Assembly (NCBI GenBank): GCA_020201155.1
Contig: JAIVHI010000170.1
Location: 1-50,843 of the forward strand
From: Loktanella sp.
GTDB taxonomy: Bacteria > Pseudomonadota > Alphaproteobacteria > Rhodobacterales > Rhodobacteraceae
Length of the DNA: 50,843 bases
Direction: 5' to 3'
Each line of letters opens with the position of its first letter. Position 1 is the stretch's first letter. Of this stretch, positions 1-50,843 are shown one piece after another. Both the position numbers and the translations under genes were made by a program. Below the pieces are notes generated by a model. The model was not told where the DNA came from. It worked only from the letters and a program-made list of their open reading frames with translations, and did not search any database.

Positions 1-90
1 CAAACCCGCCAGCGTCATACGCTGCCGGGTCGGGCGAAGACCGGCCTGCGCCAGCCAGTCCGAGGATCGTTTCGTCTGCACGTCAGCCAT
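1..90 (-). CDS. irr: Irr/Fur-family iron-responsive regulator (N-terminal fragment)
   Basis: Only the first 30 codons lie in the window; the gene runs off the left edge. The start ATG is at 90, preceded by a perfect AGGAGG ribosome-binding site (complement of 96-101). The translated N-terminus contains the segment DWLAQAGLRPTRQRMTLAGL, typical of the winged-helix N-terminus of Irr, the haem-responsive Fur-family regulator of alphaproteobacteria. Irr next to and divergent from fabA is, from memory, the usual arrangement in Rhodobacteraceae, which supports the call. A different Fur-family member cannot be excluded from 30 residues. The shared upstream region (91-231) should hold promoters for both irr and fabA; I cannot place them firmly. 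Confidence 0.75.
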   Translation of the reverse strand, partial: MADVQTKRSSDWLAQAGLRPTRQRMTLAGL

Positions 91-231
91 ATGGCCCTCC
101 TGTTCCTTCTAATATGGTGAAAAGCGCCCATAGATCAATGATGAACGCCCAAAACGGCCGCCCTTGCCCTGCGGTTTGACGAAATGATAGAGATCGCGGA
201 CGCAGACAGAACAGGACTGGACCCGACGCAC

Positions 232-741
232 ATGGCCGATTATCCCACCAGCTTCGATAAAGAGGGCTTGCTGAAGTGCAGCCGAGGCGAGCTTTTTGGC
301 CCCGGCAACGCCCAGCTTCCCGCCCCCCCGATGCTGATGATGGACCGGATCACCGACATTTCCGGCGATGGCGGTTTGCATGGCAAGGGTCATGTCGTGG
401 CGGAATTCGACATCACGCCCGACCTGTGGTTTTTCGACTGCCACTTTCCCGGCAACCCGATCATGCCCGGCTGTCTTGGCCTTGACGGGCTGTGGCAGCT
501 GACCGGTTTCAACCTTGGCTGGCGCGGCTGGCAGGGACGCGGCTATGCGCTGGGCGTGGGCGAGGTCAAGCTGACCGGTATGGTGCGCCCCGACCGCAAG
601 ATGCTGACCTACAAGGTGGATTTCACCAAGGCGGTCCAGACGCGTCGCCTGACGATGGGCGTGGCCGACGGGATCGTCGAGGCGGACGGCGATGTGATCT
701 ATGTGGTCAAGGACATGAAGGTCGCCCTGTCGGAAAGCTGA
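232..741 (+). CDS. fabA: 3-hydroxydecanoyl-[ACP] dehydratase/isomerase
   Basis: FabA dehydrates 3-hydroxyacyl-ACP and isomerises trans-2- to cis-3-decenoyl-ACP, the branch point of anaerobic unsaturated fatty-acid synthesis in the cytoplasm. The 169-residue product matches the usual FabA length. The hot-dog active site is visible: His71 in [12 protein letters not shown] and Asp85 in LGLDGLWQ. The frame is open further upstream (ATG at 184), but the family begins at [10 protein letters not shown], so the start at 232 is chosen. It sits with fabB and fabI downstream, as expected for the FabA-FabB pathway, but an oppositely oriented EAL gene separates it from fabB, so the two cannot share a simple transcript. 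Confidence 0.96.
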
Positions 742-766
742 CGCGCGCGGCTACCTTCGGCCCCGC

Positions 767-1555
767 TCAACCGCGCATAGCGGACGCATGGGAACCCGGC
801 GTCTGCGGTGGTAGCCGCGGCAATGGCAGGCGGCCCACTTCGGGCCGCGCGAACAGATAGCCCTGCATCAGCTCGATGCCGATGTCCGAAAGCACCGCAC
901 ATTCCGCTTGGGTTTCCACACCTTCGCAAACGGCCACAATACCCAGATCGCGCAGCATCCCGGCGGTATGGGTCAGGATTTTGTGCTTCACGGGGGACGT
1001 GTCGATGCCGCGGATCAAGGCCATGTCGATCTTGACCACGTCAGGCTGAAAGCGCGACAGCAGGTCCAACCCGGCGAGCCCTGCACCGAAGTCGTCGATC
1101 GCCGTTTTGAACCCCAGATCGCGGTAAGTCTGCAGTATGTTCAGGACATGGCCGGAATCGAGGTATTCACCTTCCGTGAATTCGAACATGATCCGGTCAG
1201 GCGGAAATCCGGTTTTCCGGGCCGTTTCAAGCGTCAGCCGGATACAGGCCAAAGGCTCGTACACGGCATTGGGTAGGAAGTTGATCGATAAAAGCGCACC
1301 GTCCCGTGCCAGATTCAATGCAGTGGCACGCTCGATTGCGGTGACCCGGCAGCGTTGATCGAAGGCATATCGGTTGGCTTCCGTCACGGTCGACAGAACT
1401 TCGCCGGCGCCGGTGCCATCCTGCCCCCGCAACAGGGCTTCATAGGCAAAGACGTCACCCGTTCGCAGGTTCACCATCGGTTGGAACGCCATGGTGATCG
1501 GCGTATCAAAGGTGGCCCCGTCGCGGCAGGCTTTGCAGGTTTTGCGCGCAGTCAT
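767..1555 (-). CDS. EAL-domain c-di-GMP phosphodiesterase (stand-alone)
   Basis: A single EAL domain fills almost all 262 residues. The catalytic set known for active EAL phosphodiesterases is complete: EAL at 39-41, Asn92 (SINF), Glu128 (FEFTE), Asp154-Asp155 (DDFGAG), Lys175 (VVKID), Glu211 (CEGVET) and Gln231 (MQGYLF). Hydrolysis of c-di-GMP to pGpG is therefore likely. There is no membrane segment and no recognisable sensor domain; the only N-terminal feature is a CKAC motif at residues 7-10. The gene is convergent with fabA and divergent from fabB, an odd position inside the fatty-acid cluster. Which signalling circuit it serves cannot be told. Confidence 0.92.
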   Translation of the reverse strand: MTARKTCKACRDGATFDTPITMAFQPMVNLRTGDVFAYEALLRGQDGTGAGEVLSTVTEANRYAFDQRCRVTAIERATALNLARDGALLSINFLPNAVYEPLACIRLTLETARKTGFPPDRIMFEFTEGEYLDSGHVLNILQTYRDLGFKTAIDDFGAGLAGLDLLSRFQPDVVKIDMALIRGIDTSPVKHKILTHTAGMLRDLGIVAVCEGVETQAECAVLSDIGIELMQGYLFARPEVGRLPLPRLPPQTPGSHASAMRG

Positions 1556-1715
1556 CTTCTTTATCCAGTTTGATCGACTGTGTGCCTAATCCATATTTGT
1601 TAATGCAATGTGGATCGTCACAGCCCAAATCGACCTTTGGCTAATTCGCTGATCGCCCTTGCCCCGCTTCCCCCGTCTCTACTACAGAGAGTATGAACCA
1701 TTGGAAGGAGCGACT

Positions 1716-2945
1716 ATGCGTCGTGTCGTCGTCACCGGGATGGGGATCGTCTCGCCCATCGGGAACACTGTCGAAGAGGTTGCGGCCGCTTTGAAAGCCG
1801 GACGTTCGGGGGTGGAGTTCGTCCCCGCAATGGCCGAGCACGGCTTTCGCAGCCAGATCGCCGGCACCCTCAAACTGGACGTGTCCGAACATGTGGACAA
1901 GCGCACGCTGCGGTTCATGGGGCCGGGCGCGGCCTACGCCCATATCGCGATGGGTCAGGCGATTGCCGATGCCGGCCTGAGCGAGGATCAGGTCGTGAAC
2001 CCGATGACCGGCGTCATCGCAGGCTCGGGCGGACCCTCGACCAGTGCGATGCTGGCGGCTCACCAGACCGTGCTGAAAAGCGGATCGACCAAGCGGATCG
2101 GGCCCTTTGCCGTGCCGAAGACCATGTCGTCTACCGTCAGCGCGAACCTTGCGACGGCCTACAAGATCAAGGGCATGAACTTTTCGATCACCAGCGCCTG
2201 TTCGACCTCGCTGCACTGCATCGGCATGGCCGCGCAGCAGGTGGCACTGGGCACGCAGGACATCATGTTCGCGGGCGGCGGCGAAGAACTGGACTGGACG
2301 CTGTCCTGCCTTTTCGATGCGATGGGCGCGATGTCCTCCAAGTTTAACGACACACCCGAGAAGGCCTCGCGCGCATTCGACGCCAACCGCGATGGTTTCG
2401 TCATCGCGGGCGGCGGTGCCATGGTCGTGCTGGAAACGCTGGACAGCGCGCAGGCGCGCGGCGCGCACATCTACGCGGAAATCACCGGGTTTTCGGCCAC
2501 ATCCGACGGTGCCGACATGGTCGCCCCCTCGGGCGAGGGCGGCGAGCGTGCGATGCGCGGCGCGCTGAAGACGCTGCCCGAGGATCGCAAGATCAGCTAT
2601 ATCAACGCCCATGGCACATCGACGCCCGTCGGAGACGTGGGCGAAATCGAAGCGGTCCGCCGCGTGTTCGGCGAAGGCAGCACGCCGCCCGTCTCATCGA
2701 CCAAATCCATGACCGGCCATTCCCAAGGGGCCACCGGCGCGCAAGAGGCGATCTACTGCCTTTTGATGCTCAAGGACGACTTCATCGCCCCCTCCATCAA
2801 TGTCGAAACGCTGGACCCCGCCTTGAAGCCGGAAGAAATCGCCAGCGCACTGGTCGAAAACGCGGGGCTGGACACGGTGATGACCAACAGCTTCGGTTTT
2901 GGCGGCACCAACGGATCGATGTTGCTGAGCAAGTTCAAAGGGTAA
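1716..2945 (+). CDS. fabB: Beta-ketoacyl-ACP synthase I
   Basis: FabB condenses malonyl-ACP with acyl-ACP and is the enzyme that elongates the cis-unsaturated intermediate made by FabA. The 409-residue protein shows the Cys-His-His ketosynthase triad: Cys162 in ITSACSTS, His299 in NAHGTSTP and His335 in KSMTGHSQG, with Lys330 also present. The C-terminal NSFGFGGTNGS loop is intact. The start at 1716 is preceded by a clear GGAAGGAG site a few bases upstream; the in-frame ATG at 1659 would add non-conserved residues. Four bases separate its stop from fabI, so fabB and fabI are almost certainly co-transcribed. Confidence 0.96.
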   Translation: MRRVVVTGMGIVSPIGNTVEEVAAALKAGRSGVEFVPAMAEHGFRSQIAGTLKLDVSEHVDKRTLRFMGPGAAYAHIAMGQAIADAGLSEDQVVNPMTGVIAGSGGPSTSAMLAAHQTVLKSGSTKRIGPFAVPKTMSSTVSANLATAYKIKGMNFSITSACSTSLHCIGMAAQQVALGTQDIMFAGGGEELDWTLSCLFDAMGAMSSKFNDTPEKASRAFDANRDGFVIAGGGAMVVLETLDSAQARGAHIYAEITGFSATSDGADMVAPSGEGGERAMRGALKTLPEDRKISYINAHGTSTPVGDVGEIEAVRRVFGEGSTPPVSSTKSMTGHSQGATGAQEAIYCLLMLKDDFIAPSINVETLDPALKPEEIASALVENAGLDTVMTNSFGFGGTNGSMLLSKFKG

Positions 2946-2949
2946 GACG

Positions 2950-3738
2950 ATGACAATTTCGATGGACGGCAAACGCGGCCTGATCATGGGGGTCGCCAAC
3001 GAGCGGTCCATCGCCTGGGGCATCGCCAAGGCCATGGCCGAAGCCGGTGCAGAACTCGCGTTCTCCTATCAGGGCGAAGCGTTCGGCAAACGGCTTGAGC
3101 CGCTGGCGCAATCCGTGGGCAGCGACCTGATGGTCGACGTGGACGTGACCGACGACGCTTCGATGGACGCCTGTTTCGCGGCCATCAAGGACAAGTGGGG
3201 GACGCTTGATTTCGTGGTCCACGCCATCGCCTATTCCGACAAGGGCGAATTGACGGGGCGCTTCATCAACACCACCCGCGAGAACTTCAAGAATTCGCTG
3301 TCGATTTCCTGCTACAGCTTCATCGACGTGGCCCGTCGCGCCTCTGAACTGATGCCGAACGGGGGCACCCTGCTGACGCTGACCTATCAGGGCAGCAATG
3401 CGGTGACGCCGAATTACAACGTGATGGGTGTGGCCAAAGCCGCGCTGGAAAGTGCCACGCGCTATCTGGCGAACGATCTGGGACCGCAGGGCATCCGCGT
3501 CAACGCCGTGTCGCCGGGCCCGATGAAGACGCTTGCGGGTGCGGCGATCGGCGGCGCGCGCAAGACCTTCAAACACACCCAGATGAACGCCCCACTGCGC
3601 GAAAATGCCACGCTCGAGGCTGTCGGCGGCACGGCGGTCTACCTTGCATCCGACGCCGGCGCCTTCACGACAGGCGAGATTGTCCATGTCGATGGCGGCT
3701 ATCACATTCTGGGGATGCCACAGGGCGAAAACATCTGA
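2950..3738 (+). CDS. fabI: Enoyl-[ACP] reductase (NADH)
   Basis: This short-chain dehydrogenase reduces trans-2-enoyl-ACP at the last step of each elongation cycle and is the classical triclosan target. The 262-residue product starts with the modified nucleotide-binding motif GLIMGVANERSIAWGIA of FabI rather than the usual GxxxGxG. The catalytic Tyr156-X6-Lys163 pair is present in PNYNVMGVAKAA, and VSPGPMKTLA follows as in FabI proteins. A second possible start at residue 5 (2962) gives MDGKRGLIMG and cannot be excluded. The gene follows fabB with a 4-base gap and is followed by a terminator hairpin. Confidence 0.96.
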   Translation: MTISMDGKRGLIMGVANERSIAWGIAKAMAEAGAELAFSYQGEAFGKRLEPLAQSVGSDLMVDVDVTDDASMDACFAAIKDKWGTLDFVVHAIAYSDKGELTGRFINTTRENFKNSLSISCYSFIDVARRASELMPNGGTLLTLTYQGSNAVTPNYNVMGVAKAALESATRYLANDLGPQGIRVNAVSPGPMKTLAGAAIGGARKTFKHTQMNAPLRENATLEAVGGTAVYLASDAGAFTTGEIVHVDGGYHILGMPQGENI

Positions 3739-3763
3739 CCCGATCGTGCCAGTCCCCAAAGCA

Positions 3764-3794
3764 AAACAGCCAACGGGGATGCCGCTGGCTGTTT
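3764..3794. terminator. Hairpin terminator between convergent fabI and FKBP gene
   Basis: A nine-base-pair inverted repeat, AAACAGCCA at 3764-3772 with TGGCTGTTT at 3786-3794, has three further inner pairs. It lies between two convergent genes, with short T-rich sequence on the fabI side, and probably ends transcription from both directions. Confidence 0.7.
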
Positions 3795-3819
3795 CGTCTT
3801 TCGGGGCCTGATCCGAGGA

Positions 3820-4254
3820 TCACTCCGCCTTGATCGCAGTCACTTCGATGTCGAAGATCAGGTCCTTGCCCGCAAGCGGGTGATTGGCGTCAAGCGTGAC
3901 CGCCTCTTCCTTGATCTCGGCCACCGTCACCGGAACGGCCTGACCATCGGGGGTCTGCATCTGCAGCTGCAGGCCTTCCTCGAGCGGGATGTTGTCGGGG
4001 AACTCGGACCGCGGGACGTCCTGCTTGTTGGCGTCGTTCACGGGACCATAGGCCTTTTCGGACGGAATCTCGACACGCTTGGTGTCGCCCACGGCCAGAC
4101 CCGGCATGGCTTCGTCGAGACCCGGAATGATCATGCCCGAGCCCACTTCGAAGGCCAGCGGATCGCGACCTTCGGAACTGTCGAAAACGGTCCCGTCTTT
4201 CAGGGTTCCGGTGTAATGGATATGGACGGTATCGCCTTGTTTCACGGTGCTCAT
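3820..4254 (-). CDS. FKBP-type peptidyl-prolyl cis-trans isomerase (SlyD/FkpB-like)
   Basis: A 144-residue protein with an N-terminal FKBP half (VHIHYTGTLKDGTVFDSS, then GSGMIIPGLDEAMPGL), an inserted chaperone flap and the C-terminal LDANHPLAGKDLIFDIEV segment that is a signature of the SlyD/FkpB branch. It should catalyse proline isomerisation and assist folding in the cytoplasm; no signal peptide is present. The His-rich metal-binding tail of E. coli SlyD is absent, so it is closer to FkpB or the short SlyD proteins common in alphaproteobacteria. A GAGGAAA ribosome-binding site precedes the ATG. It is monocistronic and convergent with fabI. Confidence 0.92.
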   Translation of the reverse strand: MSTVKQGDTVHIHYTGTLKDGTVFDSSEGRDPLAFEVGSGMIIPGLDEAMPGLAVGDTKRVEIPSEKAYGPVNDANKQDVPRSEFPDNIPLEEGLQLQMQTPDGQAVPVTVAEIKEEAVTLDANHPLAGKDLIFDIEVTAIKAE

Positions 4255-4372
4255 CGGTTTTTCCTCGTCGTTTCGTCACTAAAGGGTCAGGCCTAACCAG
4301 CCTGTTCGCGGGATGCAAACGGCTTTCCTCCACCCCTTCCACATGCTTGAGTGCACCCAAAGGGAGGGGCTG

Positions 4373-5044
4373 ATGACCATCTGTGTGTTCGATGCCTACG
4401 GCACGCTGTTCGACGTGAAGGGCGCTGCACGTCTCGCCGCCCAAGAGCCGGGGAACGAGGCATTGGCACAGGTCTGGCCGCGTCTCGCAAGCGATTGGCG
4501 CCAAAAGCAATTGCAGTACACCTGGCTGCGGGCCGTGGCTGGCCGGCACTGCGATTTCTGGCAGGTGACACAGGATGGTCTTGACTGGGCGCTCGAGGCG
4601 GCCGGTCTGGACGATCCGGTATTGCGCGAAAACCTGCTTGCGCTCTACTGGCGGCTGCCCGCTTTTCCCGAAGTGCCGCACATGCTGGCCAGGCTGGCCG
4701 AAAAAGGGCACCCGACAGCGATTCTCTCGAACGGATCGCCCGCTATGCTTTCGGCGGCGGTGTCATCCGCGGGGATCGGCGATGTCCTTCATGCCACGCT
4801 TTCGGTGGAAGAGGTGGGAATCTTCAAACCCGCCAGCGCCGTCTACGACATGGTGAACGCGCGCTTCGGCGGCACCCCGGCGGATGTGCTTTTCGTCTCG
4901 TCGAACGGCTGGGACGCGGCGGGTGGCGCCGGTTACGGCTTCCGCACCGTCTGGGTCAATCGCGCGGGCGACCCGCTGGACCGGCTTTATGCCACACCGA
5001 CCAAGATCCTCACCGACCTGACATCCATACCGGAGCTGGCCTGA
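4373..5044 (+). CDS. Haloacid dehalogenase, type II (L-2-haloacid dehalogenase-like)
   Basis: A 223-residue HAD hydrolase. Motif I is FDAYGTLFD with nucleophile Asp7; motif II is LSNG (Ser119-Asn120); Lys152 lies in GIFKPA; motif III is SSNGWD (176-181). The FDAYGTLFD and SSNGWDAAG forms are those of hydrolytic L-2-haloacid dehalogenases rather than phosphatases, so a dehalogenase giving a D-2-hydroxy acid is likely, though the substrate is unproven. The start at 4373 has a GGGAGG site and replaces an upstream in-frame ATG at 4313. Its stop overlaps the start of the next gene by one base (TGATG), indicating translational coupling. Confidence 0.88.
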   Translation: MTICVFDAYGTLFDVKGAARLAAQEPGNEALAQVWPRLASDWRQKQLQYTWLRAVAGRHCDFWQVTQDGLDWALEAAGLDDPVLRENLLALYWRLPAFPEVPHMLARLAEKGHPTAILSNGSPAMLSAAVSSAGIGDVLHATLSVEEVGIFKPASAVYDMVNARFGGTPADVLFVSSNGWDAAGGAGYGFRTVWVNRAGDPLDRLYATPTKILTDLTSIPELA

Positions 5045-5862
5045 TGCCCCACTTCACCGCCAAAGACGGGACCCGTCTCCATTACACTGACCAGGGGGAT
5101 GGTCCGCCGGTCATTGCCCTCGCCGGGCTCACGCGCAACGGCGCTGATTTCGACCACACGGCCCCCCACCTGCCCGTGCGCCTGATCCGGCTCGATTACC
5201 GCGGGCGGGGGCAATCGGATTGGGCTGATCCCGCGACCTATACGATCGCGCAAGAGGCGCAGGATACGCTGGCGCTGATGGACCATCTCGGCCTTGATCG
5301 GACGGCGATCCTCGGCACCTCGCGCGGCGGGCTGATCGCCATGGTGCTGGCCGCGACGGCGCGGGACAGGCTGACCGGCGTGGCGTTGAACGACATCGGC
5401 CCCGAAATCGCGCCGGCAGGGCTCGACATCATCAAGACCTACATCGGTCGCAAACCGGCGCAGACCAGCTATGCCGAAGCCGCGGCGTTTCGCGCGCGAA
5501 ACTGGCTTCACTTCCCCGATGTGCCGGATGACCGCTGGCTGGCCGAGGTCAAACAGCAGTACAAGGAATCTCCCCAAGGTCTCGAGCTGCGCTATGACCC
5601 CAAGCTGCGCGATGCCGTGCTCGCGGACGGGGCACAGCCCGCGCCCGATCTCTGGCCTCTTTTCGACGCGCTGTCGGGCCTGCCCGTCGCATTGATCCGC
5701 GGCGCGAATTCCGACCTGCTGACAGCCCAGACCGCTGCCGAAATGTGCCGCCGCAACCCCGACATGATTTACGCCGAAGTGCCGGACCGCGGTCACGTGC
5801 CCTTCCTTGACGAACCGACCGCGCTCCGCGCATTGACCGACTGGGTCGCCCGCCTGCCCTGA
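5044..5862 (+). CDS. Alpha/beta-fold hydrolase
   Basis: A 272-residue cytoplasmic alpha/beta hydrolase with a plausible triad: nucleophile Ser93 in LGTSRGG, Asp224 in GANSDLLT and His251 in DRGHVPFLDEP. The DYRGRGQSD segment near residues 51-59 is typical of esterase/lactonase/dehalogenase members. The substrate cannot be named. Its ATG overlaps the stop of the haloacid dehalogenase gene, so both proteins are probably made together and may act on related compounds. Confidence 0.88.
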   Translation: MPHFTAKDGTRLHYTDQGDGPPVIALAGLTRNGADFDHTAPHLPVRLIRLDYRGRGQSDWADPATYTIAQEAQDTLALMDHLGLDRTAILGTSRGGLIAMVLAATARDRLTGVALNDIGPEIAPAGLDIIKTYIGRKPAQTSYAEAAAFRARNWLHFPDVPDDRWLAEVKQQYKESPQGLELRYDPKLRDAVLADGAQPAPDLWPLFDALSGLPVALIRGANSDLLTAQTAAEMCRRNPDMIYAEVPDRGHVPFLDEPTALRALTDWVARLP

Positions 5863-5936
5863 ACCACCTTCATCTTGCCAAATAAACTCCCGCCGGAGGC
5901 ATCCCGCCTTCTCAACCGCCTTGAAAGTCGCCTTCA

Positions 5937-6902
5937 ATGAACCTCGACATGATCCACGCCGCCGCCGATCGCCTGCAGGGCCACGTGCGCCAAACGCCGC
6001 TTCTGACATCGCCATTTCTCGACGAGATCGCGGGCCGTCGCGTCTTCGTCAAAGCCGAGTGCCTGCAGCACACCGGCAGCTTCAAGTTCCGGGGCGGCTG
6101 GTCCGCGCTGTCGGCGATGGACGCCGCACAGCGCGAGGCTGGCGTCATCGCCTTCTCCTCCGGCAACCACGCACAGGGGGTGGCACTCGCTGCCCGAAGG
6201 CACGGCGCGCCCGCCGTGATCGTGATGCCCTCGGACGCGCCCGCCATCAAGATCGCCAACACCCGCGCGCTTGGCGCCGAGGTCGTGACCTATGATCGCG
6301 CCACCGAAAGCCGCGAAGAGATCGGCGAGCGTCTGAGCGCAGAGCGTGGTCTGACGCTGGTGCGCCCCTATGACGAACCGCAGGTCATCGCAGGGCAAGG
6401 CACCTGCGGGCTGGAAATCGCGGCACAAGCCGGCGAGGCCGGGATCACCGCCGCCGATATCGCGGTCTGCTGCGGCGGTGGCGGTCTGACGTCTGGCATC
6501 GCGCTTGCGACCGAAAACACAGGCCTTCGGGCGCGGCCCGTCGAACCCGAAGGCTTCGACGACGTCGCCCGTTCCATGGCGGCAGGGACCGTCCAGCGGA
6601 ACGCGCAGCTGACCGGGTCGATCTGCGACGCGATCATCACGCCCGCGCCCGGCGATCTGACCTTTCCGATCATGCAGCGTCTGTGTGGTCCTGCGATTGC
6701 GGTCAGCGACGCGGATGCGCTGCGCGCCATGCGCGTGGCTTTCGAACGGTTGCGGATCGTGGTGGAACCCGGCGGGGCGGTCGGTCTGGCAGCGGCGCTG
6801 TTCCACCCGGACCGCTTCGCAGGCGATGCCGTCATCGCCGTCTGCACCGGCGGCAACGTCGATCCCGAGACATTCAAGCAGGCGCTGGACACCCCCCTTT
6901 GA
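5937..6902 (+). CDS. PLP-dependent threonine/serine dehydratase-like enzyme
   Basis: A 321-residue fold-type II PLP enzyme. Lys50 in GSFKFRGG is the Schiff-base lysine, SSGNHAQG (74-81) is the substrate loop, and CCGGGGLTSG (from 177) binds the cofactor phosphate. There is no C-terminal ACT regulatory domain, which makes it resemble the short catabolic threonine dehydratases, serine racemases and hydroxyaspartate dehydratases rather than biosynthetic IlvA. The gene is followed after eleven bases by the pcaD-like gene. Family assignment is secure, substrate is not. Confidence 0.88.
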   Translation: MNLDMIHAAADRLQGHVRQTPLLTSPFLDEIAGRRVFVKAECLQHTGSFKFRGGWSALSAMDAAQREAGVIAFSSGNHAQGVALAARRHGAPAVIVMPSDAPAIKIANTRALGAEVVTYDRATESREEIGERLSAERGLTLVRPYDEPQVIAGQGTCGLEIAAQAGEAGITAADIAVCCGGGGLTSGIALATENTGLRARPVEPEGFDDVARSMAAGTVQRNAQLTGSICDAIITPAPGDLTFPIMQRLCGPAIAVSDADALRAMRVAFERLRIVVEPGGAVGLAAALFHPDRFAGDAVIAVCTGGNVDPETFKQALDTPL

Positions 6903-6913
6903 CGGCAGACAGC

Positions 6914-7705
6914 ATGACAGCACACACCATCCCCACCAACGACGGTGCGACGCTTCATGCCGTCACCTCGGGCCCGGACGCCGCCCCCGTGCTGGTTCTG
7001 GCCCATGCGCTGGGCACGAACCTGCACGTCTGGGACGGCCTGCTGCCGCATCTGCCCGACGACCTGCGGGTGATCCGCTACGACCTGCGCGGGCACGGCC
7101 AGTCCGATGCGCCGCCCGCGCCTTACAGCATGGGTCGCCTGATTACCGATGCCGAGACGGTCATGGACCATCTGGGCGTGACAGACGCCGCCTTTCTGGG
7201 CCTGTCCGTCGGCGGCATGATCGCGCAGGGGCTGGCGATCAAGCGGCTCGATCTTGTGCGGGCGCTGATCCTGTCGAACACCGCCGCCAGGATCGGCAAT
7301 GCCAAGCTATGGGAAGACCGCATCGCGGCGGTCGCGCGCGACGGACTTTCGGCCCTCGCCCCTTCCATTCTGTCGCGCTGGTTCGGCAAACTGCCCCATG
7401 ACGCCAAGGCCCTGACCGCCATGCTGACGGCGACGCCGTTGTCGGGATATACAGGCACCTGTGCCGCCATCGCGGGCACCGATTTCTACACGCCCACCTC
7501 CGGCCTGCGCCTGCCCACACTTGGCATAGCCGGGTCCGAAGACAGGTCGACCCCGCCCGATCTGGTGCGCGAGACGGTCGACCTTATCCCCGGCAGCCGG
7601 TTCGCCCTGATGCGCCGCGCCGGTCACCTGCCCTGTCTGGACGATCCCGCAGGCTACGCCGGCCACGTCACGCGGTTCCTGCGCGAGACGGGGCACATCC
7701 GCTAG
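6914..7705 (+). CDS. pcaD: 3-oxoadipate enol-lactonase-like alpha/beta hydrolase
   Basis: A 263-residue alpha/beta hydrolase with nucleophile Ser98 in LGLSVGGMIAQGLA, Asp210 in GSEDRSTPP and His238 in RAGHLPCLDDP. These motifs match PcaD, which opens 3-oxoadipate enol-lactone in the beta-ketoadipate pathway. The frame is open upstream to 6683, but the start at 6914 gives the family N-terminus and avoids the preceding gene. No other pca gene is in the window, so the specific substrate is an inference; another lactonase or esterase role is possible. Confidence 0.75.
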   Translation: MTAHTIPTNDGATLHAVTSGPDAAPVLVLAHALGTNLHVWDGLLPHLPDDLRVIRYDLRGHGQSDAPPAPYSMGRLITDAETVMDHLGVTDAAFLGLSVGGMIAQGLAIKRLDLVRALILSNTAARIGNAKLWEDRIAAVARDGLSALAPSILSRWFGKLPHDAKALTAMLTATPLSGYTGTCAAIAGTDFYTPTSGLRLPTLGIAGSEDRSTPPDLVRETVDLIPGSRFALMRRAGHLPCLDDPAGYAGHVTRFLRETGHIR

Positions 7706-7737
7706 GCAGACCCGGTGTTCGCGGCTAAAGCTGTGAC

Positions 7738-8958
7738 ATGAACAACCGTCTCGCCCTGACATTCATTCTGATCAATGTCGTGATCGACAGCATGGGCATC
7801 GGCCTGATCATGCCGGTGATGCCGGACCTGATTCAGGAAGTGGAAGGCGAAGGATTGGGCACCGCCGCGGTCTGGGGCGGCATCCTCGCGACCATTTTCG
7901 CGCTGATGCAATTCGGGTTCGGCCCCACCATCGGAAGCCTGTCCGACCGCTACGGGCGCAGGCCGATCCTGCTGATCTCGCTTGCCGTCATGGCGCTCGA
8001 CTACGTCCTGATGGCGGTGGCGGGCACGATCTGGCTGCTGATCATCGGACGTATCATCGGGGGGATCACGGCCGCGACCCAGGCAACGGCGGCGGCCTAT
8101 GTCGCCGATGTATCCAAACCCCACGAAAAGGCCGCCAACTTCGGCCTGATCGGCGCGGCCTTCGGGGTGGGCTTCGTTCTGGGTCCGCTGATCGGCGGTG
8201 TTCTGGCCGAATACGGAACCCGCGCGCCGTTCTGGGCCGCCGCGGGTCTTGCGACCGCCAATTGCGTCTTCGGCTACTTCGTGCTGCCCGAAACCGTGAC
8301 CGACGCGATCCGCCGCCCCTTTTCGTGGCGGCGCGCCAATCCCTTGGGCGCATTCAAGCATATCGGGGAGCTGCCCGGCCTGCGCCGTCTGATGCTGATC
8401 ATCTTCATCTATGCGGTGGCCTTCTTCGTCTATCCCGGCGTCTGGGCCTATTTCGGCGCAGAACGGTTTGGCTGGGGACCGGGGATGATCGGCGTGTCGC
8501 TTGGCATCTTCGGTGTCGGGATCGCCATCGTTCAAGGTCTGCTGATCAGGCCGATCCTGCGCCGGATCGGAGAGCGGTCCGCCGTGATCCTTGGCCTGTC
8601 CATAGATGTGTTCGCTTTCATTGCCCTGGGCTTCGTGACCAACGGCTGGATCGCGCTGGCCCTGACGCCGCTGACGGCGCTGGGGTCGATTGCGGGCCCC
8701 GCCTTGCAAGGCATCATGAGCCGCGCCGCCGAGGACAATCAGCAGGGTGAACTGCAGGGCGTCATCGCATCGCTCAACGCGGTCGCCACCATCGTCGCGC
8801 CGCTCTTGCTGACCCAGACCTTCTGGTTCTTTACCGCGCCCGAAAATCCGATCTACCTGCCGGGTGCGCCATTCCTGCTGTCCGCCGTGCTGACGGTGGG
8901 CTGCATCCTTGTGTTCCGTGCCGCCCGCCAGACAATTGCCGAAAAGCTGGACGGCTGA
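7738..8958 (+). CDS. MFS transporter, TetA-like drug:H+ antiporter family
   Basis: A 406-residue inner-membrane protein with about twelve hydrophobic helices. The loop after helix 2 carries motif A (SDRYGRRPILL, near 62-72) and the fourth helix region has GRIIGGITAAT; both are typical of the TCR/Tet branch of drug exporters. Helix 1 begins at the N-terminus with a conserved acidic position (IDSMGIGLIMPVMPDL). It probably exports a small organic compound by proton antiport. Tetracycline resistance should not be assumed, as chromosomal homologues are widespread. It follows the pcaD-like gene by 32 bases. Confidence 0.88.
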   Translation: MNNRLALTFILINVVIDSMGIGLIMPVMPDLIQEVEGEGLGTAAVWGGILATIFALMQFGFGPTIGSLSDRYGRRPILLISLAVMALDYVLMAVAGTIWLLIIGRIIGGITAATQATAAAYVADVSKPHEKAANFGLIGAAFGVGFVLGPLIGGVLAEYGTRAPFWAAAGLATANCVFGYFVLPETVTDAIRRPFSWRRANPLGAFKHIGELPGLRRLMLIIFIYAVAFFVYPGVWAYFGAERFGWGPGMIGVSLGIFGVGIAIVQGLLIRPILRRIGERSAVILGLSIDVFAFIALGFVTNGWIALALTPLTALGSIAGPALQGIMSRAAEDNQQGELQGVIASLNAVATIVAPLLLTQTFWFFTAPENPIYLPGAPFLLSAVLTVGCILVFRAARQTIAEKLDG

Positions 8959-9018
8959 CGCACCCCCCCTATCAAATCCGGAACGGGTGTCGCATGGTCC
9001 CCGAAAACCGGAGGCGAC

Positions 9019-10101
9019 ATGACCACAATCAAAGCGGCAGTATGCCGGACATTCGGTGCCGATCTGGTGATCGAGGACGTCACCCTCGACGCACCCAAAG
9101 GCCGCGAAATCGAGGTTACATTGAAGGCCTGCGCGATCTGCCATTCGGATATCACCTATGCTGACGGCGGATGGGGCGGCACCCTGCCCGCGATCTTCGG
9201 GCACGAGGCGGCGGGTCACGTCAGCGCGGTCAGCGAGGGTGTTCAGGGGTTGAGCGTCGGTGACCCGGTGGTCGTGACCCTGATCCGCGCCTGCGGCACA
9301 TGCCCGTCCTGCGCGTCGGGCCGTCCGGTGATCTGCGAAACCCCCAGCCGCACACGGTCCCCGCTGACCGATGCGGAAGGCGCGCCGATCGTGCAGGCGA
9401 TGAACTGCGCGGGGTTCGCCGAACGGGTCGTCGTGGATCAAAGCCAGGTGGTGAAACTGCCCCCCGACATGGACCTTGTCGCAGCCTCGCTGGTGGCCTG
9501 CGGGGTTATCACGGGCGTGGGTGCCGTTGTGAACGCAGCCAAGCTTCGCGCCGGCCAAGACGTTGTCGTGATCGGCGCGGGCGGGGTCGGGCTGAACGCG
9601 ATCCAAGGCGCGCGCATCGCCGGTGCCCGCCGGATCGTCGCCGTGGACATGACCGAGGACAAGCTGGCCATCGCCCGCGACTTCGGCGCGACCGACACCG
9701 TTCTGGCCAGCGCCGACAAGCCGTGGCGCGAAGCCATCAACGCGATGGGGCGCGGCGCTGACGCGGTGATCGTGACCGTGGGCGCGATCCCCGCCTATGA
9801 CAGCGCACCGCGCTATCTGGCCCCCGGCGGACAGGTCATCATGGTGGGCATGCCGCACACCGGGGCGACCTCGTCCTACGAGCCCGTGATGATGGCCGCC
9901 GTCGGAACGGGCATGACCGGGTCCAAGATGGGCGACGTCGTGATCTCGCGCGACATTCCGTGGATGGTGGACATGTATGCGCAAGGGCGGCTGGAACTGG
10001 ACGGTCTGATCTCGGGCCGCTGGCCGCTGGACCGGATCAACGACGCCATCGCGGACACTCGGTCCGGATCGGCCAAACGCAACGTGATCGTCTTCGACTG
10101 A
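9019..10101 (+). CDS. Zinc-dependent alcohol dehydrogenase (class III-like MDR)
   Basis: A 360-residue medium-chain dehydrogenase. Catalytic zinc ligands are Cys41, His62/Glu63 (GHEAAG) and Cys162; structural zinc ligands are Cys92, Cys95, Cys98 and Cys106 (ACGTCPSCASGRPVIC). The Rossmann motif GAGGVGLNAIQGA follows at about 195. The form is that of Zn-dependent alcohol/aldehyde dehydrogenases related to S-(hydroxymethyl)glutathione dehydrogenase, but the length and loops do not prove that activity. A GGAGG site lies just before the ATG. It is part of the same-strand metabolic run and is followed after 25 bases by an enolase-superfamily gene. Confidence 0.9.
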   Translation: MTTIKAAVCRTFGADLVIEDVTLDAPKGREIEVTLKACAICHSDITYADGGWGGTLPAIFGHEAAGHVSAVSEGVQGLSVGDPVVVTLIRACGTCPSCASGRPVICETPSRTRSPLTDAEGAPIVQAMNCAGFAERVVVDQSQVVKLPPDMDLVAASLVACGVITGVGAVVNAAKLRAGQDVVVIGAGGVGLNAIQGARIAGARRIVAVDMTEDKLAIARDFGATDTVLASADKPWREAINAMGRGADAVIVTVGAIPAYDSAPRYLAPGGQVIMVGMPHTGATSSYEPVMMAAVGTGMTGSKMGDVVISRDIPWMVDMYAQGRLELDGLISGRWPLDRINDAIADTRSGSAKRNVIVFD

Positions 10102-10126
10102 CAGTCCCGCAACCTTTGGTGCCCAC

Positions 10127-11356
10127 ATGAAACTTGCCGATATCGAGATCTTCAGCATCGCACCCCCCGCACCGGGCTGGGGCGGGCGCTACTGGATCGT
10201 GGTCAAGCTGACCACGGATACCGGTGTGACCGGCTACGGCGAATGCTATGCCGCGTCGGTCGGCCCTGAAGCGATGAAACCGGTGATCGCGGATGTCTTC
10301 GCCCGCCACATGGCCGGCGAAAACCCCGAGAACATCGAGAGGATGTTCCGGCGTGTCTATTCGTCGGGCTTCACGCAGCGGCCGGACCTGACTGTGATGG
10401 GCGCGTTTTCCGGACTGGAGATGGCGTGCTGGGATATCGTCGGCAAGGATCGCGACAGGCCGGTCCACGCCCTGATGGGTGGCCTGCTGAACGACCGCAT
10501 CAGGGCCTATACCTACCTTTACCCGCAAAACCACCATCCGCTGCCCGACTTCTGGACCAGCCCCGAGATGGCGGTGGACGTCGCCCTTGCCTTGATCGAC
10601 AAGGGCTATACCGCGCTCAAGTTCGACACCGCCGGTCCCTATACGATGCGGGGCGGGCACATGCCGTCGCTTCACGATATCGACACGACGGTGCGCTTTT
10701 GCGAGACCCTGCGCGCGGCCATCGGACCCCGCGCCGACCTGCTTTTCGGCAGCCACGGGCAGTTCACCCCCGCAGGTGCCATCCGCCTGGGCAACGCCAT
10801 TGCCCACACCGATCCGCTGTGGTTCGAAGAGCCGGTCCCGCCGGATAACCCCGAGGGCATGGCGCAGGTCGCCGCTGGTCAGCCGATCCCTGTTGCCACC
10901 GGCGAAAGACTGACGACACTGGTCGAGTTTCACGCGGCCCTGCGCAACGGCGCGGCCATCGTACAGCCCGCGCTGGGGCGCAGCGGGGGGCTCTGGCAGG
11001 GGCAGAAGATCGCGACGCTGGCCGAGGCTTACGGCGCGCTGGTGGCACCGCATCTTTACGCAGGCCCGGTTGAATGGGCCGCCAACGTGCAGCTTGCAGC
11101 GACCCTGCCCAATATCCTGATGTGCGAAACCATCGAGACGGACTTTCACCACCGCCTGATCGGCGGCGCGCTGACGGTGGACAACGGAATGATCCCGGTA
11201 CCGACGGGTGCCGGTCTGGGCATCAGGTTCGACGAGGATCTGGCCCGCGCCCACCCCTACACCGGCTGCGGGCTGCACCTCGAGATGCAGGAGGACGCGA
11301 TCAGCTACCACGGCCCCAATGCCTTTGAAGGGGGTGCCCCGGTCAAGCGCGATTGA
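10127..11356 (+). CDS. Mandelate racemase/muconate lactonizing (enolase superfamily) protein with unusual active site
   Basis: A 409-residue enolase-superfamily protein with the N-terminal capping domain and the (beta/alpha)7-beta barrel. Visible active-site positions are Lys165 (ALKFD), Glu234-Glu235 (WFEEP), Glu260 (ATGER) and His309 (APHL). The closest general resemblance is to the sugar-acid dehydratases (galactonate/mannonate type). Odd points: the barrel strand that normally carries the first metal-binding Asp reads LLFGSHGQF, with Gly208 at the Asp position and His210 two residues on, and the usual Asp of the His-Asp dyad (QPD) is Ala282 (QPALGRSGG). The substrate is unknown. It ends the same-strand metabolic run. 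Confidence 0.85.
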   Translation: MKLADIEIFSIAPPAPGWGGRYWIVVKLTTDTGVTGYGECYAASVGPEAMKPVIADVFARHMAGENPENIERMFRRVYSSGFTQRPDLTVMGAFSGLEMACWDIVGKDRDRPVHALMGGLLNDRIRAYTYLYPQNHHPLPDFWTSPEMAVDVALALIDKGYTALKFDTAGPYTMRGGHMPSLHDIDTTVRFCETLRAAIGPRADLLFGSHGQFTPAGAIRLGNAIAHTDPLWFEEPVPPDNPEGMAQVAAGQPIPVATGERLTTLVEFHAALRNGAAIVQPALGRSGGLWQGQKIATLAEAYGALVAPHLYAGPVEWAANVQLAATLPNILMCETIETDFHHRLIGGALTVDNGMIPVPTGAGLGIRFDEDLARAHPYTGCGLHLEMQEDAISYHGPNAFEGGAPVKRD

Positions 11357-11459
11357 GGTCAGCCCGACACTTGGCCGCTTTTTCGTTGCACCACGACGCA
11401 ACGGCCCCAAGGCGACACCATGAGCGGGCTCAGGACTATCTCAGTAAGCTTACGATAAT

Positions 11460-11536
11460 TGGCGATCCGGCGAGGACTCGAACCCCGAACCTGCTGATTA
11501 GAAGTCAGCTGCTCTATCCAGTTGAGCTACCGGACC
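11460..11536 (-). tRNA. tRNA-Arg (anticodon UCU)
   Basis: A 77-nt cloverleaf including encoded CCA. The acceptor stem GGTCCGG pairs with CCGGATC, discriminator G; the anticodon stem GCTGA/TCAGC encloses loop CTTCTAA, giving anticodon TCT; the T-arm carries TTCGAGT. It reads AGA codons. It lies between the enolase-superfamily gene and a CAP-domain lipoprotein gene. Confidence 0.96.
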
Positions 11537-11588
11537 GCTAGCCGCTCCATAAGAGAAAGCGGCGGTCCGGGCAATTGCTTCGTGGCCG

Positions 11589-12155
11589 TCATTCCATTTC
11601 CGTGCCCATGACAAGCACCCAGCGCGTTTCGCGACCATCGGCGGAATAGCCAAAACCGAAATCCTCGAAAACTTCGGCGGTCATCATATCGTTGTGGCTT
11701 GGCGAGTTTTGCCACCCAACCAACGCTTCCTCCGCCGTCTGTTGGCGTGCGGCAATATTTTCACCCCAGAATCTGGGATTGTAACCTTCTTCCATCATTC
11801 GGTCGCCCGCGCTGAGGCCTTCAGGCGATCTGTGGGCAAAGTAGCCGCGCGTGATCATGTCCTCGGCGTGAACCTGTGCGGCGGAATCAAGGCGGGCATC
11901 ATAACGAACCTCGCCCGCACCGGCATCGAGGCGGACATTGTTCAGCATGTCCCCGAAACTTGCGTCACCCGACGGGGTGGCGATGATTTCGTCGTCTCTC
12001 AGGGTGTAGGGTTCGCTGTAGAACTTTCCGTTGCCCAGAACTTCCGGCTGGTCCGGCTGGGGCTGTCCAGTCGGCGCAGTGGCACCGCCGACCGACGCCG
12101 ACCCGCCGCAGCCGACGAGTGTCAGGCAAATCGCTAATGAAACAAGGGGGCGCAT
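11589..12155 (-). CDS. CAP-domain (SCP/PR1-like) lipoprotein
   Basis: A 188-residue protein with a lipoprotein signal: MRPLVSLAICLTLVGC, lipobox LVGC with Cys16 as the lipidated residue, followed by a low-complexity Pro/Gln/Gly linker. The rest is a bacterial CAP domain with HAEDMITRGYFAHRSPEG, WGENIA and NSPSHNDMM, the conserved His/Glu/His cavity motifs. It should be anchored in the cell envelope; CAP proteins have been linked to lipid or peptidoglycan-related roles, but no function can be assigned here. The gene stands alone between two tRNA-Arg genes on the same strand. Confidence 0.88.
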   Translation of the reverse strand: MRPLVSLAICLTLVGCGGSASVGGATAPTGQPQPDQPEVLGNGKFYSEPYTLRDDEIIATPSGDASFGDMLNNVRLDAGAGEVRYDARLDSAAQVHAEDMITRGYFAHRSPEGLSAGDRMMEEGYNPRFWGENIAARQQTAEEALVGWQNSPSHNDMMTAEVFEDFGFGYSADGRETRWVLVMGTEME

Positions 12156-12348
12156 TGGGGTCTCCTCAGGTGTGCAGACCTGATGGGTACCAATGCTTCC
12201 CGTCTAAATAGTGAACATAATAAGATTTTTTTCGGCGCAAACCGGCACCAAACGTGGCACGCCCAAGCAAATATGGCAGAGACTTTGGCCTGTCGGACCC
12301 ACATTGATCCTGTCACAGGCATCGCGGATCAAGATCGTCTGGGGGAGG

Positions 12349-12425
12349 TGGCGGACTGGGGAGGATTCGAACCCCCGACCCCCTGATTCGTAGTCAGGTA
12401 CTCTATCCAACTGAGCTACCAGTCC
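12349..12425 (-). tRNA. tRNA-Arg (anticodon ACG)
   Basis: A 77-nt cloverleaf with encoded CCA. The acceptor stem GGACTGG/CCAGTCC is perfect, discriminator G; the anticodon stem CCTGA/TCAGG holds loop CTACGAA, anticodon ACG (A34 normally becomes inosine, reading CGU/CGC/CGA). The T-arm has TTCGAAT. Confidence 0.96.
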
Positions 12426-12438
12426 GTCAGGAGCGGCT

Positions 12439-13777
12439 TTAGACGGGGGCGTTCGTCGATGCAAGGGCCTTCTGCGGATTTTCTGCATTGGACGACGCCG
12501 GGTCAAGCGACAGGTCGCCCTTGGGAAGGACGATGGCAAAGGTCGTCCCCGCAGCCGAGGTTTCACGCAGCTCCAGCCGCCCGCCGTGCCCGCGCACCAG
12601 ATCGGACGCGATCACGAGGCCAAGACCAGAGCCGCCCTTGCTGGCGCGACCCTGAAAGGCCTGAAACAGGTGTTCGCGCGCCTTGGGCGGTAGTCCGGGG
12701 CCGGTATCGGACACGCTAAGCTGCCACATGGCATCGTCTTCCGTGGCATGCAGGCAGATCTCACCGGGCTTTCCGGTCGCCATGATCGCCTGCCGGGCGT
12801 TGCGCACGAGGTTGGTGATCACGCGAAACAGTTGTTCGTCGTCGGCGCGCAGGATCATCGTGGCCGGAACGTCCTCGGAGAAAGAGAGTTCGTAGTCTCC
12901 GGCGGCCAGCCGTTCACTGTCGATCACCTCGCCCACGATCTGGGCAAGATTGACCCTTGTCAGGCGCGGGGCCGGTTCGTCCACCCGACCGAAGGCCAGC
13001 GTCGTTTCGCAGAGGTTCACGGCGCGGGTGATCGAGCCCACGAGCTTGGGGGCCATGCGCTTGACCGTCGGGTCGTCCGACCCTTCGATCCGATCGGTGA
13101 AAAGCTGCGCGCTGGTGAGGATATTGCGCAGGTCGTGACTGACCTTGGCGACGGCGCCGCCCAGTTGCGCGTGCGTCTTCGGGGGCCGCGGCGTAGCGCT
13201 GCATGTTCCGGACCACACTTTTGATCGGGCTGACCAACAGGATGCGCACGGCAAAGAACAGCAAGCTTGCTGTGATGACCGAAATGATGGCTGAAAGTGC
13301 AAGCACGTTCCGTCCGTACTCCAGCATCGCGGCGCGCAATGGCGCCTCACGCATTGTGACTTCGATCAGAATCCCGCCCCCGCGCACGGGATTGCCGATC
13401 ACGCGGATGACATTTTCATCGGTATGAAAAAGAGTGCCGAGCGCATCACCGATGAGGGTCATGCCCGACGGGTCGCGCATGTCGTAGGTCGCGTCGATCG
13501 GCTGGGGGATCGGCGATGACAGTGCCAGTTGCCGTATCTCATCGCGCAACAGGACGACGTTATAGACATCCACATTCCGGAGCAGTTCGGCTTCGAGCGC
13601 GGGCGCAAGCATCTCGTCCGCTTCCAGCGCAAGCGATGCGATCTGCGCCCGTTCGAGCCGATCAAGAAGGTAGTCCTGCCGGAACCGCGCCACCGAAGGC
13701 ACGAAAATGAACACCTCGGCCAGCATCACGAAGATGACGGTCAAAATCAGGAAACGTCCCGATAGGGTGTTTAGCAT
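12439..13777 (-). pseudogene. Sensor histidine kinase, disrupted by internal deletion and frameshift
   Basis: The N-terminal frame (from ATG at 13777) encodes a membrane helix (about 7-29), a periplasmic sensor region, a second helix (about 157-178) and the start of a HAMP domain (VSPIKSVVRNMQRYAAAPEDA). Near 13165-13180 it runs out of frame. The C-terminal half continues in another frame: QLGGAVAKVSHDLRN with the phospho-acceptor His, then N, G1 and G2 boxes (NLVRNARQAI, DTGPGLPP, GGSGLGLVIA). From memory of the family, about 40 residues (end of HAMP and the linker) are absent as well, so this is a deletion and not one lost base. The gene follows the FAD oxidoreductase by 17 bases in one operon. 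No response regulator is adjacent. A sequencing or assembly fault is the alternative. Confidence 0.82.
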
Positions 13778-13794
13778 TCAGGCCCTCCAGGCCG

Positions 13795-15213
13795 CTAGGG
13801 TATCCATTTCTGGACGAAACGGACAGCCGTCTTGACCAGATTGCTCTCGAATAACTTAGGGCTGAAATAGGCTCCTGCCGCTCTTTTGTTGATTTCTCCG
13901 ATAGTGGGGTAAGGCAAGACCGCATTCGAGATCGCAGACATCTTGAGCCCGTTGGCGATGGCCAGACACCAGACGCCGATCAATTCGCCTGCCATGGGAC
14001 CGACGATGGACGCGCCGACGGGCTTTCCCCCGACCACCATGACCTTGATGAAGCCTTTCGTCTTGCGCTCGGCAATCGCCCTGTCGTTGTCATCGAACGC
14101 GGCCCGCACGACCGTGAGCTTTTCGCGGTGTTTCTTGCGGGCCTGCGCTTCGGTCAGGCCGACCTGTGCAAGCTCGGGCTGTGTGTAGCTGCACCACGGG
14201 ATGTGGTCGGTCCTTGCCTTGGCGGGCAAGGCCAAGGCAAGCGCACGCACCAGCACACCGCCGTGGTATCCCGCGACATGGGTGAACTGCAGCCCACCCG
14301 CCACGTCACCTGCCGCGTAGACACGCTTGTTCGTCGTTGACCGCAGCTTGTCGTCAACCTTCAGCCCACGCCTGTCATGGGCCACGTTGCCTGCGTCCAG
14401 ATCGAGCCTTTCGGTATTCACCTTGCGGCCCACTGCCATCAACATGTGCGATCCGGTAAAATCGCCCTTGGGCGTGTGAACCGTGACAGTGCCCTTGCCG
14501 CCCGAAATCCGTTCGGCCTTGGCCTCTTCCACGATCTCGACACCTTCGTCGCGCAGCGTGTCCAGAACGACCGCCGTCAGTTCGGGGTCGTCGTTGCCCA
14601 GAGCCTTGGCGCCCTCGATCACCGTCACCTTGCAACCCAAACGCCGGTGCGCCTGCGCCATTTCCATACCGATGGGACCACCGCCGACGATTAGCAGGTG
14701 ATCCGGCTTTTCACGCAGCTCGAAGATGGTTTCGTTAGTGAAAACTTCGACATCCTCGATCCCCTCGATGGGCGGCACCAGCGGGCTGGACCCCGTCGCG
14801 ACGACAAAGCGCCGGGCTTCGATCACGGTATCGCCGGCCTGCACCTCGGTTTCGCTGATGAAACGCGCGAAGTCGCGGATGACGGTGCAGCCAAGCGCTT
14901 CGAACCGGTCCTGGCTGTCCACGGGGGCGATCGTTTCGATGACTTGGGCGACATGATCCTTGGCGGCTGCATAATCGACCTTTGGCCGCACCTCCTCGAT
15001 CCCGAAGGCGGGGTTCTCAAGCCCGGCCTGGGCATGCTTTGCACTGGCAATCAGGGCCTTGGACGGAACGCAGCCATAATTCAGGCAGTCGCCGCCCATC
15101 TTGTGCCCTTCGATCAGCACCACCTTGGCGCCCATCTGCACAGCCCCCGCCGCGACCGAAAGCCCGCCCGATCCCGCTCCGATCACGCAGATATCCGTCT
15201 TTATTCGTTTCAT
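13795..15213 (-). CDS. FAD-dependent disulfide oxidoreductase (mercuric reductase/dihydrolipoyl dehydrogenase-like)
   Basis: A 472-residue flavoprotein of the pyridine nucleotide-disulfide oxidoreductase class I. It has the FAD motif GAGSGG (12-17), redox pair Cys43/Cys48 in GGDCLNYGCVPSKA, a NAD(P)H-binding GGGPIGMEMA, the second FAD motif YAAGDVAGG and the C-terminal dimerisation domain. The catalytic HPT of lipoamide dehydrogenase is replaced: LPYPTIGE has Tyr435 for His while Glu440 remains. Lipoamide dehydrogenase activity is therefore doubtful. The start at 15213 lies one base after the stop of the TVP38 gene; the open frame beyond it overlaps that gene. Tight linkage to a TVP38 membrane protein suggests a joint role, probably redox or membrane-quinone related, but this is inference. 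Confidence 0.88.
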   Translation of the reverse strand: MKRIKTDICVIGAGSGGLSVAAGAVQMGAKVVLIEGHKMGGDCLNYGCVPSKALIASAKHAQAGLENPAFGIEEVRPKVDYAAAKDHVAQVIETIAPVDSQDRFEALGCTVIRDFARFISETEVQAGDTVIEARRFVVATGSSPLVPPIEGIEDVEVFTNETIFELREKPDHLLIVGGGPIGMEMAQAHRRLGCKVTVIEGAKALGNDDPELTAVVLDTLRDEGVEIVEEAKAERISGGKGTVTVHTPKGDFTGSHMLMAVGRKVNTERLDLDAGNVAHDRRGLKVDDKLRSTTNKRVYAAGDVAGGLQFTHVAGYHGGVLVRALALALPAKARTDHIPWCSYTQPELAQVGLTEAQARKKHREKLTVVRAAFDDNDRAIAERKTKGFIKVMVVGGKPVGASIVGPMAGELIGVWCLAIANGLKMSAISNAVLPYPTIGEINKRAAGAYFSPKLFESNLVKTAVRFVQKWIP

Positions 15214-15214
15214 A

Positions 15215-15964
15215 TCAGATGCCTTTCCTGCCGCGCACGGCCTTGAGGACGAGGGGAATCGCTGCCAGCACACAAAGCCCCAGCAGCGGCAGCAGAAACT
15301 GCGGCTGGAAGATGATGCCCAGATCAGGGCTTTCGCCCCGGTCAAAGACCTGCCCCAGCCCCGCGCCGACGCTCGTATAGACAATGGCACCGGGCATGAT
15401 GCCAAAGAAGGTCGAGACTGCAAACCGGTGCAACGGCACGCCCACCAGCGCCGGCACGAGGTTGGCCACGAAAAAGGGAACCGCGGGCACCAGCCGGATC
15501 AAAAACAGCATCGACCACTGGCTTTGTTCGTCGTCGATCTGGGACTTGAGCTTCTTGACCGTCCCGTCCGAGGCATCCATCCGGGCAGAGAGCGCATCGC
15601 CAAGCCCCCAACGCGCCGCAAGGAACAGGGCCATGGCCCCAAGGGTCGCCCCGGCTACGTTGAAGATCGCACCGGGCAGGAATGGAAAGACCGCAGGCAC
15701 GGACGCAAAGAGAAACCCGCCCGTCAAGGTGGCGATGGTCGCGCCCGGCAGGCTGAAGGCCACGATCGCGGCATAGCCGGCGATGAAAGCCATGACCGTC
15801 AGGACGTAATTGTCGTCCCGAAACGCAAGCAACCGGTCCCGGTTGGCGCTGAGCGTGTCGAAGGTCAGGTAATCGCGCAGGAAAAAGAAGCCCAAAACGG
15901 CAACCACTGCGATGACGATAAGCGGAAGCCGCTTGGTGACGGGATTCGTGGTGCTGTCGGACAT
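15215..15964 (-). CDS. TVP38/TMEM64 (SNARE-associated, DedA-superfamily) membrane protein
   Basis: A 249-residue integral membrane protein. An N-terminal helix (about 13-30) is followed by the VTT/SNARE-associated core with the re-entrant-loop type motif FPFLPGAIFNVAGATLGAMA and a second half-repeat RLVPAVPFFVANLVPALVGV. DedA-superfamily proteins are implicated in lipid scrambling and membrane homeostasis. It is the first gene of a three-gene unit with the FAD oxidoreductase (one-base gap) and the broken histidine kinase. Pfam-style fusions of these first two domains are known to me from other bacteria, supporting a functional pair. Confidence 0.88.
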   Translation of the reverse strand: MSDSTTNPVTKRLPLIVIAVVAVLGFFFLRDYLTFDTLSANRDRLLAFRDDNYVLTVMAFIAGYAAIVAFSLPGATIATLTGGFLFASVPAVFPFLPGAIFNVAGATLGAMALFLAARWGLGDALSARMDASDGTVKKLKSQIDDEQSQWSMLFLIRLVPAVPFFVANLVPALVGVPLHRFAVSTFFGIMPGAIVYTSVGAGLGQVFDRGESPDLGIIFQPQFLLPLLGLCVLAAIPLVLKAVRGRKGI

Positions 15965-16144
15965 TGATACTCTTTCTGCTTTCGCAGCCTAGATGGACCG
16001 AAAGGCACGATTGTCACACCCCGCTTCACGGCGCATTGATCCTTGGGGGGTTGTGACGGGTGTTTCGGTGTCGCAAGCGGGGATGCTGTAACAATCCGCG
16101 CGCCTGCGCGGGTCGATTGTTGCACAAACAGGGGACGGCTGCCG

Positions 16145-16173
16145 TTGACAGACCACAACCAGCCGCCTAAAGG
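16145..16173 (+). promoter_or_regulatory. Candidate sigma-70 promoter for rpmH operon
   Basis: A perfect TTGACA at 16145-16150 is followed after 17 bases by TAAAGG (16168-16173), a partial -10. It lies about 65 bases upstream of rpmH in the widest intergenic gap (15965-16238); nothing else was recognised in that gap. Confidence 0.5.
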
Positions 16174-16238
16174 ACGGGTCTGAATTGTATCGGGCCTCGA
16201 ATCCATGTCGGGTTTGGCCCCAAGACCGGAGAGACGCT

Positions 16239-16373
16239 ATGAAGCGCACGTTCCAGCCTTCCAACCGGGTTCGCAAGAACCGCCACGGTTTCCGCGCCCG
16301 TATGGCCACCAAGGCGGGCCGCAAGATCCTGAACGCCCGTCGGGCCAAGGGTCGCTCCAAGCTGAGCGCGTAA
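16239..16373 (+). CDS. rpmH: 50S ribosomal protein L34
   Basis: The 44-residue basic protein beginning [20 protein letters not shown] is an unmistakable L34. It is a small component of the large ribosomal subunit. The start at 16239 follows a GGAGAG site; an upstream frame extension to 16185 is spurious. The gene heads the conserved rpmH-rnpA-yidD-yidC cluster. A strong hairpin follows it, so rpmH may be expressed well above rnpA. Confidence 0.98.
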
Positions 16374-16400
16374 GCCATTCCCTTCGGGGATGACCAGAAC

Positions 16401-16778
16401 TTGGGACCGCCGGTCGCGCAGGGCGCACCGGCGGTTTCCGTTCGTCTTGAGGTCTTGAAAAAGCGCAGCGATTTTCTGCGCACGCAAGGCGCAAGGCGTC
16501 AGGGCACGCCCGGGGTTCATCTGCAAGCGCGGAAACGGTCGGACGACGAAGCCGACGGAATCCGCGTCGGCTTTACCTGTTCCAAGAAAGTCGGAAACGC
16601 CGTGGCCCGAAACAGGGCCAAGCGCCGTCTGCGCGAGGTCGCACGCCTTGTGCTGCCCGATCATGGCCGCGACGGCTGGGACTATGTGCTGGTTGGCCGC
16701 AAGGACGTGACAGCCACGCTGCCTTTCGACCAACTGCAACACGATCTGGTCCGCGCCCTGCGCAGGGTGCACGGATGA
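16401..16778 (+). CDS. rnpA: Ribonuclease P protein component
   Basis: RnpA is the protein subunit of RNase P, which matures tRNA 5' ends. The conserved RNR region is clear: [20 protein letters not shown] (about residues 56-75), with [17 protein letters not shown] near the N-terminus. The longest frame starts at TTG 16401 and gives 125 residues, but a hairpin at 16406-16435 falls inside these first codons, so the true start may be a later codon shortly before LKKRSDF; no convincing ribosome-binding site decides this. Its end overlaps yidD by four bases (ATGA). Confidence 0.93.
16406..16435 (+). terminator. Hairpin/attenuator between rpmH and rnpA
   Basis: ACCGCCGGT (16406-16414) pairs with ACCGGCGGT (16427-16435); GCGC/GCGC inside adds four more pairs after a one-base bulge. 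TTTCCGTT follows. This looks like a partial terminator that would reduce read-through from rpmH into rnpA. Confidence 0.55.
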
Positions 16779-16996
16779 CCCCCCTCGCCCATATCCTGGC
16801 CGCGCCGGTCCATGTCTATCGCGCTGTCCTGTCGCCTTGGGTCGGGCACGGTTGCCGCTATCAGCCGACCTGCTCGGCCTACGCGCTGGAAGCCCTGCAA
16901 AAGCACGGCGGCATCAAGGGCGCTTGGCTGACGGCGCGCCGAATCGGACGCTGCCATCCGTGGGGCGGGTCGGGCATCGACAACGTGCCGGACTAG
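16775..16996 (+). CDS. yidD: Membrane protein insertion efficiency factor YidD
   Basis: A 73-residue protein with the YidD signature: [20 protein letters not shown] and [18 protein letters not shown], containing the three conserved cysteines. YidD is a small membrane-associated protein that aids YidC-dependent insertion. Its ATG overlaps the rnpA stop (ATGA), showing translational coupling. It is followed by ttcA, whereas yidC usually comes next in many bacteria. Confidence 0.95.
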
Positions 16997-17043
16997 TGGG
17001 ACCACCCGTTGCGCCCTGCCCCACTGCGGGTGTATCAGGCGCC

Positions 17044-17919
17044 ATGCTGGACAAAGACTCCCCCGACGCACCCGAGACGAGCGAGATTCACCCGCTCTTC
17101 CAAGGCGCACCCACCACCACGGAATTCAAGAAGCTGCGCAAGCGGCTTGTGCGCGACGTGCGCGAAGCGGTCGAACAATACGGCATGATCGAACGGGGTG
17201 CGAAATGGCTGGTCTGCCTCTCTGGCGGCAAGGACAGTTATACGTTGCTGGCGATCCTGTATGAATTGCAGTGGCGCGGGCTGCTGCCGGTCGAGCTGCT
17301 GGCCTGCAATCTCGATCAGGGTCAGCCGGGCTTTCCCGCGACCGTGCTGCCGGAGTTTCTGGAACGGATGCAGGTGCCGCACCGGATCGAATATCAGGAC
17401 ACCTATTCCATCGTCATGGACAAGATCCCGCAGGGCCGGACCTTCTGCGCGCTATGCTCGCGTCTGCGCCGCGGCAACCTGTATCGCGTCGCCCGCGAAG
17501 AAGGCTGTTCAGCCGTCGTGCTGGGCCACCACCGCGACGATATCCTCGAAACCTTCTTCATGAACCTTTTCCACGGCGGTCGGCTGGCCACGATGCCACC
17601 AAAGCTCGTGAACGAAGAGGGCGATCTGTTCCTCTACCGCCCTCTTGCCCATGTCGCCGAGGCCGATTGCGAAAAATTCGCGACGGCGATGAACTACCCG
17701 ATCATCCCCTGTGACCTGTGCGGGTCGCAGGACGGTTTGCAGCGCCAACAGGTCAAACAGATCCTCGACGGCTGGGAAAAGAACAGCCCCGGACGGCGTC
17801 AGGTGATGTTCCGCAGCCTGATGAACGCGCGACCCTCGCACTTGCTCGACCCCAAACTCTTCGATTTCGCAGGGCTCGCACGGACCGCCGCCCCGCATCG
17901 TGATCCGGAAAACCCTTGA
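17044..17919 (+). CDS. ttcA: tRNA 2-thiocytidine(32) synthetase TtcA
   Basis: TtcA thiolates cytidine 32 of certain tRNAs using ATP and an Fe-S cluster. The 291-residue protein has the PP-loop SGGKDS (60-65), the CxxC pair Cys135/Cys138 in [11 protein letters not shown] and the third cluster cysteine region [13 protein letters not shown] (Cys223/Cys226). [14 protein letters not shown] is also typical. The start at 17044 is used because the upstream extension overlaps yidD. It lies between yidD and yidC on the same strand. TtcA thiolates tRNA-Arg species among others in enterobacteria, so the two nearby tRNA-Arg genes are of passing note only. Confidence 0.95.
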
Positions 17920-17981
17920 CCTTCCGGGCAGGGACGGGTTGAAGCAAGCCACCTTTCAAACGGCAGGAAACGGCATTTTTC

Positions 17982-19811
17982 ATGGAACAAGGTGACGGCA
18001 AGAACCTGATTTTGGCCATCGCGCTCAGCATGGCCGTCATGCTCGCATGGTTCACGCTTTTCCCGCCCGAAGAACAGGCACCGGCGACGGCGGAAGCCGT
18101 CGAGGAACAGATCGACGAGGCCGATTTGCCTTCGGTCGACGGGGCAACGACGGTGACCCCGCAGGAGGAAATGGCCGAAACGGTCGAGGCCGCCCGGATC
18201 ACGATCGAGACGCCGGAACTCGACGGCTCCATCTCGCTGCAAGGCGGACGGATCGACGAACTCTACCTCAAGGACTATCGCGACACGGTCGATCCGGAAA
18301 GCGACGAAGTCACGCTGTTCCGACCGCAGGGAACGGCCGCCGCCTACTTCGCGGCCTTCGGCTGGGCCGCCGTCGACGGGATCGACGCCGACGCGGTGCC
18401 GGGGCCCGATACGACGTGGACCCTTGAAGAGGGTGAGACTCTTACACCCGACAGTCCCGTCACGCTGGTCTGGGACAATGGCGCCGGTCAGGTCTTCCGC
18501 ACGACCATCAGCGTTGACGACAAGTTCATGTTCGACGTGTCGCAGTCGGTCGAAAACGTCACCGAAAACGCGATCGAACTGCGTCCCTATGGCTTGATCC
18601 GCCGCCAGGGCGTTCCTTCAGACCTCAAGAACTTCTTCATTCTGCACGAGGGTCTCGTGCGGATGTCGGACGGCACGCTAGAGGAAATCGACTACGACGG
18701 CGTTGCGGATTACGCAGTGGACGACCGTGAACAGGTCCCCGCCGAACGCATCGAGGTGCAGGACCAGGGCTGGATCGGCTGGACCGACCACTACTGGATG
18801 ACCACGCTGATCCCCGATCAATCCGCCGGTTTCCGGTCGACTGCGAAATACATCCCCGCGCGCGACATCTATCAGGCCGAGGCGATCCTGCCGATCGCAT
18901 CCGTGGCCGCAGGCGCATCGACGACGGTGGATACCCAGCTTTTCGCCGGTGCCAAGGAATGGGACACCATCCGCGATTACCAGTCCGAGGGCATCACGGG
19001 CTTTCTGGACAGCATCGACTGGGGCTGGTTCTTCTTCCTGACCAAGCCGATGTTCTGGCTGTTGCACAACATCAACGTCTTTGTCGGCAACATGGGGTGG
19101 TCGATCATCCTGCTGACCGTCTGCATCAAGCTGCTGGTCCTTCCGCTTGCCTACAAGTCCTATGTGTCCATGGCCCGGATGAAGGAAATCCAGCCCGAGA
19201 TGGAGGCGATGAAAGAGCGGGTCGGCGACGACCGGCAAGCGCTGCAACAGGGCATGATGAAGCTTTACAAGGAGAACAAGGTGAACCCCGCCGCGGGCTG
19301 TTTGCCGATCCTGCTTCAGATTCCGATCTTCTTTTCGATCTACAAGGTGATCTTCGTCACGCTTGAACTGCGTCACGCGCCCTGGATCGGCTGGATCAAC
19401 GACCTTTCCGCACCCGACCCATCGTCGCTGTTCAACCTCTTCGGTCTGTTGCCCTATGCGGCACCCGAACCGGGGTCGATCGTGGCCTTGATCGGGATCG
19501 GGGTCCTGCCCATCGTTCTGGGCGTGTCGATGTGGTTGCAGCAAAAGCTGAACCCGACGCCGACCGACCCGACGCAAAAGATGATCTTTGCGTGGATGCC
19601 ATGGGTCTTCATGTTCATGCTGGGCAGCTTCGCTTCGGGTCTGGTCCTCTACTGGATCGCGAACAACACGATCACGTTCATGCAGCAGTATGCCATCATG
19701 TGGAGCCATGGTTCGCGCCCCGATCTTTTCGGCAACATCCGCGAAGGCTTCAAGCGCACGCCCAAACAGGCGGCCGCCAACGACAGCGACGCGCCGAAGG
19801 GCAAGAAGTAA
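17982..19811 (+). CDS. yidC: Membrane protein insertase YidC
   Basis: A 609-residue inner-membrane insertase. It has the N-terminal helix (about 8-25), an acidic linker, a large periplasmic beta-sandwich domain (about 60-330) and the conserved C-terminal five-helix core, with LLPLAYKSYVSMARMKEIQP, the cytoplasmic hairpin KLYKENKVNPAAGCLPILLQ and a basic tail. It integrates membrane proteins alone or with SecYEG. An AGGAAA site precedes the ATG. The gene order rpmH-rnpA-yidD-(ttcA)-yidC is conserved, supporting co-expression. Confidence 0.97.
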   Translation: MEQGDGKNLILAIALSMAVMLAWFTLFPPEEQAPATAEAVEEQIDEADLPSVDGATTVTPQEEMAETVEAARITIETPELDGSISLQGGRIDELYLKDYRDTVDPESDEVTLFRPQGTAAAYFAAFGWAAVDGIDADAVPGPDTTWTLEEGETLTPDSPVTLVWDNGAGQVFRTTISVDDKFMFDVSQSVENVTENAIELRPYGLIRRQGVPSDLKNFFILHEGLVRMSDGTLEEIDYDGVADYAVDDREQVPAERIEVQDQGWIGWTDHYWMTTLIPDQSAGFRSTAKYIPARDIYQAEAILPIASVAAGASTTVDTQLFAGAKEWDTIRDYQSEGITGFLDSIDWGWFFFLTKPMFWLLHNINVFVGNMGWSIILLTVCIKLLVLPLAYKSYVSMARMKEIQPEMEAMKERVGDDRQALQQGMMKLYKENKVNPAAGCLPILLQIPIFFSIYKVIFVTLELRHAPWIGWINDLSAPDPSSLFNLFGLLPYAAPEPGSIVALIGIGVLPIVLGVSMWLQQKLNPTPTDPTQKMIFAWMPWVFMFMLGSFASGLVLYWIANNTITFMQQYAIMWSHGSRPDLFGNIREGFKRTPKQAAANDSDAPKGKK

Positions 19812-19851
19812 CCTCCACCCCGCCGCTGCGGCGGGCTGGAAAGGGATCACG

Positions 19852-20496
19852 ATGGAACTCAAATTCCCCGAAGTCGAGACACCGGACGAGGCGGCCCTGG
19901 AAAAGGGCCGCCTCCTCTTTGCGGGCGAGACCGAGTTTCTCAAGGGCGTGGTCGACATGTCAGGCCTGCCCCCCGCCGACCGTCTGGAAGTCTGCTTTGC
20001 TGGCCGGTCAAACGTAGGCAAGTCATCCCTGATCAACGCGCTGACGGGGCGCAAGGGACTGGCGCGGGCGTCGAATACGCCGGGGCGGACTCAGGAAATC
20101 AACTATTTCACCGCTGGCGATCTCTATGTCGTCGATCTGCCCGGCTACGGCTTTGCAAATGCGCCGGTCGCAATCGTGGCAAAATGGCAGGCCCTGTTGA
20201 AGCAGTACCTGTCGGGGCGCCAGACCCTGCGCCGGGTCTTCGTCCTGATCGACGCCCGCCACGGCGCCAAGGCCGTCGACGAAGAAATCATGGCCCTGCT
20301 CGACCGGTCCGCCGTGACCTTCCAGTGCGTGATGACCAAGACCGACAAGGTCAAAGGCAAGGCGCTGGACGACAGTCTGGCCAAGACGCGGACCGCGCTG
20401 GCCCGGCATCCGGCGGCCCACCCCGAGATCATCCTCACGTCCTCTGACAAGGGTGACGGCATCGCCACGCTGCGCGCCGTGATCGCCTCGATCTGA
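19852..20496 (+). CDS. yihA: Ribosome biogenesis GTP-binding protein YihA/EngB
   Basis: A 214-residue GTPase needed for 50S subunit assembly. The G1 loop is [10 protein letters not shown] (51-60), the G2 region has [14 protein letters not shown]3 is DLPGYG (95-100) and G4 is TKTDK. The frame is open well upstream into yidC, but the family N-terminus and an AAGG site support the ATG at 19852. It is the usual neighbour of yidC and argB in Rhodobacterales. Confidence 0.95.
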
Positions 20497-20593
20497 AAGC
20501 ACCGCGCTGGCTGTGACGGCAGTTGAGCCACCCGCACGCTTGGGATACCACCGGCGTCACCCAACCATAGGGACGATGATGAGGACTCAAGAC

Positions 20594-21319
20594 ATGACCC
20601 GCGACTGGACCACCACGGCCCGCACCCTGTCGGAAGCCTTGCCCTATATGCAGCGCTACAACGGGGCCACCGTCGTCATCAAGCTGGGCGGCCACGCGAT
20701 GGGCAGCCACGAGGGTATGCAAAGCTTTGCCCGCGACGTGGTCCTGATGCGGCAGGTCGGCATGAATCCCGTCGTCGTCCACGGTGGTGGACCGATGATC
20801 AACCAGCTTCTGGACAAGCTGGGGATCGTCAGCAACTTCGTGAACGGCAAGCGGGTCACGGACGCCGCGACGATGGAAGTCGTCGAAATGGTCCTGTCGG
20901 GGCAGGTGAACAACCGTCTGGTGCAGGCGATTTCCGATCAGGGCGGCAAGGCCGTGGGTCTGTCGGGCAAGGACGCGAACCTGATCCACTGCGAACCGAC
21001 CGACCCCGCTCTCGGGCTGGTCGGCACACCGACGCAGATCGACACGACGATCCTGCGCGACCTGTCCGACGCCAAGGCCATTCCGGTGATCGCCCCGCTT
21101 GGCATGGGCGCGAACGGCGAGACCTACAACATGAACGGCGACACCGCAGCCGGCGCGATTGCAGGCGCGCTTCGGGCCGACCGCCTGCTTTTGCTGACCG
21201 ATGTGCCCGGCGTGCTGGACAAGGAAAAGAACATCCTTACCGAAATCGACGTGGGCCAAGTGCCCGACCTGATCGCCGCTATGCACACCTTTCGGAATTG
21301 CTTGAACCGCTGGCCCTGA
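20594..21319 (+). pseudogene. argB: Acetylglutamate kinase, C-terminally truncated
   Basis: ArgB phosphorylates N-acetylglutamate in arginine biosynthesis. Residues 1-227 are normal: [10 protein letters not shown] with Lys30, [10 protein letters not shown] (62-70), and [20 protein letters not shown]. After [11 protein letters not shown] the frame enters unrelated sequence ([13 protein letters not shown]) and stops. The expected last 50 or so residues, including the GGMIPK segment with the ATP-site lysine that stabilises the transition state, are absent. The following gene has lost its own start, so the break is a deletion spanning the argB 3' end and the spacer. The start at 20594 is chosen for its GAGGA site and family N-terminus; ATGs at 20576 and 20579 are alternatives. 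Enzyme activity is unlikely. Confidence 0.85.
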
Positions 21320-21885
21320 CCGTGTTGGGCCACACCAGCGATGGGCCGCAAACGCTGGCGTTGATCGGCCCGGACGAGCCCGCCTTCTGGGACCGGTTCA
21401 CGGACAGCCCCGAGTATCGCGACGGGGAAGCTGACCCGATGAACCGTTGGTCAAGGCGGGTCTTGACCGACATCGCCACGCAGGTGGAGGGAGAAGCGGT
21501 CTTCCCCTTCGGTGGGCCGCCTTTTGAACCGTTTCAAAGCTGGGCACTTGCAAGTGGACAGTTCTGGACTTCGCCAATCGGGTTCCTTGTCCATCAAACG
21601 CGCGGACTTTTCGTATCGTTCAGGGGGGCGATCCGCTTGCCGGTGGCGCGGCCCGCGCCTGTTGGTACGTCCCCTTGTCCGGACTGCCCGGCCCCTTGCG
21701 CTGTGGCCTGCCCGGTTGACGCCTTTCGTCACGGATATGATGTTGCGGCCTGCAAGGCGCATATCGCTACACCCGCAGGGCGGGACTGCCTGACGCGGGG
21801 TTGCCGTGCACGACGGGCCTGCCCTGTCGGTCAGGGCCTACGCCTGCCGGACCACGCCCGATTTCACATGGAGGCTTTTGCCTGA
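21298..21885 (+). CDS. Ferredoxin-like Fe-S protein, 5' end probably lost
   Basis: A protein of up to 195 residues with [19 protein letters not shown] and VFPFGGPPF near the start, and cysteine-rich segments [17 protein letters not shown] and [13 protein letters not shown] that resemble Fe-S cluster sites. I know it only as a ferredoxin-like protein found beside argB in Rhodobacteraceae; its reaction is unknown. The only usable start in frame is TTG 21298, without a ribosome-binding site; upstream the frame is open into argB. The first natural codons seem to have been removed with the argB 3' end. It overlaps the next gene by one base (TGATG). Confidence 0.72.
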
Positions 21886-22364
21886 TGCGCCTGATCCTGA
21901 TCCGCCACTGCAAGTCCGACTGGGAAACGGGAGTCGACGACCACGACCGCCCGCTGAACAGGCGCGGTCAGGACGCCGCCACCGCTTTGGGAAAATGGAT
22001 GGCTGCAAACGCTTTACGCCCGGACCTCTGGCTGGTGTCCAGCGCGCTGCGCACGAGGGCAACGGCACTGGGCATGCGCGAGGCTGCGGGCGATGAGAGC
22101 CCTTTGACGACAATGGCAGAGCTTTACCATGCCACGCCGGGCCGGATCATCGCCGCCGCCAGAGAGGCCAAGGCGGACTGTCTGGCGATTGTCGGCCACA
22201 ACCCCGGGATTGGTCGCACAGCCGCGCTGATGGCACGCGAGCCAGCCCCGCACGGGCGTTTTGCGGACTATCCGACAGGAGCGGTGACCGTCCTCGGGTT
22301 CGAGGGGTGGCTTGACGAGGGCGAAGGCACCATCACCCACTTCGTCGTGCCGCGCGATCTTTAG
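21885..22364 (+). CDS. SixA-like histidine phosphatase
   Basis: A 159-residue histidine-phosphatase superfamily protein with the catalytic RHCKSDW motif (His8), DRPLNRRGQ and a second catalytic His105 in IVGHNPGIG. The short length and DHDRPLNRRG segment fit the SixA group, which dephosphorylates phospho-histidine proteins, but members of this group vary in substrate. It overlaps the preceding Fe-S protein gene by one base and is convergent with aapP. Confidence 0.88.
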   Translation: MRLILIRHCKSDWETGVDDHDRPLNRRGQDAATALGKWMAANALRPDLWLVSSALRTRATALGMREAAGDESPLTTMAELYHATPGRIIAAAREAKADCLAIVGHNPGIGRTAALMAREPAPHGRFADYPTGAVTVLGFEGWLDEGEGTITHFVVPRDL

Positions 22365-22376
22365 CCCTGACGCCCC

Positions 22377-23174
22377 TCAGTGCCCAAGAATCTGGCTGAG
22401 GAAGAGCTTGGTGCGTTCAGACTTGGGATTGTTGAAGAACTCTTTCGGTTCGTTCTGTTCCACGATCTGACCTTGGTCCATGAAAATCACGCGGTTGGCG
22501 ACGGCCTGCGCAAACCCCATTTCGTGCGTGACGCAGATCATGGTCATACCCTCTTCGGCCAGTTCGATCATGGTATCCAGGACCTCCTTGATCATCTCGG
22601 GGTCGAGCGCAGATGTCGGTTCGTCGAACAGCATGATACGGGGCTTCATGCAAAGCGATCGCGCAATGGCGACGCGCTGCTGCTGACCGCCTGACAACTG
22701 GCCGGGATACTTGTTGGCCTGTTCGGGAATCTTGACCTTTTCAAGAAATTTCATCGCCGTCTCTTCGGCTTCCTTCTTGGGGGTCTTGCGCACCCAGATC
22801 GGTGCAAGGGTGCAGTTTTCGAGGATCGTCAGGTGGGGAAACAGGTTGAAGTGCTGAAAGCACATCCCGACCTCCGACCGGATCTTGTCGATGTTCTTGA
22901 GATCCGACGACAGTTCGGTCCCATCCACCATGATCGTGCCCTTCTGGTGTTCCTCCAGCCGGTTGATGCAGCGGATCAGGGTGGACTTGCCCGAGCCCGA
23001 CGGGCCGCAAACGACAATCCGCTCGCCGCGTTGCACGGTCAGATTGATGTCACGCAGCACGTGGAATGTGCCGAACCATTTGTTCATGCCGGTGATTTCG
23101 ATAGCGATCTCGTCGCTGACCTTCATCTGGCTGCGGTCGATCTGACGTGTTGGGATGTTTTCAGTAACTGACAT
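22377..23174 (-). CDS. aapP: General L-amino acid ABC transporter, ATP-binding protein
   Basis: A 265-residue ABC ATPase. It has Walker [10 protein letters not shown] (57-65), signature LSGGQQQR (160-167), Walker B IMLFDEP (180-186) and switch His in CVTHEMGFA. It energises uptake of polar amino acids with AapQ and AapM at the inner membrane. Eleven bases separate it from aapM. It is the last gene of the aapJQMP operon. Confidence 0.96.
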
Positions 23175-23185
23175 CAGATGTCTCC

Positions 23186-24499
23186 TTAGCGGTTTTCACG
23201 CTGGAGTTTCGTCTCCAGCCAGAGAGAATAGCGGCCCATGCCGTAGCAGGCGATGAAGAACAACACGCCGATAAAGACGTAAAGCTCCCAGTAGATGCCG
23301 TTCCAGTCCGTTGATGCACGGATCGCGCTGGTCAGACCAAGCGGGTCCAGCAGGCCGATGAAGACCACCAGGGTCGTATCCTTGAACAGACCGATGAAGG
23401 TATTCACGATGCCGGGGATCGAGATTTTCAGCGCCTGCGGCAGCACGATCAGCTGCATCGACTGCCAGTAACTCAGACCCAGCGAGTCCGCGCCTTCGTA
23501 CTGGCCCTTGGGAACAGCGGCGAGACCGCCGCGCACGACCTCGGCGATATAGGCCGCCGAGAAGAGCGTCACCATGATGATGACGCGCAGGGTCAAATCA
23601 AAGCTGGTGCCCGGGGGCAGGAAGTAGTTCAGCAGAAGCGATGCGGTGAACAACCAGACGATCAGGGGCACGCCGCGGATGATCTCGATGAAGATGACCG
23701 ACAGCTTGGTCACGATGAACAGGTCCGACGCGCGCCCCAGCGCCAGCATGATGCCCAATGGCAAAGACAGGATGATCGCCGCGACGCCGATGACGACAGA
23801 CAGCATGAAGCCGCCAAAGTCCTTTGACGGGATGAACTCCAACCCGATCGGGGCGGTGTACGTCAGCTCGAACGCGATCGGCTCGACAAGGAAAAGCCAG
23901 AACAGAACCGGTACGATAATGGCCGCAAGAACGGCAACGATCTGGTTGACCCCGACGAGATAGCGGAAGGCGACGACGCCCAGAACAAGGCCGACACCGA
24001 CCAGCAGGGGTGTCCAGATGGGCCCGCCCCAAAGCAGCAGGAACAGAACGAAGGGTGTCGCCGCCGAAAAGAGCAGGAACCAGCGCGGGATGCTGCCGAA
24101 AAGCACCGGGGCAAGGCCTGCAAGCAGGATGACCAGCGCCAGTGTCGGGCGCCAGTAGGCGTCACTTGGGTAGAAACCAAAGAGCAACTGCTGCCAACGG
24201 TCCCGGATCACGCCCCAGCAGGCCTGATGCGTCGTCTCGCCAAGTCCTGTGAGGACTTCACGACATTCGCTGAGCGACCCCAGCGACCATGTCGGCGACC
24301 AGAGCCACGGAACGATGCCACTGAGGATGTACCAGATCACATAGAGCGAGACGATGGTGAGCAGGCCGTTCAGCCAGGACGAGAACAGGTTCTCGCGCAG
24401 CCATTTGACGGCGCCCCGTTCGGTCAACGGCGGCTCTTGTTCTTCCAACATCTTCTCGCGGACAAAGAAGCTGATGACTTCGCTATCGGTGTCTGACAT
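23186..24499 (-). CDS. aapM: General L-amino acid ABC transporter, permease AapM
   Basis: A 437-residue multi-spanning permease, longer than ordinary amino-acid permeases as is normal for AapM. The C-terminal half has the BPD transport fold with the EAA loop [20 protein letters not shown] contacting AapP. The N-terminal half adds several further helices. It begins one base after the aapQ stop (TGAGATG), so translation is coupled. Confidence 0.96.
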
Positions 24500-24500
24500 C

Positions 24501-25718
24501 TCAGCGCTCCTGCAGCTTCTTGGAATTGTTGTAGATGTTCATCAGGAACGAGATGATCAGCGACAGACCCAGATAGAACAGCCCCAGCAAAAGCATGCAT
24601 TCCAGGGCACGTCCTGTCTGGTTCAGCGTGATGCCGCCCAAGGTGGCGCGCACGTCGGGATACCCCACGGCAATGGCCAGTGACGAGTTCTTGCTCAGGT
24701 TCAGATACTGCGATGTCATCGGCGGGATGATGACCCGAAGCGCCTGCGGCAGGATCACAAGGTTCATCGTGCGGTTCGGGCGCATCCCCAAGGCGAAAGA
24801 CGCTTCGGATTGCCCCTTCGATACCGAAAGGATGCCAGCTCGGACGATCTCGGTGATGAATGCGCCGGTATAGAGAGACAGGGCCAGCCAAAGTGCGGTC
24901 AGCGGGTTGGATATCTGGGTGCCGCCCTGAAAGTTGAACCCGCCGAGTTCCGGATAGTCGAGACCGATGGGCCGACCGAGGATGAAGTACATCAGGATGG
25001 TGGGGACAATGGCGATCAGCAGCGCCGGCCACACCATCGGCAAAAGCCGGCCCGTGTCGAACAGCACCTTCTTGGCGTAGGACCGGTAAACGAAGGCCCC
25101 GACGATCGAGAGAACGAAGATCGCCAGAAGGAACACCGCATTGGGGCCCCAGACGGGCGCGGGTATATAGACACCGCGGTTGGTGATCGCAAAGGCATCG
25201 AAAATCATCGAAGCCGCCGCGGTGCCATCCTCGGCAACCCGGAAATCGCGCGGCTGCGGCGTGCCTTCGGTCATCAGCGCATAGATCGCGACGATCCACA
25301 GCAAGAGTGGCACATTGCGAAAGCCTTCGACGTAGACGGCCATCAACTTGCGAACGATCCAGTTCTTGGACAGCCGCAGGACGCCACCGATCACACCGAG
25401 GATCGTGGCAAGCACGATCCCGAGGAAGGCGACGAGAAGGGTGTTCAGGATGCCGACGTAGGCGGCACGCAGGTGCGTATCAGCACTGGTGAACGGAATG
25501 AGGGTCGTGCCGATATCGTATCCGGCACGGTTGAACAGAAAGGAGAAGTTCGGCGTCAGACCCAGTGCAGCAAGATTTTGCAGCAGATTGGCTATAAGCC
25601 ACCAGATCCCGGCGGCGACAAGTGCCAGCGTGATGAACTGAATTGTTATGGAACGATAGCGCGTGTCGTAGATAAGTTGGCTCAGACGAAAGCCGTCCGA
25701 CTTCGGACTGTCGGTCAT
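24501..25718 (-). CDS. aapQ: General L-amino acid ABC transporter, permease AapQ
   Basis: A 405-residue permease that pairs with AapM. It contains RNVPLLLWI and the EAA-type loop SEASFALGMRPNRTMNLVIL. The coding sequence itself looks intact from MTDSPKSDGF onward. However, the bases just before its ATG are aapJ codons (LARGL) without any purine-rich ribosome-binding site: the normal aapJ-aapQ spacer is missing. Its expression may depend on ribosomes arriving in the aapJ frame, which now runs across this start. Confidence 0.93.
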   Translation of the reverse strand: MTDSPKSDGFRLSQLIYDTRYRSITIQFITLALVAAGIWWLIANLLQNLAALGLTPNFSFLFNRAGYDIGTTLIPFTSADTHLRAAYVGILNTLLVAFLGIVLATILGVIGGVLRLSKNWIVRKLMAVYVEGFRNVPLLLWIVAIYALMTEGTPQPRDFRVAEDGTAAASMIFDAFAITNRGVYIPAPVWGPNAVFLLAIFVLSIVGAFVYRSYAKKVLFDTGRLLPMVWPALLIAIVPTILMYFILGRPIGLDYPELGGFNFQGGTQISNPLTALWLALSLYTGAFITEIVRAGILSVSKGQSEASFALGMRPNRTMNLVILPQALRVIIPPMTSQYLNLSKNSSLAIAVGYPDVRATLGGITLNQTGRALECMLLLGLFYLGLSLIISFLMNIYNNSKKLQER

Positions 25719-26688
25719 TCAGACCACGAGCAAGACCGATCGGTGTGTTCTCACCGATGTTCTTCTCGAAAATCTCGCCGTAGTTGCCGTTTGCGGAAAT
25801 GGCGTTCTTGGCCCAGTCGGCTTCGAGGCCGATCATCTCGCCCAGGTTGCCTTCGGTCCCCAGAAGACGGTTGATCTCTGGGTTGTTCCCGGCTTCCGAT
25901 GCCATGTCGTCGATGTTGGCCGAGGTCACGCCAAGTTCTTCGGCGGCGATCAGGGCGTTGAGCGTCCAACGGGTGATGTCGCCCCATTCGTTGTCGCCGT
26001 GACGCACGAGCGGGCCAAGCGGCTCTTTCGAGATGATTTCCGGCAGGAGAACGTGGTCGCCGGGGGTCTCGAAGCTTGCACGTGTCGCGGCAAGGCCGGA
26101 CGCGTCCGTGGTGTAAACGTCGCAGGCACCAGCCAGATACTGCTGCTGGGCCTCGGCGTTGGTCTGGATCGGCACCGGCTCGTAGCTGATGTTGTTGACA
26201 CGGAAGAAGTCCGCGAGGTTCAGCTCGGTCGTCGTGCCGGTCTGGATGCAGACCGTTGCGCCGTCGAGATCAAGGGCGGATGACACGCCCAGTTCTCTCG
26301 GGACCATGAAGCCCTGACCGTCATAGTAGTTCACGCCGACGAATTCGAACTTGAGATCGTTGTCGCGGCTGAAGGTCCAGGTTGTGTTGCGGGCAAGCAA
26401 GTCGATTTCGCCCGACGAAAGGGCGGTAAAGCGGGTCTCGCCAGTGGTGGGAACGAACTCGACAGCGCTGGAATCACCGAGAACGGCGGCGGCGACGGCA
26501 CGGCACACTGCGACGTCGAAACCTTCCCAGTCACCGCTTGCGTTGGGTGCGGAAAAGCCCGTCAGGCCGGTCGAGACGCCGCAGTTCAGATTGCCGCGCT
26601 CTTTCACGTCGTCCAGTGTCGCGGCCGAAGCCGCTGCAGCGGACAGACCTGCTACGGTCAATGCGCCGAGAAATAGTGTCTTAGTCAT
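25480..26688 (-). CDS. aapJ: General L-amino acid-binding protein AapJ, 3' end altered
   Basis: Periplasmic binding protein of the aap transporter. The signal peptide is MTKTLFLGALTVAGLSAAAA with cleavage near ASAATLDD. The mature SBP3-type domain is complete through NGNYGEIFEKNIGENTPIGL. The natural ending of about 16 residues (beginning ALW after RGLN in the family as I recall it) is absent; the frame instead passes at about 25720 into the aapQ start region and reads about 80 unrelated residues out of frame. The start at 26688 follows a GAGGT site; an upstream extension to 26808 covers the leader hairpins and is not used. The binding domain may still fold, but the extra tail is abnormal. 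Confidence 0.82.
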   Translation of the reverse strand: MTKTLFLGALTVAGLSAAAASAATLDDVKERGNLNCGVSTGLTGFSAPNASGDWEGFDVAVCRAVAAAVLGDSSAVEFVPTTGETRFTALSSGEIDLLARNTTWTFSRDNDLKFEFVGVNYYDGQGFMVPRELGVSSALDLDGATVCIQTGTTTELNLADFFRVNNISYEPVPIQTNAEAQQQYLAGACDVYTTDASGLAATRASFETPGDHVLLPEIISKEPLGPLVRHGDNEWGDITRWTLNALIAAEELGVTSANIDDMASEAGNNPEINRLLGTEGNLGEMIGLEADWAKNAISANGNYGEIFEKNIGENTPIGLARGLNDRQSEVGRLSSEPTYLRHALSFHNNSVHHAGTCRRRDLVAYSQSAAKSCCTGSDAELLLSVQPCRIRYRHDPHSVHQC

Positions 26689-26737
26689 AGTTACCTCTTC
26701 CTGAGTTTCCACCGGAGGTGAGCCGGCTTTTCTTGTC

Positions 26738-26781
26738 CCGCTTCTCTTTGGAAGCGGCGTTGGCGTCGGGGGCTGACCCCC
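26738..26781 (-). promoter_or_regulatory. Two tandem hairpins in the aapJ leader
   Basis: In the transcript sense, GGGGG-(4)-CCCCC (26781-26768) is followed by CCGCTTC-(6)-GAAGCGG (26757-26738), about 50 bases before aapJ. They could stabilise the mRNA or attenuate transcription. I could not place a convincing promoter upstream. Confidence 0.45.
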
Positions 26782-26903
26782 TTGACCGCTGAGAGTGTGC
26801 GAAAACACGCCGCGAGGTCAAGAGCGCTGCCCATATTGACTTGCGTCTATGTCGCCGATCTGGGGGGCTTGTGCCCGGAAAATTGCACCTGCCCCTGCGT
26901 CAA

Positions 26904-27614
26904 TCAGCCCCGTGCAAGCGAAACAAAGGCAGATCCTGCAACGAATGCCTCTTTTTTACGCTCTGTCAAGACGCTTGCTTCCTCGTCCTCGCCCCATTGG
27001 GCGATCTGCCAGTCCTCGTCGATCCGGCTGATATCCCACGCGACTTCAGGTGCCAGATGGGCGTCGATGACAGCGAGCGCCATGACCAAAGAGCCCGACA
27101 AGGCCACGAGATCGTGAAACCCGGCGATCTCGAAATTGCTCAGGTCGGCCACGCGGCGCTCTAATCGGGCAAGCGATTCGGGCGGTTGGGCCACGTGCAT
27201 GACGCCTTCGGCGCTGATCAAAGGCGCGTTCAATTCTCTGGCCGCCCAGTCCAGAAGCGGATCCCAGGCTTCCCTTTGCCGCGCGACAAGTCCCGCCGGT
27301 CCCGCAGCCCTGTAGCACAGAAGATCACTGTCGCCGTATTCCGCGAGACCCGCGACGACCGCGTCGCGTTGGGGTGCGACTTTTTCAAGCGCGGAATTGG
27401 CCCCCCGCGTGACCGGCATGGACAACGGGTCAATGTCTTCACCCTGCGCATCCCATTCAGCGGCGATGGCCTGCGCCATGGACTGCGTGGGTACGATCAG
27501 GTGGTTCTTGTTGGGTGTCCGCACCGGGCGGTCGTCAAGCGCGATCCCGAAACCGTCCCGGTCTTCGGTCACGGCCGTCTTTTTCCAGAAACGCTTGGCT
27601 TTCCATTCGGTCAT
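26904..27614 (-). CDS. ATP12-family F1-ATPase assembly chaperone
   Basis: A 236-residue homologue of mitochondrial Atp12p, the chaperone that binds the F1 alpha subunit before assembly. Typical segments are AKRFWKKTAVTEDRDGFGIALDDRPVRTP (quoted in part: KRFWKKTAV and LDDRPVRTP), AAEWDAQGEDIDP, MPVTR and DLLCYRA. The start at 27614 gives the family N-terminus MTEWKAKRFW; the longer frame overlaps the RluC-like gene. It is 49 bases downstream of that gene. The family is confined largely to alphaproteobacteria and mitochondria. Confidence 0.92.
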   Translation of the reverse strand: MTEWKAKRFWKKTAVTEDRDGFGIALDDRPVRTPNKNHLIVPTQSMAQAIAAEWDAQGEDIDPLSMPVTRGANSALEKVAPQRDAVVAGLAEYGDSDLLCYRAAGPAGLVARQREAWDPLLDWAARELNAPLISAEGVMHVAQPPESLARLERRVADLSNFEIAGFHDLVALSGSLVMALAVIDAHLAPEVAWDISRIDEDWQIAQWGEDEEASVLTERKKEAFVAGSAFVSLARG

Positions 27615-27663
27615 TGCGGAACCTTTTTGATGTCTCTGTCCGGAGTGCGGTCGGTCCCGCGTC

Positions 27664-28716
27664 TCATGCGTCCAGATCGAACGGATCGACGGGCGCCTTG
27701 TGGGCATGCCAGCCGACATAATCCCACGTGGATTGCATGTGTTCGGGCAGCGGGGCCGTCAGGTGCAGCATTGCCCCGGTTTCGGGGTGTTCGATGGTCA
27801 GGCTGCGGGCATGCAGGTGCATCTTGCGCCCGATATCCTCGCCCATGCCGGCGCCCCAACCGTCGCCAAGGTTTTCCTGCTGCGACCCGCCGTATTTACC
27901 GTCACCGATGATCGGATGACCGATCTCGGCCATGTGCGCGCGCAGCTGGTGGGTGCGGCCCGTGATCGGCGTCAGGGCCATCCATGCGCCGCGCTTTCCC
28001 AGCACTTCCATCGTCATGTAGTCGGTTACCGCGCGCTTCGCGCCCTCGGTGCTGTCGACCTCGCGCGGGTGGACGCAGCGCATCTTTTCGTTCTCGCCGC
28101 CACGCCCGTGGCCGGGTGACTTGACCAGACCATACTTGATGGTGCCTGCCCTTGGCGACGGCACGCCCGCGACGGCGGCCCAGTAGATCTTGCGGGTCGC
28201 GCGGTGTTTCAGGTTATCCGTCAGCGCCTTGGCCATCATCCGCGTCCGCGCCAGCAGCAACACGCCAGAGGTATCCTTGTCGAGACGATGCACCAGACGT
28301 GGCTTTTCGTCATAATCGTACATCAGCGCCTCGGACAGGCCGTCCACGTGCCGCGTCGTCTTGGACCCGCCTTGGGTGGCCAGTCCGGCAGGCTTGTTGA
28401 TCGCGATGATGTGGTCGTCGCGGTAGATCACGCAGCCCTGTATCATCTTGGCATCGGCCTTGGTGATGTCGTGGCTGGCAAGCCTGCGCTGACGCTCGAC
28501 CTCTTCTTCGGTCGGCAGAGGCGGAATACGGACCACCTGCCCCACGTCGAGCCGGGTGTTCGACTTGACCCGGCCACCGTCGACGCGGATTTCGCCCTTG
28601 CGGCACATCTTTTCGATGCGGCCCTGCGTCAGGTGCGGGAACATCCGCCGCAGGTAACGGTCAAGCCGCTGGTCCCCGTCATCGGGGCCGATCGTGCGTT
28701 GCTGAACACCACTCAT
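27664..28716 (-). CDS. rluC: RluA/RluC-family 23S rRNA pseudouridine synthase
   Basis: A 350-residue protein with an N-terminal S4 RNA-binding domain (about 15-65) and an RluA-type catalytic domain with Asp146 in VHRLDKDTSG, plus PITGRTHQLRAHMA and GDGKYGG. It probably isomerises uridines in large-subunit rRNA; the S4 plus RluA architecture matches RluC or RluD, and the symbol is a best guess. Its ATG overlaps the crcB stop (ATGA). Confidence 0.9.
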   Translation of the reverse strand: MSGVQQRTIGPDDGDQRLDRYLRRMFPHLTQGRIEKMCRKGEIRVDGGRVKSNTRLDVGQVVRIPPLPTEEEVERQRRLASHDITKADAKMIQGCVIYRDDHIIAINKPAGLATQGGSKTTRHVDGLSEALMYDYDEKPRLVHRLDKDTSGVLLLARTRMMAKALTDNLKHRATRKIYWAAVAGVPSPRAGTIKYGLVKSPGHGRGGENEKMRCVHPREVDSTEGAKRAVTDYMTMEVLGKRGAWMALTPITGRTHQLRAHMAEIGHPIIGDGKYGGSQQENLGDGWGAGMGEDIGRKMHLHARSLTIEHPETGAMLHLTAPLPEHMQSTWDYVGWHAHKAPVDPFDLDA

Positions 28717-29087
28717 GAGAGGGCTCCTCGGGCTATGTGAATACCGGCTGCCAGTGCAGCAAGCGACAGGATGACGGAGAGGGCCACGTAAAGTGCCGCA
28801 AGGCCCAGAGCTCCGCGTTCGTAAAGCGTCATCGCCTCGAGCGAGAAGGCCGAAAATGTGGTGAACCCGCCCAGAACGCCAGTCAGCAGGAAAGGATTCA
28901 GATGGGTCAGACCCTTCTGGCCCAGCAGGACCACGACAGCGCCCATCAGGAAGCAGCCGATCACATTGGCGCTGAGCACGCCGACGGGAAAGGCCGCAGT
29001 GGGCCGAAAGAGAGCCATGCCCAGAAGGTAGCGGCCGGATGCTCCGATGGCCCCTCCGAGGGCGACTTGGATCAGTGTCGTGAACAT
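28713..29087 (-). CDS. crcB: Fluoride channel CrcB (Fluc)
   Basis: A 124-residue four-helix membrane protein. GGAIGASGRYLLG, NVIGCFLMG and the GVLGGFTTFSAFSLEA segment with the conserved TTFSTF-like phenylalanine track identify a Fluc fluoride channel, which works as an antiparallel dimer. Its stop overlaps the RluC-like start by four bases. No fluoride riboswitch is visible in the short region between it and rarA. Confidence 0.94.
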   Translation of the reverse strand: MFTTLIQVALGGAIGASGRYLLGMALFRPTAAFPVGVLSANVIGCFLMGAVVVLLGQKGLTHLNPFLLTGVLGGFTTFSAFSLEAMTLYERGALGLAALYVALSVILSLAALAAGIHIARGALS

Positions 29088-29147
29088 TGGGGTGGATTGG
29101 ACCTTGGCGGACGTGTTGTCAATTCTGGCGGCGTGGCGCTCGCTCCG

Positions 29148-30461
29148 CTACGGCGTGCCGCGCTTGTCGCGCAGGCCGGCGAAGTAGGCGACACGCTTTT
29201 TCAACTCGCGTTCGAAGCCGCGGTCGACCGGCGTGTAGTAGACCCCGCGCTTCATGGTCTCGGGAAAGTAGTTCTGCCCCGAAAAGGCGTCTTCGGCATC
29301 GTGGTCGTAATCGTAGCCCGCCCCGAAGCCGTGTTCTTTCATCATCGACGTGGGCGCATTGAGGATATGCATCGGCGGCGGCTCGGATCCTGTCTGCTTG
29401 GCGCCCTTGCGCGCCGCCTTGTAGGCCACGTAGGCCGCGTTGGATTTCGGCGCGAGTGCGAGGTAAGTCACCGCCTGTGCCAGCGCCAGTTCACCTTCGG
29501 GCGAGCCCAGCCGTTCGTAGGTCTCCCAGCCTTGCAGACACACGGACTGCGCTTGCGGGTCGGCCAGACCGATGTCCTCGACCGCCATGCGTGTGATGCG
29601 CCGCGCCAGATAACGTGGGTCTTCGCCGCCTTCGAGCATCCGGGCAAACCAGTAGAGTGCTGCGTCGGGGTCGGACCCGCGCACCGATTTGTGCAGAGCC
29701 GAGATCAGGTTGTAGTGCTCGTCACCGGATTTGTCGTATTTGGCGGCGCGCTTCATCAACCGCTTGCCAAGGTCTGCGCGTGACATGACCTTTCCGTCGC
29801 CCCATGCCGTCACCTGTTCGATCAGGTTGAGAAGCGCACGGCCATCGCCGTCCGCCATCTCGAGCAGCGTGTCGCGCGCCTCGCCATCCAGAGGGAGTTT
29901 CGCGCCAAGTTCCTGTTCCGCCCGCTGCGCCAACCGCTCCAGATCGGCAAGGCTCAGACGTTCGAGGATCAGAACCTGTGCGCGCGACAGGACGGCGGCG
30001 TTCAACTCGAACGACGGGTTCTCGGTCGTGGCACCGACCAGAAGGATCGTGCCGTCCTCCATATGCGGCAGGAAACTGTCCTGCTGCGCCTTGTTGAAGC
30101 GATGGACCTCGTCGACGAAAAGCAGCGTGCCCTTGCCATTGGCGCGGCGCAGCTTGGCGGCGTCGAAGACCTTGCGCAGATCGGGCACCCCGGTGAAGAT
30201 CGCGGATATCTGGACGAAATGCAGGTCCGTCTCATCCGCCAGAAGCCGGGCAATCGTGGTCTTGCCGACTCCGGGCGGACCCCACAGAACCAGCGACGAC
30301 AGGGTATCCGCCTTCAGCATGGCGCCCAGCGGCGCATCCGGCCCAAGCACCTGTTCCTGCCCGATCACCTCGGCCAGTGTCTGCGGGCGCAAACGGTCCG
30401 CCAGCGGGCGCGGGCCGCTGGCCTTGGGGGCATCGGTGGAGCTGTCGAAAAGGTCGGACAT
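29148..30461 (-). CDS. rarA: Replication-associated recombination ATPase RarA/MgsA
   Basis: A 437-residue clamp-loader-related AAA+ ATPase. It has LADRLRPQTLAEVIGQ, Walker A WGPPGVGKTT (60-69), Walker B with FVDEVHRFNK, sensor 1 GATTENPSF and the C-terminal tetramerisation region ending near MKRGVYYTPVDRGFERELKK. RarA acts at stalled replication forks. It is preceded by the rplQ terminator, so it has its own promoter, and is followed after 60 bases by crcB. Confidence 0.95.
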   Translation of the reverse strand: MSDLFDSSTDAPKASGPRPLADRLRPQTLAEVIGQEQVLGPDAPLGAMLKADTLSSLVLWGPPGVGKTTIARLLADETDLHFVQISAIFTGVPDLRKVFDAAKLRRANGKGTLLFVDEVHRFNKAQQDSFLPHMEDGTILLVGATTENPSFELNAAVLSRAQVLILERLSLADLERLAQRAEQELGAKLPLDGEARDTLLEMADGDGRALLNLIEQVTAWGDGKVMSRADLGKRLMKRAAKYDKSGDEHYNLISALHKSVRGSDPDAALYWFARMLEGGEDPRYLARRITRMAVEDIGLADPQAQSVCLQGWETYERLGSPEGELALAQAVTYLALAPKSNAAYVAYKAARKGAKQTGSEPPPMHILNAPTSMMKEHGFGAGYDYDHDAEDAFSGQNYFPETMKRGVYYTPVDRGFERELKKRVAYFAGLRDKRGTP

Positions 30462-30511
30462 TGGGGCAATCTAGGGTGTTTTGGTGCGGTTGTCAGGACG
30501 CCTGACAGCAA

Positions 30512-30534
30512 AAAGGCCCCGCAGGGGGGCCTTT
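30512..30534 (-). terminator. Rho-independent terminator of the rpsM-rplQ operon
   Basis: AAAGGCCCC (30512-30520) pairs perfectly with GGGGCCTTT (30526-30534) around a five-base loop. In the rplQ sense the stem ends in a T5 tract. It lies directly after rplQ and before rarA. Confidence 0.88.
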
Positions 30535-30556
30535 CGCACATCAATTGCGGCGGGGC

Positions 30557-30979
30557 TTATGCCTCGTCGGCGGTCTCGTATTCGGCCAGACGCGCACGGT
30601 CACCGGCGCCCTTGGCGTCGACGTCGCGATCCACGAATTCGATGATCGCCATGGGTGCCATGTCACCATAGCGGAAGCCCGCCTTGAGGACACGGACGGT
30701 GCCGCCGTTGCGGTCCTTGTAGCGCGGGCCAAGAATGTCGAACAGTTTGGCGACGTGCTTGTCTTCCTTGAGCTGGGCGCGGGCCTGACGGCGGGCGTGC
30801 AGATCGCCGCGCTTTCCAAGGGTCACCAGCTTTTCGATGACGCGCTTGAGTTCCTTGGCTTTCGGAAGGGTGGTCTTGATTTGCTCATGTTCGATGAGCG
30901 AGCCGGACATGTTCGCAAAGAGCGCCTTGCGGTGCTCGTGTGTGCGGTTCAGGCGGCGGTAGCCTCTTGCGTGGCGCAT
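30557..30979 (-). CDS. rplQ: 50S ribosomal protein L17
   Basis: A 140-residue L17 starting [20 protein letters not shown], with [20 protein letters not shown] and the basic central region. The C-terminal acidic tail is typical of alphaproteobacterial L17. It is the last gene of the alpha operon and is followed by a strong terminator. Confidence 0.97.
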
Positions 30980-31067
30980 GTGAATAGTCTCCGTTTCGTA
31001 TTATGGGCGGGCCGCCGATGCGATGGCGACGGCCTCGTTATTGGGGCACCATGCCCGGGTCGTGATC

Positions 31068-31087
31068 GGGCGGGGAAGCCCCCGCCC
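31068..31087 (-). promoter_or_regulatory. Perfect 8-bp hairpin between rpoA and rplQ
   Basis: GGGCGGGG (31068-31075) pairs with CCCCGCCC (31080-31087) around a four-base loop, eight bases after the rpoA stop. No T tract follows, so an mRNA 3'-stabilising or partial-terminator role is more likely than full termination. Confidence 0.55.
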
Positions 31088-31094
31088 AGATCGC

Positions 31095-32111
31095 TTAGAA
31101 TTGGTCTTCGAACTTTTTCGCCAGATCTTCGATGTTGTCTGGCGGCCAGTCCTCGACGTCCATGCCAAGGTGCAGACCCATGCCCGACAGCACTTCCTTG
31201 ATCTCGTTCAAGGACTTGCGGCCGAAGTTCGGGGTGCGAAGCATCTCGGCCTCGGTCTTCTGGATCAGATCGCCGATATAGACGATGTTGTCGTTCTTCA
31301 GGCAGTTTGCCGACCGCACGGACAGCTCGAGCTCGTCCACCTTCTTGAGGAGAAGCGGATTGAACTCCAGCCCGTCGTCGTCGGACCCGGCAGAGGCGCT
31401 TTCGGGTTCGTCGAAGTTCACGAAGATCGACAGCTGGTCCTGCAGGATGCGGGCGGCATAGGCCACGGCATCATCCGGCGTGATCGACCCGTCGGTTTCG
31501 ATCTTCATGGTCAGCTTGTCATAGTCCAGCACCTGACCCTCACGGGTGGGCTGCACGTCGTAGCTGACCTTGCGGACCGGCGAGTAGATCGCATCGATCG
31601 AGATCATGCCGATGGGCGCGTCCTCGGGCTTGTTCTTGTCGGCAGCGACATAGCCGTTGCCGGTGTTGACCGTCAGTTCCATGTAGAGATCGGCACCATC
31701 GTCGAGGTGGCAGATCACGTGGTCCTTGTTCAGGATCTCGATGCCCGCGGTCTCGGAGATGTCACCGGCAGTAACGACGCCGGGGCCTTTGGCCTGAACG
31801 CTCAGACGCTTGGGGCCTTCGACTTCCATGCGGATCGCGACACCCTTGAGGTTCAGCACCACGTCTGTCACGTCTTCACGAACGCCCGAGATGGACGAGA
31901 ATTCGTGCAGCACGTTGTCGATCTGCACGGCGGTGATGGCAGCGCCCTGAAGCGACGACAGCAGGATGCGGCGCAGCGCATTGCCCAGCGTAAGGCCAAA
32001 GCCACGCTCGAGCGGTTCGGCGATGACGGTCGCCTGACGTGCGGGGTTGTTTCCCGGTTTCACGTCCAGTTGTGTCGGCTTGATCAGCTCAGCCCAGTTC
32101 TTGTGGATCAT
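31095..32111 (-). CDS. rpoA: RNA polymerase subunit alpha
   Basis: A 338-residue alpha subunit with the N-terminal dimerisation domain ([20 protein letters not shown], then the beta-contact loop) and the C-terminal helix-hairpin-helix domain ([33 protein letters not shown]) that contacts UP elements and activators. The start [12 protein letters not shown] at 32111 follows GGAGGG; the extra four codons upstream are not used. It is flanked by hairpins on both sides within the alpha operon. Confidence 0.98.
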
Positions 32112-32176
32112 ACGTCCCTCCATTCCTGTCTGCCTTTCATGTCCAAAAGGGCAGACGCCCGAGGTTTCAAAATGAC

Positions 32177-32211
32177 GGAAGGGGGCCGTGGAAATGCCAC
32201 GACCCCTTTCC
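32177..32211 (-). promoter_or_regulatory. 15-bp imperfect hairpin between rpsK and rpoA
   Basis: The arms 32177-32191 and 32197-32211 pair over fifteen positions with one mismatch and one G-U around a five-base loop. Only a weak T-rich stretch follows in the transcript sense. It separates rpsM-rpsK from rpoA and could be a partial terminator, processing site or regulatory target. Confidence 0.6.
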
Positions 32212-32223
32212 TGAATAGTCTGC

Positions 32224-32616
32224 TTAGACGCGGCGGCGCTTTGGCGGACGGCAGCCGTTGTGAGCCATCGGCGTCACGTCACGGATGGACGTGATGTTGA
32301 AGCCGACTGCGGCGAGGGCGCGCAGCGCGCTCTCACGGCCCGAACCGGGGCCCTGAACTTCGACTTCGATGGTCTTGACGCCATGTTCCTGCGCTTTGCG
32401 GCCCGCATCCTCTGCGGCCATCTGGGCAGCATAAGGTGTGGATTTCCGCGAGCCTTTGAAACCCATCGTGCCGGCGGACGACCATGAAATGGCGTTGCCC
32501 TGCACGTCGGAAATCAGGATCTTGGTGTTGTTGAAGGACGAGTTTACATGAGCGACGCCTGCGGCGATGTTCTTGGAAACCTTGCGCTTGGTAGCGCGGC
32601 GAGTATCGCGTGCCAT
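32224..32616 (-). CDS. rpsK: 30S ribosomal protein S11
   Basis: A 130-residue S11 with [40 protein letters not shown] and the conserved basic C-terminus [12 protein letters not shown]. It forms part of the 30S platform. It follows rpsM by eleven bases. Confidence 0.98.
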
Positions 32617-32628
32617 CTGTAGCGCTCC

Positions 32629-32997
32629 TTATTTCTTCTTGCCGGCAATGGCCTTTGCAGGGCCTTTGCGCGTGCGTGCGTTGGTCGAGGTGCGCTGACC
32701 GCGAACGGGCAGGTTCCGGCGGTGACGCAGGCCACGGTAGCAGCCAAGGTCCATCAGACGCTTGACGTTCATCTGGACTTCGCGGCGCAGGTCGCCTTCG
32801 ACGGTGAGGTTTTCGTCGATGTACTCGCGGACCTTCAGGACTTCGGCGTCCGACAGGTCGTTGACGCGACGGGACCGTTCGATTCCGACGGCTTCGCAGA
32901 TTTCGTCAGCTTTGGTGGGACCAATGCCGGTGATATAGGTAAGGGCGATCGGAACACGCTTCCCGGAGGGGATGTTCACGCCTGCAATACGTGCCAA
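32629..32997 (-). CDS. rpsM: 30S ribosomal protein S13
   Basis: A 122-residue S13 starting [20 protein letters not shown], with [14 protein letters not shown] and the basic tail [20 protein letters not shown]. It sits at the 30S head and contacts L5 and the P-site tRNA. It is the first gene after a promoter in the adk-rpsM gap. No rpmJ is seen upstream and no rpsD between rpsK and rpoA, the latter being usual in alphaproteobacteria. Confidence 0.98.
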
Positions 32998-33055
32998 GGT
33001 GGGGTATCCTTTGTCTGTTGCGGGTCCGTCATTCCAGACCCTTTTTTCACAACCG

Positions 33056-33082
33056 AAGCCCGGTGCGATTGGCGCCGGGCTT
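33056..33082 (-). promoter_or_regulatory. Leader hairpin upstream of rpsM
   Basis: AAGCCCGG (33056-33063) pairs with CCGGGCTT (33075-33082), with three weaker inner pairs. It lies about 60 bases before rpsM, downstream of the promoter, and has no T tract in the transcript sense. It may be a regulatory leader structure. Confidence 0.4.
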
Positions 33083-33146
33083 TTGTCATATCGAGGTAGT
33101 CATTCGGGACGCACAGGCCCCAGCGATTCCCTTGCGGGACTGCGGC

Positions 33147-33175
33147 TATCTAGGGCGTGGTGAACAGAGGGTCAA
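33147..33175 (-). promoter_or_regulatory. Sigma-70 promoter for rpsM-rpsK-rpoA-rplQ
   Basis: On the minus strand TTGACC (33175-33170) is followed after exactly 17 bases by TAGATA (33152-33147). Position and spacing make it the likely promoter of the alpha operon, separate from rplO-secY-adk. Confidence 0.7.
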
Positions 33176-33211
33176 CCCCCCGCACGCGGCTCAAGCGTGT
33201 TGCCGCGAAAG

Positions 33212-33239
33212 TCTCTGTGCGGACGATCCGGCACAGAGA
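33212..33239 (-). terminator. Probable terminator after adk
   Basis: TCTCTGTGC (33212-33220) pairs perfectly with GCACAGAGA (33231-33239) around a ten-base loop, 12 bases after the adk stop. A short CTTTC stretch follows. It separates adk from the promoter of the next operon. Confidence 0.6.
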
Positions 33240-33251
33240 TCTGTCGTCAAG

Positions 33252-33899
33252 TCAGCTTTCGATCGCAGCTTTGATCTCGCCCGCGACCTCATCCATGGAT
33301 CCCATACCATCGACGATCTGCAGTTCGCCCTTGGCATAGTAGTAACCGATCAGCGGCGAGGTCTGCTTGTAGTAGGCCATCAGACGCGTGCGAAGGCTGT
33401 CTGCATTGTCGTCGGCACGGCGCTGGAAATCGCTGGCGCCGCACTTTTCACATTTCCCGTCTGCGGGGATCGGCTTGGTCTGGTCATTATAGACTTCGCC
33501 GCAGTTGCCGCAGGTCGCGCGGGCGGTGATCCTTTCGACCAAGGCGTCATCGTCGACCCGGATCTCGATCACGGCATCAAGGTCCTGCCCCAGATCGGCC
33601 AAAAGCTCTCCGAGTGCATCGGCCTGGGCCAATGTCCTTGGAAAACCGTCAAAGATGTAGCCGTCGGCACCGTCGTCGTTCTGAAGCTTTTCGCGGATCA
33701 GGCCGATCACGATCTCGTCGGTGACCAGGTTACCCGCATCCATGACGGCGGCGACCTTCTTGCCCATTTCGGTGCCCGATGTGCGGGCCGCGCGCAGCAT
33801 ATCGCCGGTCGATAGCTGCACCATGTTGCGTTCCTCCACAAGGTTACGCGCCTGCGTCCCCTTGCCCGCCCCCGGCGGTCCCAACAAAATTATATTCAT
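33252..33899 (-). CDS. adk: Adenylate kinase (zinc-type lid)
   Basis: A 215-residue long-form adenylate kinase. It has the P-loop [10 protein letters not shown] (7-16), TGDMLR, FDGFPRT and a lid domain with four cysteines ([10 protein letters not shown] and [10 protein letters not shown]) that should bind zinc. It interconverts ATP, ADP and AMP. Its ATG overlaps the secY stop (ATGA), so it is translated with secY, and a hairpin terminator follows. Confidence 0.97.
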
Positions 33900-35266
33900 C
33901 GACGCGCCGGCCCCCTCTTTTTCGGCTTCGTACCGCCACCACGCCTCCCGCGCAGTTGGCTTTTCTCGATCAACCCTTCGTACTGATGGGCCAAAAGATG
34001 TGACTGGATCTGCTGAATCGTGTCCATTCCGACCGACACGATAATCAGGATCGACGTACCGCCGAAGTAGAACGGAATTGACAACTGCGCCCGCAGGATT
34101 TCGGGCAGAAGAGCCACCAAAGCCAGATAACCGGAGCCGAGCACGAGGATACGCGTCAGCACGTAGTCAAGGAATTCAGCCGTCTTCTTGCCAGGCCGGA
34201 TGCCGGGCACGAAACCGTTCTGGTTCTTGAGGTTCTCTGCGACCTCGTCGGTCTTGAAGGCCACTTCCTTGGTGTAGAAGTAGGTGAAGAATATGATCAT
34301 CGCCGCGAAGAAGATCAGATAAAGCGGCTGACCGGGCCCGAAGTAGGCGAGGATCGTGGACATCACGGGGCTGGTTGACCCGCCCGAGAAAGTGCTGACC
34401 GTGGTCGGCAGCAGCAAGAGCGCCGAGGCGAAGATCGCGGGGATGACGCCAGCGGGGTTCACCTTGATCGGCAAGTGGCTGGACGAGCCGTCATAGACCT
34501 TCATACCGCGCTGCTGACGCGGATACTGGATATGGATCTTGCGCAGGCTGCGCTCCATGAAGACCACGAAGGTCAGGATGACCACGACCATCAGGATCAC
34601 GCCGATGATCACCGCCGGACTGATCGCACCCGACCGGCCCTGGCTTAGGAACTGCGCGATGGCCGCGGGGATTTCGGCAATGATGCCTACGAAAATGATG
34701 AGCGAGATCCCGTTGCCGATACCGCGCGCCGTGATCTGTTCGCCAAGCCACATCAGGAACATGGTGCCGCCGACGATGGTGATGATGCAGGACGCATAGA
34801 AAAAGAGGTCGGGGTTCGCGGCCAGTCCGCCGGCGTCAAGCGATGCGGCCAGACCGTAGGCCTGCGCCGTCGCCAGCACCACGGTGCCGTAGCGGGTGTA
34901 CTGGTTGATCTTGCGACGACCCAGCTCGCCCTCTTTCTTGAGCTGCTTGAGAGGCTCCCACATGGCAGAGAGCAGCTGCACGATGATCGAGGCCGAGATG
35001 TAGGGCATGATCCCCAGCGCGAAGATGCCCATCCGCGCAAGCGCGCCACCGGTGAACATCGACAGGATACCGCCGATGCCCGCTGCCGCGTCGTCCATGA
35101 AAGAACGCAACTGGACGCCGTCGATCCCGGGCACGGGAATATAGGTCCCAAGTCGGTAAACGATCAGAAGCCCGATGGTAAAGAAGATGCGCTGACGAAG
35201 CTCTGTGGCTTTGCCCAAGGCGCCCCAACTCATGTTGGCGGCCATTTGTTCTGCTGCGGATGCCAT
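33896..35266 (-). CDS. secY: Preprotein translocase subunit SecY
   Basis: A 456-residue ten-helix channel protein. It starts with the [20 protein letters not shown] segment typical of alphaproteobacteria, then [32 protein letters not shown] and the cytoplasmic loop [16 protein letters not shown]. The basic C-terminus is short. It forms the SecYEG pore. It lies between rplO and adk, with a hairpin in the rplO-secY gap and a four-base overlap with adk. Confidence 0.98.
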
Positions 35267-35289
35267 CGGTAGGCCCTCTTGTCATTGAA

Positions 35290-35321
35290 ACGCCGCCAAG
35301 CGGTTCCCCGTTCGGCGGCGT
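35290..35321 (-). promoter_or_regulatory. Hairpin between rplO and secY
   Basis: ACGCCGCC (35290-35297) pairs with GGCGGCGT (35314-35321); inner pairs extend it to a GGAA tetraloop in the transcript sense, with one mismatch. It sits 24 bases before the secY ATG. Confidence 0.6.
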
Positions 35322-35371
35322 CTGGAAATCCACTACGTCATGTAAGCGAGCCTGCGCCCGCTCACAAGCGC

Positions 35372-35848
35372 TTACTCGGCAGATGCCGGAGTTGCGACCG
35401 TCACCTTGCCGCCGGCTTTCTCGACCGCCTCGACCGCACCCTTGGAGGCGCCGGTCACGGTGAGGTTCACCGAAGCGGAGAGATCGCCCTTGGCCAGAAG
35501 GCGGATACCGTCCTTCTTGCGACGCACCAGACCGCTGGCGATCAGCGTGTCCTCGGTGATGTCGCCCTTGGCGTCCAGCTTGCCTGCGTCGATGAACTTC
35601 TGGATCATGCCGATGTTAACGACCGAGAACGTCTTGGCGTTGATGTTGTTGAAGCCACGCTTGGGCAGACGCTGGTAGATCGGCATCTGGCCGCCCTCGT
35701 AGCCCTTGATGGCCACGCCCGAGCGGGATTTCTGACCCTTGATACCACGGCCACCGGTCTTGCCCTTGCCCGAACCCGGGCCACGTCCGACACGCTGACG
35801 GCGCTTTGCGGCGCCTTCGTTTTCGGACAGTTCATTCAGTTTAAACAT
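35372..35848 (-). CDS. rplO: 50S ribosomal protein L15
   Basis: A 158-residue L15 with [20 protein letters not shown] near the N-terminus, [18 protein letters not shown] and the C-terminal [13 protein letters not shown]. It belongs to the large subunit and normally follows rpsE-rpmD in the spc operon. Here a TPP enzyme gene lies upstream instead, and a promoter precedes rplO. The leader just before the AAAGGAG site can form CTGGCC/GGCCAG (35871-35897). Confidence 0.97.
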
Positions 35849-35944
35849 TGTCGCTACTCCTTTGCCGGAACTGGCCCCCAGCGACGGGAGCGGCCAGACA
35901 CGGCGTTACAATTGGATTCGGCTCTGCATGCAGAACACCGGCGG

Positions 35945-35973
35945 CGTATAGACGGGCGCGGTCAGCGGATCAA
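35945..35973 (-). promoter_or_regulatory. Sigma-70 promoter for rplO-secY-adk
   Basis: On the minus strand TTGATC (35973-35968) is followed after 17 bases by TATACG (35950-35945), about 95 bases before rplO. This supports independent expression from the TPP enzyme gene. Confidence 0.65.
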
Positions 35974-36009
35974 GGGGGCTCTCTGCCCTGCCGCGTCGCC
36001 GCACGGTGA

Positions 36010-37665
36010 CTACATCGCCTTTGCGCGTGCCTCGCTCAGCGATTGCCCCGTGGACAGAACATCAGGGTCAAGGCGACATTCGACCACTGCGACAGTGCCC
36101 GAGGCCTGTGCGGCCTCGAATGCCGCCGCAAAGTCCTCCTGACGTTCGACCACCGCGCCGAAGCCGCCATAGGCCTGCGCCAGTGCCGCGAAATCGGGAT
36201 TCGCCAGTTCCGTCCCCGACACGCGGCCCGGGTAGGTCTTTTCCTGATGCATGCGGATCGTGCCATAGCGCCCGTTGTTCATCACGATGACGATGGGCTT
36301 GGCGCCGTGCTGCACCGCCGTGGACATTTCGTTCAAGGTCATCTGGAAGCAGCCGTCACCGGCAAGGCAGACGACGGTCCGGTCGGGATATTGAAGGCTG
36401 GCGGAAATCGCGGCCGGAAAGCCGTAGCCCATCGACCCCGAAGTCGGCGCAAGCTGCGTGCCATAGCGTTTGTAGGTAAAGTAGCGATGCAGCCATGCGG
36501 CATAGTTGCCCGCACCATTGGTCAGGATTGCATCCTCGGGGAGGTTGTCCGACAGCCAGCGGATCACCTGTTCCTGCTTGACCGCACCGGGGCTTTCCTG
36601 CGGGGTGATCCAGTCCTCGTAGTCCGCACGGGCCGATGCGGTCCAGTCGCGGTGGTTGTCCCAGGGATCGTCGTTCATGACGCATTGCCACAGCGTATGT
36701 ATCCCGATCGTCGCGGGGGCCGCGATGCCCACGTCGGCGCCGTAGACGCGCCCGACTTCGCCCGGGGCGGCATGGCAGTGCAGGATCGTCTTTTGCGGGT
36801 CGGCTGGATTGACGAGCGTATATCCCTGCGTATCGATGTCACCGAAACGTGTGCCCAGCAGCAAAAGGCAATCTGCATCGCGCACCCTTTGCGCCAGCTT
36901 GGGGTTCACGCCCACGTTCAGATCGCCCGCATAATGCGAGTGCCGGTTATCGAGGTAATCCTGCCGCCTGAAACTGGCCACCACAGGCAGGCCGGTCGTC
37001 TCGGCGAACTGTTCCAGCACGCTCGACGCCCCCTTGTCCCATGACGATCCACCGACGACGATCAAGGGGCGCTTGGCCGTCTGCAATTCGGCCACCATCG
37101 CCTCGAATGCCTTCTTGTCGGTGGGCACCGTCACGTTCCGGCCACCCCCGTGATTCGGCACGTCCGAGGTATCGCTGAGCACATTTTCCGGCAGTGCGAT
37201 AACCACGGGCCCCGGGCGACCGGTCAGCGCGATGCGGAAGGCGCGGGCGATATACTCGGGCAGGCGTTCGATGTGATCGACCTGCGCCACCCATTTGGCC
37301 AGATCACCGAACATCGCCTTGTAGTCGACCTCCTGAAAGGTTTCGCGGTCGGTCTGGCGGTTGTCGATCTGGCCGACGAACAGAACCATCGGCGTGCTGT
37401 CCTGCATGGCCACGTGAACGCCCGCGCTGGCGTTGCACGCCCCCGGCCCGCGCGTGACAAAGCAAATGCCGGGCTGGCCCGTCATCTTGCCATAGGCCTC
37501 GGCCATCATCGCGGCGCCCCCTTCGTGACGACATACGACATTGTGGATGCCGCTGTCGTGCAGCCCGTCCAGCACCGCGAGATAACTTTCGCCGGGAACC
37601 GAGAAAACGCGTTTCACATCGAGACTTTCAAGGTGGTCCGTCAGTATCTTTCCGCCGTGTCGCAT
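36010..37665 (-). CDS. Thiamine pyrophosphate-dependent enzyme, acetolactate synthase-like
   Basis: A 551-residue TPP enzyme with the three-domain fold of acetolactate synthase large subunits. The catalytic Glu is Glu48 in CRHEGGAAMMAEAYG; the N-terminal domain has FVTRGPGACNA; the C-terminal cofactor motif is GDGCFQMTLNEMSTAV ending in NNGRYG. There is no adjacent small regulatory subunit, so it is not the usual IlvB; it may be a decarboxylase, carboligase or similar. The start at 37665 gives MRHGGKILTDHL; the longer frame is unlikely. It lies divergent from an FMN reductase gene and upstream of rplO on the same strand, but with a promoter between. Confidence 0.87.
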   Translation of the reverse strand: MRHGGKILTDHLESLDVKRVFSVPGESYLAVLDGLHDSGIHNVVCRHEGGAAMMAEAYGKMTGQPGICFVTRGPGACNASAGVHVAMQDSTPMVLFVGQIDNRQTDRETFQEVDYKAMFGDLAKWVAQVDHIERLPEYIARAFRIALTGRPGPVVIALPENVLSDTSDVPNHGGGRNVTVPTDKKAFEAMVAELQTAKRPLIVVGGSSWDKGASSVLEQFAETTGLPVVASFRRQDYLDNRHSHYAGDLNVGVNPKLAQRVRDADCLLLLGTRFGDIDTQGYTLVNPADPQKTILHCHAAPGEVGRVYGADVGIAAPATIGIHTLWQCVMNDDPWDNHRDWTASARADYEDWITPQESPGAVKQEQVIRWLSDNLPEDAILTNGAGNYAAWLHRYFTYKRYGTQLAPTSGSMGYGFPAAISASLQYPDRTVVCLAGDGCFQMTLNEMSTAVQHGAKPIVIVMNNGRYGTIRMHQEKTYPGRVSGTELANPDFAALAQAYGGFGAVVERQEDFAAAFEAAQASGTVAVVECRLDPDVLSTGQSLSEARAKAM

Positions 37666-37784
37666 GGGTCGTCCTGCTGCTTTATTACAGCGCGACCATG
37701 TGCCAGCCCCGATGGAGAGGCAAGCAGGCTTGTCCCGAACCGCTGCCGGATTAGCTTTCGCTGCAAAGCAGAAAGGGACGCCAC

Positions 37785-38312
37785 ATGACCACACTCCTCG
37801 GAATTTCGGGCTCGCTCCGAGCGGCCTCGACCAACACGAAGCTGGTCAAATGCGCGGCGGAGTCCTTTGCGCCGGACGACTTCATCATGGGGGATCTCAG
37901 GTTTCCGCTTTACGATGGCGACCTCGAAGCCAAGGGCATCCCGGCCGAGGTGCAGACGCTGGCCGACCAGATCGCGGCCGCCGACGCAGTGGTCATCTCG
38001 GGGCCGGAATACAACAAGTCGATTTCCGGCGTCTTGAAGAACGCGCTGGACTGGATCAGCCGGACCGATGGCAACCCCTGGGCCGACAAACCGCTTGCGA
38101 TCATGTCCGCAACCGCTGGCCGCGCGGGCGGTGAACGCACGCAGTTCGCGCTGCGCCTTTGCATGGTGCCCTTTCGTCCGCGTCTTCTGATGGGGCCGGA
38201 AATGCTGCTGGCGGACAGTGGCAACCAGTTCGACGACCAGGGCAAGCTCAAGGTGGAAATGGCGCAAGAGCTGCTGGATGCACTGATGGAAAACCTGCGG
38301 GCTCTGACCTAG
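37785..38312 (+). CDS. NADPH-dependent FMN reductase family protein
   Basis: A 175-residue flavodoxin-like protein with GISGSLRAASTN binding the FMN phosphate, SGPEYNKSISGVLKNALDW as the second conserved segment, and SATAGRAGGERTQ. It is likely to reduce FMN or quinones with NAD(P)H as a dimer. Its TAG stop lies in the palindrome CTAG (38309-38312), which also forms the stop of the convergent FAD oxidoreductase gene: both genes end in the same four bases. Confidence 0.9.
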   Translation: MTTLLGISGSLRAASTNTKLVKCAAESFAPDDFIMGDLRFPLYDGDLEAKGIPAEVQTLADQIAAADAVVISGPEYNKSISGVLKNALDWISRTDGNPWADKPLAIMSATAGRAGGERTQFALRLCMVPFRPRLLMGPEMLLADSGNQFDDQGKLKVEMAQELLDALMENLRALT

Positions 38313-39343
38313 AGATTTGCCGCGACTGAAAAGTCAGGCGGAATATCGTCCTGCCCGTCAAGCACAAGCGCCGCCATCATTTCCCCCACCTTGGGGGCCA
38401 TGCCGAAACCGATCTTGAAACCGCCGTTCGCCACGAAACCATCCCGGAACGGATGCCGCCCCAACATCGGCGCGCGCGAACGGCTGCGCGGGCGCACCCC
38501 GGCCCAACGCGCGACAACCCCGGCCCCCGCCAGCGCCGGAACCGCAGCGACGGCACGCGAGATCAGGACGTCGCATTGGGCATCCGTCGCCGTCGGATCA
38601 TCGAACGCGCGTTCGGTGGTGGACCCCACAGCGACCGTCCCGTCGCGATGCGGGATGATGTGCAGCCCGTCGACGAACAGTTGCGGCGCACCGGCGGCGT
38701 CATAGCCTAGCAGGGCCGCCTGCCCCTTGACCCCCGCGCCGATCATGCGGCTGTGCGCGCGTGTCATGTCCTCCAGCCCATCCCAGCCCGTCGCCCAGAC
38801 GACGGCGCCCTCCTCCGCGGCGTCGGCCTCGAAAGCGACGCCACTGGCCGCTAGCGCCTTGGCCAGACAGGTCACCGCACGGCGCGGATGCACCAACGCG
38901 GACAACGTGTCATGCACGATCAGGCCAGTGGGCGAGGCCGTCATGAAATCCGTACCGGGCTGCTCGATGACCGTCCAGACGGCCTTGTCACCCCATAGCT
39001 CTTGCGCGGTGCCTTCACGTTGCCGTGCCAATGCGACCGCCGCATCGTCCGCCAGGGGTTGCACGCGCCCCGCCCGGATATAGCCGGGGTCGTCCTGCGC
39101 CGCCTCGGCCACCGCATGCCACCAGCTTTCCGCCATCAACAGGCTGTCCAGCTGGAACTGTTTCTTGGCGTTCCACTGCTCGGGGACATGCGGGGCAAGT
39201 GCGCCGACGATCCCGCCACTGGCGCCCGCGCCGACGCCATTGGGGTCGATCACCCGAACCCGCGCGCCGCGCTGCACGCAGGCCCAGGCCACGGACAACC
39301 CGAAGATTCCCGCACCGCGCACGGTCACATCCACGCTTGCCAT
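38309..39343 (-). CDS. FAD-dependent oxidoreductase (DAO family, MnmC C-domain-like)
   Basis: A 344-residue DAO-family flavoprotein with the N-terminal Rossmann motif GAGIFGLSVAWACVQRGARV, the GASGGIVGALAPH substrate-loop segment, and the C-terminal ARWAGVRPRSRSRAPMLG and GGFKIGFGMAP. It is divergent from mnmD. In E. coli MnmC, one chain joins a MnmD-type methyltransferase to a DAO-type oxidase that removes the carboxymethyl group from cmnm5(s2)U34. The adjacency suggests, but does not prove, that this protein supplies that oxidase activity. A glycine or D-amino acid oxidase is the alternative. Confidence 0.82.
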   Translation of the reverse strand: MASVDVTVRGAGIFGLSVAWACVQRGARVRVIDPNGVGAGASGGIVGALAPHVPEQWNAKKQFQLDSLLMAESWWHAVAEAAQDDPGYIRAGRVQPLADDAAVALARQREGTAQELWGDKAVWTVIEQPGTDFMTASPTGLIVHDTLSALVHPRRAVTCLAKALAASGVAFEADAAEEGAVVWATGWDGLEDMTRAHSRMIGAGVKGQAALLGYDAAGAPQLFVDGLHIIPHRDGTVAVGSTTERAFDDPTATDAQCDVLISRAVAAVPALAGAGVVARWAGVRPRSRSRAPMLGRHPFRDGFVANGGFKIGFGMAPKVGEMMAALVLDGQDDIPPDFSVAANL

Positions 39344-39394
39344 TCCGACCCTTTCCGAAGATTCCTGCTTGGACCCGTCCTAAGGCAAACCGCG

Positions 39395-40072
39395 ATGACC
39401 GACCAGACAGCCCGCCTGACATGGCGCGAGACGGATCGCGGCGACGTTCCTGTCTCAACCGCCTTCGACGACCCCTACTTCAGCCTCGTCGGTGGGCGGG
39501 CCGAGACGGAACACGTCTTTCTGGCGGGCAATGACCTGCCGAACCTCTTTCGCGACGGCTTTCACATTGCCGAACTGGGGTTCGGCACCGGTCTGAACTT
39601 TCTGACCGCGCTTGCGGCATGGCGTGCCGCGCGGGTTCCCGGCCAGCTTCACTTCACCAGCTTCGAGGCGTTCCCGCTCGCCCCGGCGGACCTGTCCCGC
39701 GCACTTGCCGCGCATCCGGATCTGCCGACGGAGACACTCACCGCAGCCAAGGGGGCGACGCATGTTGTCGGTGCGGATTTCACATTGACCGTGCTGATCG
39801 GAGATGCCCGTGACGTGGTCCCCAAGTGGACCGGCAAGGCGGATGCATGGTTCCTGGACGGCTTTTCGCCCGCCAAGAACCCCGAACTTTGGGAGACATC
39901 CCTGATGCAGGCGGTCGCGGATCATACCGCACCGGGCGGCAGCTTCGCCACCTATACCGCCGCCGGCTTCGTCCGTCGCGCGCTGGCCGAAAGCGGCTTT
40001 ACCGTCGAACGCTGGCCGGGTTTCGGTCGCAAGCGGCACATGACACGGGGCGTCCTGACCGCGCGGGGCTGA
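39395..40072 (+). CDS. mnmD: tRNA (mnm5s2U34)-methyltransferase MnmD
   Basis: A 225-residue stand-alone homologue of the MnmC N-terminal domain (DUF752). The SAM-binding motif is ELGFGTGLNFLT, and AWFLDGFSPAKNPELW is the family signature. It should methylate nm5U34 in the wobble position of certain tRNAs. The start at 39395 gives MTDQTARLTWRETDRGDVPV, matching the family; the long upstream frame overlaps the divergent FAD oxidoreductase. The gap to that gene is 51 bases. Confidence 0.9.
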   Translation: MTDQTARLTWRETDRGDVPVSTAFDDPYFSLVGGRAETEHVFLAGNDLPNLFRDGFHIAELGFGTGLNFLTALAAWRAARVPGQLHFTSFEAFPLAPADLSRALAAHPDLPTETLTAAKGATHVVGADFTLTVLIGDARDVVPKWTGKADAWFLDGFSPAKNPELWETSLMQAVADHTAPGGSFATYTAAGFVRRALAESGFTVERWPGFGRKRHMTRGVLTARG

Positions 40073-40130
40073 CCCTTCCGCGTGGCCGATGGCCCTTGAC
40101 CCTGTCGCCACCTCACGCGCAGATGGCGCC

Positions 40131-41009
40131 ATGGATCCTGCGCGCCTCGGCCCCCTTCTGATGATCGCCACCACCTTCGTTTTCGCAGCGCAGGACGGCA
40201 TTTCCCGGCATCTGGCCGCGGAATACAACGTGCTGATGGTCGTGATGGTCCGCTACTGGTTCTTCGCGGCTTTCGTCATCACCATTGCGCGGCGTCAAGC
40301 CGGGTCGGTCAGGGCCGCTGCCGCAACGCGCCAGCCGATCCTGCAGGCCTTTCGCGGCGCGCTGCTGGCTGCCGAAATCTGTGTCATGGTGCTGGCGTTC
40401 CTCTATCTCGGCCTTGTGGAAAGCCACGCGATCTTTGCCTGCTACCCGCTGATCATCGCGGCCCTCTCCGGCCCTATCCTGGGCGAAAAGGTCGGACCCC
40501 GCCGCTGGATCGCCATCGCGATCGGCTTTGTCGGCGTGCTGATCATCCTGCAGCCCGGTTTCACCGTCTTCGCGCCTGCGGCGCTTCTGGCGCTGGCTGC
40601 AGCGACGATGTTCGCGCTTTACGGCCTGCTGACGCGCTACGCGGCAAGGGCCGACAAGGCAGCGACCAGCTTTTTCTGGACCGGCACCGTCGGCGCGGTG
40701 GTGATGACGGTCGTGGGGGTCTGGTTCTGGGAAGGGATGACGCCACCGGATTGGGCGTGGATGAGCCTTTTGTGCCTGACCGGTGCAGGCGGCCACTACC
40801 TGCTGATCAAAACATACGAGATCGCAGAGGCCAGCGCGGTCCAGCCCTTTGCTTACCTGCAACTTGTCTTCGCCAGTGCCATCGGACTTCTGATTTTCGG
40901 TGAGACGCTCAGGCTGAACGTCGCCATCGGGGCGGCGATCGTCATCGGGGCGGGGGTCTTCACGCTGTTGCGCAGCCGCCGCCAGATGATCGTCCCACGC
41001 CAGCCCTGA
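40131..41009 (+). CDS. EamA/DMT-family transporter
   Basis: A 292-residue membrane protein with ten predicted helices in two EamA repeats; the second repeat includes QPFAYLQLVFASAIGLLIFGE, a typical EamA motif. Such proteins export metabolites or amino acids; the substrate is unknown. An ATG at 40089 would add 14 residues; the start at 40131 gives the helix-1-proximal N-terminus usual in the family. The gene ends three bases before the convergent slt stop. Confidence 0.85.
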   Translation: MDPARLGPLLMIATTFVFAAQDGISRHLAAEYNVLMVVMVRYWFFAAFVITIARRQAGSVRAAAATRQPILQAFRGALLAAEICVMVLAFLYLGLVESHAIFACYPLIIAALSGPILGEKVGPRRWIAIAIGFVGVLIILQPGFTVFAPAALLALAAATMFALYGLLTRYAARADKAATSFFWTGTVGAVVMTVVGVWFWEGMTPPDWAWMSLLCLTGAGGHYLLIKTYEIAEASAVQPFAYLQLVFASAIGLLIFGETLRLNVAIGAAIVIGAGVFTLLRSRRQMIVPRQP

Positions 41010-41012
41010 ACG

Positions 41013-43148
41013 CTATTCCACCGGTCGGGACTGGGGCCGGGTGGGGGTGGCCTCTTCCGGGGCAAGCGGGATTTCCGGGCGGGCGATGGCGCGCAAAGGC
41101 TCGGAGGGTGTCGTTGCCTCTTCGACCGGCAGCGGTGTCACCGTGTTTTCCGAGGTCGATACCGTGACCGCTAGGTCGGGGCGCGGTATCGGGCGGATCA
41201 CCGGCAACTGGCCGTTCAGAAGCGTGGTAAAGCGCACCGGCCCCAATTCGCCACGCAGACGGGCGCGATAGACGGGTAGGCTTTCGGTGACGCGCATGAC
41301 GTAGTTTCGCGTCTCGCTGAACGGGATGTGTTCGATCCAGTCCACGACGTCGACGTCGCCGGTGCGCGGATCGCCCCGTTCGTTCATCCATGTGATCGGT
41401 CGCGATGGACCCGCGTTATAGCCAGCCGCCACCATGACCGGCGACTTGCCGAAGCGTTGTTCCAGTTCCGCCAGATAGCGGGATCCCAATGTGGCGTTGT
41501 AGACCCAATCACCCGTCAGCCGGTCCGCGCTGTAGGGCTCTCCCACCCAGCCCGAGACTTCGCGCGCGGTGGCGGGCATCAACTGCATCAGCCCCTGTGC
41601 GCCCACGGGCGAGCCTGCACCGGTCAGAAATTCGCTTTCGCGGCGGGCAATGGCCAGCGCGAGCGCGGGGTCGACGGGATGTTCCATCTCGGCCATGTCG
41701 TGGATCGGAAAATAGATCGACGGCACGATGATGCCGTTGTTCACGGCCGATTTGCCGAGAAGCACCTCGTAATAGGTCTGGTCCTTTGCTTCGAGGTAGG
41801 CCCCCAGACGCCCCAGATCAGCCGCATCCAGTTTTTCGACGACTGCGACGAAAAACGCGATGGCATCGCTGCGACGGCCCGCTTCCATCAGGGTCAGCGC
41901 CGCGCGCACCAGATCGTCGCTCAGGACCGGGGCGCCAGCCCAGTCGCGCGCGTCAGCCGCACCGGTCAGCGCGGGGTCGATCGCGTGACCAAGCTTTTCG
42001 GCGGCCAGCAGCCCGTAAAAGGCGGTCTGAAAGGGGGCCGCCATGGTATAGGCGACCTCGGCCTCTGGCGCGCGGTCCAGCGCTTCGTTGGCGCGGCCGA
42101 TCCAATACCCCATGCGGCTGAGGGTGATCGGTGTTGCCGCGATCGCCATGCCGTTCTCGAAATGGGCAAGCGCCTGCTCCGGCGCGTCCAGATAGGTCAG
42201 GGAAATATAGCCCGCGAGCCATTCGAGATCGGTGTAGGCCGAGCCTTCGTCGTCTTTCAGAAAGTGGTTGGCTGCGATCTGGTAGGCCCGCGCCGGGTCA
42301 CCGTTGCGCATTTCCCACCGTGTCAGCGTGCGCCGCCATCCCGACCAGCGAAACGGCTCGCCCAGCGCATCTGCCGAGGTCGACTGAGCGAGCAGGATGG
42401 CAATGGCATCGTCGCGGCGGCCCTTGTCGGCCAGCCAGTTGTAACGGTCGTAGGCAAGGCCGGGGTTGTCCGAAAGTGGCTCCGGCACGTCCTCCATCCG
42501 GTCGGCGGCCGAGGCGCTGTCACGAATCAGGGCGATACGGGCCGCCACGAGTTTCTGCATGTCGTCATCCAGCAGCGGCACGAGACGTTCGGCGTCTTCC
42601 GTCCGCCACCGCCACAGCATGGCATCCGCACGCACCGCCGCCAGCGGGGTCAGCAAATCGCCGAAGGCAGAAACCATCATCGCCTGATCGCTGCCCGACA
42701 GGCCGTAGCGCGTCCACACATCCATCAGCACGGCCTCTGCGCGGTCCTGTTGGCCGACCGCCATCAGGGCGCGCGCCAGATGCACCGCGCCTTCGCCGGT
42801 TTCGGGCGGAGTGTCGCCGAACCAGTCGATCACCGTCTCGGCGGGCAGACCGGCGGGCATCGCCCGTTCCCCGCGCGACCTGATCCGGTCGAGCCGGGGC
42901 CAGTCCGCGCGGCTGTTCAGGAAGGGCGCGTAATCCGCAAAGGGCTGCCCCCCCTCGCTCAGTCGCAGCCATGTCAGGACGTCGCGCGTCACCGCGTCGC
43001 TTTCATCGACCGCGGCATAGGCCACGGTATACCCCTGCTGCGACGCAAGGCGGATCGCCTCGACCGCCTGATCGGACTGGGCAAGGGCAGGCATGGGCAC
43101 GAAAAGCCACAGGACGAATGTCAGGTGGCGCGACAGGCGGGCGAACAT
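41013..43148 (-). CDS. slt: Soluble lytic murein transglycosylase
   Basis: A 711-residue periplasmic protein. The signal peptide is MFARLSRHLTFVLWLFVPMP ending in ALA. A long alpha-helical superhelix of the Slt70 type follows, then the C-terminal SLT domain with catalytic Glu in IARRESEFLTGAGS, GLMQLMPATAREV and VAAGYNAGP. A Pro/Thr-rich tail of about 70 residues ends the protein. It cleaves peptidoglycan glycan strands, forming 1,6-anhydro ends. The start at 43148 precedes a clear signal peptide; the much longer open frame above it is antisense to dapA and rejected. Confidence 0.93.
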   Translation of the reverse strand: MFARLSRHLTFVLWLFVPMPALAQSDQAVEAIRLASQQGYTVAYAAVDESDAVTRDVLTWLRLSEGGQPFADYAPFLNSRADWPRLDRIRSRGERAMPAGLPAETVIDWFGDTPPETGEGAVHLARALMAVGQQDRAEAVLMDVWTRYGLSGSDQAMMVSAFGDLLTPLAAVRADAMLWRWRTEDAERLVPLLDDDMQKLVAARIALIRDSASAADRMEDVPEPLSDNPGLAYDRYNWLADKGRRDDAIAILLAQSTSADALGEPFRWSGWRRTLTRWEMRNGDPARAYQIAANHFLKDDEGSAYTDLEWLAGYISLTYLDAPEQALAHFENGMAIAATPITLSRMGYWIGRANEALDRAPEAEVAYTMAAPFQTAFYGLLAAEKLGHAIDPALTGAADARDWAGAPVLSDDLVRAALTLMEAGRRSDAIAFFVAVVEKLDAADLGRLGAYLEAKDQTYYEVLLGKSAVNNGIIVPSIYFPIHDMAEMEHPVDPALALAIARRESEFLTGAGSPVGAQGLMQLMPATAREVSGWVGEPYSADRLTGDWVYNATLGSRYLAELEQRFGKSPVMVAAGYNAGPSRPITWMNERGDPRTGDVDVVDWIEHIPFSETRNYVMRVTESLPVYRARLRGELGPVRFTTLLNGQLPVIRPIPRPDLAVTVSTSENTVTPLPVEEATTPSEPLRAIARPEIPLAPEEATPTRPQSRPVE

Positions 43149-43304
43149 AGCTTCAGGCTCCGGACGGGCTGGATCAATTCTGCCGCAGGATAGCGGACAT
43201 GGGTTAACGCTCAACGCACATTCTTGGCATCCGTCGGAATCACGTCTAGGACAAGCGCCGAGCCGCCGATAGACGGCAGGCCGCCAGTTTGAAGGAAGCG
43301 TCGC

Positions 43305-44177
43305 ATGATCAAAGGATCCCTCACCGCACTCGTCACGCCGTTCACGGACGGCAAGGTGGACCTTGATACGCTGAAAAAGCTGGTGGACTGGCAGATCGAA
43401 CAGGGATCGCACGGTCTGGTGCCCGTCGGCACGACCGGCGAAAGCCCGACGCTGACCCATTCGGAACATGATCTGGTGGTCGAAACCGTCGTTACCCATG
43501 TCGCGGGTCGGGTGCCCGTCGTCGCCGGGGCCGGATCGAACAATACCGCGGAAACCGTGCGGCTGGTCAAGGCCGCGAAGGCTGCCGGCGCCGATGCAGC
43601 GCTTGTTGTGACCCCCTACTACAACAAGCCGACACAGGCGGGTCTGATCGCGCATTTCACCGCCGCCGCCGATTGCGGCCTTCCGATCGTCATCTACAAC
43701 ATTCCGGGCCGATCCGCCGTTGACATGACGCCCGTGACCATGGGCACGCTGGCCAGGCACGAGATGATCGTGGGCGTCAAGGACGCGACCGGCGATCTGG
43801 CGCGTGTGCCGAAGCAGCGGCGCACCTGTGGTGTGGATTTCGCGCAGATCTCGGGCGAGGACGCGACCGCCGTGGCATTCAACGCGGGCGGCGGGACGGG
43901 CTGCATTTCTGTCACCGCCAATGCAGCGCCCCGTCTGTGCGCCGAGATGCAGGATGCTACGCTTGCGGGCGACTACAGCAAGGCACTGATCTATCAGGAC
44001 CGGCTGATGCCGCTGCACGAGGCGATCTTCATGGAGCCGGGCGTCTGTGGTGCGAAATACGCGCTGTCGCTGCTGGGTCTATGCCGCGAGGACGTGCGGT
44101 CGCCCCTGACCCCCCTGTCCGATGGCACCAAGCTGGCCATCAAGGATGCGATGATCCACGCGGGTCTGATCAACTAG
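43305..44177 (+). CDS. dapA: 4-hydroxy-tetrahydrodipicolinate synthase
   Basis: A 290-residue class I aldolase of the lysine/diaminopimelate pathway. Schiff-base Lys159 is in VGVKDATGD; Tyr131 (VIYNIPGR), Tyr105 and Thr43/Thr44 (VGTTGESPT) complete the active site. It condenses pyruvate with aspartate semialdehyde. An AAGGAAG site precedes the ATG. It is divergent from slt, so the 156-base gap must hold both promoters; none is clear. The linkage slt-dapA-smpB is common in alphaproteobacteria. Confidence 0.97.
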
Positions 44178-44179
44178 CG

Positions 44180-44255
44180 CCTGCGGCGGGCGCGGAGGGG
44201 GGCCAGCCCCCCGTCCTGCGGACTCCCCCCGGCATATTTTCACTCGGATGAAGAT
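44180..44255. repeat. GC-rich intergenic repeat-like element with hairpin
   Basis: GGGGGG (44197-44202) and CCCCCC (44207-44212) form a hairpin, followed by GTCCTGCGGACTCCCCCCGG and an A/T-rich CATATTTTCACTCGG. Similar extragenic blocks ending in a GGxATATTTT motif are familiar to me from many Rhodobacteraceae genomes. It lies between convergent dapA and ycaQ, includes the last codons of ycaQ, and may also act as terminator. Confidence 0.45.
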
Positions 44256-45448
44256 GCGGGCCTCAGCCAGCCGTTTTCGAAGGACAAGGACGTGCAGCCC
44301 CCGAATGTCGCGGCGCGTTCGAGGCAAGCCAGCAGGGCTGCTTTGCGCGATTTGCCCATCCGAACCCTGCTGTCTGGCCAGAAGGCACGCACGGCGAGGA
44401 CAGCGCCATCGCGCTTCATGTCGATCCGGCCGATCAGGCGGTCACCCTCGAGCACCGGAAAGACGTAGTAGCCGTAGCGGCGCCTCGGGGCGGGGACGAA
44501 GATCTCGATCCGGTAGGTGAAACCGAAGAGCCGTTCAGCGCGGGCGCGATCCCTCAGGGCCGGATCGAAGGGCGAGAGGATACGCAGGCCGCCGTAGACG
44601 GGCGGCGGCGCTGCATCCAGCAGATCAGGCCGTGCGAAGGACCGGCGCCGCTTGCCATCGACGCCTTGCACGTCAACTTCGACGATCGCACCGTGTGAAG
44701 CTGCCCGGCTGCACCACGCCTTGGCCTCGGCTGGGGTGGCGGTTGCCCAGAAGGCCGCGATCTCGCCCGAGGTGGCGAAGCCGAGGCGGTCCAGCGCACC
44801 CGCGCAGAGCCAATCGAGCGTCTCTTCGGGGTCGGGTGTCGGGAGGCGGACCGCGTCCGGGATCACACGCTCCGTCAGGTCGTAGACCTTGCGAAACCCC
44901 TCTCTGCGGGACACGGCCAGTTCGCCGCTGCGCCAGAGAAATTCGAGTGCCGTCTTGGACGAATGCCAGTCCCACCAGCCGCCTGACCCCTTCGCCTCAT
45001 CCCGGCCCACGTCCCGCGACCCGCTGGCCCCATGATCCGCGATATGGCGGTGGACCTGCTCGATCTGGCTGGCGAAATCGCCGCGACGCCAGGCGGACCA
45101 CTGTCGCTGCAACAGGGCCCTGTCCCGCGCGAACCGCAGTTTCCAGTGCGGATAGGCCGCCATCGGGATCGCCGCGGCATCATGAGTCCAGTGTTCGAAG
45201 ACCGCCCGGTCGCGGGATAATGCAAGTTCCAGTGCCTGCGGCCTGTAGCGCGGGCGGCGGGCGTGAAGGATCAGGTCATGGGCGCGGGCGAAGGTGTTCA
45301 CGCTGTCCAGTTGCACGAAGCCGAGATGGTCCAGAACATCCGCGAGATCTGCGCCTTTGCCCGGACCCACAGGCCGCTTTGCCAGGCCGTGGCGATCAAG
45401 GAAAATGGCGCGCGCGGCGCGGTTCGTCAGGACAGGAACGCTCATCAC
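44240..45448 (-). CDS. ycaQ: YcaQ/AlkX-type winged-helix DNA glycosylase
   Basis: A 402-residue HTH_42-superfamily protein of three winged-helix units. The catalytic QxD motif of the AlkX/YcaQ branch is present as Gln46-Leu-Asp48 in [17 protein letters not shown] and EYWxH-like FEHWTHDAA follow. E. coli YcaQ removes N7-alkylguanine and unhooks interstrand crosslinks. The C-terminus ends near [13 protein letters not shown], its last residues falling in a repeat-like element. It is divergent from smpB. Confidence 0.88.
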
Positions 45449-45508
45449 GCGATCCTAGACCGGACGCCATGCCTTGCCCACCGGCCTCTGCCGCCATATC
45501 TGGGGCGC

Positions 45509-45982
45509 ATGGCAAAGAAACCCGAAAAGACGAATTACAAGGTGATCTCCGAAAATCGGAGGGCGCGGTACGACTATGCGCTGGGGGACGATATCGAATG
45601 CGGCATTATCCTGACCGGCTCGGAGGTCAAGTCACTGCGCACCGGACAAAGCAACATCGCGGACAGCTATGCCTCGGTCGATGACGGTGAGCTGTGGCTG
45701 ACGAACGCCTATATCGCGCCCTACGAGCAGGCGATGTTCGGCCACGAGGAGCGCCGCAAGCGCAAGCTTCTGGTCAAGAGCAAGGAGTTGGCGCGCCTGT
45801 GGAACGCGACCAAGCGCGAGGGTATGACGCTTGTCCCGCTGGTGATGTATTTCAACGACCGCGGCATGGTGAAGGTCAAGATCGCCACCGCCAAGGGCAA
45901 GAAGAACCACGACAAGCGCCAGACGGATGCCAAGCGTGACTGGCAGCGTCAGAAAGCACGCTTGCTGAGGCACGACGTCTGA
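45509..45982 (+). CDS. smpB: SsrA-binding protein SmpB
   Basis: A 157-residue SmpB with [30 protein letters not shown] and the C-terminal basic tail [20 protein letters not shown] that enters the mRNA channel. It delivers tmRNA to stalled ribosomes. The start at 45509 yields the standard N-terminus [20 protein letters not shown]; the frame above it is antisense to ycaQ. A small T-tailed hairpin follows the gene. The tmRNA gene itself is not in the window. Confidence 0.97.
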
Positions 45983-46012
45983 TCTGGCGCGGGCGGGCAA
46001 CCCCTTGTGCTG

Positions 46013-46029
46013 AACCCTGCGGGTTTTTT
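46013..46029 (+). terminator. Short T-tailed hairpin after smpB
   Basis: AACCC (46013-46017) pairs with GGGTT (46021-46025) around a three-base loop, and the T tract continues to 46029. The stem is short but the T6 tail fits a terminator 30 bases after smpB. Confidence 0.55.
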
Positions 46030-46030
46030 C

Positions 46031-46060
46031 TTGACCCCGGCAGCACAGTGTTTGCCTAAT
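46031..46060 (+). promoter_or_regulatory. Candidate promoter for sseA
   Basis: TTGACC (46031-46036) is followed after 18 bases by CCTAAT (46055-46060), about 50 bases before sseA and just beyond the smpB terminator. Confidence 0.45.
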
Positions 46061-46109
46061 CCTGTCCAAAGGCGTATCCGCGCAAGCGGTATGAGAAAAG
46101 AGGCGACCC

Positions 46110-46661
46110 ATGGCCGCAAGCGAACGTGACGACCCGAAGACGCTCGTCAGCACCGATTGGCTGGCAGCGCATCTGAAAGACCCTGACCTGCGTATCCTCG
46201 ACGCCAGCTGGCACATGCCGGCAGAGGGGCGCGATGCCCGGGCGGAGTACGCGCAAAGTCATATTCCGGGTGCGCGGTTTTTCGATATCGACGACATTTC
46301 GGATGCCCGGTCAGAGATGCCGCATATGGCGCCTTCGACCGAGAAGTTCATGTCCCGGATGCGCAAGATGGGCGTCGGCGACGGCCATCAAGTCGTGGTG
46401 TATGACAGCAAGGGGCTGTTTTCAGCCGCCCGCGTCTGGTGGCTGTTTCGCCTGATGGGCAAGACGGACGGCTTGCGTGCCGCCTTCGCGCCTGCGGATC
46501 TGACAAAGCCCGCGATCACGACCTGCGGATCGGGCATCACCGCCGCGATCCTGGCCTTGGCCCTGACCCGGATCGGCAAGACCGATTGGTCGCTTTATGA
46601 CGGATCGTGGTCCGAATGGGGCATGTACGACGATCTTCCCATCGCAACTGGAAACACCTGA
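46110..46661 (+). pseudogene. sseA: 3-mercaptopyruvate sulfurtransferase, internally deleted in frame
   Basis: SseA has two rhodanese domains and about 280 residues. Here only 183 remain. Residues 1-120 are a normal N-terminal domain (RILDASWHMPAEGRDA, HIPGARFFDID, VVVYDSKGLFSAARVWWLFR). After LMGKTD the sequence jumps to GLRAAFAPADLTKPAITTCG, which belongs to the C-terminal half; the active-site Cys139 in CGSGIT and the ending YDGSWSEWGMYDDLP are kept. About 100 residues, including the start of the catalytic domain, are missing, with the frame preserved. The domain could not fold normally, so activity is unlikely. Its stop overlaps the aminotransferase start by one base (TGATG). Confidence 0.82.
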
Positions 46662-47845
46662 TGTTCGAACGCCTGAACCGCCAACCCGCCGACAAGATCC
46701 TTGCGCTGATGAGCGCCTACAAAGCAGACGACCGCGACACCAAGATCGATCTGGGCGTCGGGGTCTACAAGGACGCCGAGGGCAACACCCCCGTCATGCG
46801 GGCGGTCAAAGAGGCCGAAAAGCGCATTCAGGCGAACCAGACGACCAAGTCATACGTCGGTCTGGCGGGTGATCCCGCCTTCGGGGCGGCGATGAAGGAT
46901 CTGGTGCTGGCCGACAGCGTGGCCCACGACCGTGTCGCGGCCGTGGCGACGCCGGGCGGCACGGGAGCGATCCGTCAGGGGCTGGAGCTGATCCGGCTGG
47001 CCAACCCCGAAGCCAGGATCTGGCTGTCTGCACCCACGTGGCCGAACCATCCGTCCATCGTGAAATACCTCAAGATGGAGATGGCCGAGTATCGCTATTT
47101 CGACGACGCGACGCGCGGTGTCGATTTCGAGGGGATGATGGCCGACTTGCGCACCGTGGCGGCGGGCGACGTGGTGCTGGTGCATGGCTGCTGTCATAAT
47201 CCCACGGGCGCGAACCTGACGTTGGATCAGTGGGATCAGGTCATCAGCCTGCTGGACGCGCGCGGTGCGGTGCCCTTCGTCGACATCGCCTACCAGGGGT
47301 TCGGCGACGGTCTGGACGCCGATGGTGCGGCGACACGCAAGGTGGTGGCGGCGTTCGAGAACGTGCTTATCGCCGCATCCTGCTCCAAGAACTTCGGGAT
47401 CTACCGCGAGCGGACGGGGATTCTGATGGCCGTGTCGAAAGACTCGGATCAGGCGGCAGTCGCGCAGGACAACATGAATTTTCTCAACCGCCAGAATTAT
47501 TCCTTTCCGCCGGATCACGGCGCACGTGTCGTGACCGAGATTCTGACCGACCCCTCCCTCCGTGCCGACTGGGAGGCCGAACTGGAAGAGGTGCGCAACA
47601 CCATGCTGGGCCTGCGCAGGCAGTTGGCGGACGAATTGCGTCAGCGGTCCAATTCCGACCGGTTCGATTTTCTGGCGGATCATCGCGGCATGTTCAGCCG
47701 GCTGGGCACCACGCCCGACAAGGTCGAAGCGCTGCGCGCTGACCACGGCATCTACATGGTGGGCGACAGCCGGATGAACATCGCGGGGCTGAACGAACGG
47801 ACCGTGCCGATTCTTGCCAAGGCGATCATCGACGCGGGCGTCTGA
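46661..47845 (+). CDS. Aromatic/aspartate aminotransferase (class I)
   Basis: A 394-residue PLP aminotransferase of the AspC/TyrB group. PLP Lys243 is in ASCSKNFGIYRERTG; HGCCHNPTG (175-183) and the C-terminal SRMNIAGL with the substrate-binding Arg are intact. LGVGVYKD and SYVGLAGDPAF near the N-terminus are also typical. It should transaminate aspartate and/or aromatic amino acids. The start at 46661 overlaps the sseA stop, so the pair is translationally coupled; the frame extension to 46607 lies inside sseA. Confidence 0.93.
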   Translation: MFERLNRQPADKILALMSAYKADDRDTKIDLGVGVYKDAEGNTPVMRAVKEAEKRIQANQTTKSYVGLAGDPAFGAAMKDLVLADSVAHDRVAAVATPGGTGAIRQGLELIRLANPEARIWLSAPTWPNHPSIVKYLKMEMAEYRYFDDATRGVDFEGMMADLRTVAAGDVVLVHGCCHNPTGANLTLDQWDQVISLLDARGAVPFVDIAYQGFGDGLDADGAATRKVVAAFENVLIAASCSKNFGIYRERTGILMAVSKDSDQAAVAQDNMNFLNRQNYSFPPDHGARVVTEILTDPSLRADWEAELEEVRNTMLGLRRQLADELRQRSNSDRFDFLADHRGMFSRLGTTPDKVEALRADHGIYMVGDSRMNIAGLNERTVPILAKAIIDAGV

Positions 47846-47875
47846 GACTGAACCAGCGGCACCCGGTTTCTGCAT

Positions 47876-47895
47876 TTGCGAAATGAGGCTTGCGA
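47876..47895. promoter_or_regulatory. Direct repeat upstream of malyl-CoA lyase gene
   Basis: TTGCGA occurs at 47876-47881 and 47890-47895, 14 bases apart, and the first is within ATTTGCGAAAT. Such TTTGC-type half-sites recall those bound by short-chain acyl-CoA regulators (RamB/PccR type) of this pathway. This is only a candidate operator. Confidence 0.3.
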
Positions 47896-47957
47896 CTGCA
47901 GAAGCAATTTATTAATCGTGATCGGGCTTGAAACGAAACAATCGAACTGGCCCGATC

Positions 47958-48776
47958 ATGTCCTTCCGCCTGCAACATCAGGCGCGGGCCAACATCATCG
48001 CGGCCAGCCATGACGTCGACTGGAACACCAAGCATCTGTCGGTGCGGATCAATTCGCTCGACACGCCTTACTGGTATCGGGACGTGGTGGACCTGCTGGA
48101 ACAGGGATCGGACCGGATCGACCAGATCATGATCCCCAAGGTCGGCAACGCCGCCGATATCTACGCTGTCGACGCGCTGGTCACGGCGGTCGAGGCTGCG
48201 AAGGCACGCAACAAACCCGTCGCCTTCGAGGTCATCATCGAATCCGCCGCAGGTCTGGTGAACGTGAACGAAATCGCCGCAGCTTCACCCCGCTTGCAGG
48301 CGATGAGCCTCGGGGCCGCCGACTTTGCCGCCAGCATGGGGATGCAGACGACGGGCATCGGCGGGACGCAGGATAATTACTACATGCTGCAAGGCGAGAC
48401 GCGGCATTATTCGGACCCATGGCACTGGGCGCAGACGACCATCGTCGCGGCCTGCCGGACCCACGGCATCCTGCCTGTCGATGGCCCCTTCGGCGACTTC
48501 TCGGACGACGAAGGCTACCGCGCGCAGTCCCGGCGCAGCGCCACGCTGGGCATGGTCGGCAAGTGGGCCATCCACCCCAGGCAAATCGCGCTGGCCAATG
48601 AAGTTTTCACCCCGTCGGACGAGGCCGTAGCCGAAGCCCGCGAAATCCTGGCCGCGATGGATGACGCGAAAGCATCCGGCGCGGGGGCCACGGTCTACAA
48701 GGGCAGGCTTGTGGATATTGCCAGCATCAAGCAGGCCGAGGTGATCGTGAAACAGGCCGAGATGCTGGCAGGCTAG
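47958..48776 (+). pseudogene. mcl1: L-malyl-CoA/beta-methylmalyl-CoA lyase, N-terminal segment deleted
   Basis: Mcl1 cleaves L-malyl-CoA and beta-methylmalyl-CoA in the ethylmalonyl-CoA pathway. The 272-residue product is normal from QARANIIAASHDVDW to the end (SVRINSLDTPYWYRD, IMIPKVGNAADIYAVDALVT, EVIIESAAG, SLGAADFAASMGMQTTGIGG, VGKWAIHPRQIALANEVF). The first six residues MSFRLQ also match, but the roughly 45 residues that should stand between them (CQLFGPGS and the NLDLEDSV strand of the HpcH/HpaI fold) are missing, with frame kept. The family is about 318 residues long. Loss of the first barrel strand makes activity doubtful. A proper start and upstream region remain. Confidence 0.82.
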
Positions 48777-48843
48777 ACCCGGCCTCCATTGCAAAACGGG
48801 CCCTGCCCCCCTTATATGCGGGAAACGCAGGCCGGAGCGGTGC

Positions 48844-49806
48844 ATGACCCAATATCTCGAATTCGAAAAACCGATCGCCGAGATCGAAGCCAAGGCGGAA
48901 GAGCTTCGCGCACTGGCCGCAGGCGAAGAGGGCACGGATGTGCTGAAAGAGGCGTCCCAGCTGGACGCCAAGGCCGCGGACCTTCTGAAAAGTCTCTACG
49001 CCGACCTGTCGCCCTGGCGCAAATGCCTTGTCGCGCGGCACCCCCAGCGCCCGCATTGCAAGGACTACATCGACCGGCTGTTCACGGAATACACGCCACT
49101 GGCCGGCGACCGGAACTTTGCAGACGATCATGCCGTCATGGGCGGACTTGCCCGGCTGGATGATACCCCCGTCATGGTCATCGGCCATGAAAAGGGCAAC
49201 GACACCAAGTCGCGCATCGAGCGCAACTTCGGCATGGCCCGGCCTGAAGGCTACCGCAAGGCCATCCGGCTGATGGACATGGCCGACCGTTTCGGCCTGC
49301 CCGTCATTACGCTTGTCGACACGCCCGGCGCCTATCCCGGAAAGGGCGCGGAAGAGCGTGGCCAGTCCGAAGCCATCGCGCGGTCGACCGAAAAATGCCT
49401 GGATCTCGGCGTGCCGCTGATCTCGGTCGTGATCGGTGAAGGCGGGTCGGGTGGGGCTGTGGCCTTCGCCACCGCCAACCGCGTCGCCATGCTGGAACAT
49501 TCGATCTATTCGGTCATCTCGCCCGAAGGCTGCGCCTCGATCCTGTGGAAAGACGCAGAGAAGATGCGTGAAGCTGCCGAAGCCCTGCGTCTGACCGCGC
49601 AGAACCTGCGCGAGCTTGGCATATGCGACAAGATCGTGAAGGAACCGCTGGGTGGGGCGCACCGTGACCCTGCCGCCGCCATCGATGCCGTTGGCAAGGC
49701 GCTCAAGGGCATGTTGTCAGAGCTTGGCGATTCCGATGCGAAAGCCCTGCGCGACGGACGCCGCCGCAAGTATCTCGACCTTGGGTCCAAAGGTCTTGCG
49801 GCTTAG
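48844..49806 (+). CDS. accA: Acetyl-CoA carboxylase carboxyltransferase subunit alpha
   Basis: A 320-residue AccA of normal length. It starts [20 protein letters not shown] and contains [32 protein letters not shown]-like [38 protein letters not shown] and [11 protein letters not shown]. With AccD it transfers the carboxyl group from biotin to acetyl-CoA, giving malonyl-CoA for fatty-acid synthesis. It follows the malyl-CoA lyase gene by 67 bases and overlaps a short secreted-protein gene by 11 bases. Confidence 0.97.
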
Positions 49807-50287
49807 CACCCTTGTCCTGCTCATGAGCGCGCAGCCCGCCTTTGCGGACGGGCTGATGCAGCGGCAGGTCCAGTTCAACGTCGTGACAATTCCAACGGAA
49901 GCGGCCCGCGAAGACCGGTCGCGGGACTTTATCGCGACCGTCGGCGATGGCGTGGAGTTTCAACTGGGGCCCGAGGGCGACAGCGGGCTCAACATCGTGC
50001 CGGTGGCCATCGACGTGGGCGACCGCGTGATCCGCTTCGACTATTCCGGCAATCGTCCGGGTCAGTTCGCGCCCGGGCATTTCAACGGCTACGTCCTGAC
50101 ATTTCTGACCGACTGCGTCCTGATCGCCGGGGCCGAGATCGTTGCATCGGAAACGACATTTCCGATGACGGATGAGGACCTGACGATCACGCCCGGCAGC
50201 TTGGCGGTCAATGTCAGCGCAATACCGTTCTCGGGCGACGACCGTTTGACGATTGCCATCGATGTGGGCGACTGCCCCCTGTCCTGA
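49796..50287 (+). CDS. Putative secreted protein of unknown function
   Basis: The best start is TTG 49796, which gives a 163-residue protein with a short signal peptide [17 protein letters not shown] and cleavage before DG. The mature part is acidic, beta-rich in appearance and has two cysteines (TDCVLI and GDCPLS) that could form a disulfide. I do not recognise the family. The start overlaps the accA 3' end by 11 bases, suggesting coupling. The frame is open further upstream inside accA, but those codons look like accA shadow. A later ATG at 49823 would cut the signal peptide. Confidence 0.6.
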
Positions 50288-50304
50288 TCCGTCATCCGCG
50301 GCTG

Positions 50305-50843
50305 TTACCAGAGCGAGGTTTTCGCCCGCTTTGGCCAATCCAGATCATAGGCTTCAGCATCAAAGCCCGCGTCGATCTCTGCCACCATCTCTCCGATAGT
50401 CGGAAGATCGGCGCTTTCGTCGCCTGCATCCCAAAGCCGCGACCGCATGACGGCGCGCGCGCATTGGGGATAGACCTCGGCGATTTGGATAAGGATGACG
50501 CTGCGTGGCTTACGGCCCTTGTCGTCGAAACGGGCGACCATGTCCCCGGCGACGGTGACCTCTGCCGTTCCATTGACGCGCATGACGTTCTGCGAACCGG
50601 GCACCATGAACATCAGGCTGACACGCCCGTCGCGCACGATGTTCCGCAGGCTGTCCATCCGGTTGTTGCCGCGCCAGTCCGGCATCGCAAGGGTGCGGGC
50701 ATCCAGTTGCCGCACGACGGGGCCATCGTCGCCGCGCGGGCTGCCGTCTGTCCCGTCCGGGCCGACCGTGGTCAGCACGCAGAACCGTGATGCCGCGATC
50801 CAGCGGCTGTAGGCGGGTGTCAGATGGTCCGTGACCTTTGTGA
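50305..50843 (-). CDS. Pyridoxamine 5'-phosphate oxidase-family flavoprotein (5' end outside window)
   Basis: The visible 178 or so codons encode a split-barrel flavin-binding protein: LTPAYSRWIAASRFCVLTTV, GTDGSPRGDDGPVVRQLD, PDWRGNNRMDSLRNIVRDGR and QCARAVMRSRLWDAGDESA. These match the COG3576/MSMEG_1061 type of PPOX-fold protein, which binds FMN or related cofactors; the substrate is unknown. The frame is open to the right edge, and a GTG at 50778 is internal, not the start. It is convergent with the secreted-protein gene. Confidence 0.85.
   Translation of the reverse strand, partial: TKVTDHLTPAYSRWIAASRFCVLTTVGPDGTDGSPRGDDGPVVRQLDARTLAMPDWRGNNRMDSLRNIVRDGRVSLMFMVPGSQNVMRVNGTAEVTVAGDMVARFDDKGRKPRSVILIQIAEVYPQCARAVMRSRLWDAGDESADLPTIGEMVAEIDAGFDAEAYDLDWPKRAKTSLW

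Follow-up and report, generated by a model that had tools for sequence, protein, structure and literature searches.

Local assembly errors and gaps are described, in those parts of a study of draft and metagenome assemblies that concern them (PMC7111523), as leaving public databases with protein-coding genes that are incomplete or wrong, and unsupported joins are there said to be recognisable by missing read support. On the organism considered here the literature search, at the level of its results, returned nothing. The other described system that bears on the locus is the acetylglutamate kinase ArgB of the family, represented by the model TIGR00761.

The argB gene in the family and in the window

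Among relatives, 109 argB loci were compared, copies from the organism itself being excluded. Their ArgB products are 281-293 aa long, with the single exception of one of 251 aa that is ended by a contig end. The motif GGMIPK can be read in the argB frame at 108 of these 109 loci; in the exception, L057, two undetermined bases (NN) around position 3190, just 5′ of the motif, put GGMIPK into the next frame, a smaller sequence flaw. The same motif, in the form GGM-I/L-PK, is conserved in three solved acetylglutamate kinases among the alignments listed. An argB-type match was found in 294 of 295 sampled family genomes, above the model cut-off in 286, and all of the matches listed begin at profile position 1 or 2 and run to 231. 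A short ArgB as a family trait was considered and rejected, no such form being found in the 109 loci save in the contig end or NN cases, and a 144-residue argB match in G019, taken for a second truncated case, proved merely to stop at a contig end. In the 295-genome sample, TIGR00761 found nothing in G117 (100% complete, about 20 contigs) and gave weak matches only in G286 and G288 (95% and 99% complete); argB may be genuinely absent from these three members of the family.

The window, that is, the whole stretch of 50,843 nucleotides analysed here, was located on contig C221 (56,495 bases) of the organism's own draft genome (G000; 342 contigs totalling 3,689,161 bases, with an estimated completeness of 91.48% and a contamination of 2.35%). 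Its argB frame, on the plus strand, starts at 20594 and ends with a TGA at 21317-21319, giving a product of 241 aa. Residues 1-228 (20594..21277) are as conserved as those of the relatives, with a top identity of 76% in the best 80 of 546 candidate loci, and they resemble family ArgB in that they match TIGR00761 above its cut-off (219.5 bits). The match covers profile positions 1-203 of 231 only, which comprise the N-terminal part and the central kinase domain. The window assembly differs from family ArgB in being without the last ~55 residues, including GGMIPK: homology stops at residue 228 and is followed by an out-of-frame tail of 13 unrelated codons plus TGA (21278..21319), read from the sequence of the downstream gene. 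An earlier note on this DNA had described ArgB as conserved to residue 227, then 13 unrelated codons and a stop, with GGMIPK in the lost part. The sharp end, the unrelated tail and the loss of the motif all hold; the exact residue was one short.

The junction and the downstream gene

Downstream of argB, on the same strand, lies the remainder of a gene (21289..21885) whose product is, by eye, Cys-rich and of Fe-S type, and whose own start codon is absent. Its frame extends open back into argB with no ATG, as the earlier note had said; the nearest possible starts are a TTG at 21298 and a GTG at 21322, and similarity to the relatives sets in at about 21289. The gene is found in 96 of the 109 relative argB loci, lying at most 100 bases from the argB stop in 44 of these, overlapping that stop in 11 and standing more than 400 bases off in 41. 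It gave no Pfam or NCBIfam match, so that this conserved neighbour of argB in the family is one without a model in either collection.

The junction itself was placed at 21271..21289. In L007, the nearest of the retrieved relatives in which the gene follows argB directly (76% identity in argB, 61.5% in the downstream gene), 184 bases separate the two protein homology blocks, as against 14 in the window; DNA alignment put the missing stretch at 179 bases against L007 and 180 against L128, with the flanks abutting where it should lie. One missing stretch of ~170-180 bases at about 21278, comprising the argB C-terminus, the stop codon and the start of the next gene, therefore accounts for both the truncated argB and the headless gene behind it. 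The single event across the gene boundary that had been proposed for this locus is borne out as a single missing stretch; as a genomic deletion it is not, since the same kind of loss occurs in rpoB, dnaE and other genes (see below).

Could the locus as assembled make a working product, either a shortened ArgB or a frame-shifted ArgB/Fe-S fusion? Both frames are open across the join, and re-initiation is conceivable at the GTG at 21322, 2 bases past the argB stop. Against this, some 55 residues of the kinase domain are gone, with a motif that all but one of the relatives keep in frame, and an equally short ArgB occurs in none of the 109 relative loci except at a contig end. We therefore give next to no credence to a functional product of this kind. 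No slippery site for a programmed frameshift at argB was seen by eye.

A search of the draft genome for a second acetylglutamate kinase, which the earlier note had called for, found five amino-acid kinase genes. Just one of them, that of the window, passes the argB cut-off; the other four match PF00696 nearly end to end. No second argB was found in the draft, at its 91.48% completeness. The lost C-terminus was likewise sought elsewhere in the draft with the last 68 residues of the L007 protein, and gave two hits, the best with an E value of 0.31, neither convincing.

Losses elsewhere in the assembly

The genes argJ, argC and argH were examined to ask whether the arginine pathway is decaying, and rpoB and the replicative polymerase gene dnaE were chosen before their state was known. 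Four of these five genes, picked blind to their state, are damaged (argJ, argC, rpoB and dnaE), and argH is whole. In argJ, on contig C145, the profile is matched from 7 to 242 and then, 2 bases on and in another frame, from 322 to 405, with 221 bases missing; from argC, on C333, 99 bases are missing without a change of frame. Both losses were seen against four relatives. The rpoB gene (contig C92, locus L176) is split into two pieces joined at 14299, with 181 bases missing and the frame changed, and the contig then ends inside the gene at 15872; neither the remainder of rpoB nor a second copy was found in the assembly. Its pieces are 86-94% identical to relatives, and in G049, G003, G055 and G039 rpoB is a single open frame of 1381-1392 aa. 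From the main dnaE, on C111, an in-frame stretch of 246-258 bases is missing by comparison with three relatives, and the dnaE genes of G003, G049 and G055 match the profile end to end (1-1022); a second dnaE-type gene of the organism, on C201, is whole. Two further genes, named by eye, are also affected: dnaJ on C145, with 575-587 bases missing and the frame changed against four relatives, and an oxidoreductase gene on C333, with 165 bases missing in frame.

Within its 50.8 kb the window holds four such joins, in argB, a sensor kinase gene, a transporter gene and sseA. The second lies at 13160..13184 in a minus-strand gene named by eye as a sensor histidine kinase, where 110 bases are missing and the frame is changed; the loss, at about 13172, measures 107-110 bases against three relatives (G039, G003 and G055) and 110 against L169 and L135. 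The third, at 25678..25718, has cost an amino-acid ABC transporter the end of its binding-protein gene, together with the spacer that precedes the permease gene (gene names assigned by eye); 190 bases are missing at about 25690 against L128 and 210 against L136, and C-terminal residues are absent. The fourth, at 46455..46475, was found as a split NCBIfam match to 3-mercaptopyruvate sulfurtransferase (sseA), from which ~100 codons are missing in frame; the loss was judged against solved structures only, window residues 122 and 124 abutting, at about 46464, at residues 111 and 215 of E. coli SseA (1urh_A). Below 12 kb and above 36 kb the window was checked for joins by family profiles only, so that several outer open reading frames with no family match fall outside the check. 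A suspected break at 30.5-33.1 kb proved to be intact neighbouring genes, a ribosomal-protein and rpoA stretch.

As a control, the window and contigs C145 and C333 were compared with the matching regions of five relatives, the relatives' genes serving as queries. Internal losses of at least 90 bases were found in 17 of 145 gene comparisons of the organism with relatives (six sites) and in 0 of 629 of relatives with one another, a contrast favoured by the use as queries of genes matched in another relative, and with the 17 of 145 inflated by the inclusion of C145 and C333, contigs on which the breaks in argJ and argC had been found beforehand. One of the six sites, at window position 16390, is backed by one relative only: comparison with G003 points to a candidate loss of ~113 bases, close to a short gene that lies upstream of 16401. 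With a looser limit of at least 24 bases, 0-3 losses were counted per comparison among relatives and 5-10 in the organism's genome. Losses at gene ends give a weak contrast, with 8 of 125 in the organism (five being argB itself and one the next gene) versus 7 of 366 among relatives.

The losses share several traits. Each is of nearly equal length when measured against different relatives, and in the DNA alignments the organism's sequence jumps, by eye, between two registers of the relative in the space of ~10 bases, with no long shared repeat. There were no N bases in the 17 own loci checked (16 and L184), and no internal stops within the matches from the searches of the organism's own argB-type, argJ, argC, rpoB and dnaE genes. 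At the eight gene-internal sites (rpoB, dnaE, dnaJ, argJ, argC, sensor kinase, oxidoreductase and sseA) four losses are in frame and four are not, and therefore the reading frame is not protected.

Origin of the argB join

Three readings that take the losses as biological were weighed. Targeted decay of arginine synthesis, suggested by the damage to argJ and argC, was rejected, the same scar being present in rpoB, dnaE, dnaJ and sseA. A real genome-wide decay through numerous deletions of 100-600 bases, such as a recently established symbiont undergoes, would agree with losses scattered over unrelated genes and with the frame changes at half of the gene-internal sites. It would also demand that rpoB be broken with no second copy found, which no living cell tolerates, and it accords badly with the conservation of the remaining pieces, of which those of rpoB are an example, and with matches that are free of internal stops; we regard it as exceedingly improbable. 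The third reading is a real and very recent deletion across the argB boundary that left an arginine auxotroph, the other breaks being separate errors. The sharp join, the full conservation of what remains of argB and the failure to find another argB all speak for it. Nevertheless, the same scar in rpoB, dnaE, dnaJ and others, an argH that is whole, and the argB-type matches in nearly all of the sampled family genomes make it very unlikely. Equally hard to credit is what would follow from such a deletion, namely a strain or subpopulation that relies on an external supply of arginine and keeps the next gene in use through re-initiation at the GTG at 21322.

The recurrence of this loss in unrelated and essential genes makes an assembly error the best reading of the argB join. 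No cell could survive with an rpoB damaged in this way as its sole copy. With rpoB, dnaE, dnaJ and others carrying the same scar, the argB join therefore needs no separate cause. From these sequence comparisons we consider it highly probable that the cut argB and the headless gene next to it are the two sides of one collapsed assembly gap and do not reflect a real mutation. On this explanation ~170-180 bases, encoding the last ~55 residues of ArgB with its stop and the initial codons of the gene that follows, would have been dropped from the draft, and the flanks of the unassembled gap would have been joined directly, most likely when runs of N were stripped out or scaffold gaps closed; such closure would have taken place at many points in the draft. 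We infer that the joins arose by gap removal rather than by another misjoining step, and that the missing bases, and hence a normal argB, are almost certainly present in the organism.

The need for arginine predicted by the earlier note is accordingly not supported, the same losses being present in unrelated and essential genes; there is no arginine requirement to infer, and a false claim of auxotrophy is averted. More useful than the outcome for argB itself is the warning that it gives for the whole assembly, in which the statistics of completeness and contamination (91.48% and 2.35%) failed to reveal the joins. With four like joins in a 50.8-kb window, cut or fused genes, missing starts and metabolic gaps in this draft therefore need read support.

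In comparison with the described cases, the losses in this genome fit the errors of draft and metagenome assemblies as presented in the relevant parts of PMC7111523. Those parts treat gaps of N and unsupported sequence, whereas in this genome the loci checked hold no N, the flanks abut directly and the rate of such joins is high.
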